A stretch of DNA of 54,755 bases from Nitrososphaerota archaeon (GTDB lineage: Archaea > Thermoproteota > Nitrososphaeria > Nitrososphaerales > Nitrosopumilaceae). The stretch spans positions 1 through 54,755 of the forward strand of contig VHBK01000005.1 of the NCBI GenBank assembly GCA_016872015.1. Direction: 5' to 3'. Shown here piece after piece: positions 1 to 54,755 of the stretch (positions within the stretch are counted from its first letter, which is position 1; each line of letters begins with the position of its first letter). Under the pieces are notes generated by a model. That model saw only the letters and a list, made by a program, of their open reading frames with translations, was not told the origin of the DNA and made no database searches. Position numbers and translations under genes: made by a program.

Positions 1-1
1 T

Positions 2-244
2 ATACTGAACTCAAACCCAAAATTGGTTATACATTTTGAGGTTGATTTTCCACACTCTCCGCTTATGGTAAAATCTTATTTCAAAATGAGGGACTATCAG
101 GATAACCTAGTTACAGAGTTAGAAAAACTTCAAACTGAAAATATGATAGAAATAATTCATAATGAAAAACTAAATTTCGCAATATCACCAGTTAATAGAT
201 TATCATGTATTGTGTGGAAACCAAAATCAGCCATAAGTAGTTAA
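2..244 (+). CDS. C-terminal part of a CDS truncated by the window edge; hypothetical
   Basis: Frame is open from base 2 to the stop at 242-244; no recognised motif. Confidence 0.4.
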   Translation: MLNSNPKLVIHFEVDFPHSPLMVKSYFKMRDYQDNLVTELEKLQTENMIEIIHNEKLNFAISPVNRLSCIVWKPKSAISS

Positions 245-263
245 TCCTCAGGATGATGTTAAG

Positions 264-1796
264 TTATTTTTCTTTCAATAATTTGATTTTTCTTATGTGA
301 TCATCTGCTAGAACCTCTAGTAGTGGATAGTTTTTCTCCAAAAACGTCTTCATCTTGAGTTCTGGTATTTCTACATCCATCAGATTGTTGCCATAGAAAA
401 ACTCAACAGCAAGCTTTGCCATAAAGTCAGCATAGTCAAATTTGGAGATGTTTTTTACCAACAATGTAATGTATTTGTCCAAACTATCTGGCTCTATCTT
501 TTGAGATAGTGACTTTCTAATTAATTCAGGAAGATCATTCAAACTCTTCAATGTATGAACTGATGGCAAGAGTGAATAATTCAAATCAACAAACGTAATG
601 ACTGGTTTTCCATAACATGCAGCTTCAAAACCTGCCGTCCCAGCAATGGTAATGAGTAATGAACAATTCTTGTAGATCTCCTCATTTGAAAACTTTGGGT
701 GCAGGAGAACTACGTTTGGTATATTCATGATTTCTTTGTATTCTGATATGCTCCTCCATGCTCTAGCAACTTGCGCAGGGTGTTCCTTAACATATAATTT
801 GAAATCAATTGGTAATGATTTTGCTATCCATTTTATTGCCTCAATTTGGTTTGTGTAAAATGGGGCTGCGATCAACAACGATCTTTCTATTTCGGTGTGA
901 AGTGGGAGATACACAAACGGCTCTGTGTGTTTCATCCTCGTCTCGAGATTCTTATTGATGAATGATCCTCTAAATTTTGTTTTTAGGTAGTCATTTAAAT
1001 AATAAAAAAATACCTTGAGTTTGGTTCTGCCATAGTATGTGTAATGTGTTTTGATATTTCTGGAATCGGAATGTAAGAAGAACTCAATGGCAGCTTTTAT
1101 TGAACTAGACATGCCTGATCCTGGTTTGAGAATTTTACTGTCAAGCTGCTTTAAGAGATCAAATTTATGCAAGTAATTCTGAAGATCGTCAAAGTTTCGA
1201 TTTTTACTATCTATGTTGTTCAGGTCCTCAACAAGATCCAGCTTTGCGGGTTCTTGTGCAATCATACAGTGCTGCCCTAAGGTGGAATAGGTAAGAACTT
1301 GAACCTTGACACCCGAATTTCTGCACATCTGATAAAATAACTCTTGGTGGTGAAGGCTGGATATCTTGGTGAAAAAGAAATCAGGTTTAATCTCTTCTAA
1401 AATCCTGTCGAAGAATCTACACTCATCCTCTAGTATGCCTAAGATTTCCTCAGAGGAAAATTTATGAAAGTTGTTATAGTAAAGAAAAATTCTTTCATTC
1501 TGGACTAATTTCCAAAGATCTACTTTGTACTTATTCTCAAATTGTGCTAAGTATTCTAAATCTGGTTTGTCGGATTTTTTTTTGATATTGTCGTGAAAAA
1601 ACCACATCTTGTGAAAGTTCACAATCTTCTGATTCTGAAAAAAGATTTTGGGCCTCTCTGTAACTTCAACAATCCCGTATAACTCACACTCGTATTTTTT
1701 CTGGAATGCATATGAGAGGCAATAATGTGTATAGTCGTTTCCAAGCCAAAAAATAATCTTGTCCTTCATCTGAATTACATGTTCGAAAATTATCAT
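264..1796 (-). CDS. Capsule/surface polysaccharide biosynthesis-like glycosyltransferase
   Basis: 510-aa ORF with KpsC/KpsS-like C-terminal motifs (YVKEHPAQ; LLITIAGTAGFEAACYGKPVITF). Confidence 0.6.
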   Translation of the reverse strand: MIIFEHVIQMKDKIIFWLGNDYTHYCLSYAFQKKYECELYGIVEVTERPKIFFQNQKIVNFHKMWFFHDNIKKKSDKPDLEYLAQFENKYKVDLWKLVQNERIFLYYNNFHKFSSEEILGILEDECRFFDRILEEIKPDFFFTKISSLHHQELFYQMCRNSGVKVQVLTYSTLGQHCMIAQEPAKLDLVEDLNNIDSKNRNFDDLQNYLHKFDLLKQLDSKILKPGSGMSSSIKAAIEFFLHSDSRNIKTHYTYYGRTKLKVFFYYLNDYLKTKFRGSFINKNLETRMKHTEPFVYLPLHTEIERSLLIAAPFYTNQIEAIKWIAKSLPIDFKLYVKEHPAQVARAWRSISEYKEIMNIPNVVLLHPKFSNEEIYKNCSLLITIAGTAGFEAACYGKPVITFVDLNYSLLPSVHTLKSLNDLPELIRKSLSQKIEPDSLDKYITLLVKNISKFDYADFMAKLAVEFFYGNNLMDVEIPELKMKTFLEKNYPLLEVLADDHIRKIKLLKEK

Positions 1797-2008
1797 TTAA
1801 ATCTTTAAGATGTTGTTGACAAAAATTAATCACAAATTAATTTCACAATTGACTGCGTAGTTTGCTATTATTTATTCAACATGCGGGTATTGTGAATCGT
1901 TTGTCGAATACTAGTTGGAAAATCTTTTCTTTTCATTAAACTGTAAAACAGAAGCATCTAGGATTTTAATTATTACAAATTAATATAGCTGAGAAATATT
2001 TTTTCAAT

Positions 2009-3064
2009 ATGGAGTACAGCTTCAAAAATAAAATTGAAATTGATGGTACTGCCATAGGCCACGAACACCCTTGTTACATAATCGCAGAAATTGGAATAAA
2101 TCACAATGGTGATCTTCATGTAGCAAAACAACTCATAGATGTAGCCGCTGATGCTGGTGCAAACGCGGTAAAATTTCAAAAACGTAATTTGGAAAGTATA
2201 TACCAAAAAGAGATACTAGAAAATCCAACACTGGACAGTCAAGGCACTGAAATTCTGATTGATGTATTAAACGAGGTGGAATTCAATGAAGATGACTTTC
2301 AAGATATAGTGACATACTGTAGAGAAAAGAAGATCACATTTCTTTGTACTCCTTGGGATATTACTAGTGTTGATTTCTTGGAAAGACTTAACGTACCTGC
2401 CTACAAGATTGCGTCGGCTGATATGACAAACTTTCCATTACTTCGTTACATCTCAAAAACAAAAAAACCAATGATAATCTCTACGGGAATGTCAGATATG
2501 GACGAAATTGAAAGGACTGTGAACTTTGTAAAAAAGGAAAACGTTCCTTTTCTGTTATTGCATTGTAATAGCACGTACCCCTCTCCAGTCGAATTGTTGA
2601 ATCTGAATCTGATTCCCGTCTTAAGACAAAAATTTGATGTTCCAATAGGCTACAGCGGTCATGAATCTGCCATAGTTCCTTCGGTTGTAGCTGCAAACAT
2701 GGGTGCAGTAGTAATAGAACGACACATCACACTGGATAAAACAATGACTGGTTTGGATCAGGCGGCTTCCTTGGAACCGCAAGAACTAAAGACCCTAATC
2801 CAGTACATTCGTGAATCTGAAAAAGCAAAAGGCATTCCAATTAAAAAGATGACTAGAGGAGAAATATTACAAAGAGAGGTTTTGGGAAAAAGCATTGTGT
2901 GTTCTTCTGATATTAAAGAAGGCGAAATCTTTTCAGAAAATAATGTGGAAGTTAAAACCCCAGCAAGAGGATTATCACCGCAATATTACTATGAATTAAT
3001 TGGAAAAAAAGCCAAACGAGTGATAAAAAGAGGGGAGTATATCCAATTGGACGATCTTTTATGA
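2009..3064 (+). CDS. neuB: NeuB-family nonulosonic acid (sialic/legionaminic/pseudaminic) synthase with C-terminal SAF domain
   Basis: IAEIGINHNGD, KFQKR, TPWD, IISTGMSDMDEI, HCNSTYPSP, GYSGHE motifs and SAF tail. Confidence 0.9.
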   Translation: MEYSFKNKIEIDGTAIGHEHPCYIIAEIGINHNGDLHVAKQLIDVAADAGANAVKFQKRNLESIYQKEILENPTLDSQGTEILIDVLNEVEFNEDDFQDIVTYCREKKITFLCTPWDITSVDFLERLNVPAYKIASADMTNFPLLRYISKTKKPMIISTGMSDMDEIERTVNFVKKENVPFLLLHCNSTYPSPVELLNLNLIPVLRQKFDVPIGYSGHESAIVPSVVAANMGAVVIERHITLDKTMTGLDQAASLEPQELKTLIQYIRESEKAKGIPIKKMTRGEILQREVLGKSIVCSSDIKEGEIFSENNVEVKTPARGLSPQYYYELIGKKAKRVIKRGEYIQLDDLL

Positions 3065-3882
3065 TTCTTGGGATGAAAGTAAGGAAGAAGGATCTAAATG
3101 ATATGCTTAAGTTTAACCCTAAAATACTTGAATTCCATTTTTCAGACAGTGATCTGAATCTTGAACTAGATAAAGATTTTAATCAAAAGCTAATTGTTCA
3201 TTGTTTTGAATATTTTGAAAGAAAGTTACTTGATATTGTTAGTCTGAAGGAAACTAATCAAGTCCATTCTAAAGAAAAGTCATTGGAATTAATACAAAAA
3301 GCAATTGATAAAACTATCTCACTTAACGATCATTTTCAAGGTGAACCTACTTTGATAGTTCATCCCGGGGGATACTCACTACACGAGTCTCCAAAATCTG
3401 ATGTTGATACGATGAAAGGCCTTGTAGTTGACTCCGTACGAAAACTGGATCTCAAAAATGTCGATTTTCTTCTGGAAAACATGCCGCCATATGCGTGGTT
3501 CTTTGGCGGACGTTGGAATAGCAATGTATTCCTTAGTGCAGATGATATGCTGACATACTGTAAGGAAACAGGCATGAATGTTTGTTATGATTTGTGTCAT
3601 TCTCATCTTTACTGTAACAAGAACCATCTGTCGGTCACCGATGAGCTGTTGAAAATTGAAAAACATGTACAGCATTTTCACTTATCCGACGCCGGTGGCG
3701 AAGACGGGGAAGGATTACAGTTTGGAGAGGGTGACATGCCATTTGAGAATGTAATCCCAATTCTTAATAAGCACCATGAAAAAAGCTTTGCAATAGAAGT
3801 CTGGAAAGGCCATGAACAGGGCGGAAAAGGTTTCGAAGAATTTTTAGATAAGGTGACTAAAGCAGGATTACTTATATCATGA
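3061..3882 (+). CDS. TIM-barrel sugar phosphate isomerase/epimerase (AP endonuclease 2-like fold)
   Basis: HPGGYS, LLENMPP, CYDLCHSHLY, FHLSDAGGEDGEGLQFGEGD motifs; ATGA overlaps with both neighbours. Confidence 0.7.
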   Translation: MILGMKVRKKDLNDMLKFNPKILEFHFSDSDLNLELDKDFNQKLIVHCFEYFERKLLDIVSLKETNQVHSKEKSLELIQKAIDKTISLNDHFQGEPTLIVHPGGYSLHESPKSDVDTMKGLVVDSVRKLDLKNVDFLLENMPPYAWFFGGRWNSNVFLSADDMLTYCKETGMNVCYDLCHSHLYCNKNHLSVTDELLKIEKHVQHFHLSDAGGEDGEGLQFGEGDMPFENVIPILNKHHEKSFAIEVWKGHEQGGKGFEEFLDKVTKAGLLIS

Positions 3883-4871
3883 AAAATGCTTTGATAATTG
3901 GAGTCACTGGTCAGGACGGATCTTATCTGGCAGACTTTCTTCTTAAAAAAAAATACAACGTATTTGGTACATTTAGAAGAACCAGTCACAAATGTTTTGA
4001 ACGAATTGAAGAAATGGGTAACTACGATAAAATTACGAGAATAAAGGCCGACCTTGCCGATTATTCATCAATCCAATCTGCCATCCGTCAATCTCAACCG
4101 GATGAAATCTACAATTTAGCTGCCCAGTCGTTTGTTGGAGTATCATTCCAACAACCAATCTTGACTGCAGACATAACTGGACTGGGTACATTACGCGTTT
4201 TAGATGCGGTGAAAGAAAACATTCCTGACGCAAAGTTCTATCAAGCCTCATCAAGCGAGATGTACGGGAATTATCTTGGCATTAAAAACGAAGACTCTTA
4301 TTTTAAACCTCGAAGTCCATATGGCGTAGCAAAAGTCTTTGCCCATCATATGACAAATCACTACAGAGAAGCTTACAACATATTTGCCTGCTGCGGCATT
4401 CTGTTTAATCACGAATCCCCTTTGCGTGGAATTGAGTTTGTCACAAGAAGAATAACTTGGAATCTTGCCCGAATAAAGTTTAAACAAATAAAAAAATTCA
4501 CACTTGGCAATGTTTCTGCTCGGAGAGACTGGGGGTTTGCTGGTGATTACGTCGAAGCCATGTGGTTAATGTTACAACAAAACAAGCCTGATGATTATGT
4601 GATTGCAACAGGAGAATCCCATTCCGTTGAAGAATTCCTTACATTAGCTACCGAATATGCCGGACTGGGCGATTGGCACGATGTTGTTGAAATCGATAAG
4701 TCAATTATGAGGCCCACTGACATCGATGAACTGATTGGAGATTCCTCGAAAGCACAAAAACAATTAGGCTGGAAACCAAAAATGACCTTTAAGCAACTAG
4801 TCAAAACTATGGTGGAACACGACATGAGCTACTTTAAAGCTGGCATGGATCAGTTTCATCTTCACAATTAA
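3879..4871 (+). CDS. gmd: GDP-mannose 4,6-dehydratase-like extended SDR
   Basis: GVTGQDGSYLADFLL, YNLAAQSFVGVSF, SSSEMYG, RSPYGVAK, NHESPLRG, FVTRRIT motifs. Confidence 0.85.
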   Translation: MKNALIIGVTGQDGSYLADFLLKKKYNVFGTFRRTSHKCFERIEEMGNYDKITRIKADLADYSSIQSAIRQSQPDEIYNLAAQSFVGVSFQQPILTADITGLGTLRVLDAVKENIPDAKFYQASSSEMYGNYLGIKNEDSYFKPRSPYGVAKVFAHHMTNHYREAYNIFACCGILFNHESPLRGIEFVTRRITWNLARIKFKQIKKFTLGNVSARRDWGFAGDYVEAMWLMLQQNKPDDYVIATGESHSVEEFLTLATEYAGLGDWHDVVEIDKSIMRPTDIDELIGDSSKAQKQLGWKPKMTFKQLVKTMVEHDMSYFKAGMDQFHLHN

Positions 4872-4879
4872 TCTAATTC

Positions 4880-5557
4880 TCATAGTATCTTCTTCATGAT
4901 ATGTTCAGCTTTTACAAGATCTTCCTTGGTGTCTATGTCGACTGACAATTCTGATGGCATTTCATAGATGCCTATCTTTCCAGAAATTCGACATTTACTT
5001 TTCTTGAATGCTTCGTATTTTGTAATGTAAATTGCACCATTTTCAATAAATTGGTTGTTGAATTGCTGCCGGTTTGGCCTTTTTTTTGGGTTATAGTTGA
5101 TTGGTGTGATTTCATTGTTTCTTTTTTTCCAAATAAAATAGTGTGAACTGTATGCGCTTAACATTGAATCATATTTGTATCTCAAAAATAGTGATATCGC
5201 TTCATCAATATGTCTAACAGTTCTTAGCGGCGATGTGTTCTGAAGTAATACAACTAGATCTGGAGTATACCTCTCCTTTCTCTTGAGATGTTTTAGACAG
5301 TGTACTATCGCTGATTCAATTGACGCTGAATCAGTTGATAGAGCTTTTGGTCTTTTAATCACCTCTGCTCCTTTCTCTATTGCTCTTTTGAGTATCTTGT
5401 CATCATCGGTTGAAACTATTGTCTTGTTAATCCATTTTGAATTTAATGAAGCCTCAATAGAATAATCAAGTAGATGTTTTCCGTTTATTATTTTTAGATT
5501 TTTCAGAGGTATTCCTTTGGACCCGCCTCTTGCAGGAATAATCGAAAGTATTTTCAC
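4880..5557 (-). CDS. neuA: CMP-nonulosonic acid cytidylyltransferase (NeuA-like)
   Basis: IIPARGGSKGIPLKNLK, LQNTSPLRTVRHIDEAI, ENGAIYIT motifs. Confidence 0.88.
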   Translation of the reverse strand: MKILSIIPARGGSKGIPLKNLKIINGKHLLDYSIEASLNSKWINKTIVSTDDDKILKRAIEKGAEVIKRPKALSTDSASIESAIVHCLKHLKRKERYTPDLVVLLQNTSPLRTVRHIDEAISLFLRYKYDSMLSAYSSHYFIWKKRNNEITPINYNPKKRPNRQQFNNQFIENGAIYITKYEAFKKSKCRISGKIGIYEMPSELSVDIDTKEDLVKAEHIMKKIL

Positions 5558-5611
5558 ATCAATAATTAAAACAAAACATAGTTATCAACTTGCCTGATTT
5601 CTTCTAATTTG

Positions 5612-7255
5612 TTAGAAGAGTCCTTTTGCAGCTTCAGCAATGTCATCTTCAATTTTACCTGATGCTTTTGACCAATATGTTTTGACAAATTCATCGCTTA
5701 GCTTTGCGCGTAACTCTGAATCTGTTTCTGCTTCCTTAATCTCAGGCCAACGGTTTTTTGGAAACTTGATATACATTGCAAAAACATCACGCAGTCTTGT
5801 TATGTCTTTCTTGTCCCATTGCGGCATACTCAATAGACTCTCGCCAGAATTGCTGACTGCACATATTGTATCTGGATGTAAATATCCTTTTCTTACTGCA
5901 TATTCATGTAGTTCGGTGCCATGGAATGGAACAAATATTGAACAACTGGTATTATCAGAATTAAATTGTCGATTTAGCTCAATAGTATCAAAAGCCAGCT
6001 CTCTTGTCTCATCTGGAAATCCTATTATGTTATTTACACTAAACACAATTCCGAGTTTTTCGACTATTTTTATTTTCTTAATGGCATCTTCGTTTGTATA
6101 GTCTCGTTTAACAACATCTCTGCGAAATTTCTCATTACCATGCTCCATACCAAAAGTGATTCGATCTAAACCAACGTCTTTTAGTTGCCTGAATTTTCCT
6201 TCTTCTATGGTTTCAATTCTAGTTTGGCACCAAAATGGTAATTTTATGTGCGAATACATTTTGATAAATTCGTCGAATTCCTTATCCGTCCAAGCTAGAA
6301 AAGTATCTGCCCAAAAATAGATGTATTCTACATTGTGTTTTTTTATGTGATTTTCAATTTCTGTTTTTACTAACTCCATATTCTTTTTTCGGAAAAATGA
6401 TAGTCCCTTTGAAAAATCTCCTCCACCGTATAGTCTATTTTGAGCAGGAGAATTACAAAATGCACAAGTATATGGACAACCACGATGTGTTTCAACAGGT
6501 AACAAACGGCGAATTTTTCCACCCATTGGACGGTAGAATCTCTTCTCACCAAATAATCCTACATCTGTTACTGGTGGTAATTCGTTGATATCTACAGGCC
6601 TCGATACGCTGTTTTTCTTTATCGTTCCGTCTTTTTGTCGTATCCATAAATTTGTAGTATTGGAGTAATTCTCACCATTAGATATACAATTGGCCAAGTC
6701 AATGATCGTATTTTCACCTTCACCTACACATAACATGTCAACATTCGGATATTTCATGACAAGATCTGGAGCAAATGTAGGGAATACGCCTCCAAAAATA
6801 TTTTTAATTCCGCAATCTCGTGTCTGATCTATCAACTTCATGCCGCGCAAGAATGTTGTTTCTGTGCATGATACCGCTATTATGTCTGGTTCAAAATCAT
6901 TAATTGCTGCATAAAAATCAGCAACAGCAGATCTGGTGGTTTTCTTAAAATGTAAGTCGTCATCGTCCATGTCTAAAACAGGTCTGTGGGTTAGAGCCTT
7001 CTGATTCACAATATCGGAATCTTCAATTGCTAACTCGTCATCAAATTTGTAAAATGTAGTATCAAATAATCCTGTCTGATGTCCCTCATTTTTTAAAATC
7101 TGTGATAGTGTAGCTATTGATGGAGGAACTGTACTCATGCCTCGTTCATTTGGATATAGAAATAATATGCGAGCATCTCGTGTATTCGGTTTTCTTATTA
7201 CTTTAGATGTTAAGAAAGGATTCTCAACTTCGGCCAATTGAAGTTTGGGTGCCAC
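5612..7255 (-). CDS. B12-binding-domain radical SAM protein
   Basis: HRGCPYTCAFCNSP (CxxxCxxC) preceded by a cobalamin-binding-like domain (LLYPNERGMSTVPPSIATL...). Confidence 0.85.
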   Translation of the reverse strand: MAPKLQLAEVENPFLTSKVIRKPNTRDARILFLYPNERGMSTVPPSIATLSQILKNEGHQTGLFDTTFYKFDDELAIEDSDIVNQKALTHRPVLDMDDDDLHFKKTTRSAVADFYAAINDFEPDIIAVSCTETTFLRGMKLIDQTRDCGIKNIFGGVFPTFAPDLVMKYPNVDMLCVGEGENTIIDLANCISNGENYSNTTNLWIRQKDGTIKKNSVSRPVDINELPPVTDVGLFGEKRFYRPMGGKIRRLLPVETHRGCPYTCAFCNSPAQNRLYGGGDFSKGLSFFRKKNMELVKTEIENHIKKHNVEYIYFWADTFLAWTDKEFDEFIKMYSHIKLPFWCQTRIETIEEGKFRQLKDVGLDRITFGMEHGNEKFRRDVVKRDYTNEDAIKKIKIVEKLGIVFSVNNIIGFPDETRELAFDTIELNRQFNSDNTSCSIFVPFHGTELHEYAVRKGYLHPDTICAVSNSGESLLSMPQWDKKDITRLRDVFAMYIKFPKNRWPEIKEAETDSELRAKLSDEFVKTYWSKASGKIEDDIAEAAKGLF

Positions 7256-7359
7256 AATAAAAGTTATTTTTTCATATTTATATACATAACAGATAATTTA
7301 TTCAACAAATTAGGAACAATCTTTCATATTGCTAACATTTTAATTTATTTATCGTATTA

Positions 7360-8229
7360 CTAATTAAAATCGGGCCAAGGAAGCTTTCTACCCAATAAAT
7401 CTTCCAAATCCTTAACATCTTGCTGAAAGATTTTCTTAAGACGTTCTCTTTGATATTTATTCATACTGGGTTTTTGAGATTCCTTGACAAAGAATCTCTC
7501 ACCTACTTTCTGTCTTGGTACGGTAGGAATTGTTTTTTGGACTATTTTTCTAAAAACAGAATTTTCTAATAGGCTTTTTGTTATGCTATTTCTGGGTTCC
7601 CGGAATGCACCCTTTGGCTGTTCACTGAATATGGTTGATTCATTAATATCTAGAAATTTCAGAATAGAGTTAATTGTTGGAATTATGTTTTTTATGTATT
7701 CTTCAAATATGACAATCTTAATTCTATCTTCTGGAAAAATCTTCTGAAATCTTTTAATGTGCTTTGTATAAAAACCCGCAATTAGGAGATTGTCTATGTG
7801 GAACTCATCTCTCTCAATTTGCTTTTCATCGACATCTAATATTTCGTCAAAACTACGAGACGCATTAAACTTCATAAATTTCAGAGAGTAATATTGCGAA
7901 TCAGTTATCTCAATTGGGTTGCGTAATGAAATAATTATCCTTGAATTCGGAAATTGGGTTCTAATGTCCTCTGCCGCATGTGGGCAATATAGATAAACCG
8001 GACTTGATTCTCCTGCGGCCTTATGATTTGTCGCCTTTTTGTACAGATCTAGGTATTTTTTTTTATCACTTATTATTTCTCTCTGATAATTTTCGGGTAT
8101 ATCCAATCTTGCAAAATAGTATGGTTCAAGATTTTCTGGCATAAACACCTGTGGGTGTTGCTTGAGATAGTAAGACATGTTGGTGGTGGCACTTTTTGGT
8201 GCACCAACAATAAAAAAATTGGGTTCCAA
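7360..8229 (-). CDS. PAPS-dependent sulfotransferase family protein
   Basis: N-terminal FFIVGAPKSATTNMSYYLKQHPQVFMP (5'-PSB loop) and RIIISLRNPIE (3'-PB region). Confidence 0.85.
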   Translation of the reverse strand: MEPNFFIVGAPKSATTNMSYYLKQHPQVFMPENLEPYYFARLDIPENYQREIISDKKKYLDLYKKATNHKAAGESSPVYLYCPHAAEDIRTQFPNSRIIISLRNPIEITDSQYYSLKFMKFNASRSFDEILDVDEKQIERDEFHIDNLLIAGFYTKHIKRFQKIFPEDRIKIVIFEEYIKNIIPTINSILKFLDINESTIFSEQPKGAFREPRNSITKSLLENSVFRKIVQKTIPTVPRQKVGERFFVKESQKPSMNKYQRERLKKIFQQDVKDLEDLLGRKLPWPDFN

Positions 8230-8244
8230 TTTGCTCTCTGATTA

Positions 8245-9123
8245 TTATTTGTGTTCTCTTATGACACTTATTATTGAATATAATATGATTGCAGTGATTA
8301 ACAATACAATTCCAACAATCACTCCTGCTATCCCAATCAATGCTATGTTTGTGATCAGCTCTCTCTCATTAACGAATACTTGTATTGCCCATATGCTAAA
8401 AGCTAGTCCTATAGTAAGAAGAATAATCCCCGGTATTCCATAAAATGGAAGTGGGCGTTCAATTGAAACATATTTCAGAGTACTTATAATCACAGATGAT
8501 CCGTGCGATATCGCATTATGGGTAGATGTTTCACCGTCATATCTGATGGTTATTGGAACTTCGGCAATTCGAAATTTGCTCTTTGCAGATTTAATCAAAA
8601 TTTCTGTAGATACGCCCATTCCATGCTCAGAGGGAATGATACTTTCTAGCACTTTTTTATTGTATGCTCTGAATCCACTTTGTGCATCTGTGATTTTTGA
8701 TCCTGTGGTAACATTAGTGAGACCAGTTATTGTTTTAATCCCGATTTTTCTATATCGTGGAACCATACTGTCATCGCCCATGAACCTCGAACCGATAGCA
8801 ATATCCGCTTCATCTCTGATCACTGGTTCTAATACAGCTTTGATATCCTCAAATCTATGTTGTCCATCTGCATCAAAAGTCACTAATGCATCGACTCCAA
8901 TCTCTCGCGCTTTAGAAAACAAACTCGAAATGGCTGCCCCGTAACCCATATTTTTTTGATGTACTATCGTGATCGCTCCTAATTCACTAGCAATCTTACT
9001 TGTAAGATCAGTAGAACCATCGTCACACACTATGACGTTTTTTGTAAGCTCTTTTAATTTGATTATTATTGATCCAATGTTCTTTTCCTCGTTGAAAGCA
9101 GGAAGACCTATTGCAAAATTCAA
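8245..9123 (-). CDS. Family 2 glycosyltransferase (DPM1-like) with two C-terminal TM helices
   Basis: GLPAFNEEKNIGSII, VCDDGSTDLT, TFDADGQH motifs and hydrophobic C-terminus. Confidence 0.88.
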   Translation of the reverse strand: MNFAIGLPAFNEEKNIGSIIIKLKELTKNVIVCDDGSTDLTSKIASELGAITIVHQKNMGYGAAISSLFSKAREIGVDALVTFDADGQHRFEDIKAVLEPVIRDEADIAIGSRFMGDDSMVPRYRKIGIKTITGLTNVTTGSKITDAQSGFRAYNKKVLESIIPSEHGMGVSTEILIKSAKSKFRIAEVPITIRYDGETSTHNAISHGSSVIISTLKYVSIERPLPFYGIPGIILLTIGLAFSIWAIQVFVNERELITNIALIGIAGVIVGIVLLITAIILYSIISVIREHK

Positions 9124-9347
9124 TTACATAGAATTTTTATTAATACAATGTTAAAAATGATTGTAATAAAATTATTTTCTTTTAAATATTGTTGTAGAGA
9201 TTTTTAAACACACTTCCACCAAGACTGGCATCGCAAAATCATTAAATTAAATACGAAAATCAAATACGTAGATCTTTCTATATCTTAACTGAAAGACAAC
9301 ATCAACTATACGTCATAATTGATATCTACAAAAATTAACAATCAGAT

Positions 9348-10361
9348 TTATCTCATTTTATTTTTTATAAAATCAATTGCAGTAACTGGCGTGGGATCAA
9401 TTTTTGACATCACAGCAAGATAAATTGTTGCGTAATCTAACAAATAAATCAAATTGACTAGCTTTGTCAAGATACTTCCTCCAACTGAAGAAATCTCTTT
9501 GTATTCTATGTTTTTTTGCTCAAAATATTCTTTGATTATGTTCCATCGTTCTTTTGTTTTTATGTAGTCATCATGACCTCTAATCAAAACTGGTTTAACA
9601 TTTGATCTTTTTTCCCATGCAACAATTCCATTGTGACATACTTCTATTACATCTTCAATCATTGCATGCATTTTTGCATTTTCTTGTAAGGAGTTTTTGA
9701 ATCTAACTGCAGCTGCTTGCAGCCCCCATGGATAATAAATAACTGGAATATCCGTGAGATAGTTTGCCAAGTCTATTGAAGGATTATCTGGAGAAATATT
9801 ATGTGATGCAATTTCTTTTTGTAGGTTTTCTAAATTATTAATTGATTCGATAACGTCTTCTTTTTTTATTGGTATGATATGTGCTAAAACCTTCAACATT
9901 GAAAATAGAAATGATGGAAATGATGATCGTGGAGAAAGATATGTTGGAATACTCCTATGTTCTATCCCATTCTTAAAACAATAATCTCTCATCTTACCAC
10001 CGTTTGAGAATGCGATCAATTTGCAATTAGATTTTTTAGCTAGATCTAGTACTGTTAAAGTCTCAACAGTATTCCCAGACACACTGGATGTAATGACTAA
10101 TGTTTCAGAATTAACTGTCTTCGGTAAATGATAACCTTTAACAATACTTACATGTATGTTGGTTTTTGATAAGATTGCTGAAAATATATCATGCAATGCA
10201 CCTGATCCGCCCATTCCAGCAAAAACAATATGATTAATATTTTCAAAATTGATTTGTTCATAATTTGTATTGTAACTTTTTTTTGCAATTTCAGGCCAAT
10301 CGTCATAAACCTTGTGCATACCGTGAGGATCAAATCTGTTTAAAATTGAATAGTCTAACAA
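9348..10361 (-). CDS. SIS-domain phosphosugar isomerase (bifunctional phosphoglucose/phosphomannose isomerase-like)
   Basis: VFAGMGGSGALHDI and TSSVSGNTVETL SIS motifs. Confidence 0.75.
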   Translation of the reverse strand: MLDYSILNRFDPHGMHKVYDDWPEIAKKSYNTNYEQINFENINHIVFAGMGGSGALHDIFSAILSKTNIHVSIVKGYHLPKTVNSETLVITSSVSGNTVETLTVLDLAKKSNCKLIAFSNGGKMRDYCFKNGIEHRSIPTYLSPRSSFPSFLFSMLKVLAHIIPIKKEDVIESINNLENLQKEIASHNISPDNPSIDLANYLTDIPVIYYPWGLQAAAVRFKNSLQENAKMHAMIEDVIEVCHNGIVAWEKRSNVKPVLIRGHDDYIKTKERWNIIKEYFEQKNIEYKEISSVGGSILTKLVNLIYLLDYATIYLAVMSKIDPTPVTAIDFIKNKMR

Positions 10362-10433
10362 CCAATTTTCGAATAATATCTCAAGATATAACGGTTAACA
10401 AGTTTATTTTAAATAACGAAAAAATCTCGTTTA

Positions 10434-11495
10434 TTGTGCTTGTCTGAGAAAACTTTATCACTATTAAAGACAGTAGAATGGAAAAACAACAAAGTGGTAA
10501 TGATTGATCAGACCAAGCTACCAAACGAGCTAGTCTTTGTAGAATATTCAGATTACATTGATGTTGCAAGAGCAATTAAGAATCTAGTTGTACGGGGAGC
10601 TCCCGCTATAGGTGTCTCCGGAGCATTCGGCCTTGCACTTGCATCATTACAAAGTAAAGCGGCAACAAAAGAGCAACTCTTATCTGATCTTGAAGAGGCA
10701 CGAAAAACTCTTTTTGAGACAAGGCCTACGGCAGTGAATTTGGCATGGGGCCTAGATAAAATCATGCAGATTGCAAAAGAAGGAAAAGATGTGGATGACA
10801 TCAGCTTCTCTATTGTAAAATCTGCACAGGAAATGGCAGAAGATGATATCAAAATAAACATGCGAATGGGCAAAAACGGATCTACTTTGTTTGATAACGA
10901 TGACACCATAATGACGCATTGTAACGCCGGCTCACTAGCTACTGTAGCATATGGTACAGCACTAGGAGTAATACGGGCCACTAAGGAAAGCGGAAAAAAC
11001 ATCAAAGTAATTGCAACAGAAACAAGACCGGTACAACAAGGCTCAAGGCTTACTGCATTTGAACTAAAACATGATGGCTTTGATGTCAGTCTAATTCCTG
11101 ATACTGCCGTAGGTTATACGATGGCAAATAAACTGGTAAACAAAGTGGTGGTAGGCGCTGACAGAGTTTTGAGAACGGGTCACGTCTACAACAAAATTGG
11201 AACATACCAAGTGGCACTCATGGCAAAACAGCATGGGATCCCATTCTATGTTGCAGCACCGCTTTCCACATTTGATATGAAAAGCAATCCACAAGACGTC
11301 ATTATAGAACAAAGAAATGGAACCGAAGTCACACAAATTGGTGATAAAAAGACAGCCCCAGACGGAATCAATGTCATAAATCCCGCGTTTGATATGACGC
11401 CACCAGAGCTGATCTCAGGCATCATCACGGAAGCTGGAGTTGCAAAGCCTCCATTTGATGTGTCTATACCAAAATTATTTGAAGCTAACAAATAG
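10434..11495 (+). CDS. mtnA: S-methyl-5-thioribose-1-phosphate isomerase (MtnA/aIF2B-like)
   Basis: VVRGAPAIGVSGAFG, RPTAVNLAWG, HCNAGSLATVAYGTALGV, ETRPVQQGSRLTA, VVGADRV motifs. Confidence 0.85.
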   Translation: MCLSEKTLSLLKTVEWKNNKVVMIDQTKLPNELVFVEYSDYIDVARAIKNLVVRGAPAIGVSGAFGLALASLQSKAATKEQLLSDLEEARKTLFETRPTAVNLAWGLDKIMQIAKEGKDVDDISFSIVKSAQEMAEDDIKINMRMGKNGSTLFDNDDTIMTHCNAGSLATVAYGTALGVIRATKESGKNIKVIATETRPVQQGSRLTAFELKHDGFDVSLIPDTAVGYTMANKLVNKVVVGADRVLRTGHVYNKIGTYQVALMAKQHGIPFYVAAPLSTFDMKSNPQDVIIEQRNGTEVTQIGDKKTAPDGINVINPAFDMTPPELISGIITEAGVAKPPFDVSIPKLFEANK

Positions 11496-11531
11496 AAAGT
11501 TTTTATTCATTTTTGGAATCAACAACAAAAT

Positions 11532-12164
11532 ATGTCGACCGTTAGCGTTGAGCAAGTCCGTGAATCCCTTACCAAATGCATGGACCCAGAAGTTCCATTA
11601 AACATTGTAGAGATGGGCCTAGTTTATGGAATTGATATTACTCCATCAAATGACGTCAATATCAAAATGACACTCACAACTCAGGGATGTCCTTTACATC
11701 AAACTCTAGTTCAAGATGTTACAAGATATGTAAAAAAAGTTCCAGGAGTAAATGATGTCAAAGTCGACATTGTTTGGAATCCTCCATGGACAATGGACAA
11801 AATGTCAGAGGCTGCCAAGGCAAAACTTAAGAGCTTTTCATCCACAAATACTCCTGCACCAATTGATTATGAGACTGCACTACCACAAGGTGTAGGCTCT
11901 GTAGTGCAACAAGAAGATGGTGAAATGGTTTTGGCAAACGAACACAACCAAGGCTTTATGGTAAATCAGGCAATCATTGACTTTTGGCGATCATGCAATG
12001 GTAAAAGAAAGATCACTGAACTGGTAGATATCTTTGCACAAAAAACTGGTCTACAACGCGCTCAAGTAGAAAAGGAAGTAATTCAGTTAATTGGTCAGCT
12101 CCGAGACGGTGGATTAATCGTAATACCGCAGCCAGAAGCTCCAAACGTTCAGTTCAGAAAATAA
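11532..12164 (+). CDS. MIP18/SufT-like (DUF59) protein with C-terminal PqqD-like domain
   Basis: DPEVPLNIVEMGLVYGIDI and TTQGCPL motifs; C-terminal PqqD-like stretch. Confidence 0.75.
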   Translation: MSTVSVEQVRESLTKCMDPEVPLNIVEMGLVYGIDITPSNDVNIKMTLTTQGCPLHQTLVQDVTRYVKKVPGVNDVKVDIVWNPPWTMDKMSEAAKAKLKSFSSTNTPAPIDYETALPQGVGSVVQQEDGEMVLANEHNQGFMVNQAIIDFWRSCNGKRKITELVDIFAQKTGLQRAQVEKEVIQLIGQLRDGGLIVIPQPEAPNVQFRK

Positions 12165-12224
12165 GGCAAGTTTGTCGACATAGAACAAACAGATCCCTTA
12201 AACTCACTATCATATCATCAAATT

Positions 12225-12305
12225 ATGAAACACGAACACAAGTGGTCATATTCTAAAACCTTCAAAGAATGCAATCTTTGCTGTGAAATTGAATTTCAAA
12301 AATAG
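12225..12305 (+). CDS. Putative 26-aa microprotein MKHEHKWSYSKTFKECNLCCEIEFQK
   Basis: Complete ATG-TAG frame below the track cutoff; TATA-like CTTAAAC about 25 nt upstream; H..H...CxxC residues. Confidence 0.35.
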   Translation: MKHEHKWSYSKTFKECNLCCEIEFQK

Positions 12306-12542
12306 CTAGACTTCGTTTATTTCAAGAATAGTAGCGTGAACCGAGTCCATTCGTATCACTATTCGCTTGTCAGCAAAGCCTAATGCAACATACCAGTCTC
12401 CGACTTCATCATCATATTGTGTTTCCAAAGTCATGATTTCTTCTGGTTTGGCATTGTATTGTTTTATGATTCCAGATATTGCTAAAGCAAGTGCTTGCTT
12501 TTCTGTTTCCAGTCTTTTTTTCATTAGGCCAATTCCAGGCAT
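12306..12542 (-). CDS. Hypothetical protein, 78 aa
   Basis: Complete ORF, no recognised family. Confidence 0.5.
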   Translation of the reverse strand: MPGIGLMKKRLETEKQALALAISGIIKQYNAKPEEIMTLETQYDDEVGDWYVALGFADKRIVIRMDSVHATILEINEV

Positions 12543-12594
12543 GTCATTGACAATATCATTTGTTCTAATATAGTTATACTGGAAAAATAATTTC

Positions 12595-12669
12595 AGGGCT
12601 CGGAGGGCTTCGATCCCTCGACCTGGCGGTCCGAAGCCGCCCGCACTATCCAGACTGTGCTACGAGTCC
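12595..12669 (-). tRNA. tRNA-Arg (anticodon TCG)
   Basis: Cloverleaf by eye: GGACTCG TA GCAC..GTGC G GGCGG CTTCGGA CCGCC AGGTC GAGGG ATCGAAG CCCTC CGAGCCC T; A3-C70 mismatch and A54. Confidence 0.88.
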
Positions 12670-12709
12670 AAAAGCACTTTAACGGGGCTAAATATCTGTC
12701 TAGCTGCTC

Positions 12710-13882
12710 ATGAAGATATCAAAAAAAGTAGCAGGTGTTGAATATGCAATTCGTGACATTGTAGTTGCCGCACGTCAAGTCGAAAGGCAAGGAAAAAAAA
12801 TCACGTACCTGAACATTGGTGACCCAATTCAATATGGATTCCAACCTCCGCAGAATGTCAAAGAGGCAATGATAAAGTCAATTCGAGAGGGCCACAATTA
12901 TTACGCACAATCTGAAGGGCTACCGGAGCTACGAGAAGCAATTGCAATAAAAGAAAAAGCAAAGGGACTGTCTGTTTCTACAGATGATATTTTGATTACA
13001 AATGGCGTCTCAGAGGCACTAGACATGGTAATGTCTTCTATTGTAGAAGAAGGCGACGAAGTCCTCTTACCAGGACCGTACTATCCGCCATACGCGTCAT
13101 ATGTTAGGCTACATGGTGGAAAACCAGTCGAATTTGCAGTGGATTTGAAAAACTCTACACCAGACATTGATGATATAAAATCAAAGATAACACCAAAAAC
13201 AGTCGCAATCTGTCTAATTTCACCAAATAATCCGACCGGTGCAGTATTTTCTGAAAAATCGCTAAAACAGCTAGTAGGCATTGCAAATGAACATGATCTG
13301 TACATCATATGCGATGAGATCTATGACCAAATCGTATTTGACGAAAAATTCACAGGAATTGGCAAGGTTTCCGGCAACTCACCTGTAATACTACTCAATG
13401 GATTCTCCAAAGTGCACCTAATGTCTGGGTGGCGAATTGGCTATATTGCATTTAACAATTCACCAAAACTTGCACCCATTAGGGAAAATCTGCCAAAATT
13501 AGCACGTGTACGAATATCTACAAATCTACCAGTACAATATGCAGCACTAGAATCATTGCGAGGACCGCAAGGTTATGTCTCCGAATTTGTCTCCGAGCTC
13601 AAAGAACGACGCGATTTTGTAGTAAAGAGGCTAAATTCAATTCCCGGATTGTCGTGCTCTAATCCAAAGGGAGCATTCTATGCTTTCCCTAAAATTGAAA
13701 AAAACCCATACAAGACAGATCAGGAATTCGTAATGGAGTTACTTAGAAAAACAGGAGTACTAACTGTTCATGGATCTGGATTTGGAACGCAATACGGTAG
13801 TGGTCATTTCAGAATTGTGTTTTTGCCTGACCTGAACACACTTGACTTTGCTCTAAACGAAATAGAAAAGTTCTGTCAGTAA
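12710..13882 (+). CDS. Class I/II pyridoxal phosphate-dependent aminotransferase (aspartate/alanine type)
   Basis: YLNIGDPIQYG, ISPNNPTGAVFS, CDEIYDQ, LNGFSKVHLMSGWRIGY motifs. Confidence 0.9.
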   Translation: MKISKKVAGVEYAIRDIVVAARQVERQGKKITYLNIGDPIQYGFQPPQNVKEAMIKSIREGHNYYAQSEGLPELREAIAIKEKAKGLSVSTDDILITNGVSEALDMVMSSIVEEGDEVLLPGPYYPPYASYVRLHGGKPVEFAVDLKNSTPDIDDIKSKITPKTVAICLISPNNPTGAVFSEKSLKQLVGIANEHDLYIICDEIYDQIVFDEKFTGIGKVSGNSPVILLNGFSKVHLMSGWRIGYIAFNNSPKLAPIRENLPKLARVRISTNLPVQYAALESLRGPQGYVSEFVSELKERRDFVVKRLNSIPGLSCSNPKGAFYAFPKIEKNPYKTDQEFVMELLRKTGVLTVHGSGFGTQYGSGHFRIVFLPDLNTLDFALNEIEKFCQ

Positions 13883-14271
13883 TGCCAAGTAGTTGTCTTT
13901 AGCGGCGTGATTTCTATTACACAGTCTGTCTGATCAAGTAATTGCTTTGCAGATTTCTCTTTTAAGGATTTGAAATAGCGAAGCAAAATTTGCCCTGCAA
14001 TTTTTTTGACTGTACTTTTCTCTTTGATGAGTCTTGCCTTGCCTGATGCCATCATGCCATCAATTGGGTGCCAAACCCCAACATCTATGCAAAAGCACAC
14101 TTTATTGTTTTTTGAAACGTTTTTTGCCTTGACTGTCTTTGTGTTTGTGCCAATATAGAATTTGGCTCCAATTTTTTTGTACCATACTGGAACAAGATGT
14201 GGCGTGCCGCACAAATCCACTGTGGCTAAATGCATTACTTTTTGTTTTTTTATCAGGGTTTCTTTACGCAT
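13876..14271 (-). CDS. Pyridoxamine 5'-phosphate oxidase-like FMN/F420-binding protein
   Basis: MHLATVDLCGTPHLVPVWYKKIGAKFYIGTNTKTVKAKNV split-barrel pattern. Confidence 0.7.
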   Translation of the reverse strand: MRKETLIKKQKVMHLATVDLCGTPHLVPVWYKKIGAKFYIGTNTKTVKAKNVSKNNKVCFCIDVGVWHPIDGMMASGKARLIKEKSTVKKIAGQILLRYFKSLKEKSAKQLLDQTDCVIEITPLKTTTWHY

Positions 14272-14491
14272 ATTTTTTCCTAAATCCCCATAATATCAAA
14301 AACCCGCCAAACGCAAACATGCCTAGTGAGACTTTTTCATTTGTTATTTCTCCATTGAACATAAAATCCACTACAAACTCGGGACTCCAAATTATCAAAT
14401 TCCGCACTATTACTATGGCGCCAACTACTATGAAAAGAACGCCCATTGCAGAATACCAGTTTCTGCCCCTTCGTGGATGATATTCACTCAT
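14264..14491 (-). CDS. Small membrane protein, hypothetical
   Basis: 75 aa with two hydrophobic segments; overlaps 13876..14271 by 8 nt. Confidence 0.5.
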   Translation of the reverse strand: MSEYHPRRGRNWYSAMGVLFIVVGAIVIVRNLIIWSPEFVVDFMFNGEITNEKVSLGMFAFGGFLILWGFRKKYA

Positions 14492-15163
14492 TTATAGAAT
14501 TTTGATTCCTGGGTTTTTCATCTTGTTTTTGATCATGACATTGAGTAGCAAAGGTGTTGCAATCTCTGCCATGTATGCAAGTGAGCCAGAGCCCAGAAAT
14601 ATTGGCCGCAGGCCACTAATCTCACTAATTAGGCCATTTACTGTATCGACTGATTCCTTGTCATCACCACACACAAAAATATCATAGTCTAGCTTGTAAT
14701 TGGGGTCAACTAGTTTTTTTTCTGATATGACATGAAATGCTGATACTAGCTTGTTTTTGTTTTTCATGTGTTTTTGCACGGATTGGTGTGAAAATGGCTT
14801 GCCTTCCTTTAGCGGCAGAAATTCAAAACCAATATCCGTCTTTGTCATTGGAACTATGGGTGATATTACAGTGCAGGTATCTTTTACTTTGTCCAAAAGA
14901 CCGGAACACACAGAGTCAATGTTCTCATATGGTATTGATAAAATCAAAACATCACTTTGGGATGCGACTGAATTGTTGTCTGTGCCAGAAATTGTTCCAT
15001 TTATGTTTCCATATGCCTGCTTTGCAGCATCCAAATATTCTTTGGCCGCATCTGACGCTCTTTGCGCATCACGAGATCCAATAATCACTTGATGATTTTT
15101 GCACCAACGCAGTGCAAAGCCTTTTCCCATGCCGCCAGTGCCACCAATAATTCCTATTTTCAA
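14492..15163 (-). CDS. npdG: F420-dependent NADP reductase (NpdG-like)
   Basis: MKIGIIGGTGGMGKGFALRW, IIGSRDAQRA, VLILSIPYENI motifs. Confidence 0.85.
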   Translation of the reverse strand: MKIGIIGGTGGMGKGFALRWCKNHQVIIGSRDAQRASDAAKEYLDAAKQAYGNINGTISGTDNNSVASQSDVLILSIPYENIDSVCSGLLDKVKDTCTVISPIVPMTKTDIGFEFLPLKEGKPFSHQSVQKHMKNKNKLVSAFHVISEKKLVDPNYKLDYDIFVCGDDKESVDTVNGLISEISGLRPIFLGSGSLAYMAEIATPLLLNVMIKNKMKNPGIKIL

Positions 15164-15217
15164 CTAAACCACGGCAGGCAATGTTATTATTATCTTTATG
15201 GAGAAATTTGAAAATCC

Positions 15218-15844
15218 ATGGGATTGATAATATTTTTGCGTCATGGACAAGCGCAGAACAACACGTCTAGAGTTTTGGCAGGACGTGCGCCTGGAGTTTC
15301 ACTAACACCAAAAGGAGTTAGCCAAGCCAATGACATTGGCAAATTCCTAAAATCCCTAGACATTTCCCACATCTATGCAAGCCCAATTGAGCGGGCGCAC
15401 AAGACTGCCCAAATCGTAGGCGATCACATTGGACTGCCGACAACTGTGGATGAGCGCCTCTATGAGCTAGAGATGGGTAGATTTTCCGGCATGGCATACG
15501 ATGATTTGTTTGCAAAACATGGAAATGTGTTTTTGAAATTTTACCAAGGCGATCCAACAATTGAGGAAAACGGCGTGGAAACGTTTGCCCAGGTCAAAAA
15601 AAGGGTCCTAAGCATTGTGGATCACGTCAGAAAGGAACACTCTGGCAAAAATGTTCTTCTTGTGACACACATGGATCCAATAAAGGCAATGATATCAAAT
15701 GTTCTGAACCTGAATGCCCAATCACTCTTTGAGCTCATAATAGCAAACGCATCACTAACAATAGTAAGAGAGGAGCAGGCCAAGTTTTCCTTGTCTGCAA
15801 TCAATGCGATGAATTCTGATCGATACAACCAAGGGCCTTTCTGA
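15218..15844 (+). CDS. Histidine phosphatase family (phosphoglycerate mutase-like) protein
   Basis: IFLRHGQAQNN, SPIERAHKTA, LVTHMDPIK motifs. Confidence 0.85.
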   Translation: MGLIIFLRHGQAQNNTSRVLAGRAPGVSLTPKGVSQANDIGKFLKSLDISHIYASPIERAHKTAQIVGDHIGLPTTVDERLYELEMGRFSGMAYDDLFAKHGNVFLKFYQGDPTIEENGVETFAQVKKRVLSIVDHVRKEHSGKNVLLVTHMDPIKAMISNVLNLNAQSLFELIIANASLTIVREEQAKFSLSAINAMNSDRYNQGPF

Positions 15845-15896
15845 TAATTCACAAAAGCCTTAAATAGAATCTGTAGACCACGAGCTGTAATCGGTC

Positions 15897-16160
15897 ATGG
15901 CAAGAGCAATTGTATTAATGTCAATTTTGACTGTTTTAGTCATTTTACCAATGATACACCTAGTCTTTGCCGAGCCTGCGGAGGCAGGCCAATACATTAA
16001 TCGTAAGGCAGAGATCTGGAACCTCTTTTTCAAGATGATGACAATAGCATTTACTGTTGGTGCTGTGGTATCTGGCACACTCATTTGGGTTGTATGGCGA
16101 TTCAGAGAATCTCATCCTAAGGCTAAGCCGACAAAATACGAAGAAAAGGGTGAATGGTAA
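15897..16160 (+). CDS. Cytochrome c oxidase subunit II, N-terminal part (signal/TM plus TM1)
   Basis: Two hydrophobic segments ending in VVWRFRESHPKAKP like the COX2 TM1-TM2 loop; same frame as the downstream CuA ORF. Confidence 0.65.
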   Translation: MARAIVLMSILTVLVILPMIHLVFAEPAEAGQYINRKAEIWNLFFKMMTIAFTVGAVVSGTLIWVVWRFRESHPKAKPTKYEEKGEW

Positions 16161-16583
16161 ATGAGCGGACACTCTAACTGGCCTGAATGGATTTACGTGG
16201 CAGTAGTTATCTGTCTACTGACTTATGTTGGCGCAGAAGCATGGAACGTGGAGCGAATTGTAGAACATACTCCCGCTGAAGCCGAAGTGATAAAGGTTAC
16301 CGGACAACAGTGGTTTTGGACATTTGAACATGAAGATGGAACTAAAGAAGTAGGGGAATTGCACCTCAAAAAAGGAAAACCATACAAATTTGAAATCACA
16401 GCAAAAGACGTTAACCACTCGTTTAACATTCATGATTATGTTGTATTACAGGATGCCATTGTTGGAAGACTCAACACTGTTTGGTTTGCACCAGACAAGG
16501 CCGGAGAGTATACCATCCAATGTAGGGAATATTGCGGACTTTTGCACTATAACATGAGAGCAACTCTCTATGTGGAGGAATAA
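16161..16583 (+). CDS. Cytochrome c oxidase subunit II, CuA domain
   Basis: VTGQQWFWTFEHEDG and CREYCGLLHYNM CuA ligand motif. Confidence 0.92.
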   Translation: MSGHSNWPEWIYVAVVICLLTYVGAEAWNVERIVEHTPAEAEVIKVTGQQWFWTFEHEDGTKEVGELHLKKGKPYKFEITAKDVNHSFNIHDYVVLQDAIVGRLNTVWFAPDKAGEYTIQCREYCGLLHYNMRATLYVEE

Positions 16584-16630
16584 AATTGTCAAGTGGTAAC
16601 TTTATAATGGAATCTGAGGTGGAAAACTAA

Positions 16631-18157
16631 ATGGTACTTGAGCTGGCCAAACCACGCCCGATCTGGCAAATAATGTTTTCAACTCACCACACAGATGTCG
16701 GCCTCTTGTATACCATAATGTCAATCGCATTCTTCTTTTTGGGTGGAGCACTGGCTCTTGGAATTAGAGCAGAACTATTCTTGCCTGGAAGTCAAATAAT
16801 TGGTGATTCAATGACGTTTAACCGAATGTTTACTGTTCATGGCACTACCCTCATCTTCCTATTCTTGCTTCCTTTTGCATCTGCTGTTGGCAACTATTTT
16901 GTTCCAATTATGGTAAGATACAAAGACATGGCATATCCAAAACTAAATGCAATTGCATTCTGGATGATTCCTCCAGGAGGAGCACTGATCTGGCTTGGCT
17001 TTGCAGACTTTTCTTGGTACGCGACTCCTCCGTATTCTGCAATTAGTGCCCCAGGACCTGCTGCAGACATGTGGATTTTTGGTCTAAAGATTCTTGGTGT
17101 TTCATCCGTTCTCGGCTCTATCAATTTCGTAGTCACAATTCTAAAATGCAAGCATCCTGATCTACCACTAAGCAAAGTACCTTTACTGGCTTGGTCATTT
17201 TTGTCATCATCGTTGATTGTGCTTGTCGCAATTCCGTCTTTTGCCGCAGCCCTTGTTATGTTATTGACTGATAGGCTGGGGGTAACCGGATTCTTTGATC
17301 CTGCTAAAGGCGGAGATCCAATTGCATACCAACACTTGTTCTGGTTTACATTCCACCCTGAAGTGTATGTGTTAGTCATCCCTGCAATTGGAATGATGTA
17401 TGAGATAATTCCTAGATTTTCAAGAAGGCCAATATTTAGTCAATCATCTGGAATCTTTGCATTCGTTGTACTGAGTATAGTTGGGTTCTCATCATGGGCA
17501 CATCACATGTATGCCACTGGAATGTCATTTACGGAAAAGACAGTATTCATGGTTGGAACACTTGCAGCTGCGCCAGCATCTGCAATGCATGTATTCAACT
17601 TTATAGCCACAATGTGGGGTGCACGAATGCGATTCGCAACCCCAATGATGTGGTCAGTGGGCGGAATTGCGTTATTTTTCTCAGCAGGAGCAGGCGGTGT
17701 GGCAAATGCTGCAATGCCATTTGACTTTATCACGCATGACTCGTATTGGGTTGTAGGACACTTCCACCTGTTTGTGATGGGAACAATTGCCTTTGGCTCA
17801 ATTGGATTCCTGTACTACATGTTCCCATACATCACAGGAAGAATGTACAATGAGACAATGGGTAAGATTCACTTTATCATGTCATTTATTGGAACAGTCA
17901 TGGTCTTTTTCACACAACACGTGCTTGGGTTGTATGGAATGCCAAGAAGAGTTTTCGATTACATGCCGTTGCCAGAATACATTATAATGAACCAAATTAC
18001 ATCAGTAGGCGCAATGATAATTGGTGCAAGCATGGCTCTTTGGTTATTCAATATGTTGTATAGCTCTGCTAAAGGAAAGGAAGCAAACATGGATGATCCA
18101 TGGGGTCTTGGCGGCAAATACTATTACCCACACCAGGCAAAGACGCCACACCACTAG
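16631..18157 (+). CDS. Haem-copper oxidase subunit I
   Basis: 508-aa polytopic protein; TVHGTT, FWFTFHPEVYVLVIPAIGMM, SWAHHMYATGM, VGHFHLFVMG motifs. Confidence 0.97.
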   Translation: MVLELAKPRPIWQIMFSTHHTDVGLLYTIMSIAFFFLGGALALGIRAELFLPGSQIIGDSMTFNRMFTVHGTTLIFLFLLPFASAVGNYFVPIMVRYKDMAYPKLNAIAFWMIPPGGALIWLGFADFSWYATPPYSAISAPGPAADMWIFGLKILGVSSVLGSINFVVTILKCKHPDLPLSKVPLLAWSFLSSSLIVLVAIPSFAAALVMLLTDRLGVTGFFDPAKGGDPIAYQHLFWFTFHPEVYVLVIPAIGMMYEIIPRFSRRPIFSQSSGIFAFVVLSIVGFSSWAHHMYATGMSFTEKTVFMVGTLAAAPASAMHVFNFIATMWGARMRFATPMMWSVGGIALFFSAGAGGVANAAMPFDFITHDSYWVVGHFHLFVMGTIAFGSIGFLYYMFPYITGRMYNETMGKIHFIMSFIGTVMVFFTQHVLGLYGMPRRVFDYMPLPEYIIMNQITSVGAMIIGASMALWLFNMLYSSAKGKEANMDDPWGLGGKYYYPHQAKTPHH

Positions 18158-18167
18158 GAGTAGTATC

Positions 18168-19109
18168 ATGTCACACGAAACACCAATCTATAGGACGACG
18201 CCGGCAAGAACTGCAAAAATGATGGCAATCATGTGCGGTGTCTGCATTGCAGGTGGAGCATTGTTCTTTGCATTTTGGGATTACTGGATATCCATGCCGC
18301 CAGGAGTTCAAGCAGCAAGCGAAGATCATGCAGGACCTGCAGTTGCAAGTGGTAAGACAATACCGGTAACATTAGATTTTGTAGAATCATCTGACTTTAA
18401 ACAATTGGCGTTTAATGCACTACCTGGAGAGGAAGGTAACAATCCAACAATTCAAGCAAGCGTTGGTGACAAAGTAGAATTTACCATAGTGAACAAAGGA
18501 ATCTCATTCCATGCATTCGGTGTAACTCCAGCAACTGAAGGCTTTGGTGAGATTATATCTGGAACCGAGGTGGCAAGCATGAACAACCCACTAAAGCCAG
18601 GACAAAGCGGAACCTCATCATTTGTCCCAACTGAGGAAGGCACATTCTACTATATCTGTACCGTCCCAGGACACAGAGAAATGGGAATGGTAGGTGAAAT
18701 CACAGTAGGACCTAAAGGCGAGGCCCCAAAGGCAGCAGCCCCAACAGGCATTAGCCACACATTTGACCTTAATTTTGTAGAGTCTGCTGATTTTAAGACC
18801 CTAGCATTCAATGCACTACCTGGAGAGGAAGGACACAACCCAGAAATCAAGGTAAAGTCTGGTGATACTGTCACTGTAAAATCTGCCAACAATGGTATAT
18901 CCTTCCACTCATTTGGCGTAGTGTCAAATCCTGATGATGTAAATTCCATAGTGTTCAACTCTGCAATTGGCTCTATGAACAACCCAATCAAACCAAAAGA
19001 AGCAAAAGAGGTAACATTTACTGCAGGATCCCCGGGATCATATAGCTATATCTGTACAGTTCCAGGTCATGCGGCACTTGGAATGAAAGGCAATTTCATA
19101 GTAGAATAA
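18168..19109 (+). CDS. Membrane-anchored protein with two tandem cupredoxin domains
   Basis: Track ORF starts at 18021, but an in-frame ATG at 18168 follows coxA. Both repeats have SFHxFGV ... YICTVPGHxxxGM copper ligands. Confidence 0.9.
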   Translation: MSHETPIYRTTPARTAKMMAIMCGVCIAGGALFFAFWDYWISMPPGVQAASEDHAGPAVASGKTIPVTLDFVESSDFKQLAFNALPGEEGNNPTIQASVGDKVEFTIVNKGISFHAFGVTPATEGFGEIISGTEVASMNNPLKPGQSGTSSFVPTEEGTFYYICTVPGHREMGMVGEITVGPKGEAPKAAAPTGISHTFDLNFVESADFKTLAFNALPGEEGHNPEIKVKSGDTVTVKSANNGISFHSFGVVSNPDDVNSIVFNSAIGSMNNPIKPKEAKEVTFTAGSPGSYSYICTVPGHAALGMKGNFIVE

Positions 19110-19111
19110 TT

Positions 19112-19555
19112 TTGCGTCTTCAATACTTAGCCCTGGCATCTCTGATAGTTCTGTATTCTCTGATGTTTATCGGCGGATATGTTTCTGCATCAGGCCTTGG
19201 ATTATCATGTCCTGACTGGCCACTATGCCCAAATGGATTGCTGCCAGATGATGAGTTCTTCATAGAATGGGTTCATCGATTCATTGCAGCAACCACCGGC
19301 AGTCTGATAATAGCAACTACAGTCGGAGTTTGGCTAAACAAAAGGTCTGATGGAAAAATCAAGATAACATCAACTTTGGCAACAGTATTTGTCATTACAC
19401 AAATAACACTTGGCGCACTAGTCATAGAGGCAAAGCTGCACGCAGTCCTAGTTGCAATACATCTTGGCATTGGAATTTTGTTATTTGCAATGACTTTGCT
19501 TACTGCGATATTTGCATTCAGAATGGCAAGACAACAAGTAATCGCTAAAGTCTAG
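19112..19555 (+). CDS. ctaA: Half-length (compact archaeal type) haem A synthase CtaA/Cox15
   Basis: SGLGLSCPDWPLCPNG, EWVHRF and HLGIGI motifs; 4 TM, 147 aa. Confidence 0.82.
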   Translation: MRLQYLALASLIVLYSLMFIGGYVSASGLGLSCPDWPLCPNGLLPDDEFFIEWVHRFIAATTGSLIIATTVGVWLNKRSDGKIKITSTLATVFVITQITLGALVIEAKLHAVLVAIHLGIGILLFAMTLLTAIFAFRMARQQVIAKV

Positions 19556-20082
19556 CGCTTTTTTAGCCTCTTTGGCAAATAAATATACCCAAAGACAAGT
19601 GCTGCGCCAATTGCGCCAGAGGCAATAACATAGATGAAAATAAAGCCAAAGGGGCTTTGTGTGCTCATATTAAACGTGTGAGTAATTACCTTGCCATTAT
19701 CTCCATACAAGTCCACTCGAAATACATGGTTGCCAGGCCTATCAAAGGTATAATCAAAGTTCCAATATCCACCATCTACTGTTTGGGGTGGGATTCCGTC
19801 CACCTGAATATCATCATAAAAGACTCTAATTCCAACTGTGAACTGTTTGACGTCGTTTAGCTCAAGGTCTGTTACATGCATTAGGATTTTGGCCTTTTGG
19901 CCGGCACTTGGGAACTCGGGGTCTGTTGCTATTTGGACTCTATTGTTTCCAATGGTGGATTCTGCTGAATTAAACAGTGCGTGGCCGGATGCGTAATAGA
20001 TCGGAAATAGCACCAAAACTGTAATGGCTACAAATGCAATCTGGCGCATTATTTTCTGATCGATGCGATCAATATAATGCAA
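19552..20082 (-). CDS. Hypothetical membrane protein with extracytoplasmic beta-type domain
   Basis: N- and C-terminal TM helices flanking a PEFPSAGQKAKI...FDRPGNHVFRVDLYGDNGKV domain. Confidence 0.6.
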   Translation of the reverse strand: MHYIDRIDQKIMRQIAFVAITVLVLFPIYYASGHALFNSAESTIGNNRVQIATDPEFPSAGQKAKILMHVTDLELNDVKQFTVGIRVFYDDIQVDGIPPQTVDGGYWNFDYTFDRPGNHVFRVDLYGDNGKVITHTFNMSTQSPFGFIFIYVIASGAIGAALVFGYIYLPKRLKKR

Positions 20083-20138
20083 AGCGGTTTTGTTAGAAAA
20101 ATGACAAAAGCTTTAAATGCAGACTTTGAAAAAGGCCA

Positions 20139-20744
20139 ATGTTGACTACAGTTAGAAAATCAATCGATATCAAAGCTCCAGTTGACACCGTTTTTACATA
20201 CTTTGCAAGACCAGAGCATGTCTCTGATCAAATGTCTGACAAAGGAGTAGGAATGACAGTCATTCCAATGGATATCAAAGACGGCATGGGTGTTGGAACA
20301 ACATTCAGAATCGTCGGTGACTTTAGCGGGAAAAGATTGGAATGGGACTGTGAGACAACAGAATTCATCAGAGAGCGCAAGATCTCTGCAAAAATGACCT
20401 CAGGACCATTCAAAAAATGGGACATTACTACTGAATTTACACCAAAGACTGAAAGACTAACCACTGTTATCATGACGGTAAACTATGAGATGCCATTTGG
20501 TCCATTGGGCGGAATTCTAAACAAGGTCAAATTCGCAAAAACTGCTGAAAAGGGAATGGAAAGTGCCCTCTTTAAGGTAAAAGGACTATTGGAAGGAAAT
20601 GGCTCCATACCAGTATACATCACACTAGATGCATACCAAAAAATACTTGCAGAGAAAAAGAAGATGAACAATGTGCCAGTCTCGACAGTTTTGACTGCAA
20701 TTCTGGACAAATACAACGAAATCGAAGCAAAAGCTTCAAACTAA
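20139..20744 (+). CDS. SRPBCC/polyketide cyclase-like protein with helical C-terminal extension
   Basis: VRKSIDIKAPVDTVFTYFARPEHV start and START-like length. Confidence 0.7.
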   Translation: MLTTVRKSIDIKAPVDTVFTYFARPEHVSDQMSDKGVGMTVIPMDIKDGMGVGTTFRIVGDFSGKRLEWDCETTEFIRERKISAKMTSGPFKKWDITTEFTPKTERLTTVIMTVNYEMPFGPLGGILNKVKFAKTAEKGMESALFKVKGLLEGNGSIPVYITLDAYQKILAEKKKMNNVPVSTVLTAILDKYNEIEAKASN

Positions 20745-20791
20745 ATTTTTCATCTCAATTAAATAACCGTACTAATGTTTTTTGCTCAGTG

Positions 20792-20880
20792 GGGTCTGTG
20801 GCTCAGCCAGGTAGAGCGAAGGACTCTTAAAATTACTTGGAGACATCCTTATGTCGTGGGTTCGAATCCCACCAGACCCG
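20792..20880 (+). tRNA. tRNA-Lys (CTT) with 15-nt intron at 37/38
   Basis: GGGTCTG/CAGACCC acceptor, AAGGA/TCCTT anticodon stem, 22-nt loop CTCTTAAAATTACTTGGAGACA (7-nt loop + 15-nt intron), GTGGG TTCGAAT CCCAC T arm. Confidence 0.9.
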
Positions 20881-20929
20881 CTACTAAACCTGAAATTCAA
20901 AAATAGTTTTTTATTAAATCAGGATTTGC

Positions 20930-21235
20930 TTGATTTTAATGGTAAATCTTGGCATTCGAGTTTTTGACAGCTATACACTACAAGACATATTGGGTGAAGC
21001 CCCACCAGCTGATAAAAAACTGCAAGAAAGACTCGAAAATGAAACTAGCAAACTAATGCAAAGCCTTGATGCTAAATCCAAGTCAGAACTACAAGAAATC
21101 CTATCGCAACATTTGCGGGCAAAACAGGAAATAACCAAGTTCTCTGGTGCCCAAGCCATGGACCAGTCCAAAATTGAAATGTTTCACGAGTTTTTATCAA
21201 AATACATAGATGCAATAGAATCTAAAATAAAATAG
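20930..21235 (+). CDS. Hypothetical helical protein (start possibly 20939)
   Basis: Complete ORF rich in charged helical residues; no known motif. Confidence 0.5.
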   Translation: MILMVNLGIRVFDSYTLQDILGEAPPADKKLQERLENETSKLMQSLDAKSKSELQEILSQHLRAKQEITKFSGAQAMDQSKIEMFHEFLSKYIDAIESKIK

Positions 21236-21247
21236 AAAAAACCAGTT

Positions 21248-21850
21248 TTACTGGTATGGTTTTTGGTCTTGCTTTTGTTGTATCATCTGTTCATATGACA
21301 CACTAGAAATGTTGTAACCTCCACAGGTGATGGTATACTGTTCCAGTACTGCAAAGGCGTCTTTGCCGGTAAAGCTTTCTGATTTGTCAAATTCGGTGTT
21401 TACCTTGTAGTTTGTGATAAAGCATCGGCTGTATTCGTATGAGATGAGGGTTTTTTGCCCCTGCACCAGATTTACAGTCACATCAAACTCCCATTCGGAA
21501 TTTGATGAGGTGGCCCGATTTGATCTTTCATGTGTGAGCTCTGTCTGTCTGTGCAAATATGGTGTATTGCCGACTACTTTTTGCAGTGTAAATTCTGGAG
21601 TTGAACCTCTACCATTATTTCCAAATCCGCTGATCTGAGAAAACAATTGAAAATCATCAGTCTCAGTTGCGTCATTGAATTTGAATGTGGCAGTTGCATA
21701 GACGTCTTCTGCAAATGGGTACAACTTGTTCCCTGTAGGCGTATCTTGTGCATGTGTAGTATGCATTTGGGATGCACCTGTGATTATAGCAAGAATTGCT
21801 ATGGATGTTATGATCCCAATTTGAAATTTCTTTTCTTTCAATGTTCTCAC
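21248..21850 (-). CDS. Hypothetical exported protein
   Basis: N-terminal hydrophobic signal (IGIITSIAILAIITGASQ) and soluble domain. Confidence 0.6.
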   Translation of the reverse strand: MRTLKEKKFQIGIITSIAILAIITGASQMHTTHAQDTPTGNKLYPFAEDVYATATFKFNDATETDDFQLFSQISGFGNNGRGSTPEFTLQKVVGNTPYLHRQTELTHERSNRATSSNSEWEFDVTVNLVQGQKTLISYEYSRCFITNYKVNTEFDKSESFTGKDAFAVLEQYTITCGGYNISSVSYEQMIQQKQDQKPYQ

Positions 21851-21916
21851 TAATCTCCGAAAATTAGAAAATTGTTTAACAATTTAGCATATAGAATATG
21901 CGAACTATATAGAAAA

Positions 21917-22480
21917 TCAAAGTTTTCTCAGCAGTGTAAATCTGGACTTTTTAGGCTCGATTTCCTCGTGCATGTCTACATTGCTTACTATCTTTACGTT
22001 ATAGTCCATCCAGTGTTTTTTCATGTTCCGTCCGTATGTAGATGGATTGTCACCTATTTGCTCTTCATTTTCAGAAAATAATTCAATATTGAAAATGTAT
22101 TTTTTTGATACGCGAAACAGCTCGTCTACTGCCTTTTTGATGTACTGGAAGTCAAGGTAATTTAGGACATTTCTTGTAAATGCCAAGTCAACGGAATTGT
22201 CCTCAAATGGAATCGCGGTAATATTTGATACTTTGAAGCTAAACTTTGGCAGATTTTCCTTTGCTAGTGTGATAGCTAGCTCAGAAATATCGATTCCACT
22301 TACATTTGATTCGTCTGGGAATAACTTTAGGTCATTTCCAGCACTGCAGCCTACTTCTAGAATATTTTGTGCCCGCAGTGAGATTGCCAAATCGCGGATG
22401 AATTTTGCCATCTCATAGTTAAAGTTGCCAAGATGATTCTTTGCGTAATCATCCCAATATTCTAGTGCTGGCATTGGCAT
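21917..22480 (-). CDS. Class I SAM-dependent methyltransferase
   Basis: ILEVGCSAGNDLKLFP, VSGIDISELAI, VDLAFTRNVLNYL motifs. Confidence 0.85.
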   Translation of the reverse strand: MPMPALEYWDDYAKNHLGNFNYEMAKFIRDLAISLRAQNILEVGCSAGNDLKLFPDESNVSGIDISELAITLAKENLPKFSFKVSNITAIPFEDNSVDLAFTRNVLNYLDFQYIKKAVDELFRVSKKYIFNIELFSENEEQIGDNPSTYGRNMKKHWMDYNVKIVSNVDMHEEIEPKKSRFTLLRKL

Positions 22481-22626
22481 GGAACCATCTTGGTGTCAAA
22501 TGTGCAGTCGTGCGGGCCTTCTGATCTGGCATCTATTGCGATTTCTTTCATGCATTCAGAGTGCCTACCCTTTTTGCAAAACCAGCAAATCCTGTCTGTG
22601 TTTCCGCCGACTGAACACGAGTCCAT
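22462..22626 (-). CDS. 54-aa Cys-rich putative zinc-binding protein, not in supplied ORF track
   Basis: MDSCSVGGNTDRICWFCKKGRHSECMKEIAIDARSEGPHDCTFDTKMVPCQCQH; complete ATG-TAG frame, overlaps the methyltransferase start. Confidence 0.7.
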   Translation of the reverse strand: MDSCSVGGNTDRICWFCKKGRHSECMKEIAIDARSEGPHDCTFDTKMVPCQCQH

Positions 22627-22658
22627 GATTGTGATTTGGTAATAATGTGTAAAAAACC

Positions 22659-23594
22659 TTAGAGGTATTGCAGCCAGTGGATAAATCGCTCATCTTTGCC
22701 CATGGCAACATCCATGAATGATTTTTGCAGGGATTTGGTGACATTGCCCATCTTACCGTCTGCTATAGTTACATCGTCTACTTGGGCAACGGACTTGACC
22801 TCGGCTGCAGTTCCAGTCATGAATATTTCGTCTGCTGAATATAGATCGTCGCGCTCTAGTTCTCGCTCTGCAATATCCATGCCATTTGACTCTATTATTT
22901 GGATTACAGAGTCTCGCGTGATTCCTGCAAGGCATCCTGATGTTAGTGGCGGTGTGTAGATTTGGCCGTCCTTTACAACAAAAATATTTTCTGCACTGCC
23001 TTCGGCAATCTTTCCATGATAATTCAGCATGATAGCTTCGTCGTATCCGTTTTTGAGTGCCTCTACTCTTGCTAGTGCGGCATTTGCATAGTTTGATGCT
23101 GCCTTTGCTTGCATTGGCTGTGATCTGGAATCAATTCGCAACCAGCTGGAAATCTTGCATTTTGCGCCAGTCTGCTTTCCTGCTTTTGATTCGCCCATCT
23201 TCCACTCCCAACATGCAATGGAGACATCAACCTTGTTTGGCGTAGGGGTGAGGCCCATAGTGCCATATCCGTAATATGCCAGTGGTCTGATGTAGCACTC
23301 TTTTAGCGTGCTTGCCTTTACTGTCTTTACTATGGCGTCTGTTATCTGCTCTTTTGTATATTCCATTTTCATTGAATATAGTTTTGCAGATCTGAAGAAC
23401 CTATCAACATGTTCTGGCAGTCGAAATATTGCAGAGCCCTTTGGGGTGTTGTAGCAGCGAATTCCCTCAAAGACTGCTGTTGAATAATGTAATGCATGAG
23501 TCAGTACGTGGACTTTGGCATCTTTGAATGGTACTAGTTTTCCATTCATCCAGATTTTTCCTATCTCTTTCATAGAATGTCGGAAAAGTGCCAC
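22659..23594 (-). CDS. ilvE: Branched-chain amino acid aminotransferase
   Basis: IWMNGKLVPFKDAKVHVLTHALHYSTAVFEGIRCY, EGSAENIFVVKDG, TGTAAEV motifs. Confidence 0.93.
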   Translation of the reverse strand: MALFRHSMKEIGKIWMNGKLVPFKDAKVHVLTHALHYSTAVFEGIRCYNTPKGSAIFRLPEHVDRFFRSAKLYSMKMEYTKEQITDAIVKTVKASTLKECYIRPLAYYGYGTMGLTPTPNKVDVSIACWEWKMGESKAGKQTGAKCKISSWLRIDSRSQPMQAKAASNYANAALARVEALKNGYDEAIMLNYHGKIAEGSAENIFVVKDGQIYTPPLTSGCLAGITRDSVIQIIESNGMDIAERELERDDLYSADEIFMTGTAAEVKSVAQVDDVTIADGKMGNVTKSLQKSFMDVAMGKDERFIHWLQYL

Positions 23595-23641
23595 TAATTA
23601 AAAAATTATCCGAAAAACCCACGCACAACTAAATACTGGGA

Positions 23642-23857
23642 TTGCGTATTGGTACCATGGAAATAGCATCATCCATTCTAGCCATGGGCCTAGTGGCCGC
23701 AGGCCTAATTGGGCAGGGATTTGAGATGAAAAAGATTCGTGCTTCTATTAGGGTCGACGAGCAGCTAAGCTCAAAGAATGTCTTTACAGATAGGCGCAAC
23801 TTCAAGTGGTACGCACTAATTGTTGCAGGACTGCTTCTGAGCTTTGCAAGATTCTGA
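23642..23857 (+). CDS. Small membrane protein, hypothetical
   Basis: 71 aa, N- and C-terminal hydrophobic segments. Confidence 0.5.
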   Translation: MRIGTMEIASSILAMGLVAAGLIGQGFEMKKIRASIRVDEQLSSKNVFTDRRNFKWYALIVAGLLLSFARF

Positions 23858-23937
23858 TTTGTGCCTAGCTCACAAAAAATTCTAGATGATCTATATAGAT
23901 CAGGTCTAAATATTGCGATCGCTTACTATAATCAGCG

Positions 23938-24026
23938 CGTGTTTTGGGTAACGCCGGGCTAATTCTAGACTATGGCCCATGAACAAACCCAGCATGGCAC
24001 TCTTGGAATACCAAGGGCGCCATATG
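23938..24026 (+). ncRNA. Candidate structured RNA (strand uncertain)
   Basis: TGGGT/ACCCA helix enclosing GGGC/GCCC, then a 12-bp hairpin ATGGCACTCTTGG-AATA-CCAAGGGCGCCAT; TATA-like TCTAAATATT about 25 nt upstream. Confidence 0.35.
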
Positions 24027-24041
24027 CGATTTGTACTGCAT

Positions 24042-25457
24042 TCAGGTGAAGGTGATTTTTGACCTTTCTGAATGAACAGCACGAATCGCTGTTTCTATAT
24101 TATTTGCAGAATCATCTACGACTATTATGACTCGTGAGGTTTCTTCTTGTGCATCCATGTTTAGAATGTTGAGGCCCGCCTCACCAATTCTGGAGCTTGC
24201 CTTGGATACAATTTGGTGAACGCGCCACATCTGGTCTCCTATCAATGTGATGACACCCCTGTTGTACTGGATGGTGGCCAGTGGATCAAACCCTAGGAAA
24301 TAGCGCTCGTTTCGCTTGACATAATCTGCATCCAGGAATAAGATTCTTGTAAATTCAATGTCGTCCTTGGTAAATGGCGACAAAATGACAAACTCGGAAT
24401 ACCGCTTTTCCTTTTCTAGTGATTCCAGAAGGGTTTCTGCTGCCAGACTTTCTATTTTTAGGATGGCACAGTTTTTCTTGCCTGTGACTATCTTTAAGGG
24501 ATGACCGTTTTGGTTGTCGGATTTGCGCAATATTGTGGTAGTCTTGCTAGGATCCTTCATGTTGGTAATAATAATTGGCATGTCTACTCCGTTTTCCAGA
24601 ATCTCTTTGATTGCAATTGGATCTAGAATTTTCATGCCAAACATGCCTGCAATTCTTGCCTCATTGTATGATAGTAGTGTAATGTCTTCTAGCTCTTCTG
24701 TTACTATTCTTGGATCTGCCGATACTACGGCACTGTCTTTTTCAAAGTCGATTCTGGTATCGTATTTTTTGTGAAATAATATTCCTAGGTCTGCAGCAGT
24801 TCTGTCTGATCCGCCTCGCTCATATGTAGTCTCTATTCCATCTGGTGTTTTGCCGATAAATCCGCCAATTGATACCACCTCGTTGTTTTTTACTAGCTCT
24901 TCTAGCGGCCCAAGCCTTGCAGCAGACTCTGAGGCAAGAAAATTGGTTGATTCAATATTGTTATCAGTTATGATTGGCCAGGCATCATAGCTTGCAACCC
25001 CTGATTTGAGGCCGGCACCCTTCAGAATGTAGCTCATAACATATGACATGAGAACTTCTCCTGAAAACGCCAGTGCACGTGAGCGGACTTCGTTTGCAAA
25101 TGATTTTTTGTCTTTTGCTTCTGTAAACGCCTGAGCCGCCTTTGCAAGAAAAGAATCTACTGTTTTTTGGCATTCTGACTTGTACTCCTCAGATACTGAT
25201 GATAGGATTTTTTGGTATGATTGCCTGATTGGTGTAATGTCTGGCGTTGTCCCCTCTTCTGCCTTTCTGCCAATGTGTAACGCCAGGTCTGTAAGTGATT
25301 TTCTTTTTCCTTCATGTATGGTAAGTGGAGCTGAGAAAACTGCAATTACTTTCGAGTCTTGCTTTAGGTGCTTTATTCTAGATATAATATCTGATACAAA
25401 TTCGCCGTCAATTCCACTTGCGCTTCCGCCAAACTTTGCTACTACAAGTCTTTCCAA
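24042..25457 (-). CDS. lysC: Aspartate kinase with C-terminal ACT region
   Basis: VAKFGGSASGIDGE, YERGGSDRTAADLG, DPRIV motifs. Confidence 0.93.
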   Translation of the reverse strand: MERLVVAKFGGSASGIDGEFVSDIISRIKHLKQDSKVIAVFSAPLTIHEGKRKSLTDLALHIGRKAEEGTTPDITPIRQSYQKILSSVSEEYKSECQKTVDSFLAKAAQAFTEAKDKKSFANEVRSRALAFSGEVLMSYVMSYILKGAGLKSGVASYDAWPIITDNNIESTNFLASESAARLGPLEELVKNNEVVSIGGFIGKTPDGIETTYERGGSDRTAADLGILFHKKYDTRIDFEKDSAVVSADPRIVTEELEDITLLSYNEARIAGMFGMKILDPIAIKEILENGVDMPIIITNMKDPSKTTTILRKSDNQNGHPLKIVTGKKNCAILKIESLAAETLLESLEKEKRYSEFVILSPFTKDDIEFTRILFLDADYVKRNERYFLGFDPLATIQYNRGVITLIGDQMWRVHQIVSKASSRIGEAGLNILNMDAQEETSRVIIVVDDSANNIETAIRAVHSERSKITFT

Positions 25458-25496
25458 GTAAGATTGGTTGCATTCAAAACCACTTTTAAGGGTACG

Positions 25497-26531
25497 CTAT
25501 GAATATTGCAAAATAATCTCGGCTGCCTTTTTTGCACCATCTGTTTGCATTTGTGTACGTCTTGAATCTAGCTTTTGTGGAATTAAGGAATCTAGCTTGT
25601 AAATGTCATCAAAGAAATAACCTTCCTCTTTTGCATTGTCTTCCTGCTCAAAGTGGCCCTTGATTGGAATGAAAATTCCCTGCGTGCCGTATGCTTTTGA
25701 TTCATCTATTGTGGACTTGCCGGCAAGCGAGATCACCAGGTCTGATGCAAAAATTATCTCATGCAAATTATTTACAAAGCCTAGATTTCGGATGTTTTGA
25801 TTTTCAACTTTTAGTGTTGGGCCGCTGATGAGCACCAAGTCGATGTCTTTTAGCTTGGAGGCCGCCTCGATTACTTTGTGGATTAGGAATTTTCCTGCAT
25901 CTGTTCCGCCAACGCTTGCAACGATAGTTTTTTTCTCAAAACCAAATCTTTCTCGCAACTCTTCTCTGGTGTGTTGTGTGGATCTGACTATTGGGCCGAC
26001 TCGCCTGATATTGTCTTGGTCTGGGCCTGCCTCTGGAAGTATTACTGTGTTGCATTTTTGGATGATTTCTTTCATGGACTTGTTCATCTTTTTTTCTATT
26101 ATCGAGCCTATTCCCTTGGTGAATCTGGTCTCCAAAATGTCCGTGATGAGTATGTTGGGGATCTTTTTTTGTTGTGCTATTGTTAATGATGCGAAGTCTT
26201 CATCACTTACTATTATTTGGGGATTTTCTGTATTGATGAATCTCTCTGATATTTTCTTGCAATCCTTGTAGTATTGATAGTATTTCCAAAGCCAGCCTAG
26301 CGAGCCCTGCAGTGCGCCATTTTGTACATCAAAGTTTGGTGGTGTGTATTCGACATTTACTGCAAACCCGTACTCTGAGATCAGCTTGGCAGCACCTGTC
26401 CCTGTGAGAAATTTTAGCGGTTTTTGCAAAAACTGCGCTATTGCGATATCGCGCGTTGCATGTCCTAGGCCTATTGGACTGCAGAAAAACCCAATGTTTT
26501 GGTTCAATGATTTTTGTGTTGAATCTCTCAA
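25497..26531 (-). CDS. MurG/GT28-like glycosyltransferase
   Basis: FFCSPIGLGHATRDIAIAQFL, VASVGGTDAGKFL, ASDLVISLAGKSTIDESKAYGTQGIFIP motifs. Confidence 0.75.
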   Translation of the reverse strand: MRDSTQKSLNQNIGFFCSPIGLGHATRDIAIAQFLQKPLKFLTGTGAAKLISEYGFAVNVEYTPPNFDVQNGALQGSLGWLWKYYQYYKDCKKISERFINTENPQIIVSDEDFASLTIAQQKKIPNILITDILETRFTKGIGSIIEKKMNKSMKEIIQKCNTVILPEAGPDQDNIRRVGPIVRSTQHTREELRERFGFEKKTIVASVGGTDAGKFLIHKVIEAASKLKDIDLVLISGPTLKVENQNIRNLGFVNNLHEIIFASDLVISLAGKSTIDESKAYGTQGIFIPIKGHFEQEDNAKEEGYFFDDIYKLDSLIPQKLDSRRTQMQTDGAKKAAEIILQYS

Positions 26532-26563
26532 AGTTTAAATGGTTTCTGAAAAGGAATTTTGCT

Positions 26564-26637
26564 GGGCTCATAGTCCAGTTGGTTATGACGTCGCCCTTAC
26601 ACGGCGAAGACCCTGGGTTCGAATCCCAGTGGGCCCA
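26564..26637 (+). tRNA. tRNA-Val (TAC)
   Basis: GGGCTCA/TGGGCCC acceptor; TCGCC CTTACAC GGCGA anticodon arm; CTGGG TTCGAAT CCCAG T arm. Confidence 0.93.
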
Positions 26638-26781
26638 TTTTCATATTAAACAGACAGCATCTTACTAGGCCGCAATGCCATAGTTATTCATGGAAATCCA
26701 GACAAAGATTCCAAAATTCAAGTGGGGTACAATATCGGAGCTAAATTCAGGCCATACAAAATCTGAATGGGGCTCTGGCAA

Positions 26782-27273
26782 CTAGTTTTTTGCCTTGTTG
26801 CGCTTTTTTTCCTTGATTCTTTGATTCATTCGCCTAACTCCTTGTGCAAATCTCTGTTTTTCTTCCTTGGTTTTGAGGACTAGCTTTGGAACTGGGGTTG
26901 GCTTGCCGTTTTCATCTAGTGCTACTGATGTTACCAGTGCGGTTCCAGTCAGGGTCTTGGTTCCTTTGATGAGATCTTCTGCTTCAACTCGGACCTCGAT
27001 TTCCATCGAGGACTTTCTGACTGCGTTGAGTCTGGCATTTAGGATCAAGGCGTTTCCAACATAGACTGGCTTGAGAAAGTCCACTCTGTCAATGCTTGCG
27101 GTTACTGCATTTTTCCTAGAATGTCTGTGAGCTACAATTCCGGCTACTACGTCTATTTGTTTTAGGATCTCGCCACCAAAGACGTTTCCCGCAGGGTTTG
27201 CGTCATGCGGAAACATTCTTGATATTACCTCTACTTTGGATTCGTTTGCGCTTTTTGCACTCAAGGATTTCAA
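26782..27273 (-). CDS. Acyl-CoA thioesterase (hotdog fold)
   Basis: MFPHDANPAGNVFGGEILKQIDVVAGIVAHRHSRKNAVTASIDRVDFLKPV. Confidence 0.88.
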   Translation of the reverse strand: MKSLSAKSANESKVEVISRMFPHDANPAGNVFGGEILKQIDVVAGIVAHRHSRKNAVTASIDRVDFLKPVYVGNALILNARLNAVRKSSMEIEVRVEAEDLIKGTKTLTGTALVTSVALDENGKPTPVPKLVLKTKEEKQRFAQGVRRMNQRIKEKKRNKAKN

Positions 27274-27393
27274 TTATGGCATGATGGCAGTATTTCTTGT
27301 TTTTGTCGTCTTGATGCTTTTAGAGTAATTTTCCTAGGAAAGCATACGTTGGTTGCACAAGATTTTTTATCACTATACGAAATAATTTGTTAG

Positions 27394-27645
27394 TTGAGTG
27401 AACTATCATCCACTGACAAGCTGACCATAATCCAGTATGCCATAGAAAAATATGAAAACGAGGCCGTATTGCTTGAGAAGCTAAAGACCATTCTGTCAGA
27501 AAAAGATGCACAAAGAAGCATTGACACTCTGATTGGCACGCAGCGGGTGCGCAGAATCGGGCCAGAAATCCTACAGAACAATATATCCCACACAGAATTG
27601 CCAGATCTGCCGGAGAATCTAAAGCCAATAATTGATAGCTTATAA
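27394..27645 (+). CDS. Hypothetical protein, 83 aa
   Basis: Complete helical ORF with TTG start. Confidence 0.5.
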   Translation: MSELSSTDKLTIIQYAIEKYENEAVLLEKLKTILSEKDAQRSIDTLIGTQRVRRIGPEILQNNISHTELPDLPENLKPIIDSL

Positions 27646-27690
27646 CTTGATCTCACACAGACAGGCAATTTTTTAAACATGTTATAGTAG

Positions 27691-28458
27691 GTGGTTTTGT
27701 ATAGCATGGAAGAAATTCTAACACAAATCGGAGAATTGTCACCAGTCTTGGTTTTGGGTCTGGGATTGTCAATTGGATTGCAGCATGCGTTTGAGCCTGA
27801 TCATGTTGCTGCAGTTGGTACACAGGTATCAAAAGGAAAATTCATGCAGAAATCTACTGGTCAAGTAATTAGATCAGGTACACTCCGATCCTCTCTTCTT
27901 GGCGCATTTTGGGGTGCAGGCCACACAACAACGCTTGTTCTGATGGGATTGTTGGTATATACACTTGCAATCAAAATAGAACAAAACGTCTTTTCAGGTT
28001 TGGAGCTTGTAGTTGGAATGATGCTGATATTTCTGGCAATCACTACTATGTCAAACAAGAAAATTATTCAGCTAAACCATAGACACCCTCATCAACATCA
28101 AGACGGATCAACACACTATGATGCACACAATCATGATGATGTTGATCACAAGCACACCCACAAATCATATTTGATTGGTTGCATTCATGGCCTTGCGGGG
28201 AGCGGCAGTCTGGTTGTTCTGACTGCGGCAACTCTGAACAATGTTGGAATGGTTCTGGGGTTCATTTTGATTTTTGGAATAGGAAGCGTCATCGGAATGG
28301 CTTTGGTCTCTGGAATAATGGGTGTTCCATTTGCGTTGTCTAACAAGGCAACAAAAATCAACAAAATTGCTCGTTATGTCGCAGGTGCATTCTCTCTAAT
28401 AATTGGTGCAAACATCGTGTACCAGATCACAATAGTTGATAACTTGTTTGCACTCTAA
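27691..28458 (+). CDS. NicO/UreH-like Ni/Co transport membrane protein
   Basis: GLQHAFEPDHVAAVGT motif, polytopic, His-rich loop HRHPHQHQDGSTHYDAHNHDDVDHKHTH. Confidence 0.82.
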   Translation: MVLYSMEEILTQIGELSPVLVLGLGLSIGLQHAFEPDHVAAVGTQVSKGKFMQKSTGQVIRSGTLRSSLLGAFWGAGHTTTLVLMGLLVYTLAIKIEQNVFSGLELVVGMMLIFLAITTMSNKKIIQLNHRHPHQHQDGSTHYDAHNHDDVDHKHTHKSYLIGCIHGLAGSGSLVVLTAATLNNVGMVLGFILIFGIGSVIGMALVSGIMGVPFALSNKATKINKIARYVAGAFSLIIGANIVYQITIVDNLFAL

Positions 28459-29336
28459 AATCCTCTAAGACCAACAGGCCTGATTACTTCGGGATGCTGC
28501 CTCATCCAGGATATTTTATCTAGCATCATTTGCTTGTCTTGCGGGAATGTTCCCTTGATAGTGTAGGCATTGGAGCCGTGGTTTGCGCGAAATATTATTT
28601 GGTCTGTAACATCAATTTGTGATACTAGGTCTTCCAACTCGTCTCGTGCTTCTGAATCGGAAACGGGAATGAACGGCTCGCCAAACTTGTCCAAAAACTC
28701 TTGCTTGATTCCGTTTTCCAAGTATAGTGTCAGAGCCCCTACATAATGGGGTGCAGATGCATTGATGACCTGGGCTGTTCCGCGAATGTGTTCTTTGGAA
28801 TAAGTCTTGCCTCCAAGGCCCAAAATTATCATGCATGAGAGTATGTATCCGGCATCCTTTGCCTTTTTGCATGCACGAATTATTGTAGTAGATGTTGCAC
28901 CCTTGGTTACTTTTTTTAGTATTAGATCAGAACCACTTTCTATTCCGAGATAAAACATGTCAAGGCCTGATTCACGTAATAGCTTGAGTTCTTCTGGTGT
29001 TTTTTTGAGAATGTTCATCGGCATTGCATAGCACGAAATTCTCTCTATTTTCTGGAATTTTTCTCGAATGTACTTTACTATTTTTTGCATGTATTCCACT
29101 GAGAGATTTAGCGCATCGCCGTCTGCCAAAAAGACACGTCTTGTATCTGGTAGAATTTTTACCATCATGTCGATTTCTGCCTTTACCTGTTCCCATGGGC
29201 GCTCTGAATATTCCTTTGAGCGGTACATGTCGCAAAACGAGCACTCGTTAAATGAACAACCTAGTGTAACTTGGAAGATAAGCGAGTCTGCCTCCGATGG
29301 CGGCCTGTACAGCGGATAGTCATAGTTTAACATCAT
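28455..29336 (-). CDS. Radical SAM protein
   Basis: TLGCSFNECSFCDMY cluster motif and radical SAM barrel motifs. Confidence 0.85.
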   Translation of the reverse strand: MMLNYDYPLYRPPSEADSLIFQVTLGCSFNECSFCDMYRSKEYSERPWEQVKAEIDMMVKILPDTRRVFLADGDALNLSVEYMQKIVKYIREKFQKIERISCYAMPMNILKKTPEELKLLRESGLDMFYLGIESGSDLILKKVTKGATSTTIIRACKKAKDAGYILSCMIILGLGGKTYSKEHIRGTAQVINASAPHYVGALTLYLENGIKQEFLDKFGEPFIPVSDSEARDELEDLVSQIDVTDQIIFRANHGSNAYTIKGTFPQDKQMMLDKISWMRQHPEVIRPVGLRGF

Positions 29337-29413
29337 GATATGATTAGAGCAAATTTGGTAATATTATTTTTGTATATGTTTTTCTAGCTTCTTTAAACCT
29401 CTGAGGGCATTGG

Positions 29414-29712
29414 CAAATGATCCGTACGCAAAGAGGCTGCTTTGGTTTGTGTTTGCAGGATCTCGTGGAGGCGCAAACAGGCTCAGACTAGTTCAGGCAA
29501 TCAGGCAAACTCCATTGAACGCAAACCAGCTGGCAAAGGAGCTGGACTTGGATTACAAGGCAATCATTCATCATGTTGAGGTTTTAGAGAAAAACAACAT
29601 CATTACAAGAATTGGGGAAAAATACAATGTTACGTTTTTTGTATCAGGATTCCTGGAGGCAAACATGGGCTCGTTTTTGGAAATAGCGCAAAAACTGGAA
29701 AAAAGTAAATAA
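29414..29712 (+). CDS. Winged-helix (ArsR-like) transcriptional regulator
   Basis: RLRLVQAIRQTPLNANQLAKELDLDYKAIIHHVEVLEKNNIIT; in-frame TTG/ATG starts near 29411-29417. Confidence 0.8.
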
Positions 29713-29737
29713 GTATAGCAAAGGTGGTTTTTTCTAC

Positions 29738-30022
29738 ATGGAGCAAACATCCGCGATTCTGTCTGGCGTCTCTATAGCAAACATGATTGCACTTGGGGTT
29801 TTGATGTTTGTCTTTGGAAGAATGTATGTGCGAACACGGGCGCAGCTTCCATTGGGGATGATTGTGTTTTCCGTAATGCTGTTTTTGCATAATACTATTG
29901 GCGCATATGCATACTTTTCCATGTCGACATTGTTTGCACCAGAGATCTTTCCATATTTGCTTGGGGTGCACATTGCCGAGCTTGCAGGTATATTGATATT
30001 TCTTAAAATCACAATGGACTAG
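29738..30022 (+). CDS. Small 3-TM membrane protein next to HTH regulator
   Basis: 94 aa, hydrophobic. Confidence 0.55.
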   Translation: MEQTSAILSGVSIANMIALGVLMFVFGRMYVRTRAQLPLGMIVFSVMLFLHNTIGAYAYFSMSTLFAPEIFPYLLGVHIAELAGILIFLKITMD

Positions 30023-30168
30023 GCAATAGTGTTAGATCAGAGATTGGCTTTCTGCAATTATTTTTTTGAGATTATTTCTGCACATATGACATCCTTGTTT
30101 AACAAATTTTTTACAAAAATCAATTATATCATTAAATATATTATCTAGTTTAATCTTGATCATGAAAT

Positions 30169-31236
30169 ATGGATTATCATAATTTTCATGGAAAAAACAT
30201 TCCTCACATAGAAGTGAATCCAGACATGAAAATTGATGATCTTGTGGAGATCTATGCAAGCTCAGGCTTCAATGCAAGACAGCTGGGAGAAGCTGCAAAG
30301 CTGTTCCGCAAGATGATTGAAGATGATGCAACAATCTGTCTTACTATTGCTGGTGCCATGACGCCAGTTGGTTTTGGAGGTTTTTTCAAGGCCCTCATCG
30401 AAAAAGGATTTGTAGATTGGATAATTTCTACGGGCTCTAACTTGTATCATGAGGATCATTTTGCTTGGAATCTGCCTGTCAAACAAGGACACTTTGAGGT
30501 TGATGATATGATTTTGTACGAAAAGGATATTGTCAGAATAAGAGACGTCTACATCAAGGGCGAAGAGACGCTCAAAAAACAAGACACAATCGTGCAAAAA
30601 ATGTTCGAAAATAACTTGTTTGAAAAACCATTCACCACTGCGGAATTTGCAAACTGGATGGGTAAATATTCAAAAGAACACTCAATGCATCCCGAGCGCA
30701 GTTTTGTAGTATCGGCATATGATTATGATGTGCCGCTTTACATCTCAACCCTGAAGGATTCATCTCTTGCCCTTGATCTAGCTCCGCTCAGACTTGCCAA
30801 CAAGCCATTCTCGGTTGACTTTGTAAGGGAGATAATTGAGCAGGCTGCGATTCTGTATAATTCAAAAAAGGCAGGAATTGTGGAAATTGGTGGCGGTGTT
30901 CCCAAAAATACTGCACAGCAGACTGGACCGCTGTTGGACCAAATCTTAGGCCTAGGCCATGGCGGGCAAAACTATGTCATCCAAATAACAGATGCCAGAC
31001 CAGATACTGGAGGCCTATCTGGCGCTACGCTACAAGAAGGCAAGAGCTGGGGCAAAGTAAAGAATTCTCACGAAGATGTAATTGTAGTCTATGCCGATGC
31101 CACAATAGCGTTTCCGATTTTGTGTCTGTATGCTCTTAGCATGGAAGGTCCAAGAAAACCAAAACGACTATACAAAAAATTAGACCAATACTACCAAAAA
31201 CTATCTGATGACTATTTCAGCAAAACAAAAAAGTAA
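30169..31236 (+). CDS. Deoxyhypusine synthase-like protein (bacterial DHS-like/polyamine subtype)
   Basis: IEIGGGVPKNTAQQTGPLLDQ and GGLSGATLQEGKSWGKV; Lys of WGK present, KHH motif replaced. Confidence 0.8.
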   Translation: MDYHNFHGKNIPHIEVNPDMKIDDLVEIYASSGFNARQLGEAAKLFRKMIEDDATICLTIAGAMTPVGFGGFFKALIEKGFVDWIISTGSNLYHEDHFAWNLPVKQGHFEVDDMILYEKDIVRIRDVYIKGEETLKKQDTIVQKMFENNLFEKPFTTAEFANWMGKYSKEHSMHPERSFVVSAYDYDVPLYISTLKDSSLALDLAPLRLANKPFSVDFVREIIEQAAILYNSKKAGIVEIGGGVPKNTAQQTGPLLDQILGLGHGGQNYVIQITDARPDTGGLSGATLQEGKSWGKVKNSHEDVIVVYADATIAFPILCLYALSMEGPRKPKRLYKKLDQYYQKLSDDYFSKTKK

Positions 31237-31354
31237 GTTTTTTCACTGTTTTACCAAATTTCCAGACACAAGTGTAACGACAAACCTTCTATGAGAATAA
31301 TCAGATAACCATGAGATTTCAAGAAATTTATAATGCATCCCAAGCTACAATGGA

Positions 31355-32290
31355 ATGGAAGATAGTCGGGCGGTAAAAGACATTTCAATAAAAGACGGAG
31401 ATAACATTCAGAGCATATTTAATCAAATGTCTCTATCTGGAGGCTTTGAATCAAGAAATCTTGCTGACGGCCTTGAGATTCTCTCAACAATGATAAACGA
31501 CAAAGAATGTGTCAAGTTTCTCTCGTTTGTTGCAGCAATCACATCCACTGGACTACGGGGAATAATTGCTGATATGCTCAAGAAAAAAATGTTTGATGTT
31601 GTAATTACTACATGCGGTGCACTAGATCATGATATTGCAAGATATTTCTCAAATTATCTAGAAGGTTCGTTTACTCTAGATGATGCAGATCTTTTGGAAA
31701 AAAACATCCACAGACTGGGAAACGTGCTTGTCCCAATGGAAAGCTATGGCCCAATAATTGAGGAAAAAATACAGGCGTTTTTGGAAGCAGCATACCAGTC
31801 GGGCAAAAGGGAGATGTCTACTGCAGACATTGCCAGAATGATAGGCGAAAACCTGGGTGAAGGCTCGTTTTTGTACTGGGCAGCCAAGAACAACATTCCA
31901 GTAGTAGTACCTGGAATAGTGGATGGTGCTGTGGGTAGCCAGATCTGGATGTTTGCCCAAAAACACAGCGATTTCAAACTTAATGTGGTGGCCGACGGCG
32001 AGCTTCTCTCTTCGCTTGTATTCAAGGCAAAAAAATCCGGCGCCTTCATGATGGGTGGTGGAATATCAAAACATCACACCCTTTGGTGGAACCAATACAG
32101 GGACGGCCTTGACTATGCCGTCTACATCACCACTGCACAGGAGTTTGATGGAAGCCTTAGCGGCGCCCTTGTCAGAGAGGCAATCTCGTGGGGCAAGGTA
32201 ACACAAAATGCAAAACAAACCACGATTCATGCAGAAATAACCACAATCTTGCCGTTTCTTTATTCTGCACTTTTATCCAGAGTGAAATAG
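31355..32290 (+). CDS. dys: Deoxyhypusine synthase (canonical KHH type)
   Basis: GGGISKHHTLWWNQYRDGLDYAVYITTAQEFDGSLSGALVREAISWGKV. Confidence 0.85.
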   Translation: MEDSRAVKDISIKDGDNIQSIFNQMSLSGGFESRNLADGLEILSTMINDKECVKFLSFVAAITSTGLRGIIADMLKKKMFDVVITTCGALDHDIARYFSNYLEGSFTLDDADLLEKNIHRLGNVLVPMESYGPIIEEKIQAFLEAAYQSGKREMSTADIARMIGENLGEGSFLYWAAKNNIPVVVPGIVDGAVGSQIWMFAQKHSDFKLNVVADGELLSSLVFKAKKSGAFMMGGGISKHHTLWWNQYRDGLDYAVYITTAQEFDGSLSGALVREAISWGKVTQNAKQTTIHAEITTILPFLYSALLSRVK

Positions 32291-32515
32291 ACAAGAATCA
32301 ACTACAACACGGCTCATCTGTAAATATTAAGTCCCAAAATGCCTCATGTATTTTCCTTTTTTTCTCCAGCGTTGTTCTAAAACAATGCGAAAATTCCTTG
32401 AAAGTATGGCAAGAATGTAAATGCATGTAATTGAAACATCAAATGCCTTTAACTGTCAGGCATTACGACATCCAAACATCCAAGTTGATTTATTTCCAAG
32501 CCTGTTTAATATTGC

Positions 32516-32971
32516 ATGATGCAAAAAAGTTATCGTCAGTACATAGTGTTAAACAAAAATCTGATTATTGCGTTCCTTGCTGCAATAATTGTATCTGCCA
32601 TTGTGGCACAGACTTTATCTGATCAAGCAAGCTACATCAATTCTACATATACTGTAGCGATTGACTTTGTTGTATTTTATTCAATGTTTTCTTTTTTATT
32701 TTATTTTGATAATCGCAAAAAGTACTATGCCGAATCAGGCAATCTTAACAAAACACGACTCAAAAAAGATCTTCTAAAAATAATTTCCTCACTCGGTGTG
32801 GCAGAAATTGTTTACACCATATCCAGATGGGCATTGCAGTATTATTTTCTAAATCTGGAATATGAAGCGTATTTAGCATCAATCATCGCACATGTCATCT
32901 CCACAATACTGTACATGATAGTTGTAAATGTGAGTGTGAAAATAACGAGGCTGTACAAAGATGGAACTTAG
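32516..32971 (+). CDS. Hypothetical membrane protein
   Basis: 151 aa, about 4 TM; overlaps the RNase H-like gene. Confidence 0.55.
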   Translation: MMQKSYRQYIVLNKNLIIAFLAAIIVSAIVAQTLSDQASYINSTYTVAIDFVVFYSMFSFLFYFDNRKKYYAESGNLNKTRLKKDLLKIISSLGVAEIVYTISRWALQYYFLNLEYEAYLASIIAHVISTILYMIVVNVSVKITRLYKDGT

Positions 32972-33317
32972 CGTTTACGTGGATGGTTCTGGGGGCGATA
33001 ATGCCGGCTATGGTTACTTTGTCAAGGAAACAGGTGAATCCTTCTATGAGAAAAAGCCCGGAATCACAAACAACCAGGCTGAATATCTGGGAATAATAGC
33101 TGCCCTGGAAAGACTTGGGGAGCAGGGCAATACCATTACAATTTATTCTGATTCCAAAAATACGGTCTCGCAACTGAACCACGAGTTTGCAATAAACTCC
33201 GAAGCCTTGCGCGAGCTGGCAAGAAAGGCGTGGTCATTAATGGGCAAAATCCCAAATCTCAAAATTGTTTGGATTCCGCGAGCTCAGAACTTGGCCGGCA
33301 AAATGCTTGGCAGCTAG
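32961..33317 (+). CDS. RNase HI-like protein
   Basis: SVYVDGSGGDNAGYGYFV, NNQAEYLGIIAAL, IYSDSKNTVSQL (D-E-D). Confidence 0.85.
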   Translation: MELSVYVDGSGGDNAGYGYFVKETGESFYEKKPGITNNQAEYLGIIAALERLGEQGNTITIYSDSKNTVSQLNHEFAINSEALRELARKAWSLMGKIPNLKIVWIPRAQNLAGKMLGS

Positions 33318-33371
33318 GGATCAGAATTTTTCAAGAATAACTTTATTTACAAAACAACGCAGACCCAACAC

Positions 33372-35459
33372 ATGACTTCCCTTTTGGAGCCAAAGTCTAT
33401 TGCAATTGTTGGTGCATCCGACAAGGAGGGAAGTGTAGGCCGTACTATAACATCCAATATTATGAAGGGCTACAAGGGCAAGATTTACCCAATTTCTCCA
33501 ACACGTGATGTTGTATTTGACATGAAAGCATACAAGACTGTACTTGATGTAACAGAGCCAATTGATCTTGCTATTGTTGTTACAAAAAATGACATCGTGC
33601 CGGCGGTACTGGAAGAATGTGGCAAGAAAAAAATCAAAGGAGTCATCGTTATCACTGCTGGATTCAAAGAAGTAAATGAAGAGGGCAAAAAGCTAGAAGA
33701 GCAGCTAAAAACCATAGTCAAAAAATACGGCATCCGAATGATTGGCCCAAATTGTCTTGGAGTGATGAACTTGGATCCAAAGACAATGATGAATTCTACT
33801 TTTCTCAAAGTTACACCAAAATCCGGTCAAATTGCACTTATATCGCAAAGCGGCGCAATTTGTGCGGCACTAGTCGAAGACGCAAGTGCGCAAGGAATTG
33901 GATTTTCTGCAGTAATTAGCGTTGGAAACAAGGCTGATCTGAACGAAATTGATCTTCTCAAGATGCTTGCAGAACACGATCAGACCAAGGTAATTGTCAT
34001 GTACCTAGAAGACATGGGAAACGGCCAAGAGTTTCTCAAGGTCTGCAAAACTATTACTAAAAAATACAAAAAGCCAGTAATCATTCTAAAGTCAGGTCGA
34101 AGCCCAGAGGGCGCAAAGGCAGCTATGTCGCATACTGGCGCGCTTATGGGCTCTGATGAAATCTATGATGCTGTACTGAACCAGTCTGGTGCAATTCGTG
34201 TTGATACCATGGAAGAATTATTTGATTATGCAGTTGCATTCTCAAAGCAGCCATTACCAAAGGGCGACTTGGTTATAGTATCAAATGCAGGAGGCCCTGC
34301 AATCATTTCCACTGATGCCTGCTCCAAATATGGAATCAAGATGGCGTCAATTGAGGACATTAGGCCAAAAATCAATGCAGTGATTCCTCCATGGGGAAGC
34401 TCACGAAATCCAGTGGATATAGTAGGCGATGCCGACTATAATCGATTCAGCGGAGTCCTAGACAATGTTTTGGGACACAAAAATGTTGGTTCAGTCATTG
34501 CAATGTGCACTCCTTCTGCCACACTAAACTATGACAAGCTAGCCGAAGTTATAATATCAATGTCTAAAAAATACAAAAAGACAATGCTTGCATCTTTGAT
34601 GGGCCTAGATGAGGGAATTACAAACAGGAAAATCCTAGCAGACGGCGGTGTTCCATACTATCCATATGCAGAGGGCGCAATTAGAGCACTACGAGCAATG
34701 CTTCGATTCTCAAAGTGGGTCAACTCCACAGAAGGAACAATAACTAAATTCCAAGCCAAAAAGGCAGCCGCAAAAAAGGTCTTTGACTCTGTCAAAAAGC
34801 AAAAGAGAACAAACCTCCTAGAAGAGGAAGGCCAAGAGGTACTGCGCGCCTATGGATTCCCGTTACCGCAAAGCATCCTGGCAAAAACATCAGCAGAGGC
34901 AGTAAAGGCAGCCAAAAAAATTGGATTTCCAGTAGTAATGAAGATTGCATCACCGCAAATCATTCACAAGTCAGATGCAGGCGGAGTCAAGGTCGGCCTT
35001 GCAAACGAGCAATCAGTAAAGGATGCATTTGATATTATAATTAAAAACGCCAAAAAATACAACAAGAACGCGCAGATCAAAGGAGTCCTAGTTCAGGAAA
35101 TGGTAAAGGGCGGAAAAGAACTCATCATTGGATCAAAACAAGAGCCGGGATTTGGCCAAGTTATCATGCTTGGAATGGGAGGAATTTACGTCGAGGTTCT
35201 CAAAGATGTTACATTCAGACTGGCACCAGTCACAAACCGCGAAGCAGACGACATGATTGATTCCATTAGAACTAAAAAATTACTAGAAGGAGTCCGCGGA
35301 GAAAAGCCGGCAGACAAGAAAAAACTATCAGAGCTAATACAGAGACTTTCTGCATTACTCACTGACTTTCCAGAAATAAAAGAACTTGACATGAACCCAG
35401 TACTTGTTATGGAGCAAGGAAAGGGGTGCAAAGTTCTTGATGTTCGAATCGGACTATAA
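33372..35459 (+). CDS. ADP-forming acyl-CoA synthetase, probably 4-hydroxybutyrate-CoA ligase of the HP/HB cycle
   Basis: SIAIVGASDKEGSVGRTI, GPNCLGVMN, ALISQSGAICAAL, SHTGALMGSD, ATP-grasp KSDAGGVKVGL; near the dehydratase at 37715. Confidence 0.88.
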   Translation: MTSLLEPKSIAIVGASDKEGSVGRTITSNIMKGYKGKIYPISPTRDVVFDMKAYKTVLDVTEPIDLAIVVTKNDIVPAVLEECGKKKIKGVIVITAGFKEVNEEGKKLEEQLKTIVKKYGIRMIGPNCLGVMNLDPKTMMNSTFLKVTPKSGQIALISQSGAICAALVEDASAQGIGFSAVISVGNKADLNEIDLLKMLAEHDQTKVIVMYLEDMGNGQEFLKVCKTITKKYKKPVIILKSGRSPEGAKAAMSHTGALMGSDEIYDAVLNQSGAIRVDTMEELFDYAVAFSKQPLPKGDLVIVSNAGGPAIISTDACSKYGIKMASIEDIRPKINAVIPPWGSSRNPVDIVGDADYNRFSGVLDNVLGHKNVGSVIAMCTPSATLNYDKLAEVIISMSKKYKKTMLASLMGLDEGITNRKILADGGVPYYPYAEGAIRALRAMLRFSKWVNSTEGTITKFQAKKAAAKKVFDSVKKQKRTNLLEEEGQEVLRAYGFPLPQSILAKTSAEAVKAAKKIGFPVVMKIASPQIIHKSDAGGVKVGLANEQSVKDAFDIIIKNAKKYNKNAQIKGVLVQEMVKGGKELIIGSKQEPGFGQVIMLGMGGIYVEVLKDVTFRLAPVTNREADDMIDSIRTKKLLEGVRGEKPADKKKLSELIQRLSALLTDFPEIKELDMNPVLVMEQGKGCKVLDVRIGL

Positions 35460-35540
35460 TACAGTCAGAGCAACTGCTGCAGCAACTGCCGCGCAAACAA
35501 GCGAATAGAAACCAATTTTGTGTCTTGGGAGCTTTTCCAT
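35454..35540 (-). CDS. 28-aa single-TM microprotein MEKLPRHKIGFYSLVCAAVAAAVALTVL
   Basis: ATG overlaps the TGA of the upstream zinc-ribbon gene (TGATG); complete frame to TAG. Confidence 0.55.
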   Translation of the reverse strand: MEKLPRHKIGFYSLVCAAVAAAVALTVL

Positions 35541-35761
35541 CAAATCACTATCTCTAGTGCTTCTTTTGCTTTATTGTGTATGTGGTACTGAGGGTCTGAG
35601 ACTAGGTTGCATTTGAGGCACGTAAACTGGGCGAATTCCCTTCCACAGCTCTGGCATCTTTCTGCATAGCCGTATTGGCGTAGCTCAATTCCACATTTTC
35701 TGCATGAATCTATTCGCATATCGTACAGCAATATCTGTAAGATATTAGATCGAATCAACAA
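35540..35761 (-). CDS. Zinc-ribbon protein (start may be internal Met at MRIDSCRKCG)
   Basis: CRKCG...CQSCG...CLKC cysteine pairs. Confidence 0.65.
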   Translation of the reverse strand: MLIRSNILQILLYDMRIDSCRKCGIELRQYGYAERCQSCGREFAQFTCLKCNLVSDPQYHIHNKAKEALEIVI

Positions 35762-35943
35762 CTTAGCTGATTTGTAATCAAACTAGCTTAGTGATGCCTA
35801 TGACTTGGATCGTCCTAATTATGTCAGTACATGTTTTTGTGTGTGCAACGTATGCTCAAGTGTGCCCAAACAAACCCTATTCCTCAGTTTGGGCACATTC
35901 TTGACATGCATAAAATACGTGATGTTTTTGTGTTAGATGATAA

Positions 35944-36348
35944 ATGGCAGAAAAAAGCACACTTGCAAAATCACTTGATTTTGTATTGCTTGCGATGGCA
36001 ATAGTATATTTTGTTGGGTTTGTGTCGTTTCATCCGGAATCATTACTCCTAAAGGAAGCACCGTATCACATTCCGCATGAATATGAAATTTATTTTGAAA
36101 TTTTACTATGGGTTTTCTTTGGATTATTGGTGCTGGATCTATACTTGAAATACAAAAAGCTAAATGACTGGAAACTTTTCCTGAAAAAACACTGGCATGA
36201 AATTGCAATGATGACATTGATCCCATTTTTGACTGCATTCAAAATAGTCAAGTTTTTTGTCAAGATGGTAAAGGTGATAAAGGCAGCCAAAAGCGGATTT
36301 AAGATTTTTTACAAGGCAAAAAAGGCATCAAAGCATCTAAAGAAATGA
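35944..36348 (+). CDS. Membrane protein, voltage-sensor/ion-channel-like
   Basis: TM helices with C-terminal Lys-rich amphipathic region. Confidence 0.5.
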   Translation: MAEKSTLAKSLDFVLLAMAIVYFVGFVSFHPESLLLKEAPYHIPHEYEIYFEILLWVFFGLLVLDLYLKYKKLNDWKLFLKKHWHEIAMMTLIPFLTAFKIVKFFVKMVKVIKAAKSGFKIFYKAKKASKHLKK

Positions 36349-36403
36349 TCTGCTATATTGATCACATTCTTTAAGTGAGCACAAATATTCAGAATCAGAA
36401 GCT

Positions 36404-37084
36404 TTGCAAAAATCTAGACTAGACGTCTCTGACACAAAAAAGAGGTTCATTGCAGAACTCATTGGGACATTTGTGATAGTAGTATGTGCAACTGGTTCTG
36501 TTGTGGCAAATGCCCAATCTGGAGGCAAAATTGGGCTTTGGTATGAGGCGTTTGCGCCATTTGTAGCAGTATCTATTGCGGTGTATGTGTTTGGCAAAAT
36601 CTCTATGGCTCACTTTAATCCTGCAGTGACGCTTGCGTTTGTAATAACAAAACATCTGCCAGTCAGACTAGTGCCAGTATATCTTGGTGCAGAACTCATT
36701 GGGGCTTTTTTGGGCAGTGCATTTGTTTGGGCGGTGATCGGCCCTGACGCAAATCTTGGCTCAAACGCTCCAAATTACAGCTATTCACTAGTGGAAATAA
36801 TTGGAGTTGAGGTCTTGGCCATGGCAATTTTAATCTCGACTATTTTGACTGTAGTGCATACAAAAGGATTGAAGGGATTTAGCGGTTTGGTAATCGGCGG
36901 CGCTATCTTCGTTGATATCTTTTTTTTGTCATTCATTTCTGGAGCATCAATGAATCCCGCACGTGCACTAGCACCTGCGGTTCTTTCCGGATTTTTAAAT
37001 GACTTGTGGATTTACTGGAGTGCTCCACTTGTTGGCTCATCAATAATTGCAATAATATACAAATTCAAATTTGCAAAATCATGA
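36404..37084 (+). CDS. MIP/aquaporin family channel
   Basis: AELIGTFVIV, HFNPAVTLAF and SMNPARALAPA (NPA boxes). Confidence 0.93.
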   Translation: MQKSRLDVSDTKKRFIAELIGTFVIVVCATGSVVANAQSGGKIGLWYEAFAPFVAVSIAVYVFGKISMAHFNPAVTLAFVITKHLPVRLVPVYLGAELIGAFLGSAFVWAVIGPDANLGSNAPNYSYSLVEIIGVEVLAMAILISTILTVVHTKGLKGFSGLVIGGAIFVDIFFLSFISGASMNPARALAPAVLSGFLNDLWIYWSAPLVGSSIIAIIYKFKFAKS

Positions 37085-37627
37085 ATCGCTGTACTTGGGC
37101 ACAGGGCGAAGAAATGATCCAGTATCACGACAAGGAATGGGGCATACCAGTACACAATGACAAAAAAACTCTTTGAAATGCTTATCTTAGAAGGTGCACA
37201 GGCCGGTCTGTCATGGAGTACAATACTAAAGAGAACAAAGACGTACAGGGCGGCATTTGATAATTTTGATCCCAAAAAGGTATCAAAATACACACAAAAA
37301 GACACAACCCGTTTGCTCTCAGACGAGGGAATAATCCGAAACCGACTAAAGATAAAATCCACAATCAATAATGCGCAAAAATTCCTAGAAATCCAAAAAG
37401 AATTTGGCAGCTTTGACAAATATTTGTGGAGTTTTACCAAAGGCAAACCGATCAAAAACAATTTTGCAAAACACACTGACATTCCTACATCCACTGAACT
37501 TTCCGATCAAATTAGCAAGGATCTCAAAGAACGGGGATTTAGCTTTGTTGGTACCACAATAATCTATGCATACTTGCAAGCAGTCGGCGTTGTAGACGAC
37601 CATACAAAAAACTGTTTTAGGCACTAG
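37081..37627 (+). pseudogene. tag: DNA-3-methyladenine glycosylase I with +1 nt frameshift in A7 tract (37162-37168)
   Basis: N-term MNRCTWAQGEEMIQYHDKEWGIPVHNDKK in frame 37081..37176; remainder KLFEMLILEGAQAGLSWSTILKR...GFSFVGTTIIYAYLQAVGVVDDHTKNC in the other frame from 37157. Confidence 0.88.
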
Positions 37628-37685
37628 CAAATTTTTATCGCATTTTTAAACCGACACAAAACGAAAACAGTCGCTTGCTGGTCAA

Positions 37686-37695
37686 TATTTATACA
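37686..37695 (+). promoter_or_regulatory. Candidate TATA box for 4-hydroxybutyryl-CoA dehydratase gene
   Basis: ATTTATAC centred about 24 nt upstream of ATG 37715, compatible with a leaderless transcript. Confidence 0.4.
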
Positions 37696-37714
37696 AGTTC
37701 GTGGGGATATCGAC

Positions 37715-39217
37715 ATGGCAATTAGGACTGGCCAAGATTACATCAATAGTCTTAAGGGCAGAAAACTGACTGTCTATCTTTTTGGAGATAAAGTCCAAGA
37801 TCCAGTCGAGCATCCAATGATTCGACCGTCAATTAACGCAGTTGCAGAAACATACGATCTGGCAGTGCGTGAAGAAGAGCTTGCATACCCAATGTCAAAA
37901 ATAGCGGGAAAGCGAGTAAACCGATTCTTGCATATTGCAGAATCTGCAAATGATTTGGTACTCCAAAACAAGATGCAGAGAAAGCTTGGCCAGCTAACCG
38001 GAACATGTTTTCAGAGATGTGTGGGAATGGATGCACTAAACTCACTTCATTCCACAACATTTGAAATTGATGAGAAATATCATACTAATTATCACAAAAG
38101 GCTCTTAGAATTTATCAAAAAAATGCAGGAAAACAACTACGTAATCGGAGGCGCGATGACTGATGTCAAGGGTGATAGAAGCAAGGCGCCATCAGAACAA
38201 GCAGACCCAGACCTCTTTGTGCATATTACTAAAAGAACACCAGAAGGAGTATACGTAACAGGAGCAAAAGCTCACCAGACAGGCGTTATCAACTCTCACT
38301 GGATGATAATAATGCCAACCATACGCCTAACAGAAAAGGACAAGGACTGGGGAATTGTTGGCGCAATCCCAGTTGATGCACCAGGTATAACATACATCTA
38401 TGGAAGACAGTCCTGTGACACTCGAAGCATGGAGGAAGGTGACATTGATGCAGGCAACTCTCAATTTGCAGGCCAAGAGGCAATGGTCATACTGGACAAC
38501 GTATTCATTCCAAATGATTTGATTTTCATGAACGGCGAAGTAGAGTTTGCCGCAATGCTAGTTGAGCGATTCACTTGTTATCACAGACGAAGCTATGTCT
38601 GCAAGACAGGCCTAGGCGATGTTCTAATCGGAGCAGCAGCTGCAATTTCTGACTATAATGGTATTCCAGACATATCGCACATACGAGAAAAACTAGTAGA
38701 GATGACCCATCTTAACGAATCCATCTTTGCTGCAGGAATATCCTCATCATACCAAGCACAGGAAATGAAGTCCGGTGTATGGCTAAACGACGACATGCTG
38801 GCAAACGTATGCAAGCACAATGTGACACGATTCCCATATGAAATCTCTAGACTGGCACAAGACATTGCGGGAGGAATCGTAGTTACAATGCCTTCTGAAA
38901 AAGACTTTAGAAATCCAGAAACAGGACCACTGCTCAAAAAATACCTGGCCGGAAGAAAGGGAGTAGATGTTGAGAACAGAATGAGAATTTTGCGATTAAT
39001 TGAAAACATGACTCTGGGCAGAAATGCCGTCGGCTATCTGACAGAATCAATGCACGGCGCAGGCTCGCCACAGGCACAGAGAATCCAGATTGCAAGACAA
39101 ATGCAGCTAGGCTACAAGAAAAACTTGGCAAAGAATCTTGCAAACGTAAAGAATGACCAAGAAGAGACCAAAGAAAACTCTGACTATTTCAAGCGAGTCT
39201 TCAAAATTACAAAATAA
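37715..39217 (+). CDS. 4-hydroxybutyryl-CoA dehydratase
   Basis: HpaB-like [4Fe-4S]/FAD family; AITDYNG-like, GTCFQRCVGMDALN, ERFTCYHRRSYVCKTG, CKHNVTRFPYEISRLAQDIAGG motifs. Confidence 0.95.
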   Translation: MAIRTGQDYINSLKGRKLTVYLFGDKVQDPVEHPMIRPSINAVAETYDLAVREEELAYPMSKIAGKRVNRFLHIAESANDLVLQNKMQRKLGQLTGTCFQRCVGMDALNSLHSTTFEIDEKYHTNYHKRLLEFIKKMQENNYVIGGAMTDVKGDRSKAPSEQADPDLFVHITKRTPEGVYVTGAKAHQTGVINSHWMIIMPTIRLTEKDKDWGIVGAIPVDAPGITYIYGRQSCDTRSMEEGDIDAGNSQFAGQEAMVILDNVFIPNDLIFMNGEVEFAAMLVERFTCYHRRSYVCKTGLGDVLIGAAAAISDYNGIPDISHIREKLVEMTHLNESIFAAGISSSYQAQEMKSGVWLNDDMLANVCKHNVTRFPYEISRLAQDIAGGIVVTMPSEKDFRNPETGPLLKKYLAGRKGVDVENRMRILRLIENMTLGRNAVGYLTESMHGAGSPQAQRIQIARQMQLGYKKNLAKNLANVKNDQEETKENSDYFKRVFKITK

Positions 39218-39422
39218 CTCAAAACAAGTTGTATAGCCTTGCAAGCGAAACGCTTGTGGCCGGCTTTGTTGTTGCCAGAAGATTGTGGACTGGTCGTAAA
39301 AATATTGGGAGATCTATCTGAAGACATCAAAACTATAATGCACCAGTGCATCAGAGTTGTGCGAAAACACATCTTGGGTTCTACATTTGATGATCTCAGA
39401 AAGACCTAATTTTATAATAAAA

Positions 39423-40079
39423 TTAATTCTGACCTTTTGCGCCTGTTTTGTCTTTGTCTGATTGTATGTCGTCTGGTTTTACCGAGTCGTTATATGCAAC
39501 ATCATCTTGCTTTGTAAATTCCTCTTTTGGTGGAGCAGGATCTTTTGCAGGGTCTGTCTCAAATTTCGGTTCTTTTTTCTCCTTTGATTTCTGAGAATAT
39601 TGCTTTACTATCATTATACCTACAATTACTGCAATTATGACATAGTTGATTGGCGGGGCCAAAATTCTTGTGACATAGCCAATTTGCGGCACCACATAGA
39701 AGACTTTACCGATGTATTCTTCTTCTGTGATTGGATAGTCGGTTCCTGGAATCGAGATTGGATTTGCGTCTCCCTTCGTGCGTATTGTTTTGGATTCAGG
39801 ACTGTCGTCCAGTATTGTCTCTACCCTATGCACAATTACCCTGTCGTGTCCGTTAGGTCGATTAAAGACAATGATATCGCCTACTTGGATGTTCTCAAAC
39901 GGCTCGTTTCCATTTACTACTAGAACATCATATACCTGCAAGACTGGAATCATACTTCCACTGGACACAACATAGAACGGATTTTGCGTTCCAAAGACTA
40001 CCTGGAGACCAATCCAGATTGCGGCAACTCCTACTGCTACAATTAAGACATCCTTGATGATGCTCTTTGTCTTTGCCAT
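39423..40079 (-). CDS. Signal peptidase I (archaeal Sec11-like)
   Basis: YVVSSGSMIPVLQVYDVLVV, GDIIVF, VIVHRV, TKGDAN motifs; start at MAKTKSI rather than the track start 40178. Confidence 0.88.
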   Translation of the reverse strand: MAKTKSIIKDVLIVAVGVAAIWIGLQVVFGTQNPFYVVSSGSMIPVLQVYDVLVVNGNEPFENIQVGDIIVFNRPNGHDRVIVHRVETILDDSPESKTIRTKGDANPISIPGTDYPITEEEYIGKVFYVVPQIGYVTRILAPPINYVIIAVIVGIMIVKQYSQKSKEKKEPKFETDPAKDPAPPKEEFTKQDDVAYNDSVKPDDIQSDKDKTGAKGQN

Positions 40080-40080
40080 G

Positions 40081-40806
40081 TTACAGCTTGGTTCCGCAGC
40101 TTTCACAAAACTTGGAGCCAGGCTTGTTCTCAAAGCCGCACTTGCATAGTGCGCTTGATTCTGAAGAGCCGTCGCCAAGCAAAATGATTTCGCCTATTTT
40201 CTTGATTTTGGCCCATTCTATTGTTTGATCAGAGCCATCGTTTTTGGTGATAACTAGAACCACTTGGTGTGAAGAATCGATTCCCACCTGCTTTGCAATT
40301 CCGACTCTTTTTGCATTGGAATCATAGACTGCCATGCCGGTAATTGAGCTAAATGTGGAATCTGCTGATTGGACTGGTGTCATGTTGACTGCTGGCGGAG
40401 GTGTTGGAATTACAACTGGCTGCTCAAAGCTTGCGGCTGGTATGCTTGGTTGTTCTGGTGCTATTGGCTTTGCAAGACCCACTTCGCCAACCTTTTGGAA
40501 TTCTCTGTATTCAGCAATTGTACTGCCGCATGTGGTGCATACGTATTGTCCACGCTCTTTTAGGATTAGGTTTTGCGCAACTTCCTCGTTTGGGTTTTCA
40601 AATTCGATTTTTGGGCCTCCCTCATAGTCTTTTTCACAAGTGTTGCAGAAATATTTTGAAATTAATTGAACGTCCAGTCTTCCTATGGGTGCTAAAAACA
40701 AGTCAGGTCCGCCAAGGTTTCCCTTTCTTTGCTGATCGTCGCTTACCTGCGCCATTACAAATCCGCCTGATCCCCGTAGTTTTTTTAGGCGAAGCTCAGA
40801 ACTCAT
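40081..40806 (-). CDS. Zinc-ribbon protein with PRC-barrel-like segment
   Basis: CNTCEKDY..CTTCG; ITGMAVYDSNAKRVGIAKQVGID; C-terminal CKCGFENKPGSKFCESCGTKL. Confidence 0.65.
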   Translation of the reverse strand: MSSELRLKKLRGSGGFVMAQVSDDQQRKGNLGGPDLFLAPIGRLDVQLISKYFCNTCEKDYEGGPKIEFENPNEEVAQNLILKERGQYVCTTCGSTIAEYREFQKVGEVGLAKPIAPEQPSIPAASFEQPVVIPTPPPAVNMTPVQSADSTFSSITGMAVYDSNAKRVGIAKQVGIDSSHQVVLVITKNDGSDQTIEWAKIKKIGEIILLGDGSSESSALCKCGFENKPGSKFCESCGTKL

Positions 40807-40898
40807 AATTCCAAATCAAGGCCAGATCCAATTAAAGTATATGTTGTTTGTTCCAGATTCGACCTCAAGATTTTTAGGTCTCTTAGAATGGAGCAATT

Positions 40899-41240
40899 TT
40901 GATTAAAATGGGACTAGATCACGTTTCAAACGCTAAAGACTGGCAGACCAAGGTAGTAGACTCTGCCAAGCCTGTCTTTGTGGACTTTTGGGCTGAATGG
41001 TGCGGACCGTGCAGAATGGTAGGGCCAGTAGTCGAGGAGCTAGCAAAGGATTACGCAGGCAAAGTTGAGTTTGTCAAGGTAAACGTAGATGAGGCCAATG
41101 AGCTAGCAGCAAAATACAACATCTTTTCCATTCCGACACTAATGTTGCTAAACAAGGGCCAAGTCGTTGCACAGCAAGTAGGCGCAGCATCAAAAGAATC
41201 TTACAAAAACATGATAGAGCGCGCGCTGGCAAACGCCTAA
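40899..41240 (+). CDS. trxA: Thioredoxin
   Basis: FVDFWAEWCGPCRMVGPVVEELA. Confidence 0.95.
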   Translation: MIKMGLDHVSNAKDWQTKVVDSAKPVFVDFWAEWCGPCRMVGPVVEELAKDYAGKVEFVKVNVDEANELAAKYNIFSIPTLMLLNKGQVVAQQVGAASKESYKNMIERALANA

Positions 41241-41292
41241 ACTCTTTTTTTCGATCCCAATAATTTAATACCGGTTTGAACGGATTTTTTGC

Positions 41293-41820
41293 ATGTCGCT
41301 AGGCGAAGTAGACACACTCAATCTTTTGGCAGAAAAACTAGATAATTTGTTCAAGGACTCCCAGGGATACTATGAATCGTTTTTGGATGCAAACACAATG
41401 TACAAGCAGGGCAAGCTGTCTGACAAGGAATTCTTTGAAAAACTAGGAGACTATACAGTTGCATATTCCGCATTAGAGTTTTTAGCAGTCAAGGTAATCT
41501 TTGAGCTCAAAAAAGCACTCGATAGGGCAGGCGCAGGAGGTCTTGGCGGAACACAATCTCCGGGATTGATGCCTGGAATGGGTGCACCAGGAATGGGAAT
41601 GCCAGGACGAATCCCAGTAATGCCTGCACAAACACCAGGAAGGCCACCCTCTATAGTGTCTGCCCAACAAGGATTTTCTGCACCGGGAACATTGCCGTCT
41701 CCAGATCCGGCACTAATGCCAAGATCATCTGTACAATCTTTAGGGTCTGGATGCAGGTCTTGTGGTGCTGAGCTACGAGCAGGTGCCAAATTCTGCACAA
41801 AGTGCGGAACCAAAGTTTAG
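41293..41820 (+). CDS. Helical protein with Gly/Pro/Met linker and C-terminal zinc ribbon
   Basis: GMGAPGMGMPGRIPVMPAQTPGRPP linker; CRSCGAELRAGAKFCTKCGTKV. Confidence 0.65.
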   Translation: MSLGEVDTLNLLAEKLDNLFKDSQGYYESFLDANTMYKQGKLSDKEFFEKLGDYTVAYSALEFLAVKVIFELKKALDRAGAGGLGGTQSPGLMPGMGAPGMGMPGRIPVMPAQTPGRPPSIVSAQQGFSAPGTLPSPDPALMPRSSVQSLGSGCRSCGAELRAGAKFCTKCGTKV

Positions 41821-41836
41821 AAAAAATTTAAAAAAA

Positions 41837-42199
41837 TTATTTTTGCCACATTTTTTGCCAGGTTTTTGCAAAGCTGTCCATAAGCTCGCCATATGCCTTT
41901 AGCTGGTCCATGCCAGATTCGGATGTGACATTTTGCCAGTTTTTGTCAAACTGCTTGAATGCATCCAGTGCAGCATCATTCATTGCTTTTTGCCAGTTTT
42001 TGTGAAATTCCTTTAGTGTCTTTTCGCTGGATTCGTTTGCTGCCTTTAGCATTACTTCGTTGTATTTTGCCTGGACATCGGAGCTTGTCTTTTGTAGGGT
42101 CTCTAGGTTTTGTGCCCATTTTTTGAGCAGACTCGAGTATTCATTCCATAGAGAATCCCAGTTCCTTGTCTTTGGTGCTGGTGCCTTTTTCTTTGCCAT
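41837..42199 (-). CDS. Trp-rich amphipathic helical protein (phasin-like?)
   Basis: Start MAKKKAPAPKTRNW at 42199; periodic FHKNWQKAM / FDKNWQNV / FAKTWQKMW units. Confidence 0.55.
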   Translation of the reverse strand: MAKKKAPAPKTRNWDSLWNEYSSLLKKWAQNLETLQKTSSDVQAKYNEVMLKAANESSEKTLKEFHKNWQKAMNDAALDAFKQFDKNWQNVTSESGMDQLKAYGELMDSFAKTWQKMWQK

Positions 42200-42234
42200 G
42201 ATACTATACAATAATGATTTGAGATAAAGATTCT

Positions 42235-42594
42235 CTAATCCTGGGTTGCGCCGCATTCGGTGCAAAACTTGGCGGATGCAGAGATCTTGGAGCCACACTC
42301 TGAGCAAAACTTGCCATCGCCTGAGACCTTGTTGACATTGCCGTATGTGCCTGTGATTCGTACAGCGCCTGTTGGCTCGTAGTGTTCATCATCTATAATT
42401 TCAACTGGTGCAAAGTCTTTTTCCTCAACATAGGCCATTATTCTTGGAATGGTGTTGTCCTTGTCCTTTGGGTCCGGAATGATGTCTCCCAACCAAAACG
42501 CGTATCTCATCAATGTCAACTCTGGCGTGGAAAATGCCAATGTGTGTGCAGACATGTAGTCCTGGGCTGACTGTTTTCCGTTGAAGACCTTCAT
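42235..42594 (-). CDS. Zinc-ribbon protein, 119 aa
   Basis: C-terminal KFCSECGSKISASAKFCTECGATQD. Confidence 0.6.
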   Translation of the reverse strand: MKVFNGKQSAQDYMSAHTLAFSTPELTLMRYAFWLGDIIPDPKDKDNTIPRIMAYVEEKDFAPVEIIDDEHYEPTGAVRITGTYGNVNKVSGDGKFCSECGSKISASAKFCTECGATQD

Positions 42595-42675
42595 GAATAG
42601 TAAGTGTTTTGTTAGCTGTATAATGTTTACTTGCCTACATATTGAGATTTTACATAGATATGATTTGAATTGTGT

Positions 42676-43833
42676 TCAGAGTTTTTTTAGCGCTTTTGTT
42701 ATATTTTTCTGCAGTTTTTGATTTGTTATTTCTGGAATGATATAATCATAGGCTAGATCTTTTTTTGGCACTGAATCTGCTATTGCTTTTGCCGTAAGAT
42801 AGAGCATGTCTGAAGTTATCTTTTTGATTTTCTTATCTAGAATTATTCTCATCAAATATGGAAATACAATTGCATTGTTTACCTTGTTTTTGTATAGATA
42901 GCTGCCAGTTGCTATGATTTTAGCGCCTGCATTTTTGGCAATCTTTGGATCTACTTCTGGTTCTGGATTTGTCAGTGCAAATATTATGGAATCTTTATTC
43001 ATATTTTGAATCATATTTTTAGAAAGAATGCCACTCATTCCGGAAACACCTATGAATACGTCTGCATCTTTTAGGACTAGGTCCAATGATCCCTTTTCCA
43101 ATCTGGGATTTGTAATGCCTGCAATTTCGTTTTTGTAGTGATTCATGTTCTCTGATCTGTTTTGATGTATTGCACCAGACGAGTCGACAACTAGGAGATT
43201 CTTACACCCTGCAAAGCTTAGGAGCTTGCAAATCCCATAACCTGCCGATCCTGCACCAGCAATCACAATTTTTACAGTTTCTATTTTCTTTTTTACAAGC
43301 TTGAGTGAATTTAGTAATGCTGCAAGTGCCACTACTGCAGTTCCATGTCTGTCGTCGTGAAATATTGGTATTGGCAGCTCCTCTTGAAGCTGGTCAGATA
43401 TCTCTAAAACCTTTGGCGACTCGATGTCTTCTAGGTTAATTGCGCCAAATACCGGCTCAATTGCCTTTATGACATCAATTATCTCCTGTTTTTTTGTAGT
43501 GTTAAGACAAATTGGAAATGCATCCACTTTGCCAAATTTTTTGTACAAGACTGACTTGCCTTCCATTACTGGCATGGCAGCATATGGGCCAATGTTGCCA
43601 AGGCCTAGAATTCTTGTGCCGTCGGTTACTATGGCAACGTTGTTTGCCTTGGATGTAAGGGTGTATTTTTGGCCAGGCTCTTGATAGATTTTCTTGCATA
43701 CTGCGGCAACTCCTGGTGTGTAGATTAGCTGTATGTCACGTGGTTTTAGCTTGGAGATCTTACTCTCAATTGTGATTTTACCTCTTAGCTTTTTGTGAAG
43801 GCTTATTGCGTCTTTTGCCTGCTTGTCTGCCAT
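42676..43833 (-). CDS. Malic enzyme (malate oxidoreductase, decarboxylating)
   Basis: IYTPGVAAVC, TDGTRILGLGNIG, FHDDRHGTAVV, GAGSAGYGI, ALTNPEPEV motifs; start MADKQAKDA (track start 43890). Confidence 0.92.
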   Translation of the reverse strand: MADKQAKDAISLHKKLRGKITIESKISKLKPRDIQLIYTPGVAAVCKKIYQEPGQKYTLTSKANNVAIVTDGTRILGLGNIGPYAAMPVMEGKSVLYKKFGKVDAFPICLNTTKKQEIIDVIKAIEPVFGAINLEDIESPKVLEISDQLQEELPIPIFHDDRHGTAVVALAALLNSLKLVKKKIETVKIVIAGAGSAGYGICKLLSFAGCKNLLVVDSSGAIHQNRSENMNHYKNEIAGITNPRLEKGSLDLVLKDADVFIGVSGMSGILSKNMIQNMNKDSIIFALTNPEPEVDPKIAKNAGAKIIATGSYLYKNKVNNAIVFPYLMRIILDKKIKKITSDMLYLTAKAIADSVPKKDLAYDYIIPEITNQKLQKNITKALKKL

Positions 43834-43902
43834 GCCTTGATTGGATGTGAATTGCTTATTTACAGTTGTACGCAAAATGCGTACGGACATGCAAATCGCG
43901 TC

Positions 43903-44036
43903 CTATTTTGTAAATTGCTCTGGGTCTTGCTCAAAAGCCCACCTGCATGTAGCGCAGCAAAAATAGTATTCCTTTCCGTCACGAATGACTGGCTCACCTT
44001 TTTGCCAACTTCCATGCCGCACACAGGGTCTTTCAT
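43903..44036 (-). pseudogene. YHS-domain protein with -1 nt frameshift in A5 tract (T5 at 43999-44003)
   Basis: MKDPVCGMEVGKK in frame 1, then EPVIRDGKEYYFCCATCRWAFEQDPEQFTK* in the shifted frame; 134 nt, one short of 45 codons. Confidence 0.82.
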
Positions 44037-45022
44037 GTTGTGACTTTTTCCTTTCTGTTTATGTAAAGTTTCCACATGATTGGCACTGCCAAAAGCACAG
44101 CCAATATTGCCGGAACCATATTCTTTGGTATCTCTATTGGCATTGGATCATGCATGTGCTGGCCTACATGAAATTCCGGAGGAATTCCAGTCATGGAAAC
44201 AAGATTGTTCCACATGATATGTACAAAAGTATCTTCGTACCATTGGTGTCCGCCAGGCATTCCGTTAATTATCAGAAAAGAGCCCAAAAACACGAGCATC
44301 CAGCCAGTAGCATTTTCAATTTTTAGTCTGTTTGCGACAAGGCCCTTCGTGGTGTTTACTCCTATAATTGCCAGTACTGAAATCAGAATCAGAGGTATTG
44401 CGCGGCCCACTCCGTGGACCAAGCCAAGTGATGAGCCAATCTCCATACTTCCCGTTCCTGCAATGTAAATCAAAAGCCAGTAAAACATTGGGTTTGGGCA
44501 TCCCACTCCTGCGTTTCCAAGGAGTAATCCCATGAAGAGAGACTTGGTGTAATCACCGCGATTCAGTATGAATTTTGGAGTCCCGGAATATGTCGGAATT
44601 TTTAGCTCAACTAGTCTTAGCTGCGAGAGGCCAAAGACATATGCAATTATTCCAGCTATTACAAACATTGTAAATGATATCTGGTCCAAGGATGCAGTAT
44701 TGCCTAGTATAGCAACGCCAAGACCGTACAGAGTTATTGTGGCTACTAGGCCTGCTCCAAAGAGAAGCGACATGACAAGGCCCTTTTTGTATCCATGGCC
44801 CATGCTGAGCGGAACTATGACAAACACGACCGGCATGGTACATGGAAGAATTATCATGGATAGGCCTGCAACGTACGCGATTCCAAGCCAGCTGCTATAC
44901 GATGTGATATTGTTTGCGCCAACAACTCCGACTGTAAATGAAAAGATTATGCCTACAAACACAAATGAAAATAACGCGAACAAGGACACGACTAGGATCT
45001 TTTTTGTCTCTAGGGATTGCAT
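44033..45022 (-). CDS. CcdA/DsbD-like cytochrome c biogenesis membrane protein
   Basis: Polytopic; IILPCTMPVVFVIVPL and LGNAGVGCPNPMFYWLL Cys-Pro motifs. Confidence 0.75.
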   Translation of the reverse strand: MQSLETKKILVVSLFALFSFVFVGIIFSFTVGVVGANNITSYSSWLGIAYVAGLSMIILPCTMPVVFVIVPLSMGHGYKKGLVMSLLFGAGLVATITLYGLGVAILGNTASLDQISFTMFVIAGIIAYVFGLSQLRLVELKIPTYSGTPKFILNRGDYTKSLFMGLLLGNAGVGCPNPMFYWLLIYIAGTGSMEIGSSLGLVHGVGRAIPLILISVLAIIGVNTTKGLVANRLKIENATGWMLVFLGSFLIINGMPGGHQWYEDTFVHIMWNNLVSMTGIPPEFHVGQHMHDPMPIEIPKNMVPAILAVLLAVPIMWKLYINRKEKVTT

Positions 45023-45119
45023 AATGTTTTACTGGTTGCTTGATATTTAATTACAGTAATTTACAATTGTAAAGATGAATGTGATGATATGGCGTAAAAT
45101 AAGCAAATTTTTACAAAAA

Positions 45120-45194
45120 TGGTGGACTGGGAGGGAATTGAACTCTCGACTTCTGCATTGCGAATGCAGCGCTATACCACTAAGCCACCAGCCC
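45120..45194 (-). tRNA. tRNA-Ala (CGC), encoded CCA
   Basis: GGGCTGG/CCAGTCC acceptor with G3-U70; CTGCA TTCGCAA TGCAG; CCA at 45120-45122; A52-C62 mismatch. Confidence 0.9.
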
Positions 45195-45270
45195 TAACTA
45201 ACCAAAAACCCTAGTTCTATTTCTAGTCTTTAACAAATCATTATTTTGTGCCAAGCATCATGTACTACAA

Positions 45271-46491
45271 TTGAGCAAGATAAAAGACCCATCTTTAGCA
45301 GACAAGGGAAAAACCCAATACGAATGGGCAAAGGACCACATGCAAGTCCTAACCCATGCCATGACAAAGCTGAAAAAATCAAGGCCTCTCAAAAACATAA
45401 CACTTGGAGTTTGCCTGCAAATAACCAAAGAAACTTCGGTATTGTTAATGGGACTCCAAGATCTTGGAGCAAAAGTAGTTTGCTGTGGGGGAAATCCGCT
45501 TACCACCCAAGATGACATTGCAGCTTTTTTAGATTCACAAGGAATCAAAGTCCTTGCCTGGTCGAATCAAACTAAACCAGAATATGATTGGTGCCAAAAT
45601 ATGGTACTGCAACACAAACCAGACATTCTAACTGATGACGGCGGAGATCTTAACATAAAAGCCCACAAGGCAAAGCTTCGAATTTTTGGCGCAACAGAAG
45701 AAACCACGACCGGAATTACACGATACCAATCTCTAGCAAAAAAAGGCAGGCTGCAATATCCAATCATTGCAGTAAATAATGCAAGAACAAAGATGCTATT
45801 TGACAACCAGTATGGAACAGGCCAGTCCACAATTGATGGATTCCTACAAGCAATGAATCTGCTTTTTGCATCAAAGAGAACAGTAATTGCTGGATACGGA
45901 TGGCTTGGAAGGGGAGTAGCAAAAAGATGCCAGGGAATGGGTGCAAAATGCATCGTAACCGAAGTCGACCCAATCAAGGCACTAGAAGCACACATGGACG
46001 GATTTGAGGTAATGCCGATGAGTCAGGCAGCAAAACTAGGTGATATTTTCATCACGTGTACTGGCATGCGCAATATCATAACAAAGCAACATATCTTGTC
46101 CATGAATGATGGCGCAGTGCTGGGCAATGTAGGCCATTTTGATGTGGAAATTGACGCAAAATTTCTCTTATCACAAAAGGTCAGACAAGTCAGGCCAAAT
46201 CTTGACGAGTGTGTTTTGCCAAACAAAAACAAGGTCTATCTAGTCAGCAAGGGGCGTGTGGCAAACCTGATTGCATCCGAGGGCCACCCACCAGAGATCA
46301 TGGCATTGTCGTTTTCAAACCAATTGTACTCTATTCTGTATATTCTAAAAAATCACAAAAAGCTCAAAAACCAAGTTTATCCGGTCCCTGAAGAAATTGA
46401 CAACCAAATAGCGCAAGATGCACTAGATTCAGAAAAAATCAAGCTAGACAAGCTGTCAAAAAAACAAATCCAATACCATACCAGCTGGTAA
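45271..46491 (+). CDS. ahcY: Adenosylhomocysteinase (S-adenosyl-L-homocysteine hydrolase)
   Basis: NPLTTQDDIAAFL, DDGGDLN, GYGWLGRGVAKRCQGMGA, NVGHFDVEID, C-terminal QIQYHTSW; TTG start. Confidence 0.93.
   Translation: MSKIKDPSLADKGKTQYEWAKDHMQVLTHAMTKLKKSRPLKNITLGVCLQITKETSVLLMGLQDLGAKVVCCGGNPLTTQDDIAAFLDSQGIKVLAWSNQTKPEYDWCQNMVLQHKPDILTDDGGDLNIKAHKAKLRIFGATEETTTGITRYQSLAKKGRLQYPIIAVNNARTKMLFDNQYGTGQSTIDGFLQAMNLLFASKRTVIAGYGWLGRGVAKRCQGMGAKCIVTEVDPIKALEAHMDGFEVMPMSQAAKLGDIFITCTGMRNIITKQHILSMNDGAVLGNVGHFDVEIDAKFLLSQKVRQVRPNLDECVLPNKNKVYLVSKGRVANLIASEGHPPEIMALSFSNQLYSILYILKNHKKLKNQVYPVPEEIDNQIAQDALDSEKIKLDKLSKKQIQYHTSW
46458..46489 (+). repeat. Direct repeat copy A (ahcY 3' coding end)
   Basis: AAAAAAACAAATCCAATACCATACCAGCTGGT; 28/32 matches to 47271-47302. 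Confidence 0.7.
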
Positions 46492-46581
46492 TACACACAG
46501 ATCTAGTGAAATTATCAGATCTGGCTTGCAAAATAAAATGAAATGATCCATGTAATATACGATAAGAGTGTCGTTTATTGG

Positions 46582-47022
46582 ATGTCAGAGTTTATCTCAA
46601 AGACTTTGATTGATAATATAATCAAGGCAAACAAACATCTAGTACAACATAGAGGAGAATCTTTTGGAGTCAACGAGGAAAAATTATCGGATGTGATTAA
46701 TACAGTAAACACCACAAATGTACCTGCTGACAATGATGTTACACGTGCCTTATTCAAAAGAAAAAGAATAATCAAAAAAGCATCATTACTTCTTGCAGGA
46801 ATTGCCTATAATCAACCGTTTAACAATGGAAACAAGGCTACATCTTATGTAATCACAAAACATTATCTGCGAAAGAACGGCTATTCTTTGATATTAAAAA
46901 CAAAGGAAGAAGAAAAGGAACTATTCGTACTTCTTGATACTATAGTTATGAAATTTGAAGGTGAAGATATTGTATCTGATGCAGAAACCTATCTTGACAA
47001 TAAGATAACTCCAAAGTTTTAG
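46582..47022 (+). CDS. Doc/Fic-like protein with degenerate motif (track ORF from 46543)
   Basis: FISKTLIDNIIKANKHLVQHRGESFGVNEEKL and AYNQPFNNGNKATSYVITKHYLRKNGYSL resembling HPFxDGNKR. Confidence 0.72.
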   Translation: MSEFISKTLIDNIIKANKHLVQHRGESFGVNEEKLSDVINTVNTTNVPADNDVTRALFKRKRIIKKASLLLAGIAYNQPFNNGNKATSYVITKHYLRKNGYSLILKTKEEEKELFVLLDTIVMKFEGEDIVSDAETYLDNKITPKF

Positions 47023-47141
47023 TCGAATTTTTCTTCAGCAAATGCTTTGAAAAGACGTGGATTCTCACTAATGTATTGTTCTACTTCTTTTATGAATTCG
47101 TCCGCTTTTACTTCTGATTTTTGTACTCTTTTCTTAAGCAT
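47019..47141 (-). CDS. 40-aa hypothetical ORF, convergent with the Doc-like gene
   Basis: MLKKRVQKSEVKADEFIKEVEQYISENPRLFKAFAEEKFD; overlaps the Doc-like stop codon. Confidence 0.5.
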   Translation of the reverse strand: MLKKRVQKSEVKADEFIKEVEQYISENPRLFKAFAEEKFD

Positions 47142-47270
47142 CTATGTTCATTCTACTTCTGATCTAATAAAACGTTCTATGTTTTTCTAAACAATTTCAG
47201 GCATAATGAGTCTAAAACTGTTTCAAAAAACTCCATGAATCAATGGATAATGCAATATACGAGAAATTAA

Positions 47271-47302
47271 AAAAAAACAAATCCAGTACCAGACTAGCTG
47301 AT
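47271..47302 (+). repeat. Direct repeat copy B (displaced ahcY 3' remnant)
   Basis: AAAAAAACAAATCCAGTACCAGACTAGCTGAT; encodes KQIQYQTS* vs ahcY KQIQYHTSW*. Confidence 0.7.
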
Positions 47303-47346
47303 GAGCGCTCAAAGAATAATAGCCAGACTATTTTGAATTATTCTAG

Positions 47347-48729
47347 TTGACAGTAGACTGCGTTATTGTAGATGCAAAAGCCATAACCCCAAAGGGAATG
47401 CTAGAGCGAAACATTGTGATCAATGATGGAAAAATCTCAGATTTTACAACAGACGTTCCATCATGTGATAAAAAAATCCAGGCAAAGGGACTAGTTGCAA
47501 TACCTGGATTAATTGACACGCACGTCCATTATGGGGTATATTCCCCAATAGAAGAAGCTGCAAAAACAGAATCAAGAGCAGCAGCATTAGGTGGTGTTAC
47601 CACAATGATGAGAATGCTACGACTGGGCCGATCCTACAAAAAATACCTCCAAGATCAGCTAGTCGCATCAAAGACAAACCACTATGTTGACTATACAATT
47701 CACGCCACCATATTTGACGAAAAACAAGCAGAAGAGATGCAATATTGTGCAGAAAACGGAATCACGTCATTTAAAATTTACATGAATCTTGGAGGAGAGG
47801 TAGGCCACGTCTACATGGACATGGACCCAGGCTCGACTAGTCTATTTGATGCCCAAGTCCAGCTGGAAACTACAACCATCCAAAAGGTGTGCCAAAATGC
47901 AGCCAGGCTTGGCTGTCCTGTACTAGTTCATGCAGAAGACTACCAAATGTGCGAGTGCGGAATCAAAAAGGCAAAGCAAGACCACAAGGACGGACTAGCT
48001 GCCTGGTCGCAAAGCAGGCCGCCTGATTCAGAGTCAAAGAGCATCAAAAAAGTATGCGAGATTGCCAGAGAATATGGAACGACAATCTATTTTGTCCACA
48101 TTGGTTCTGCAACAGCACTGGACACAATAGAGCAAGAGCGAAAAAAAGGAACCAAGATTTTTGTCGAGACCTGTCCTCATTATCTTACATTATCGTATGA
48201 AAAGCAAAACGGCTATCTGGCAAAGGTAATGCCGCCAATTAGGACAAAATCAGACAATGAAAAAATCTGGTCCGCAATGGCCTCTGGCGCAATAGACACC
48301 ATAGGAACAGACCATGTGGCAAACAGGCTAAAGCTAAAAGTGGGAACAGACGTCTGGTCTTCTCTGGCAGGATTTCCAGGAATTGGAACATCGCTGCCGA
48401 TTCTACTATCCGAGGGAGTAAACCAAAACAGACTGAATCTACAACAGCTGGCGCATCTTACCAGTGGAAATGCTGCAAAAATCTTTGGCCTAAATGACAA
48501 GGGCTCAATTCAAAAGGGATTTGATGCCGATATTGTACTGATAGATCTGAAAAAAGAGCAACAGGTCAGCTCTGACTTTTTTGGCGCATTCTCTGATTAT
48601 ATTGTGTATGAGGGATGGAAGCTAAAGGGTTGGCCGATAACTACACTAGTTAGGGGAAAACCAGTAACAGAAGACATGCAGCTTGTAGGAAAGCTGGGCC
48701 ACGGCAAGCTAGTGAACAGATCTAGATAA
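47347..48729 (+). CDS. pyrC: Dihydroorotase/cyclic amidohydrolase
   Basis: IPGLIDTHVHYG, HAEDYQMCE, CPHYLTLSYE, TDHVA motifs. Confidence 0.85.
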   Translation: MTVDCVIVDAKAITPKGMLERNIVINDGKISDFTTDVPSCDKKIQAKGLVAIPGLIDTHVHYGVYSPIEEAAKTESRAAALGGVTTMMRMLRLGRSYKKYLQDQLVASKTNHYVDYTIHATIFDEKQAEEMQYCAENGITSFKIYMNLGGEVGHVYMDMDPGSTSLFDAQVQLETTTIQKVCQNAARLGCPVLVHAEDYQMCECGIKKAKQDHKDGLAAWSQSRPPDSESKSIKKVCEIAREYGTTIYFVHIGSATALDTIEQERKKGTKIFVETCPHYLTLSYEKQNGYLAKVMPPIRTKSDNEKIWSAMASGAIDTIGTDHVANRLKLKVGTDVWSSLAGFPGIGTSLPILLSEGVNQNRLNLQQLAHLTSGNAAKIFGLNDKGSIQKGFDADIVLIDLKKEQQVSSDFFGAFSDYIVYEGWKLKGWPITTLVRGKPVTEDMQLVGKLGHGKLVNRSR

Positions 48730-49396
48730 TTTCGAATTTGCCGTTTTCCTTTGCCTTGTAAATCACATCAGGTTTTCGCTGAAATATTCCAGCTTCTACT
48801 ACGCCTGGAATCTGCTTTATTTTGAGCGCAAGTGAGCCTGGTGATTTTATTGTACCAAAATCGCAATCATAGATGATGTTGCCGTTTTCTGTGATGAATG
48901 GATAGCCTCGCTCTATTGTCCTGATTTGCGGTTTTCCGCCAAGTTTTTTGATAAATTTTCGAACTGTGTTTCTTGCAAACGGGTGAACCTCGACTGGTAC
49001 GGTTCTTGTGAAATTTTTGACGAATTTGGATTCGTCTGCCATTATCACTATTTTTCCAGCTGATGAGATCAGAATGTTTTCTCGAAGTAATGCTCCACCG
49101 CCTCCCTTTATCAGATATTTCTTGGAATCAATTTGGTCAGCACCGTCAAAGACAACATCGATTTTTTCAATCTGGTCTGCTGAAATCAAATGAATGCCTG
49201 CCTGCTCTGCAATTAGCTTGATTTGCAGAGATGTTGGAACAGCTCTAATGTTCAGTTTTTTTCGCTTGATATGTACGCCAAGCTCTTTTACAAATGCGGT
49301 TGCTGCCCGGCCACTGCCTAGGCCCAAAACGGAATTGTTTTTGACAAATTTGAGTGCGTCCTTGGATAATGCCTCAATGGCATCATCATATGACAA
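48722..49396 (-). CDS. rpiA: Ribose-5-phosphate isomerase A
   Basis: LGLGSGRAATAFV, DGADQID, KGGGGALLREN motifs. Confidence 0.95.
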   Translation of the reverse strand: MSYDDAIEALSKDALKFVKNNSVLGLGSGRAATAFVKELGVHIKRKKLNIRAVPTSLQIKLIAEQAGIHLISADQIEKIDVVFDGADQIDSKKYLIKGGGGALLRENILISSAGKIVIMADESKFVKNFTRTVPVEVHPFARNTVRKFIKKLGGKPQIRTIERGYPFITENGNIIYDCDFGTIKSPGSLALKIKQIPGVVEAGIFQRKPDVIYKAKENGKFEII

Positions 49397-50338
49397 TTAC
49401 TCTACCTCGGCCTGCTCTAGTTTTGATAGTGTCTTCATTATTTCGCGTTTGATAGAATCTAAATCGTCTTCGTCGTCTTCTACTTCTTCTGGCTCTGGCA
49501 AGTTTACTTTTGGCTTTTTCTTTTCTTGCTCTTTGAATTCCAACTTTGGCGGCTCTGCCTTTATTCTTTGCTCAATGTCGATTGGCTCACTTAGAGATGG
49601 CTTTACTATTTCAGGCTGAATCGTTTGTATGATTTCTTGCTTTGTCTCTATTACCGGTATTGTCTCTGGAGCATGAATGATTTCTGCCATGGTTTGAATG
49701 TGGATTTCCGGAGTATCCACTGGCTGCTCTATTCTGGTTTCAATTTCTACTGGAGGAACTGGAACATCTGGAATCTCTGTCAGTGTTGTGAATTCGATTC
49801 TCTTGCCAGGTTTTGCAAATGACTTGATTAATTCCTCAATGTTTTGTGTGGTGGTAATTTCTTGCTTTGTCTCTATAACTGGTTTTTCAATCTTGATTTC
49901 TTCCTTCTTTATCTCTGGCTTTTCAAGCTGGACTGTCTGGGCAATCTGAATCTTGGATGAAATGTCTGCTAGTCTCTTGTCTAGTGCAGATAGTTTTTGG
50001 TCCATCAAAGTCATCAGGCCGTCGCCTAGCGGGCCAAGGTCCGGATACTTGGATACCTCTTCTAATTTGTCGATTTTAGCTAAAATTACACCCAGCTGGT
50101 ATTGGTATCTTGATAATAGTTTGTCAACCTGGACCTTGGTAAGCGTAGTTGGCTCGCCATATAGTCGTGAAATCGTCTTTTGTAAAATCTCTTTTTCAAT
50201 TTTCAGTGCGTCTATTTGTGATCGAATCTGAGAGTTGGCACCAATCAGAGGAACTTTGTTTTTTCCTTTAGGAAACTTGGAAATTGTTGCAGCCGTTGCA
50301 GCGCCTGCTAGCGAACTAATGACTAGCGCTAGTTCCAT
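49397..50338 (-). CDS. Coiled-coil/low-complexity protein with N-terminal hydrophobic segment
   Basis: Repeated VIETKQEI segments, E/P/I-rich, acidic tail EVEDDEDDLDS. Confidence 0.6.
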   Translation of the reverse strand: MELALVISSLAGAATAATISKFPKGKNKVPLIGANSQIRSQIDALKIEKEILQKTISRLYGEPTTLTKVQVDKLLSRYQYQLGVILAKIDKLEEVSKYPDLGPLGDGLMTLMDQKLSALDKRLADISSKIQIAQTVQLEKPEIKKEEIKIEKPVIETKQEITTTQNIEELIKSFAKPGKRIEFTTLTEIPDVPVPPVEIETRIEQPVDTPEIHIQTMAEIIHAPETIPVIETKQEIIQTIQPEIVKPSLSEPIDIEQRIKAEPPKLEFKEQEKKKPKVNLPEPEEVEDDEDDLDSIKREIMKTLSKLEQAEVE

Positions 50339-50506
50339 TTAGGCGTACCATTTGATCCAAGAATATTTTCTAATTCTTGCATCCGGAAAACCGCAGCTAG
50401 AGCATCTGTGTTGTCTTTTGTGATAAGAGTTCTTTCCGCATCTTCTACATCGAATGTGGGGTTTCTTTCTTGTAAAAAGCCCCATCGAGGGAGTTCCACG
50501 ACCCAT
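50339..50506 (-). CDS. rpl37e: Ribosomal protein L37e (eL37), 55 aa, not in ORF track
   Basis: [55 protein letters not shown]; two CxxC pairs, next to LSm. Confidence 0.95.
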
Positions 50507-50519
50507 AAATCAGACACCA

Positions 50520-50750
50520 CTATGCCGGTGGAGGAGATATCATTACTACGTTATCTCCACGCACAACTATGGTTCCTATGCTCTTTGCCTCGCCATCAGA
50601 AGGGACCTCTTCTGAGCTGTCGAGTAGCAGATTCATGTGTTGATCAAAGCCTCTTAGGTTACCACGAATGGTTTTGCCGCCTTTGAGCTTGATTAGAACT
50701 ACCTTGTCTATGCTTTCGTCCAGTACTTTTACTGCCATGTCAACTGACAT
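50520..50750 (-). CDS. LSm/Sm-like RNA-binding protein
   Basis: [32 protein letters not shown] and [13 protein letters not shown] (Sm1/Sm2). Confidence 0.95.
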
Positions 50751-50820
50751 TTAATTCACTTATTGACTCCCCTATGCCGTTAATATATTAAAGTTTCAGT
50801 GGTGAACAATAGAGTTTTAG

Positions 50821-51522
50821 TCAGTGTATCAACTTTGACACTGTTTTTGAGAGATTTTGTGTTATTTCGCAAAAAATTTTCTGTCCGTCTTTTTTGTTAG
50901 CTGTGGTTGGATCTCCCCAAATTCCGTTTTTTGTTGCCTTGATGAAATTTGTCGATGCAAGCTTTGAGATTTTGACTCTTTGTTGCGCAGTCATGTTTTG
51001 TGTGACTAGTCCTTTTCTTGCAAGCTTCATTCTGGTTTTGTTTGATATTGCAAGCATCAGCGACGTTTCCACAAATCCCGCATGATCAAATTCTCTATCC
51101 ATGAATCGCCAATATGAGAACACGAAAACCTTGGTTTTTCCTCGTGTCATTTTGGAGATTTTGCCAGAAATCGACTTTAGTGAATTCTGGTTCCCATGAT
51201 GGCCATTTAGGATTATTATTCTGTGTATGTTGTTTTGGCCCAGGGACACACAAAGGTCCACCAAATAGTTCTGCAGAGTTTTGTCCCGGATGCTGAAATT
51301 AACAAATGGCGCATGCTCAAATGATACCCCATATTGTATGGTGGGCAATAGTAATAATCCGCACTTTTTTGCCAGCGCCTTTGCCACTTCTGTTACGATA
51401 TCGGAATCAGTAGAAATTGGAAGGTGCGACCCGTGCTGTTCTAGTGAGCCTATTGGGATTACTGCCGACTTTGAGTGGATTTTGCGAATTATGGGATCGG
51501 AGAGATCTCTAATCTCTGTCAT
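50821..51522 (-). CDS. Creatininase family amidohydrolase (ArfB-like candidate)
   Basis: VIPIGSLEQHGSHLPISTDSDI and ILNGHHGNQNSL motifs; ATGA overlap with purU supports start 51522. Confidence 0.82.
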   Translation of the reverse strand: MTEIRDLSDPIIRKIHSKSAVIPIGSLEQHGSHLPISTDSDIVTEVAKALAKKCGLLLLPTIQYGVSFEHAPFVNFSIRDKTLQNYLVDLCVSLGQNNIHRIIILNGHHGNQNSLKSISGKISKMTRGKTKVFVFSYWRFMDREFDHAGFVETSLMLAISNKTRMKLARKGLVTQNMTAQQRVKISKLASTNFIKATKNGIWGDPTTANKKDGQKIFCEITQNLSKTVSKLIH

Positions 51523-52370
51523 TTTGTGTATACTTTTCTCCAAGAGACCTCTAGTTTTCCCTCAAGGTGCATCTTGACTGCCTTTAGCAGTGTTTGTGCC
51601 TCTAACTCCTGGCCCTTTTTCTTAATCTTATCTAGAGTGTCGGAAGAATCAACCTTAAACGAGTCCTGGAAAATAATTGGTCCCTGATCTAGCTCCTCTG
51701 TGACGTAGTGAGCAGTGACTCCAACTATTTTTGCACCCCGCTCAAAGGCTTGCGCATATGCAAATGCTCCAGGAAATGCAGGAAGAAGGGATGGATGTAT
51801 GTTGATTATTCTGTGAGGATAGCGCCACACAAAGTTTGGTGTCATTATTCTCATGTATCTTGCCAATACCACCAAGTCGATGTCGTATTTTTTTGAAACC
51901 TCGATTAGGTGGTCTTCTGCCTTTTGCTGGTCTTTTTCATCAACTAGTACAAATGGTATGCCTGCCTTTTTTGCAGTTGACTCTAGTGTTCTTTCAGTAC
52001 CTACTATGACGCTGATTTTCCCCCTTAGCTGGCCCTTGGCCGCAAGCAGTGACTCTAGGCAGTGTGGTTCTTTGGTTACAAAAACTGCAATGTTTTTGTG
52101 AGAATTGATCTCATGATACACACTGACTTCCATTGCAAGCTGTTTTCCTAGGTCTTGGAGTTCCCGGTCGAATTTTTTCACATCAATTTCCTTGGAAAAT
52201 GATGCTTCTAGGTGCATGCCGAAAAGACTCTTGATGACGTTTTGGTTTATCTTTTCAATATTGCCTTGTTTTTGGAAAATCAAATTTGTAAATGCCGCAA
52301 CTACTCCTTCGCGGTCCTTGCCGACAACCGTAATTCCTATTCGGATTTTTTTCATGGAGTTGTCTTGCAA
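51519..52370 (-). CDS. purU: Formyltetrahydrofolate deformylase (ACT + formyltransferase fold)
   Basis: VVGKDREGVVAAFTNLIF and ARYMRIM...NIHPSLLPAFPGAFAYAQAFERGAKIVGVTAHYV. Confidence 0.92.
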   Translation of the reverse strand: MQDNSMKKIRIGITVVGKDREGVVAAFTNLIFQKQGNIEKINQNVIKSLFGMHLEASFSKEIDVKKFDRELQDLGKQLAMEVSVYHEINSHKNIAVFVTKEPHCLESLLAAKGQLRGKISVIVGTERTLESTAKKAGIPFVLVDEKDQQKAEDHLIEVSKKYDIDLVVLARYMRIMTPNFVWRYPHRIINIHPSLLPAFPGAFAYAQAFERGAKIVGVTAHYVTEELDQGPIIFQDSFKVDSSDTLDKIKKKGQELEAQTLLKAVKMHLEGKLEVSWRKVYTK

Positions 52371-52414
52371 ATTCAGTTTATTAACTTAGGTTTTGAGCCT
52401 GACAATATCAAAAA

Positions 52415-52502
52415 TGGTGCGGGAGGTGGGATTTGAACCCACGAACCCCTAAGAGATAAGGGCCTAAACCTTACGCCGTTGACCGGGCTTGGCGACCCCC
52501 GC
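52415..52502 (-). tRNA. tRNA-Leu (TAG), type II, encoded CCA
   Basis: GCGGGGG/CTCCCGC acceptor, TAAGG TTTAGGC CCTTA, long variable arm, GTGGG TTCAAAT CCCAC, CCA at 52415-52417. Confidence 0.93.
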
Positions 52503-52743
52503 ATCATTGCTCAAATTTCACACAAACTTATTGCTTACCATTTGGGCAAAAGATCGGTTCCTAAAAATTACAGCACAATAGAGTCTCAGTCTGCTAAAAT
52601 TCATACTAAAATCAAGTGGCCTGTATGCCGGACTTGCTGCCGCATTTTCGGTAATTGGATTATTTCCAATATTTGGAGAACACTTACCAAGACCATACGT
52701 AATAGGAAATCCTCTAGAGGTAAGCGGAATATCTCTAGAGCAC

Positions 52744-53178
52744 GTGATGGGGCATATCGTATTTGGTCTGATTGTAGGCATTGCATCTCTGAGTATTAGA
52801 TATGTTGTGCTTGCAGGCCTGTTTCCAATTGCACTTGATGCGGATCACCTAATTCAGTTTCTAAACTTAGAAGCAATTCCAAGAATGGGCCACTCGTTTG
52901 TCTTTGCAATTATCTCTATTCCTCTAATGATGTACTTTTTGGGCAAAAGGGACTATCGACTAGGCGCAATATCTATTGCAGCAGTTTTGATTCATGTCTC
53001 CTTTGATGTGTTACTTTCAGGTAACCTTGGTAGCTCGTTTCCGTTATTGATTCCATTTTCTGGCAAGACTGTATTTCTGATTGACTATGATTGGGTATTG
53101 TTTTTGGTAGCGGCAGTCATAATTGTGGCGACTGGTACATTTTTTGCAAAAAAGACAGTCAACAAAGCACAAATCTAA
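52744..53178 (+). CDS. Integral membrane protein, metal-dependent hydrolase-like (YdjM type); frame extends upstream to 52582
   Basis: HVMGHIVFG...LDADHLIQFLNLEAIPRMGHSFVFA...HVSFDVL His/Asp pattern in TM helices. Confidence 0.65.
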   Translation: MMGHIVFGLIVGIASLSIRYVVLAGLFPIALDADHLIQFLNLEAIPRMGHSFVFAIISIPLMMYFLGKRDYRLGAISIAAVLIHVSFDVLLSGNLGSSFPLLIPFSGKTVFLIDYDWVLFLVAAVIIVATGTFFAKKTVNKAQI

Positions 53179-53197
53179 CCACCCAAATCCAAAGTCA

Positions 53198-54544
53198 ATG
53201 GGTAAGCTTTTTGGTACAAACGGAGTTCGAGGCATTTTTGGTCAAGACTTTACGTTGGAATTTGTCCATGATCTGACACTATCACTTGCTGTATATTTCA
53301 AAAAAGGCCCAATCTTGGTAGGCTATGATGGGCGAGACTCTAGTGGTATTATAGCCAAAGTGGTTTGCTCTACTCTGAATTATTGCGGTCTGGACTGTAA
53401 TCTGGGAGGCCTAGTCCCAACCCCGGCACTAGAATATGCAACAAAAAAGCTTGGCTATTCTGGTGGAATAATGATTACCGCATCGCACAATCCCCCACAA
53501 TACAATGGAATCAAGCCAGTGGCAAAAGACGGCGTGGAAATATCTCGAGAGGACGAAGCAAAAATAGAGAAAATCTATTTTGCAAAGAAATGGCCAAAGT
53601 TCTCTAAAATAGGAAAAACAGGAACAGAGTCAAGAATAATTCCAACCTATGTTTCCGGAATAAAATCACAGGTAAGCTGGCAAAAAATAAGATCAAAGAA
53701 ATTCAAAGTTGCACTAGACTTGGGAAATGGAGCGCAAGCAGTTGCCGCGCCGATTCTGTGCAAGGAACTAGGATGTAGAACATTTCTAGTCAACGAAAAG
53801 ATAGACGGACAGTTTCCGGGCAGAGGTTCCGAGCCGACACCAAAAAACCTGCAAAAGCTGACTAGTCTAGTTCGCAAAAACAGGGCAGCACTTGGAATTG
53901 CATTTGACGGTGATGGAGACAGGAGCATCTTTTGCGATGATCAAGGAAAAATTCTCACAGGCGACAAATCTGCATTGTTATTGTCAAATCATATTTTACA
54001 AAAACACCCGCGATCAAAAATAGTGACCTGTCTTAATTCCAGCTCTGCAATTGAAACGCTTGCCGCAAAAACAAAATCCCCAGTAATTCGCACCAAAGTG
54101 GGAAGTGTCGAAGTATCTCGCAAAATGGTTCCACAAAAAGCACTGATTGGCTTTGAGGAAAATGGCGGCTTTATGTATGGTAAGCACAATCAAGTCCGAG
54201 ATGGTTGCATGACTTTGGCTCTTGCATTAGATTTGCTTGCAAGTTCCGATTCCACCATTACAAAAGAGATGGAAAAAATCCCAAAGACCTACACCACAAA
54301 AGACAAGGTTTCTTGCACCAAAGACTTGGCAAAAGAAATCATCAACACTCTCAAAAAAGAACACAAAAACTATGACACAACAGATGGCATCAAGATAATT
54401 ATCGACGATAAGAATTGGGTGATGATTAGACCAAGCGGAACCGAACCAATAGCGCGAATTTATGCAGAGGCCGACTCGGAACCAAGACTTGAGCAAACAA
54501 TGTCGAGATATCTCAAAAAAATAAAGTCCGTGCTTGGCAGCTGA
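53198..54544 (+). CDS. glmM: Phosphoglucosamine mutase/phosphomannomutase family
   Basis: KLFGTNGVRGIFGQDFT, MITASHNPPQYNGIK, AFDGDGDRS, RPSGTEP motifs; start at 53198 (track 53123). Confidence 0.93.
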   Translation: MGKLFGTNGVRGIFGQDFTLEFVHDLTLSLAVYFKKGPILVGYDGRDSSGIIAKVVCSTLNYCGLDCNLGGLVPTPALEYATKKLGYSGGIMITASHNPPQYNGIKPVAKDGVEISREDEAKIEKIYFAKKWPKFSKIGKTGTESRIIPTYVSGIKSQVSWQKIRSKKFKVALDLGNGAQAVAAPILCKELGCRTFLVNEKIDGQFPGRGSEPTPKNLQKLTSLVRKNRAALGIAFDGDGDRSIFCDDQGKILTGDKSALLLSNHILQKHPRSKIVTCLNSSSAIETLAAKTKSPVIRTKVGSVEVSRKMVPQKALIGFEENGGFMYGKHNQVRDGCMTLALALDLLASSDSTITKEMEKIPKTYTTKDKVSCTKDLAKEIINTLKKEHKNYDTTDGIKIIIDDKNWVMIRPSGTEPIARIYAEADSEPRLEQTMSRYLKKIKSVLGS

Positions 54545-54580
54545 TAACACTAATAAGGCGATTCTAAACGACTGAAGGAA

Positions 54581-54606
54581 TGGAGATGATCCCTACGGGT
54601 GATTTA
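54581..54606 (+). promoter_or_regulatory. Candidate kink-turn in L7Ae leader
   Basis: UGGA-GAU-GAU-CCC-UAC-GGG-UGA-UUUA: tandem G-A/A-G, U-U, 3-bp stem and 3-nt bulge, 1 nt before the TTG start codon region. Confidence 0.45.
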
Positions 54607-54607
54607 A

Positions 54608-54755
54608 TTGGGTAAAGCTTACTATGTAAAATTCGAGACACCAGCTGATCTTGTTAATCCAATTCTGGAAGCAGTCAGAGTTGCATCAAGCAGCGGAAAG
54701 GTACGAAAAGGCACCAATGAGGCAACAAAGGCAATTGAGCGCGGAATAAGCAAAC
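54608..54755 (+). CDS. rpl7ae: Ribosomal protein L7Ae (eL8), N-terminal part, truncated by window end
   Basis: TTG start; (M)[48 protein letters not shown]. Confidence 0.95.

Follow-up and report, generated by a model that had tools for sequence, protein, structure and literature searches.

Cytochrome c oxidase subunit II of a Nitrosopumilaceae archaeon is predicted to be made as two chains, divided between its transmembrane helices

Introduction

Few components of aerobic respiration are as conserved as subunit II of cytochrome c oxidase (COX2), which is ordinarily a single polypeptide. At one locus of a Nitrosopumilaceae draft genome (GCA_016872015.1, 64 contigs), two adjoining open reading frames, each present in one copy in the assembly, lie in the same frame with a TAA stop codon as their sole separator and ATG directly behind it, an arrangement described in the initial annotation and confirmed here from coordinates and sequence. 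The locus raises the question of whether this stop codon interrupts one subunit II gene or divides two, and whether the first open reading frame belongs to subunit II at all. We analyzed the window, by which we mean the whole 54,755-nucleotide stretch of contig VHBK01000005.1, as one of 194 loci gathered from whole genomes and named contigs. The evidence assembled below indicates that subunit II is very probably split by nature into two separate chains, translated in turn from one message and assembling on subunit I as the usual hairpin.

Results

The gene pair and its neighborhood

Judged from its best named relatives, the genome of this ammonia-oxidizing archaeon groups with Ca. Nitrosotenuis-like Nitrosopumilaceae. 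The features of the locus are as follows.

15897..16160, plus strand: ORF1, the half of cytochrome c oxidase subunit II with the first transmembrane helix (TM1); 87 aa, C-terminus KGEW followed by TAA
16149..16153, plus strand: GGTGA, a weak Shine-Dalgarno-like sequence within the ORF1 coding sequence, 7 nt ahead of the ORF2 start
16158..16163, plus strand: junction TAA-ATG, the ORF1 stop followed by the ORF2 start; spacing 0 nt, one shared frame
16161..16583, plus strand: ORF2, the half of subunit II with the second transmembrane helix (TM2) and the CuA domain; 140 aa, beginning ATG AGC GGA (MSGHSNWPEW)
16631..18157, plus strand: subunit I (CtaD/CoxA), 508 aa; best match CtaD at 514 bits; HPEVY motif
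18168..19109, plus strand: membrane-anchored protein with two cupredoxin domains (PF00127, E 1.7e-16), downstream of subunit I
19112..19555, plus strand: short COX15/CtaA-like heme A synthase, 147 aa (PF02628, E 3e-19)

Residues 1-25 of ORF1 form a hydrophobic, signal-peptide-like N-terminal segment ending in LVFA; in an AlphaFold2 model TM1 occupies residues 36-70 and the other ORF1 helix residues 2-23, and a second possible ORF1 start is the ATG at 15918. ORF2 comprises the TM2 helix (approximately 16179-16265) and the CuA cupredoxin domain (approximately 16278-16580; PF00116, E 1.8e-16). We take the HPEVY motif of the adjoining subunit I to place it in the A-type class.

Further downstream, the two cupredoxin domains of the protein at 18168-19109 are alike and lie in tandem, a VESxDFKxLAFNALPGEEG-like stretch being present twice, and from sequence the arrangement looks like an internal duplication; this protein is possibly an electron donor. 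The CtaA/COX15-like protein, at 147 aa, covers about half of the length of the Pfam model. At 20792-20881, ARAGORN calls a 90-nt tRNA-Phe with anticodon AAA, which is long and has an anticodon unusual for Phe; an intron or a misplaced anticodon is possible.

Distribution of the split

A one-helix CuA protein with a separate adjoining ORF1 homologue is encoded at 163 of the 194 loci, and the 162 of these besides the window include an isolate of the window's genus. The split loci span families coded f1 (Nitrosopumilaceae, a name taken from the named contigs), f2, f3 and f57 (which we infer to be the other ammonia-oxidizer families), f12, f16, f47, f59 and f60. Subunit II is split in every ammonia-oxidizer-type locus recovered, and a TM1-half gene adjoins the CuA gene at each one-helix CuA locus recovered, on the upstream side in the 163 and on the downstream side in a further family, f21. 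Subunit I is encoded after these genes, on the same strand, in 160 of the 163, and two of the remaining loci are near a contig end. One-piece COX2 was found at 28 loci from other families, some of them within the same order, while four genomes (G071, G170, G182 and G438; loci L122-L124, L127, L140, L141, L158 and L159) carry two different oxidase clusters, with subunit II in one piece on one and split on the other.

Measured against the same-genus loci L002 and L004, both halves are under purifying selection, with dN/dS of approximately 0.04-0.07 for ORF1 and 0.025 for ORF2, ratios that are rough because dS is high and near saturation.

Two individual loci have unusual open frames. In the CuA ORF of L173 (G353, a single contig), an in-frame TAA replaces a Gln codon of the relatives and leaves 94 aa open around the CuA domain, which is either an error or a real truncation. 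At L194 (G383), no stop interrupts the ORF1 frame over a further 471 codons upstream, in a GC-rich stretch.

Spacing of the halves and their translation

With the ORF2 start picked by script as the one nearest the ORF1 stop, which makes exact spacings lean short and leaves the frame relation unaffected, the 150 distinct junctions have spacings from -17 to +9 nt plus one of 109 nt, and 160 of the 163 loci fall within -8 to +10 nt. Spacing in this range has been treated as predictive for termination-reinitiation (PMC10666635), so the distribution fits translational coupling by that route. Shine-Dalgarno-like matches of at least 4 nt precede ORF2 in 88% of loci versus 62% of shuffles, and those of at least 5 nt show no clear excess (25% of loci versus 20% of shuffles).

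These observations suggest a route by which the two chains may be produced. A single message would carry both genes, and ORF1 followed by ORF2 would be translated as distinct chains, initiation at ORF2 being carried out by the ribosome that has just finished ORF1 or by another that binds locally, perhaps with the aid of the weak Shine-Dalgarno-like site within the end of ORF1. TM1 would come from the first chain, together with a signal or membrane segment at its N-terminus; the second would contribute TM2 and the CuA domain, where electrons enter. Both would assemble on subunit I, where the two helices would pack as the COX2 hairpin without a covalent cytoplasmic loop; because the cut falls in this short loop, topology and the CuA site are expected to be unchanged. 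We infer co-transcription, reinitiation, assembly and the absence of a fused product in this strain, the one-message and assembly steps from gene order and the COX2 fold. A complexome analysis of Nitrososphaera viennensis assigns CoxB a single predicted transmembrane helix (PMC10030591).

An alternative that differs in the translation step only, and that we regard as unlikely, is that ORF2 of the two-chain pair is initiated independently from its own ribosome site. The GGTGA placed 7 nt upstream of ORF2 in the window would suit such initiation, as would the same-genus relative L003 (G221), which keeps AAAAAGGTGA...TAAATG ahead of ORF2 despite the 109 nt that separate the ORF1 stop from the ORF2 start; set against these are the coupling-typical spacing of all but three of the split loci and the weakness of the Shine-Dalgarno enrichment. 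The retained stretch of L003 resembles the end of ORF1, as if local start signals had been kept or duplicated.

Identity of the two halves

The initial annotation assigned TM1 to ORF1 and TM2 plus the CuA domain to ORF2, with the cut in the TM1-TM2 loop of COX2, and each of these assignments is upheld. ORF1 matches the NCBIfam CoxB model at positions 8-52 (E 8e-5) and ORF2 at positions 61-191 (E 5e-28); thus the pair is collinear with one COX2, and reading through the stop codon yields a single CoxB alignment (residues 39-226 to model positions 8-191, 120.9 bits). The two-helix anchor is supplied by the pair, as neither ORF has both TM1 and TM2, and CuA-type subunit II is here encoded by two ORFs rather than as a single continuous polypeptide. 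In joined-protein numbering, H174, C209, E211, C213, H217 and M220 are invariant across 34 loci, a set of residues that fits a complete CuA site; with these ligands intact, ordinary electron entry is expected.

ORF1 alone is harder to place. Its scores in Pfam and NCBIfam lie under the curated cut-offs, the COX2_TM score of only 12.6 bits means that Pfam by itself does not identify it, and a single-sequence PDB search gave a weak match to 2yev_B (E 0.92); a PF02790 search in four archaeal genomes returned zero matches. The lack of any curated family above threshold, together with the extra N-terminal hydrophobic segment, would also suit a small membrane protein, subunit or assembly factor, unrelated to COX2 and upstream of ORF2 by chance, an outcome named in the initial annotation as one that would overturn its reading. 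We consider this very unlikely. A profile of ammonia-oxidizer ORF1 sequences matches TM1 of one-piece archaeal COX2 with a probability of 92-94% (E 1e-7 to 6e-7), and the match is specific, since TM2, the whole twelve-helix subunit I and the reversed ORF1 profile, used as controls, each gave less than 2%. The CoxB and 2yev_B matches are weak yet correctly placed, and a chance neighbor is difficult to reconcile with the presence of such an ORF at every one-helix CuA locus recovered.

The joined protein is also predicted to fold as COX2. In an AlphaFold2 model of the read-through sequence, made with an alignment restricted to split loci (pLDDT 79, pTM 0.65), the best PDB matches are COX2 chains and span both helices and the CuA domain, being nearly full length against 2yev_B (E 1e-15) and Rhodobacter sphaeroides COX2 (TMq 0.67); this is support rather than proof, because a joined chain is biased toward a hairpin and confidence is low for the N-terminal segment. 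On profile match, neighborhood and joined model, we reject the unrelated-subunit reading of ORF1.

The reading frame across the stop codon

The shared frame of the window had suggested, as a second option beside termination-reinitiation, that stop readthrough makes a fused subunit. With one frame and a single stop, the window sequence is compatible with rare readthrough, and 36 of the 150 distinct junctions are in frame; this number is not above the third expected if the frame were free, and the other 114 are out of frame. The window's arrangement is local. TAA or TAG directly followed by ATG occurs at the same place in L002, L004, L005, L007, L031, L035, L036 and L037, and the isolate Ca. Nitrosotenuis chungbukensis MY2 (L033) likewise has a stop and then ATG at this position, but spacing 0 is found in only 27 of the 150 distinct split loci, and in the wider set the in-frame stop-ATG arrangement is not kept. 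Even the window's genus combines in-frame TAA or TAG plus ATG with a -1 overlap (L006) and the 109-nt gap of L003, and closely related named contigs have overlaps of -4 (L032) and -1 (L034), all three overlaps being out of frame. Where junctions are in frame, both TAA and TAG are seen, with the start codon kept right behind, and in f21 the order of the genes is swapped. Programmed readthrough is rejected, as the frame across the stop is not conserved, and we regard the production of a fused COX2 by readthrough in this species as highly unlikely. The out-of-frame junctions, the spacer in L003 and the reversed order in f21 indicate that the halves are independent polypeptides, the stop codon being an ordinary boundary between genes, and, with the short spacings, support the termination-reinitiation option.

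That COX2 is truly continuous here, the stop being a sequencing error or the mark of a decaying pseudogene, has practically no chance of being correct: a one-base error is a general possibility in a draft assembly, but the comparison of orthologous loci proposed at the outset refutes it, as the eight close relatives and MY2 have a stop and then a start in the same place without any continuous COX2, and selection on both ORFs is strongly purifying.

Reversed order in f21 and the resemblance to SoxH and SoxI

All 10 f21 genomes examined have the CuA half first and the TM1 half after it, the latter matched at E 1e-15 to 1e-20 by a profile built without f21 genomes. The CuA protein measures 147-173 aa from stop to stop and is followed by an ORF of 150-167 aa, the first part of which carries the TM1-half match. 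At L147, genes for a Rieske protein and cytochrome b lie upstream of the CuA gene, and L149 has the same layout as judged from ORF length and sequence. By its gene content, f21 appears to resemble Sulfolobales with a SoxFGHI-type operon, and the names SoxH and SoxI were given to its genes on the strength of this resemblance (Rieske, cytochrome b, CuA protein, then the SoxI-like ORF). A profile of ORF1 from families other than ammonia oxidizers aligns with the SoxI-like ORFs at 98.7% (hhalign, E 2e-16), whereas direct comparison of the ammonia-oxidizer ORF1 is weak (18%), so that the link between these two passes through the intermediate families.

Phylogeny of split and one-piece oxidases

A tree of archaeal CuA domains separates 24 one-piece rows from all split and f21 rows on a branch with support 100/99, and the subunit I tree, in which f21 is not included, agrees with this separation. 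When six bacterial A-type rows and one haloarchaeal row are present without B-type rows, the split rows remain on one side of the subunit I tree with modest support (88/61). Adding B-type rows as outgroup places the window subunit I apart from the two B-type rows (100/100) and resolves the split rows into two basal lineages, while the bacterial, haloarchaeal and archaeal one-piece forms are nested together as a single clade, weakly supported (86/58 and 90/76); a single split clade is not rejected (AU p 0.20). With long branches and an unsure root, one change, in either direction on both subunit I and CuA trees with bacterial and B-type rows, would be enough to separate split from one-piece oxidases. 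Taken together, the sequences indicate that A-type subunit II has an old and conserved split, unusual in its position and shared with distant archaea. It is unlikely that the split is ancestral among A-type oxidases and that the two-helix COX2 of bacteria and mitochondria arose from one fusion of a TM1 peptide with a one-helix CuA subunit; were this so, the account of COX2 origin would change.

Discussion

The window pair shares with one-piece A-type COX2/CoxB, such as that of Thermus caa3 (2yev_B) or Rhodobacter sphaeroides, TM1, TM2, the CuA domain with full ligands and a position adjoining subunit I. It differs in consisting of two polypeptides without a covalent TM1-TM2 loop and in the extra hydrophobic N-terminal segment of the first. 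Split mitochondrial cox2a/cox2b genes are known from chlorophycean algae, alveolates and the wasp Campsomeris/Dielis (PMC5374615), and there too two complementary genes encode COX2, which is assembled as a heterodimer. However, the eukaryotic genes are cut after TM2, in the intermembrane-space domain and at one shared position (PMC5374615), whereas the window pair is cut between TM1 and TM2, and we regard the archaeal and eukaryotic splits as presumably separate in origin.

Similar in layout is the Thermus ba3 oxidase, of the B-type, in which a one-helix CuA subunit II is accompanied by a small one-helix peptide, IIa, at the TM1 site, its helix inverted relative to TM1 (PMC3141039). The likeness to the window pair is one of layout, in the one-helix CuA subunit and the separate small peptide, and ba3 has a B-type subunit I, unlike the window subunit I with its CtaD match and HPEVY motif. 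On a Thermus plasmid (L203), a 49-aa hypothetical ORF at 2037-2186 immediately precedes the gene for ba3 subunit II; this ORF probably encodes IIa, in which case the layout would parallel that of ORF1 and ORF2.

SoxH and SoxI of the Sulfolobales SoxM oxidase (soxEFGHIM) likewise combine a one-helix CuA subunit with a separate TM1-half homologue, the first approximately 70 residues of the SoxI-like protein being homologous to the TM1 half. Unlike the window pair, they have the reverse order, and the TM1 half has about two additional helices. Within open-licence full texts, to which the older Sulfolobus SoxM literature does not belong, no paper was found that names the neighboring gene as the TM1 half, and searches for N. 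maritimus locus tags and for SoxI together with SoxH and SoxM gave no matches.

A stable split across ammonia-oxidizing archaea and several other Thermoproteota families implies that the covalent link between TM1 and TM2 is dispensable. It provides a likely function for small ORFs that fall under annotation thresholds and, via homology, for SoxI-like proteins. The split also offers a marker by which archaeal A-type oxidases can be sorted into two groups, and it poses a concrete question for structural studies of archaeal oxidases.
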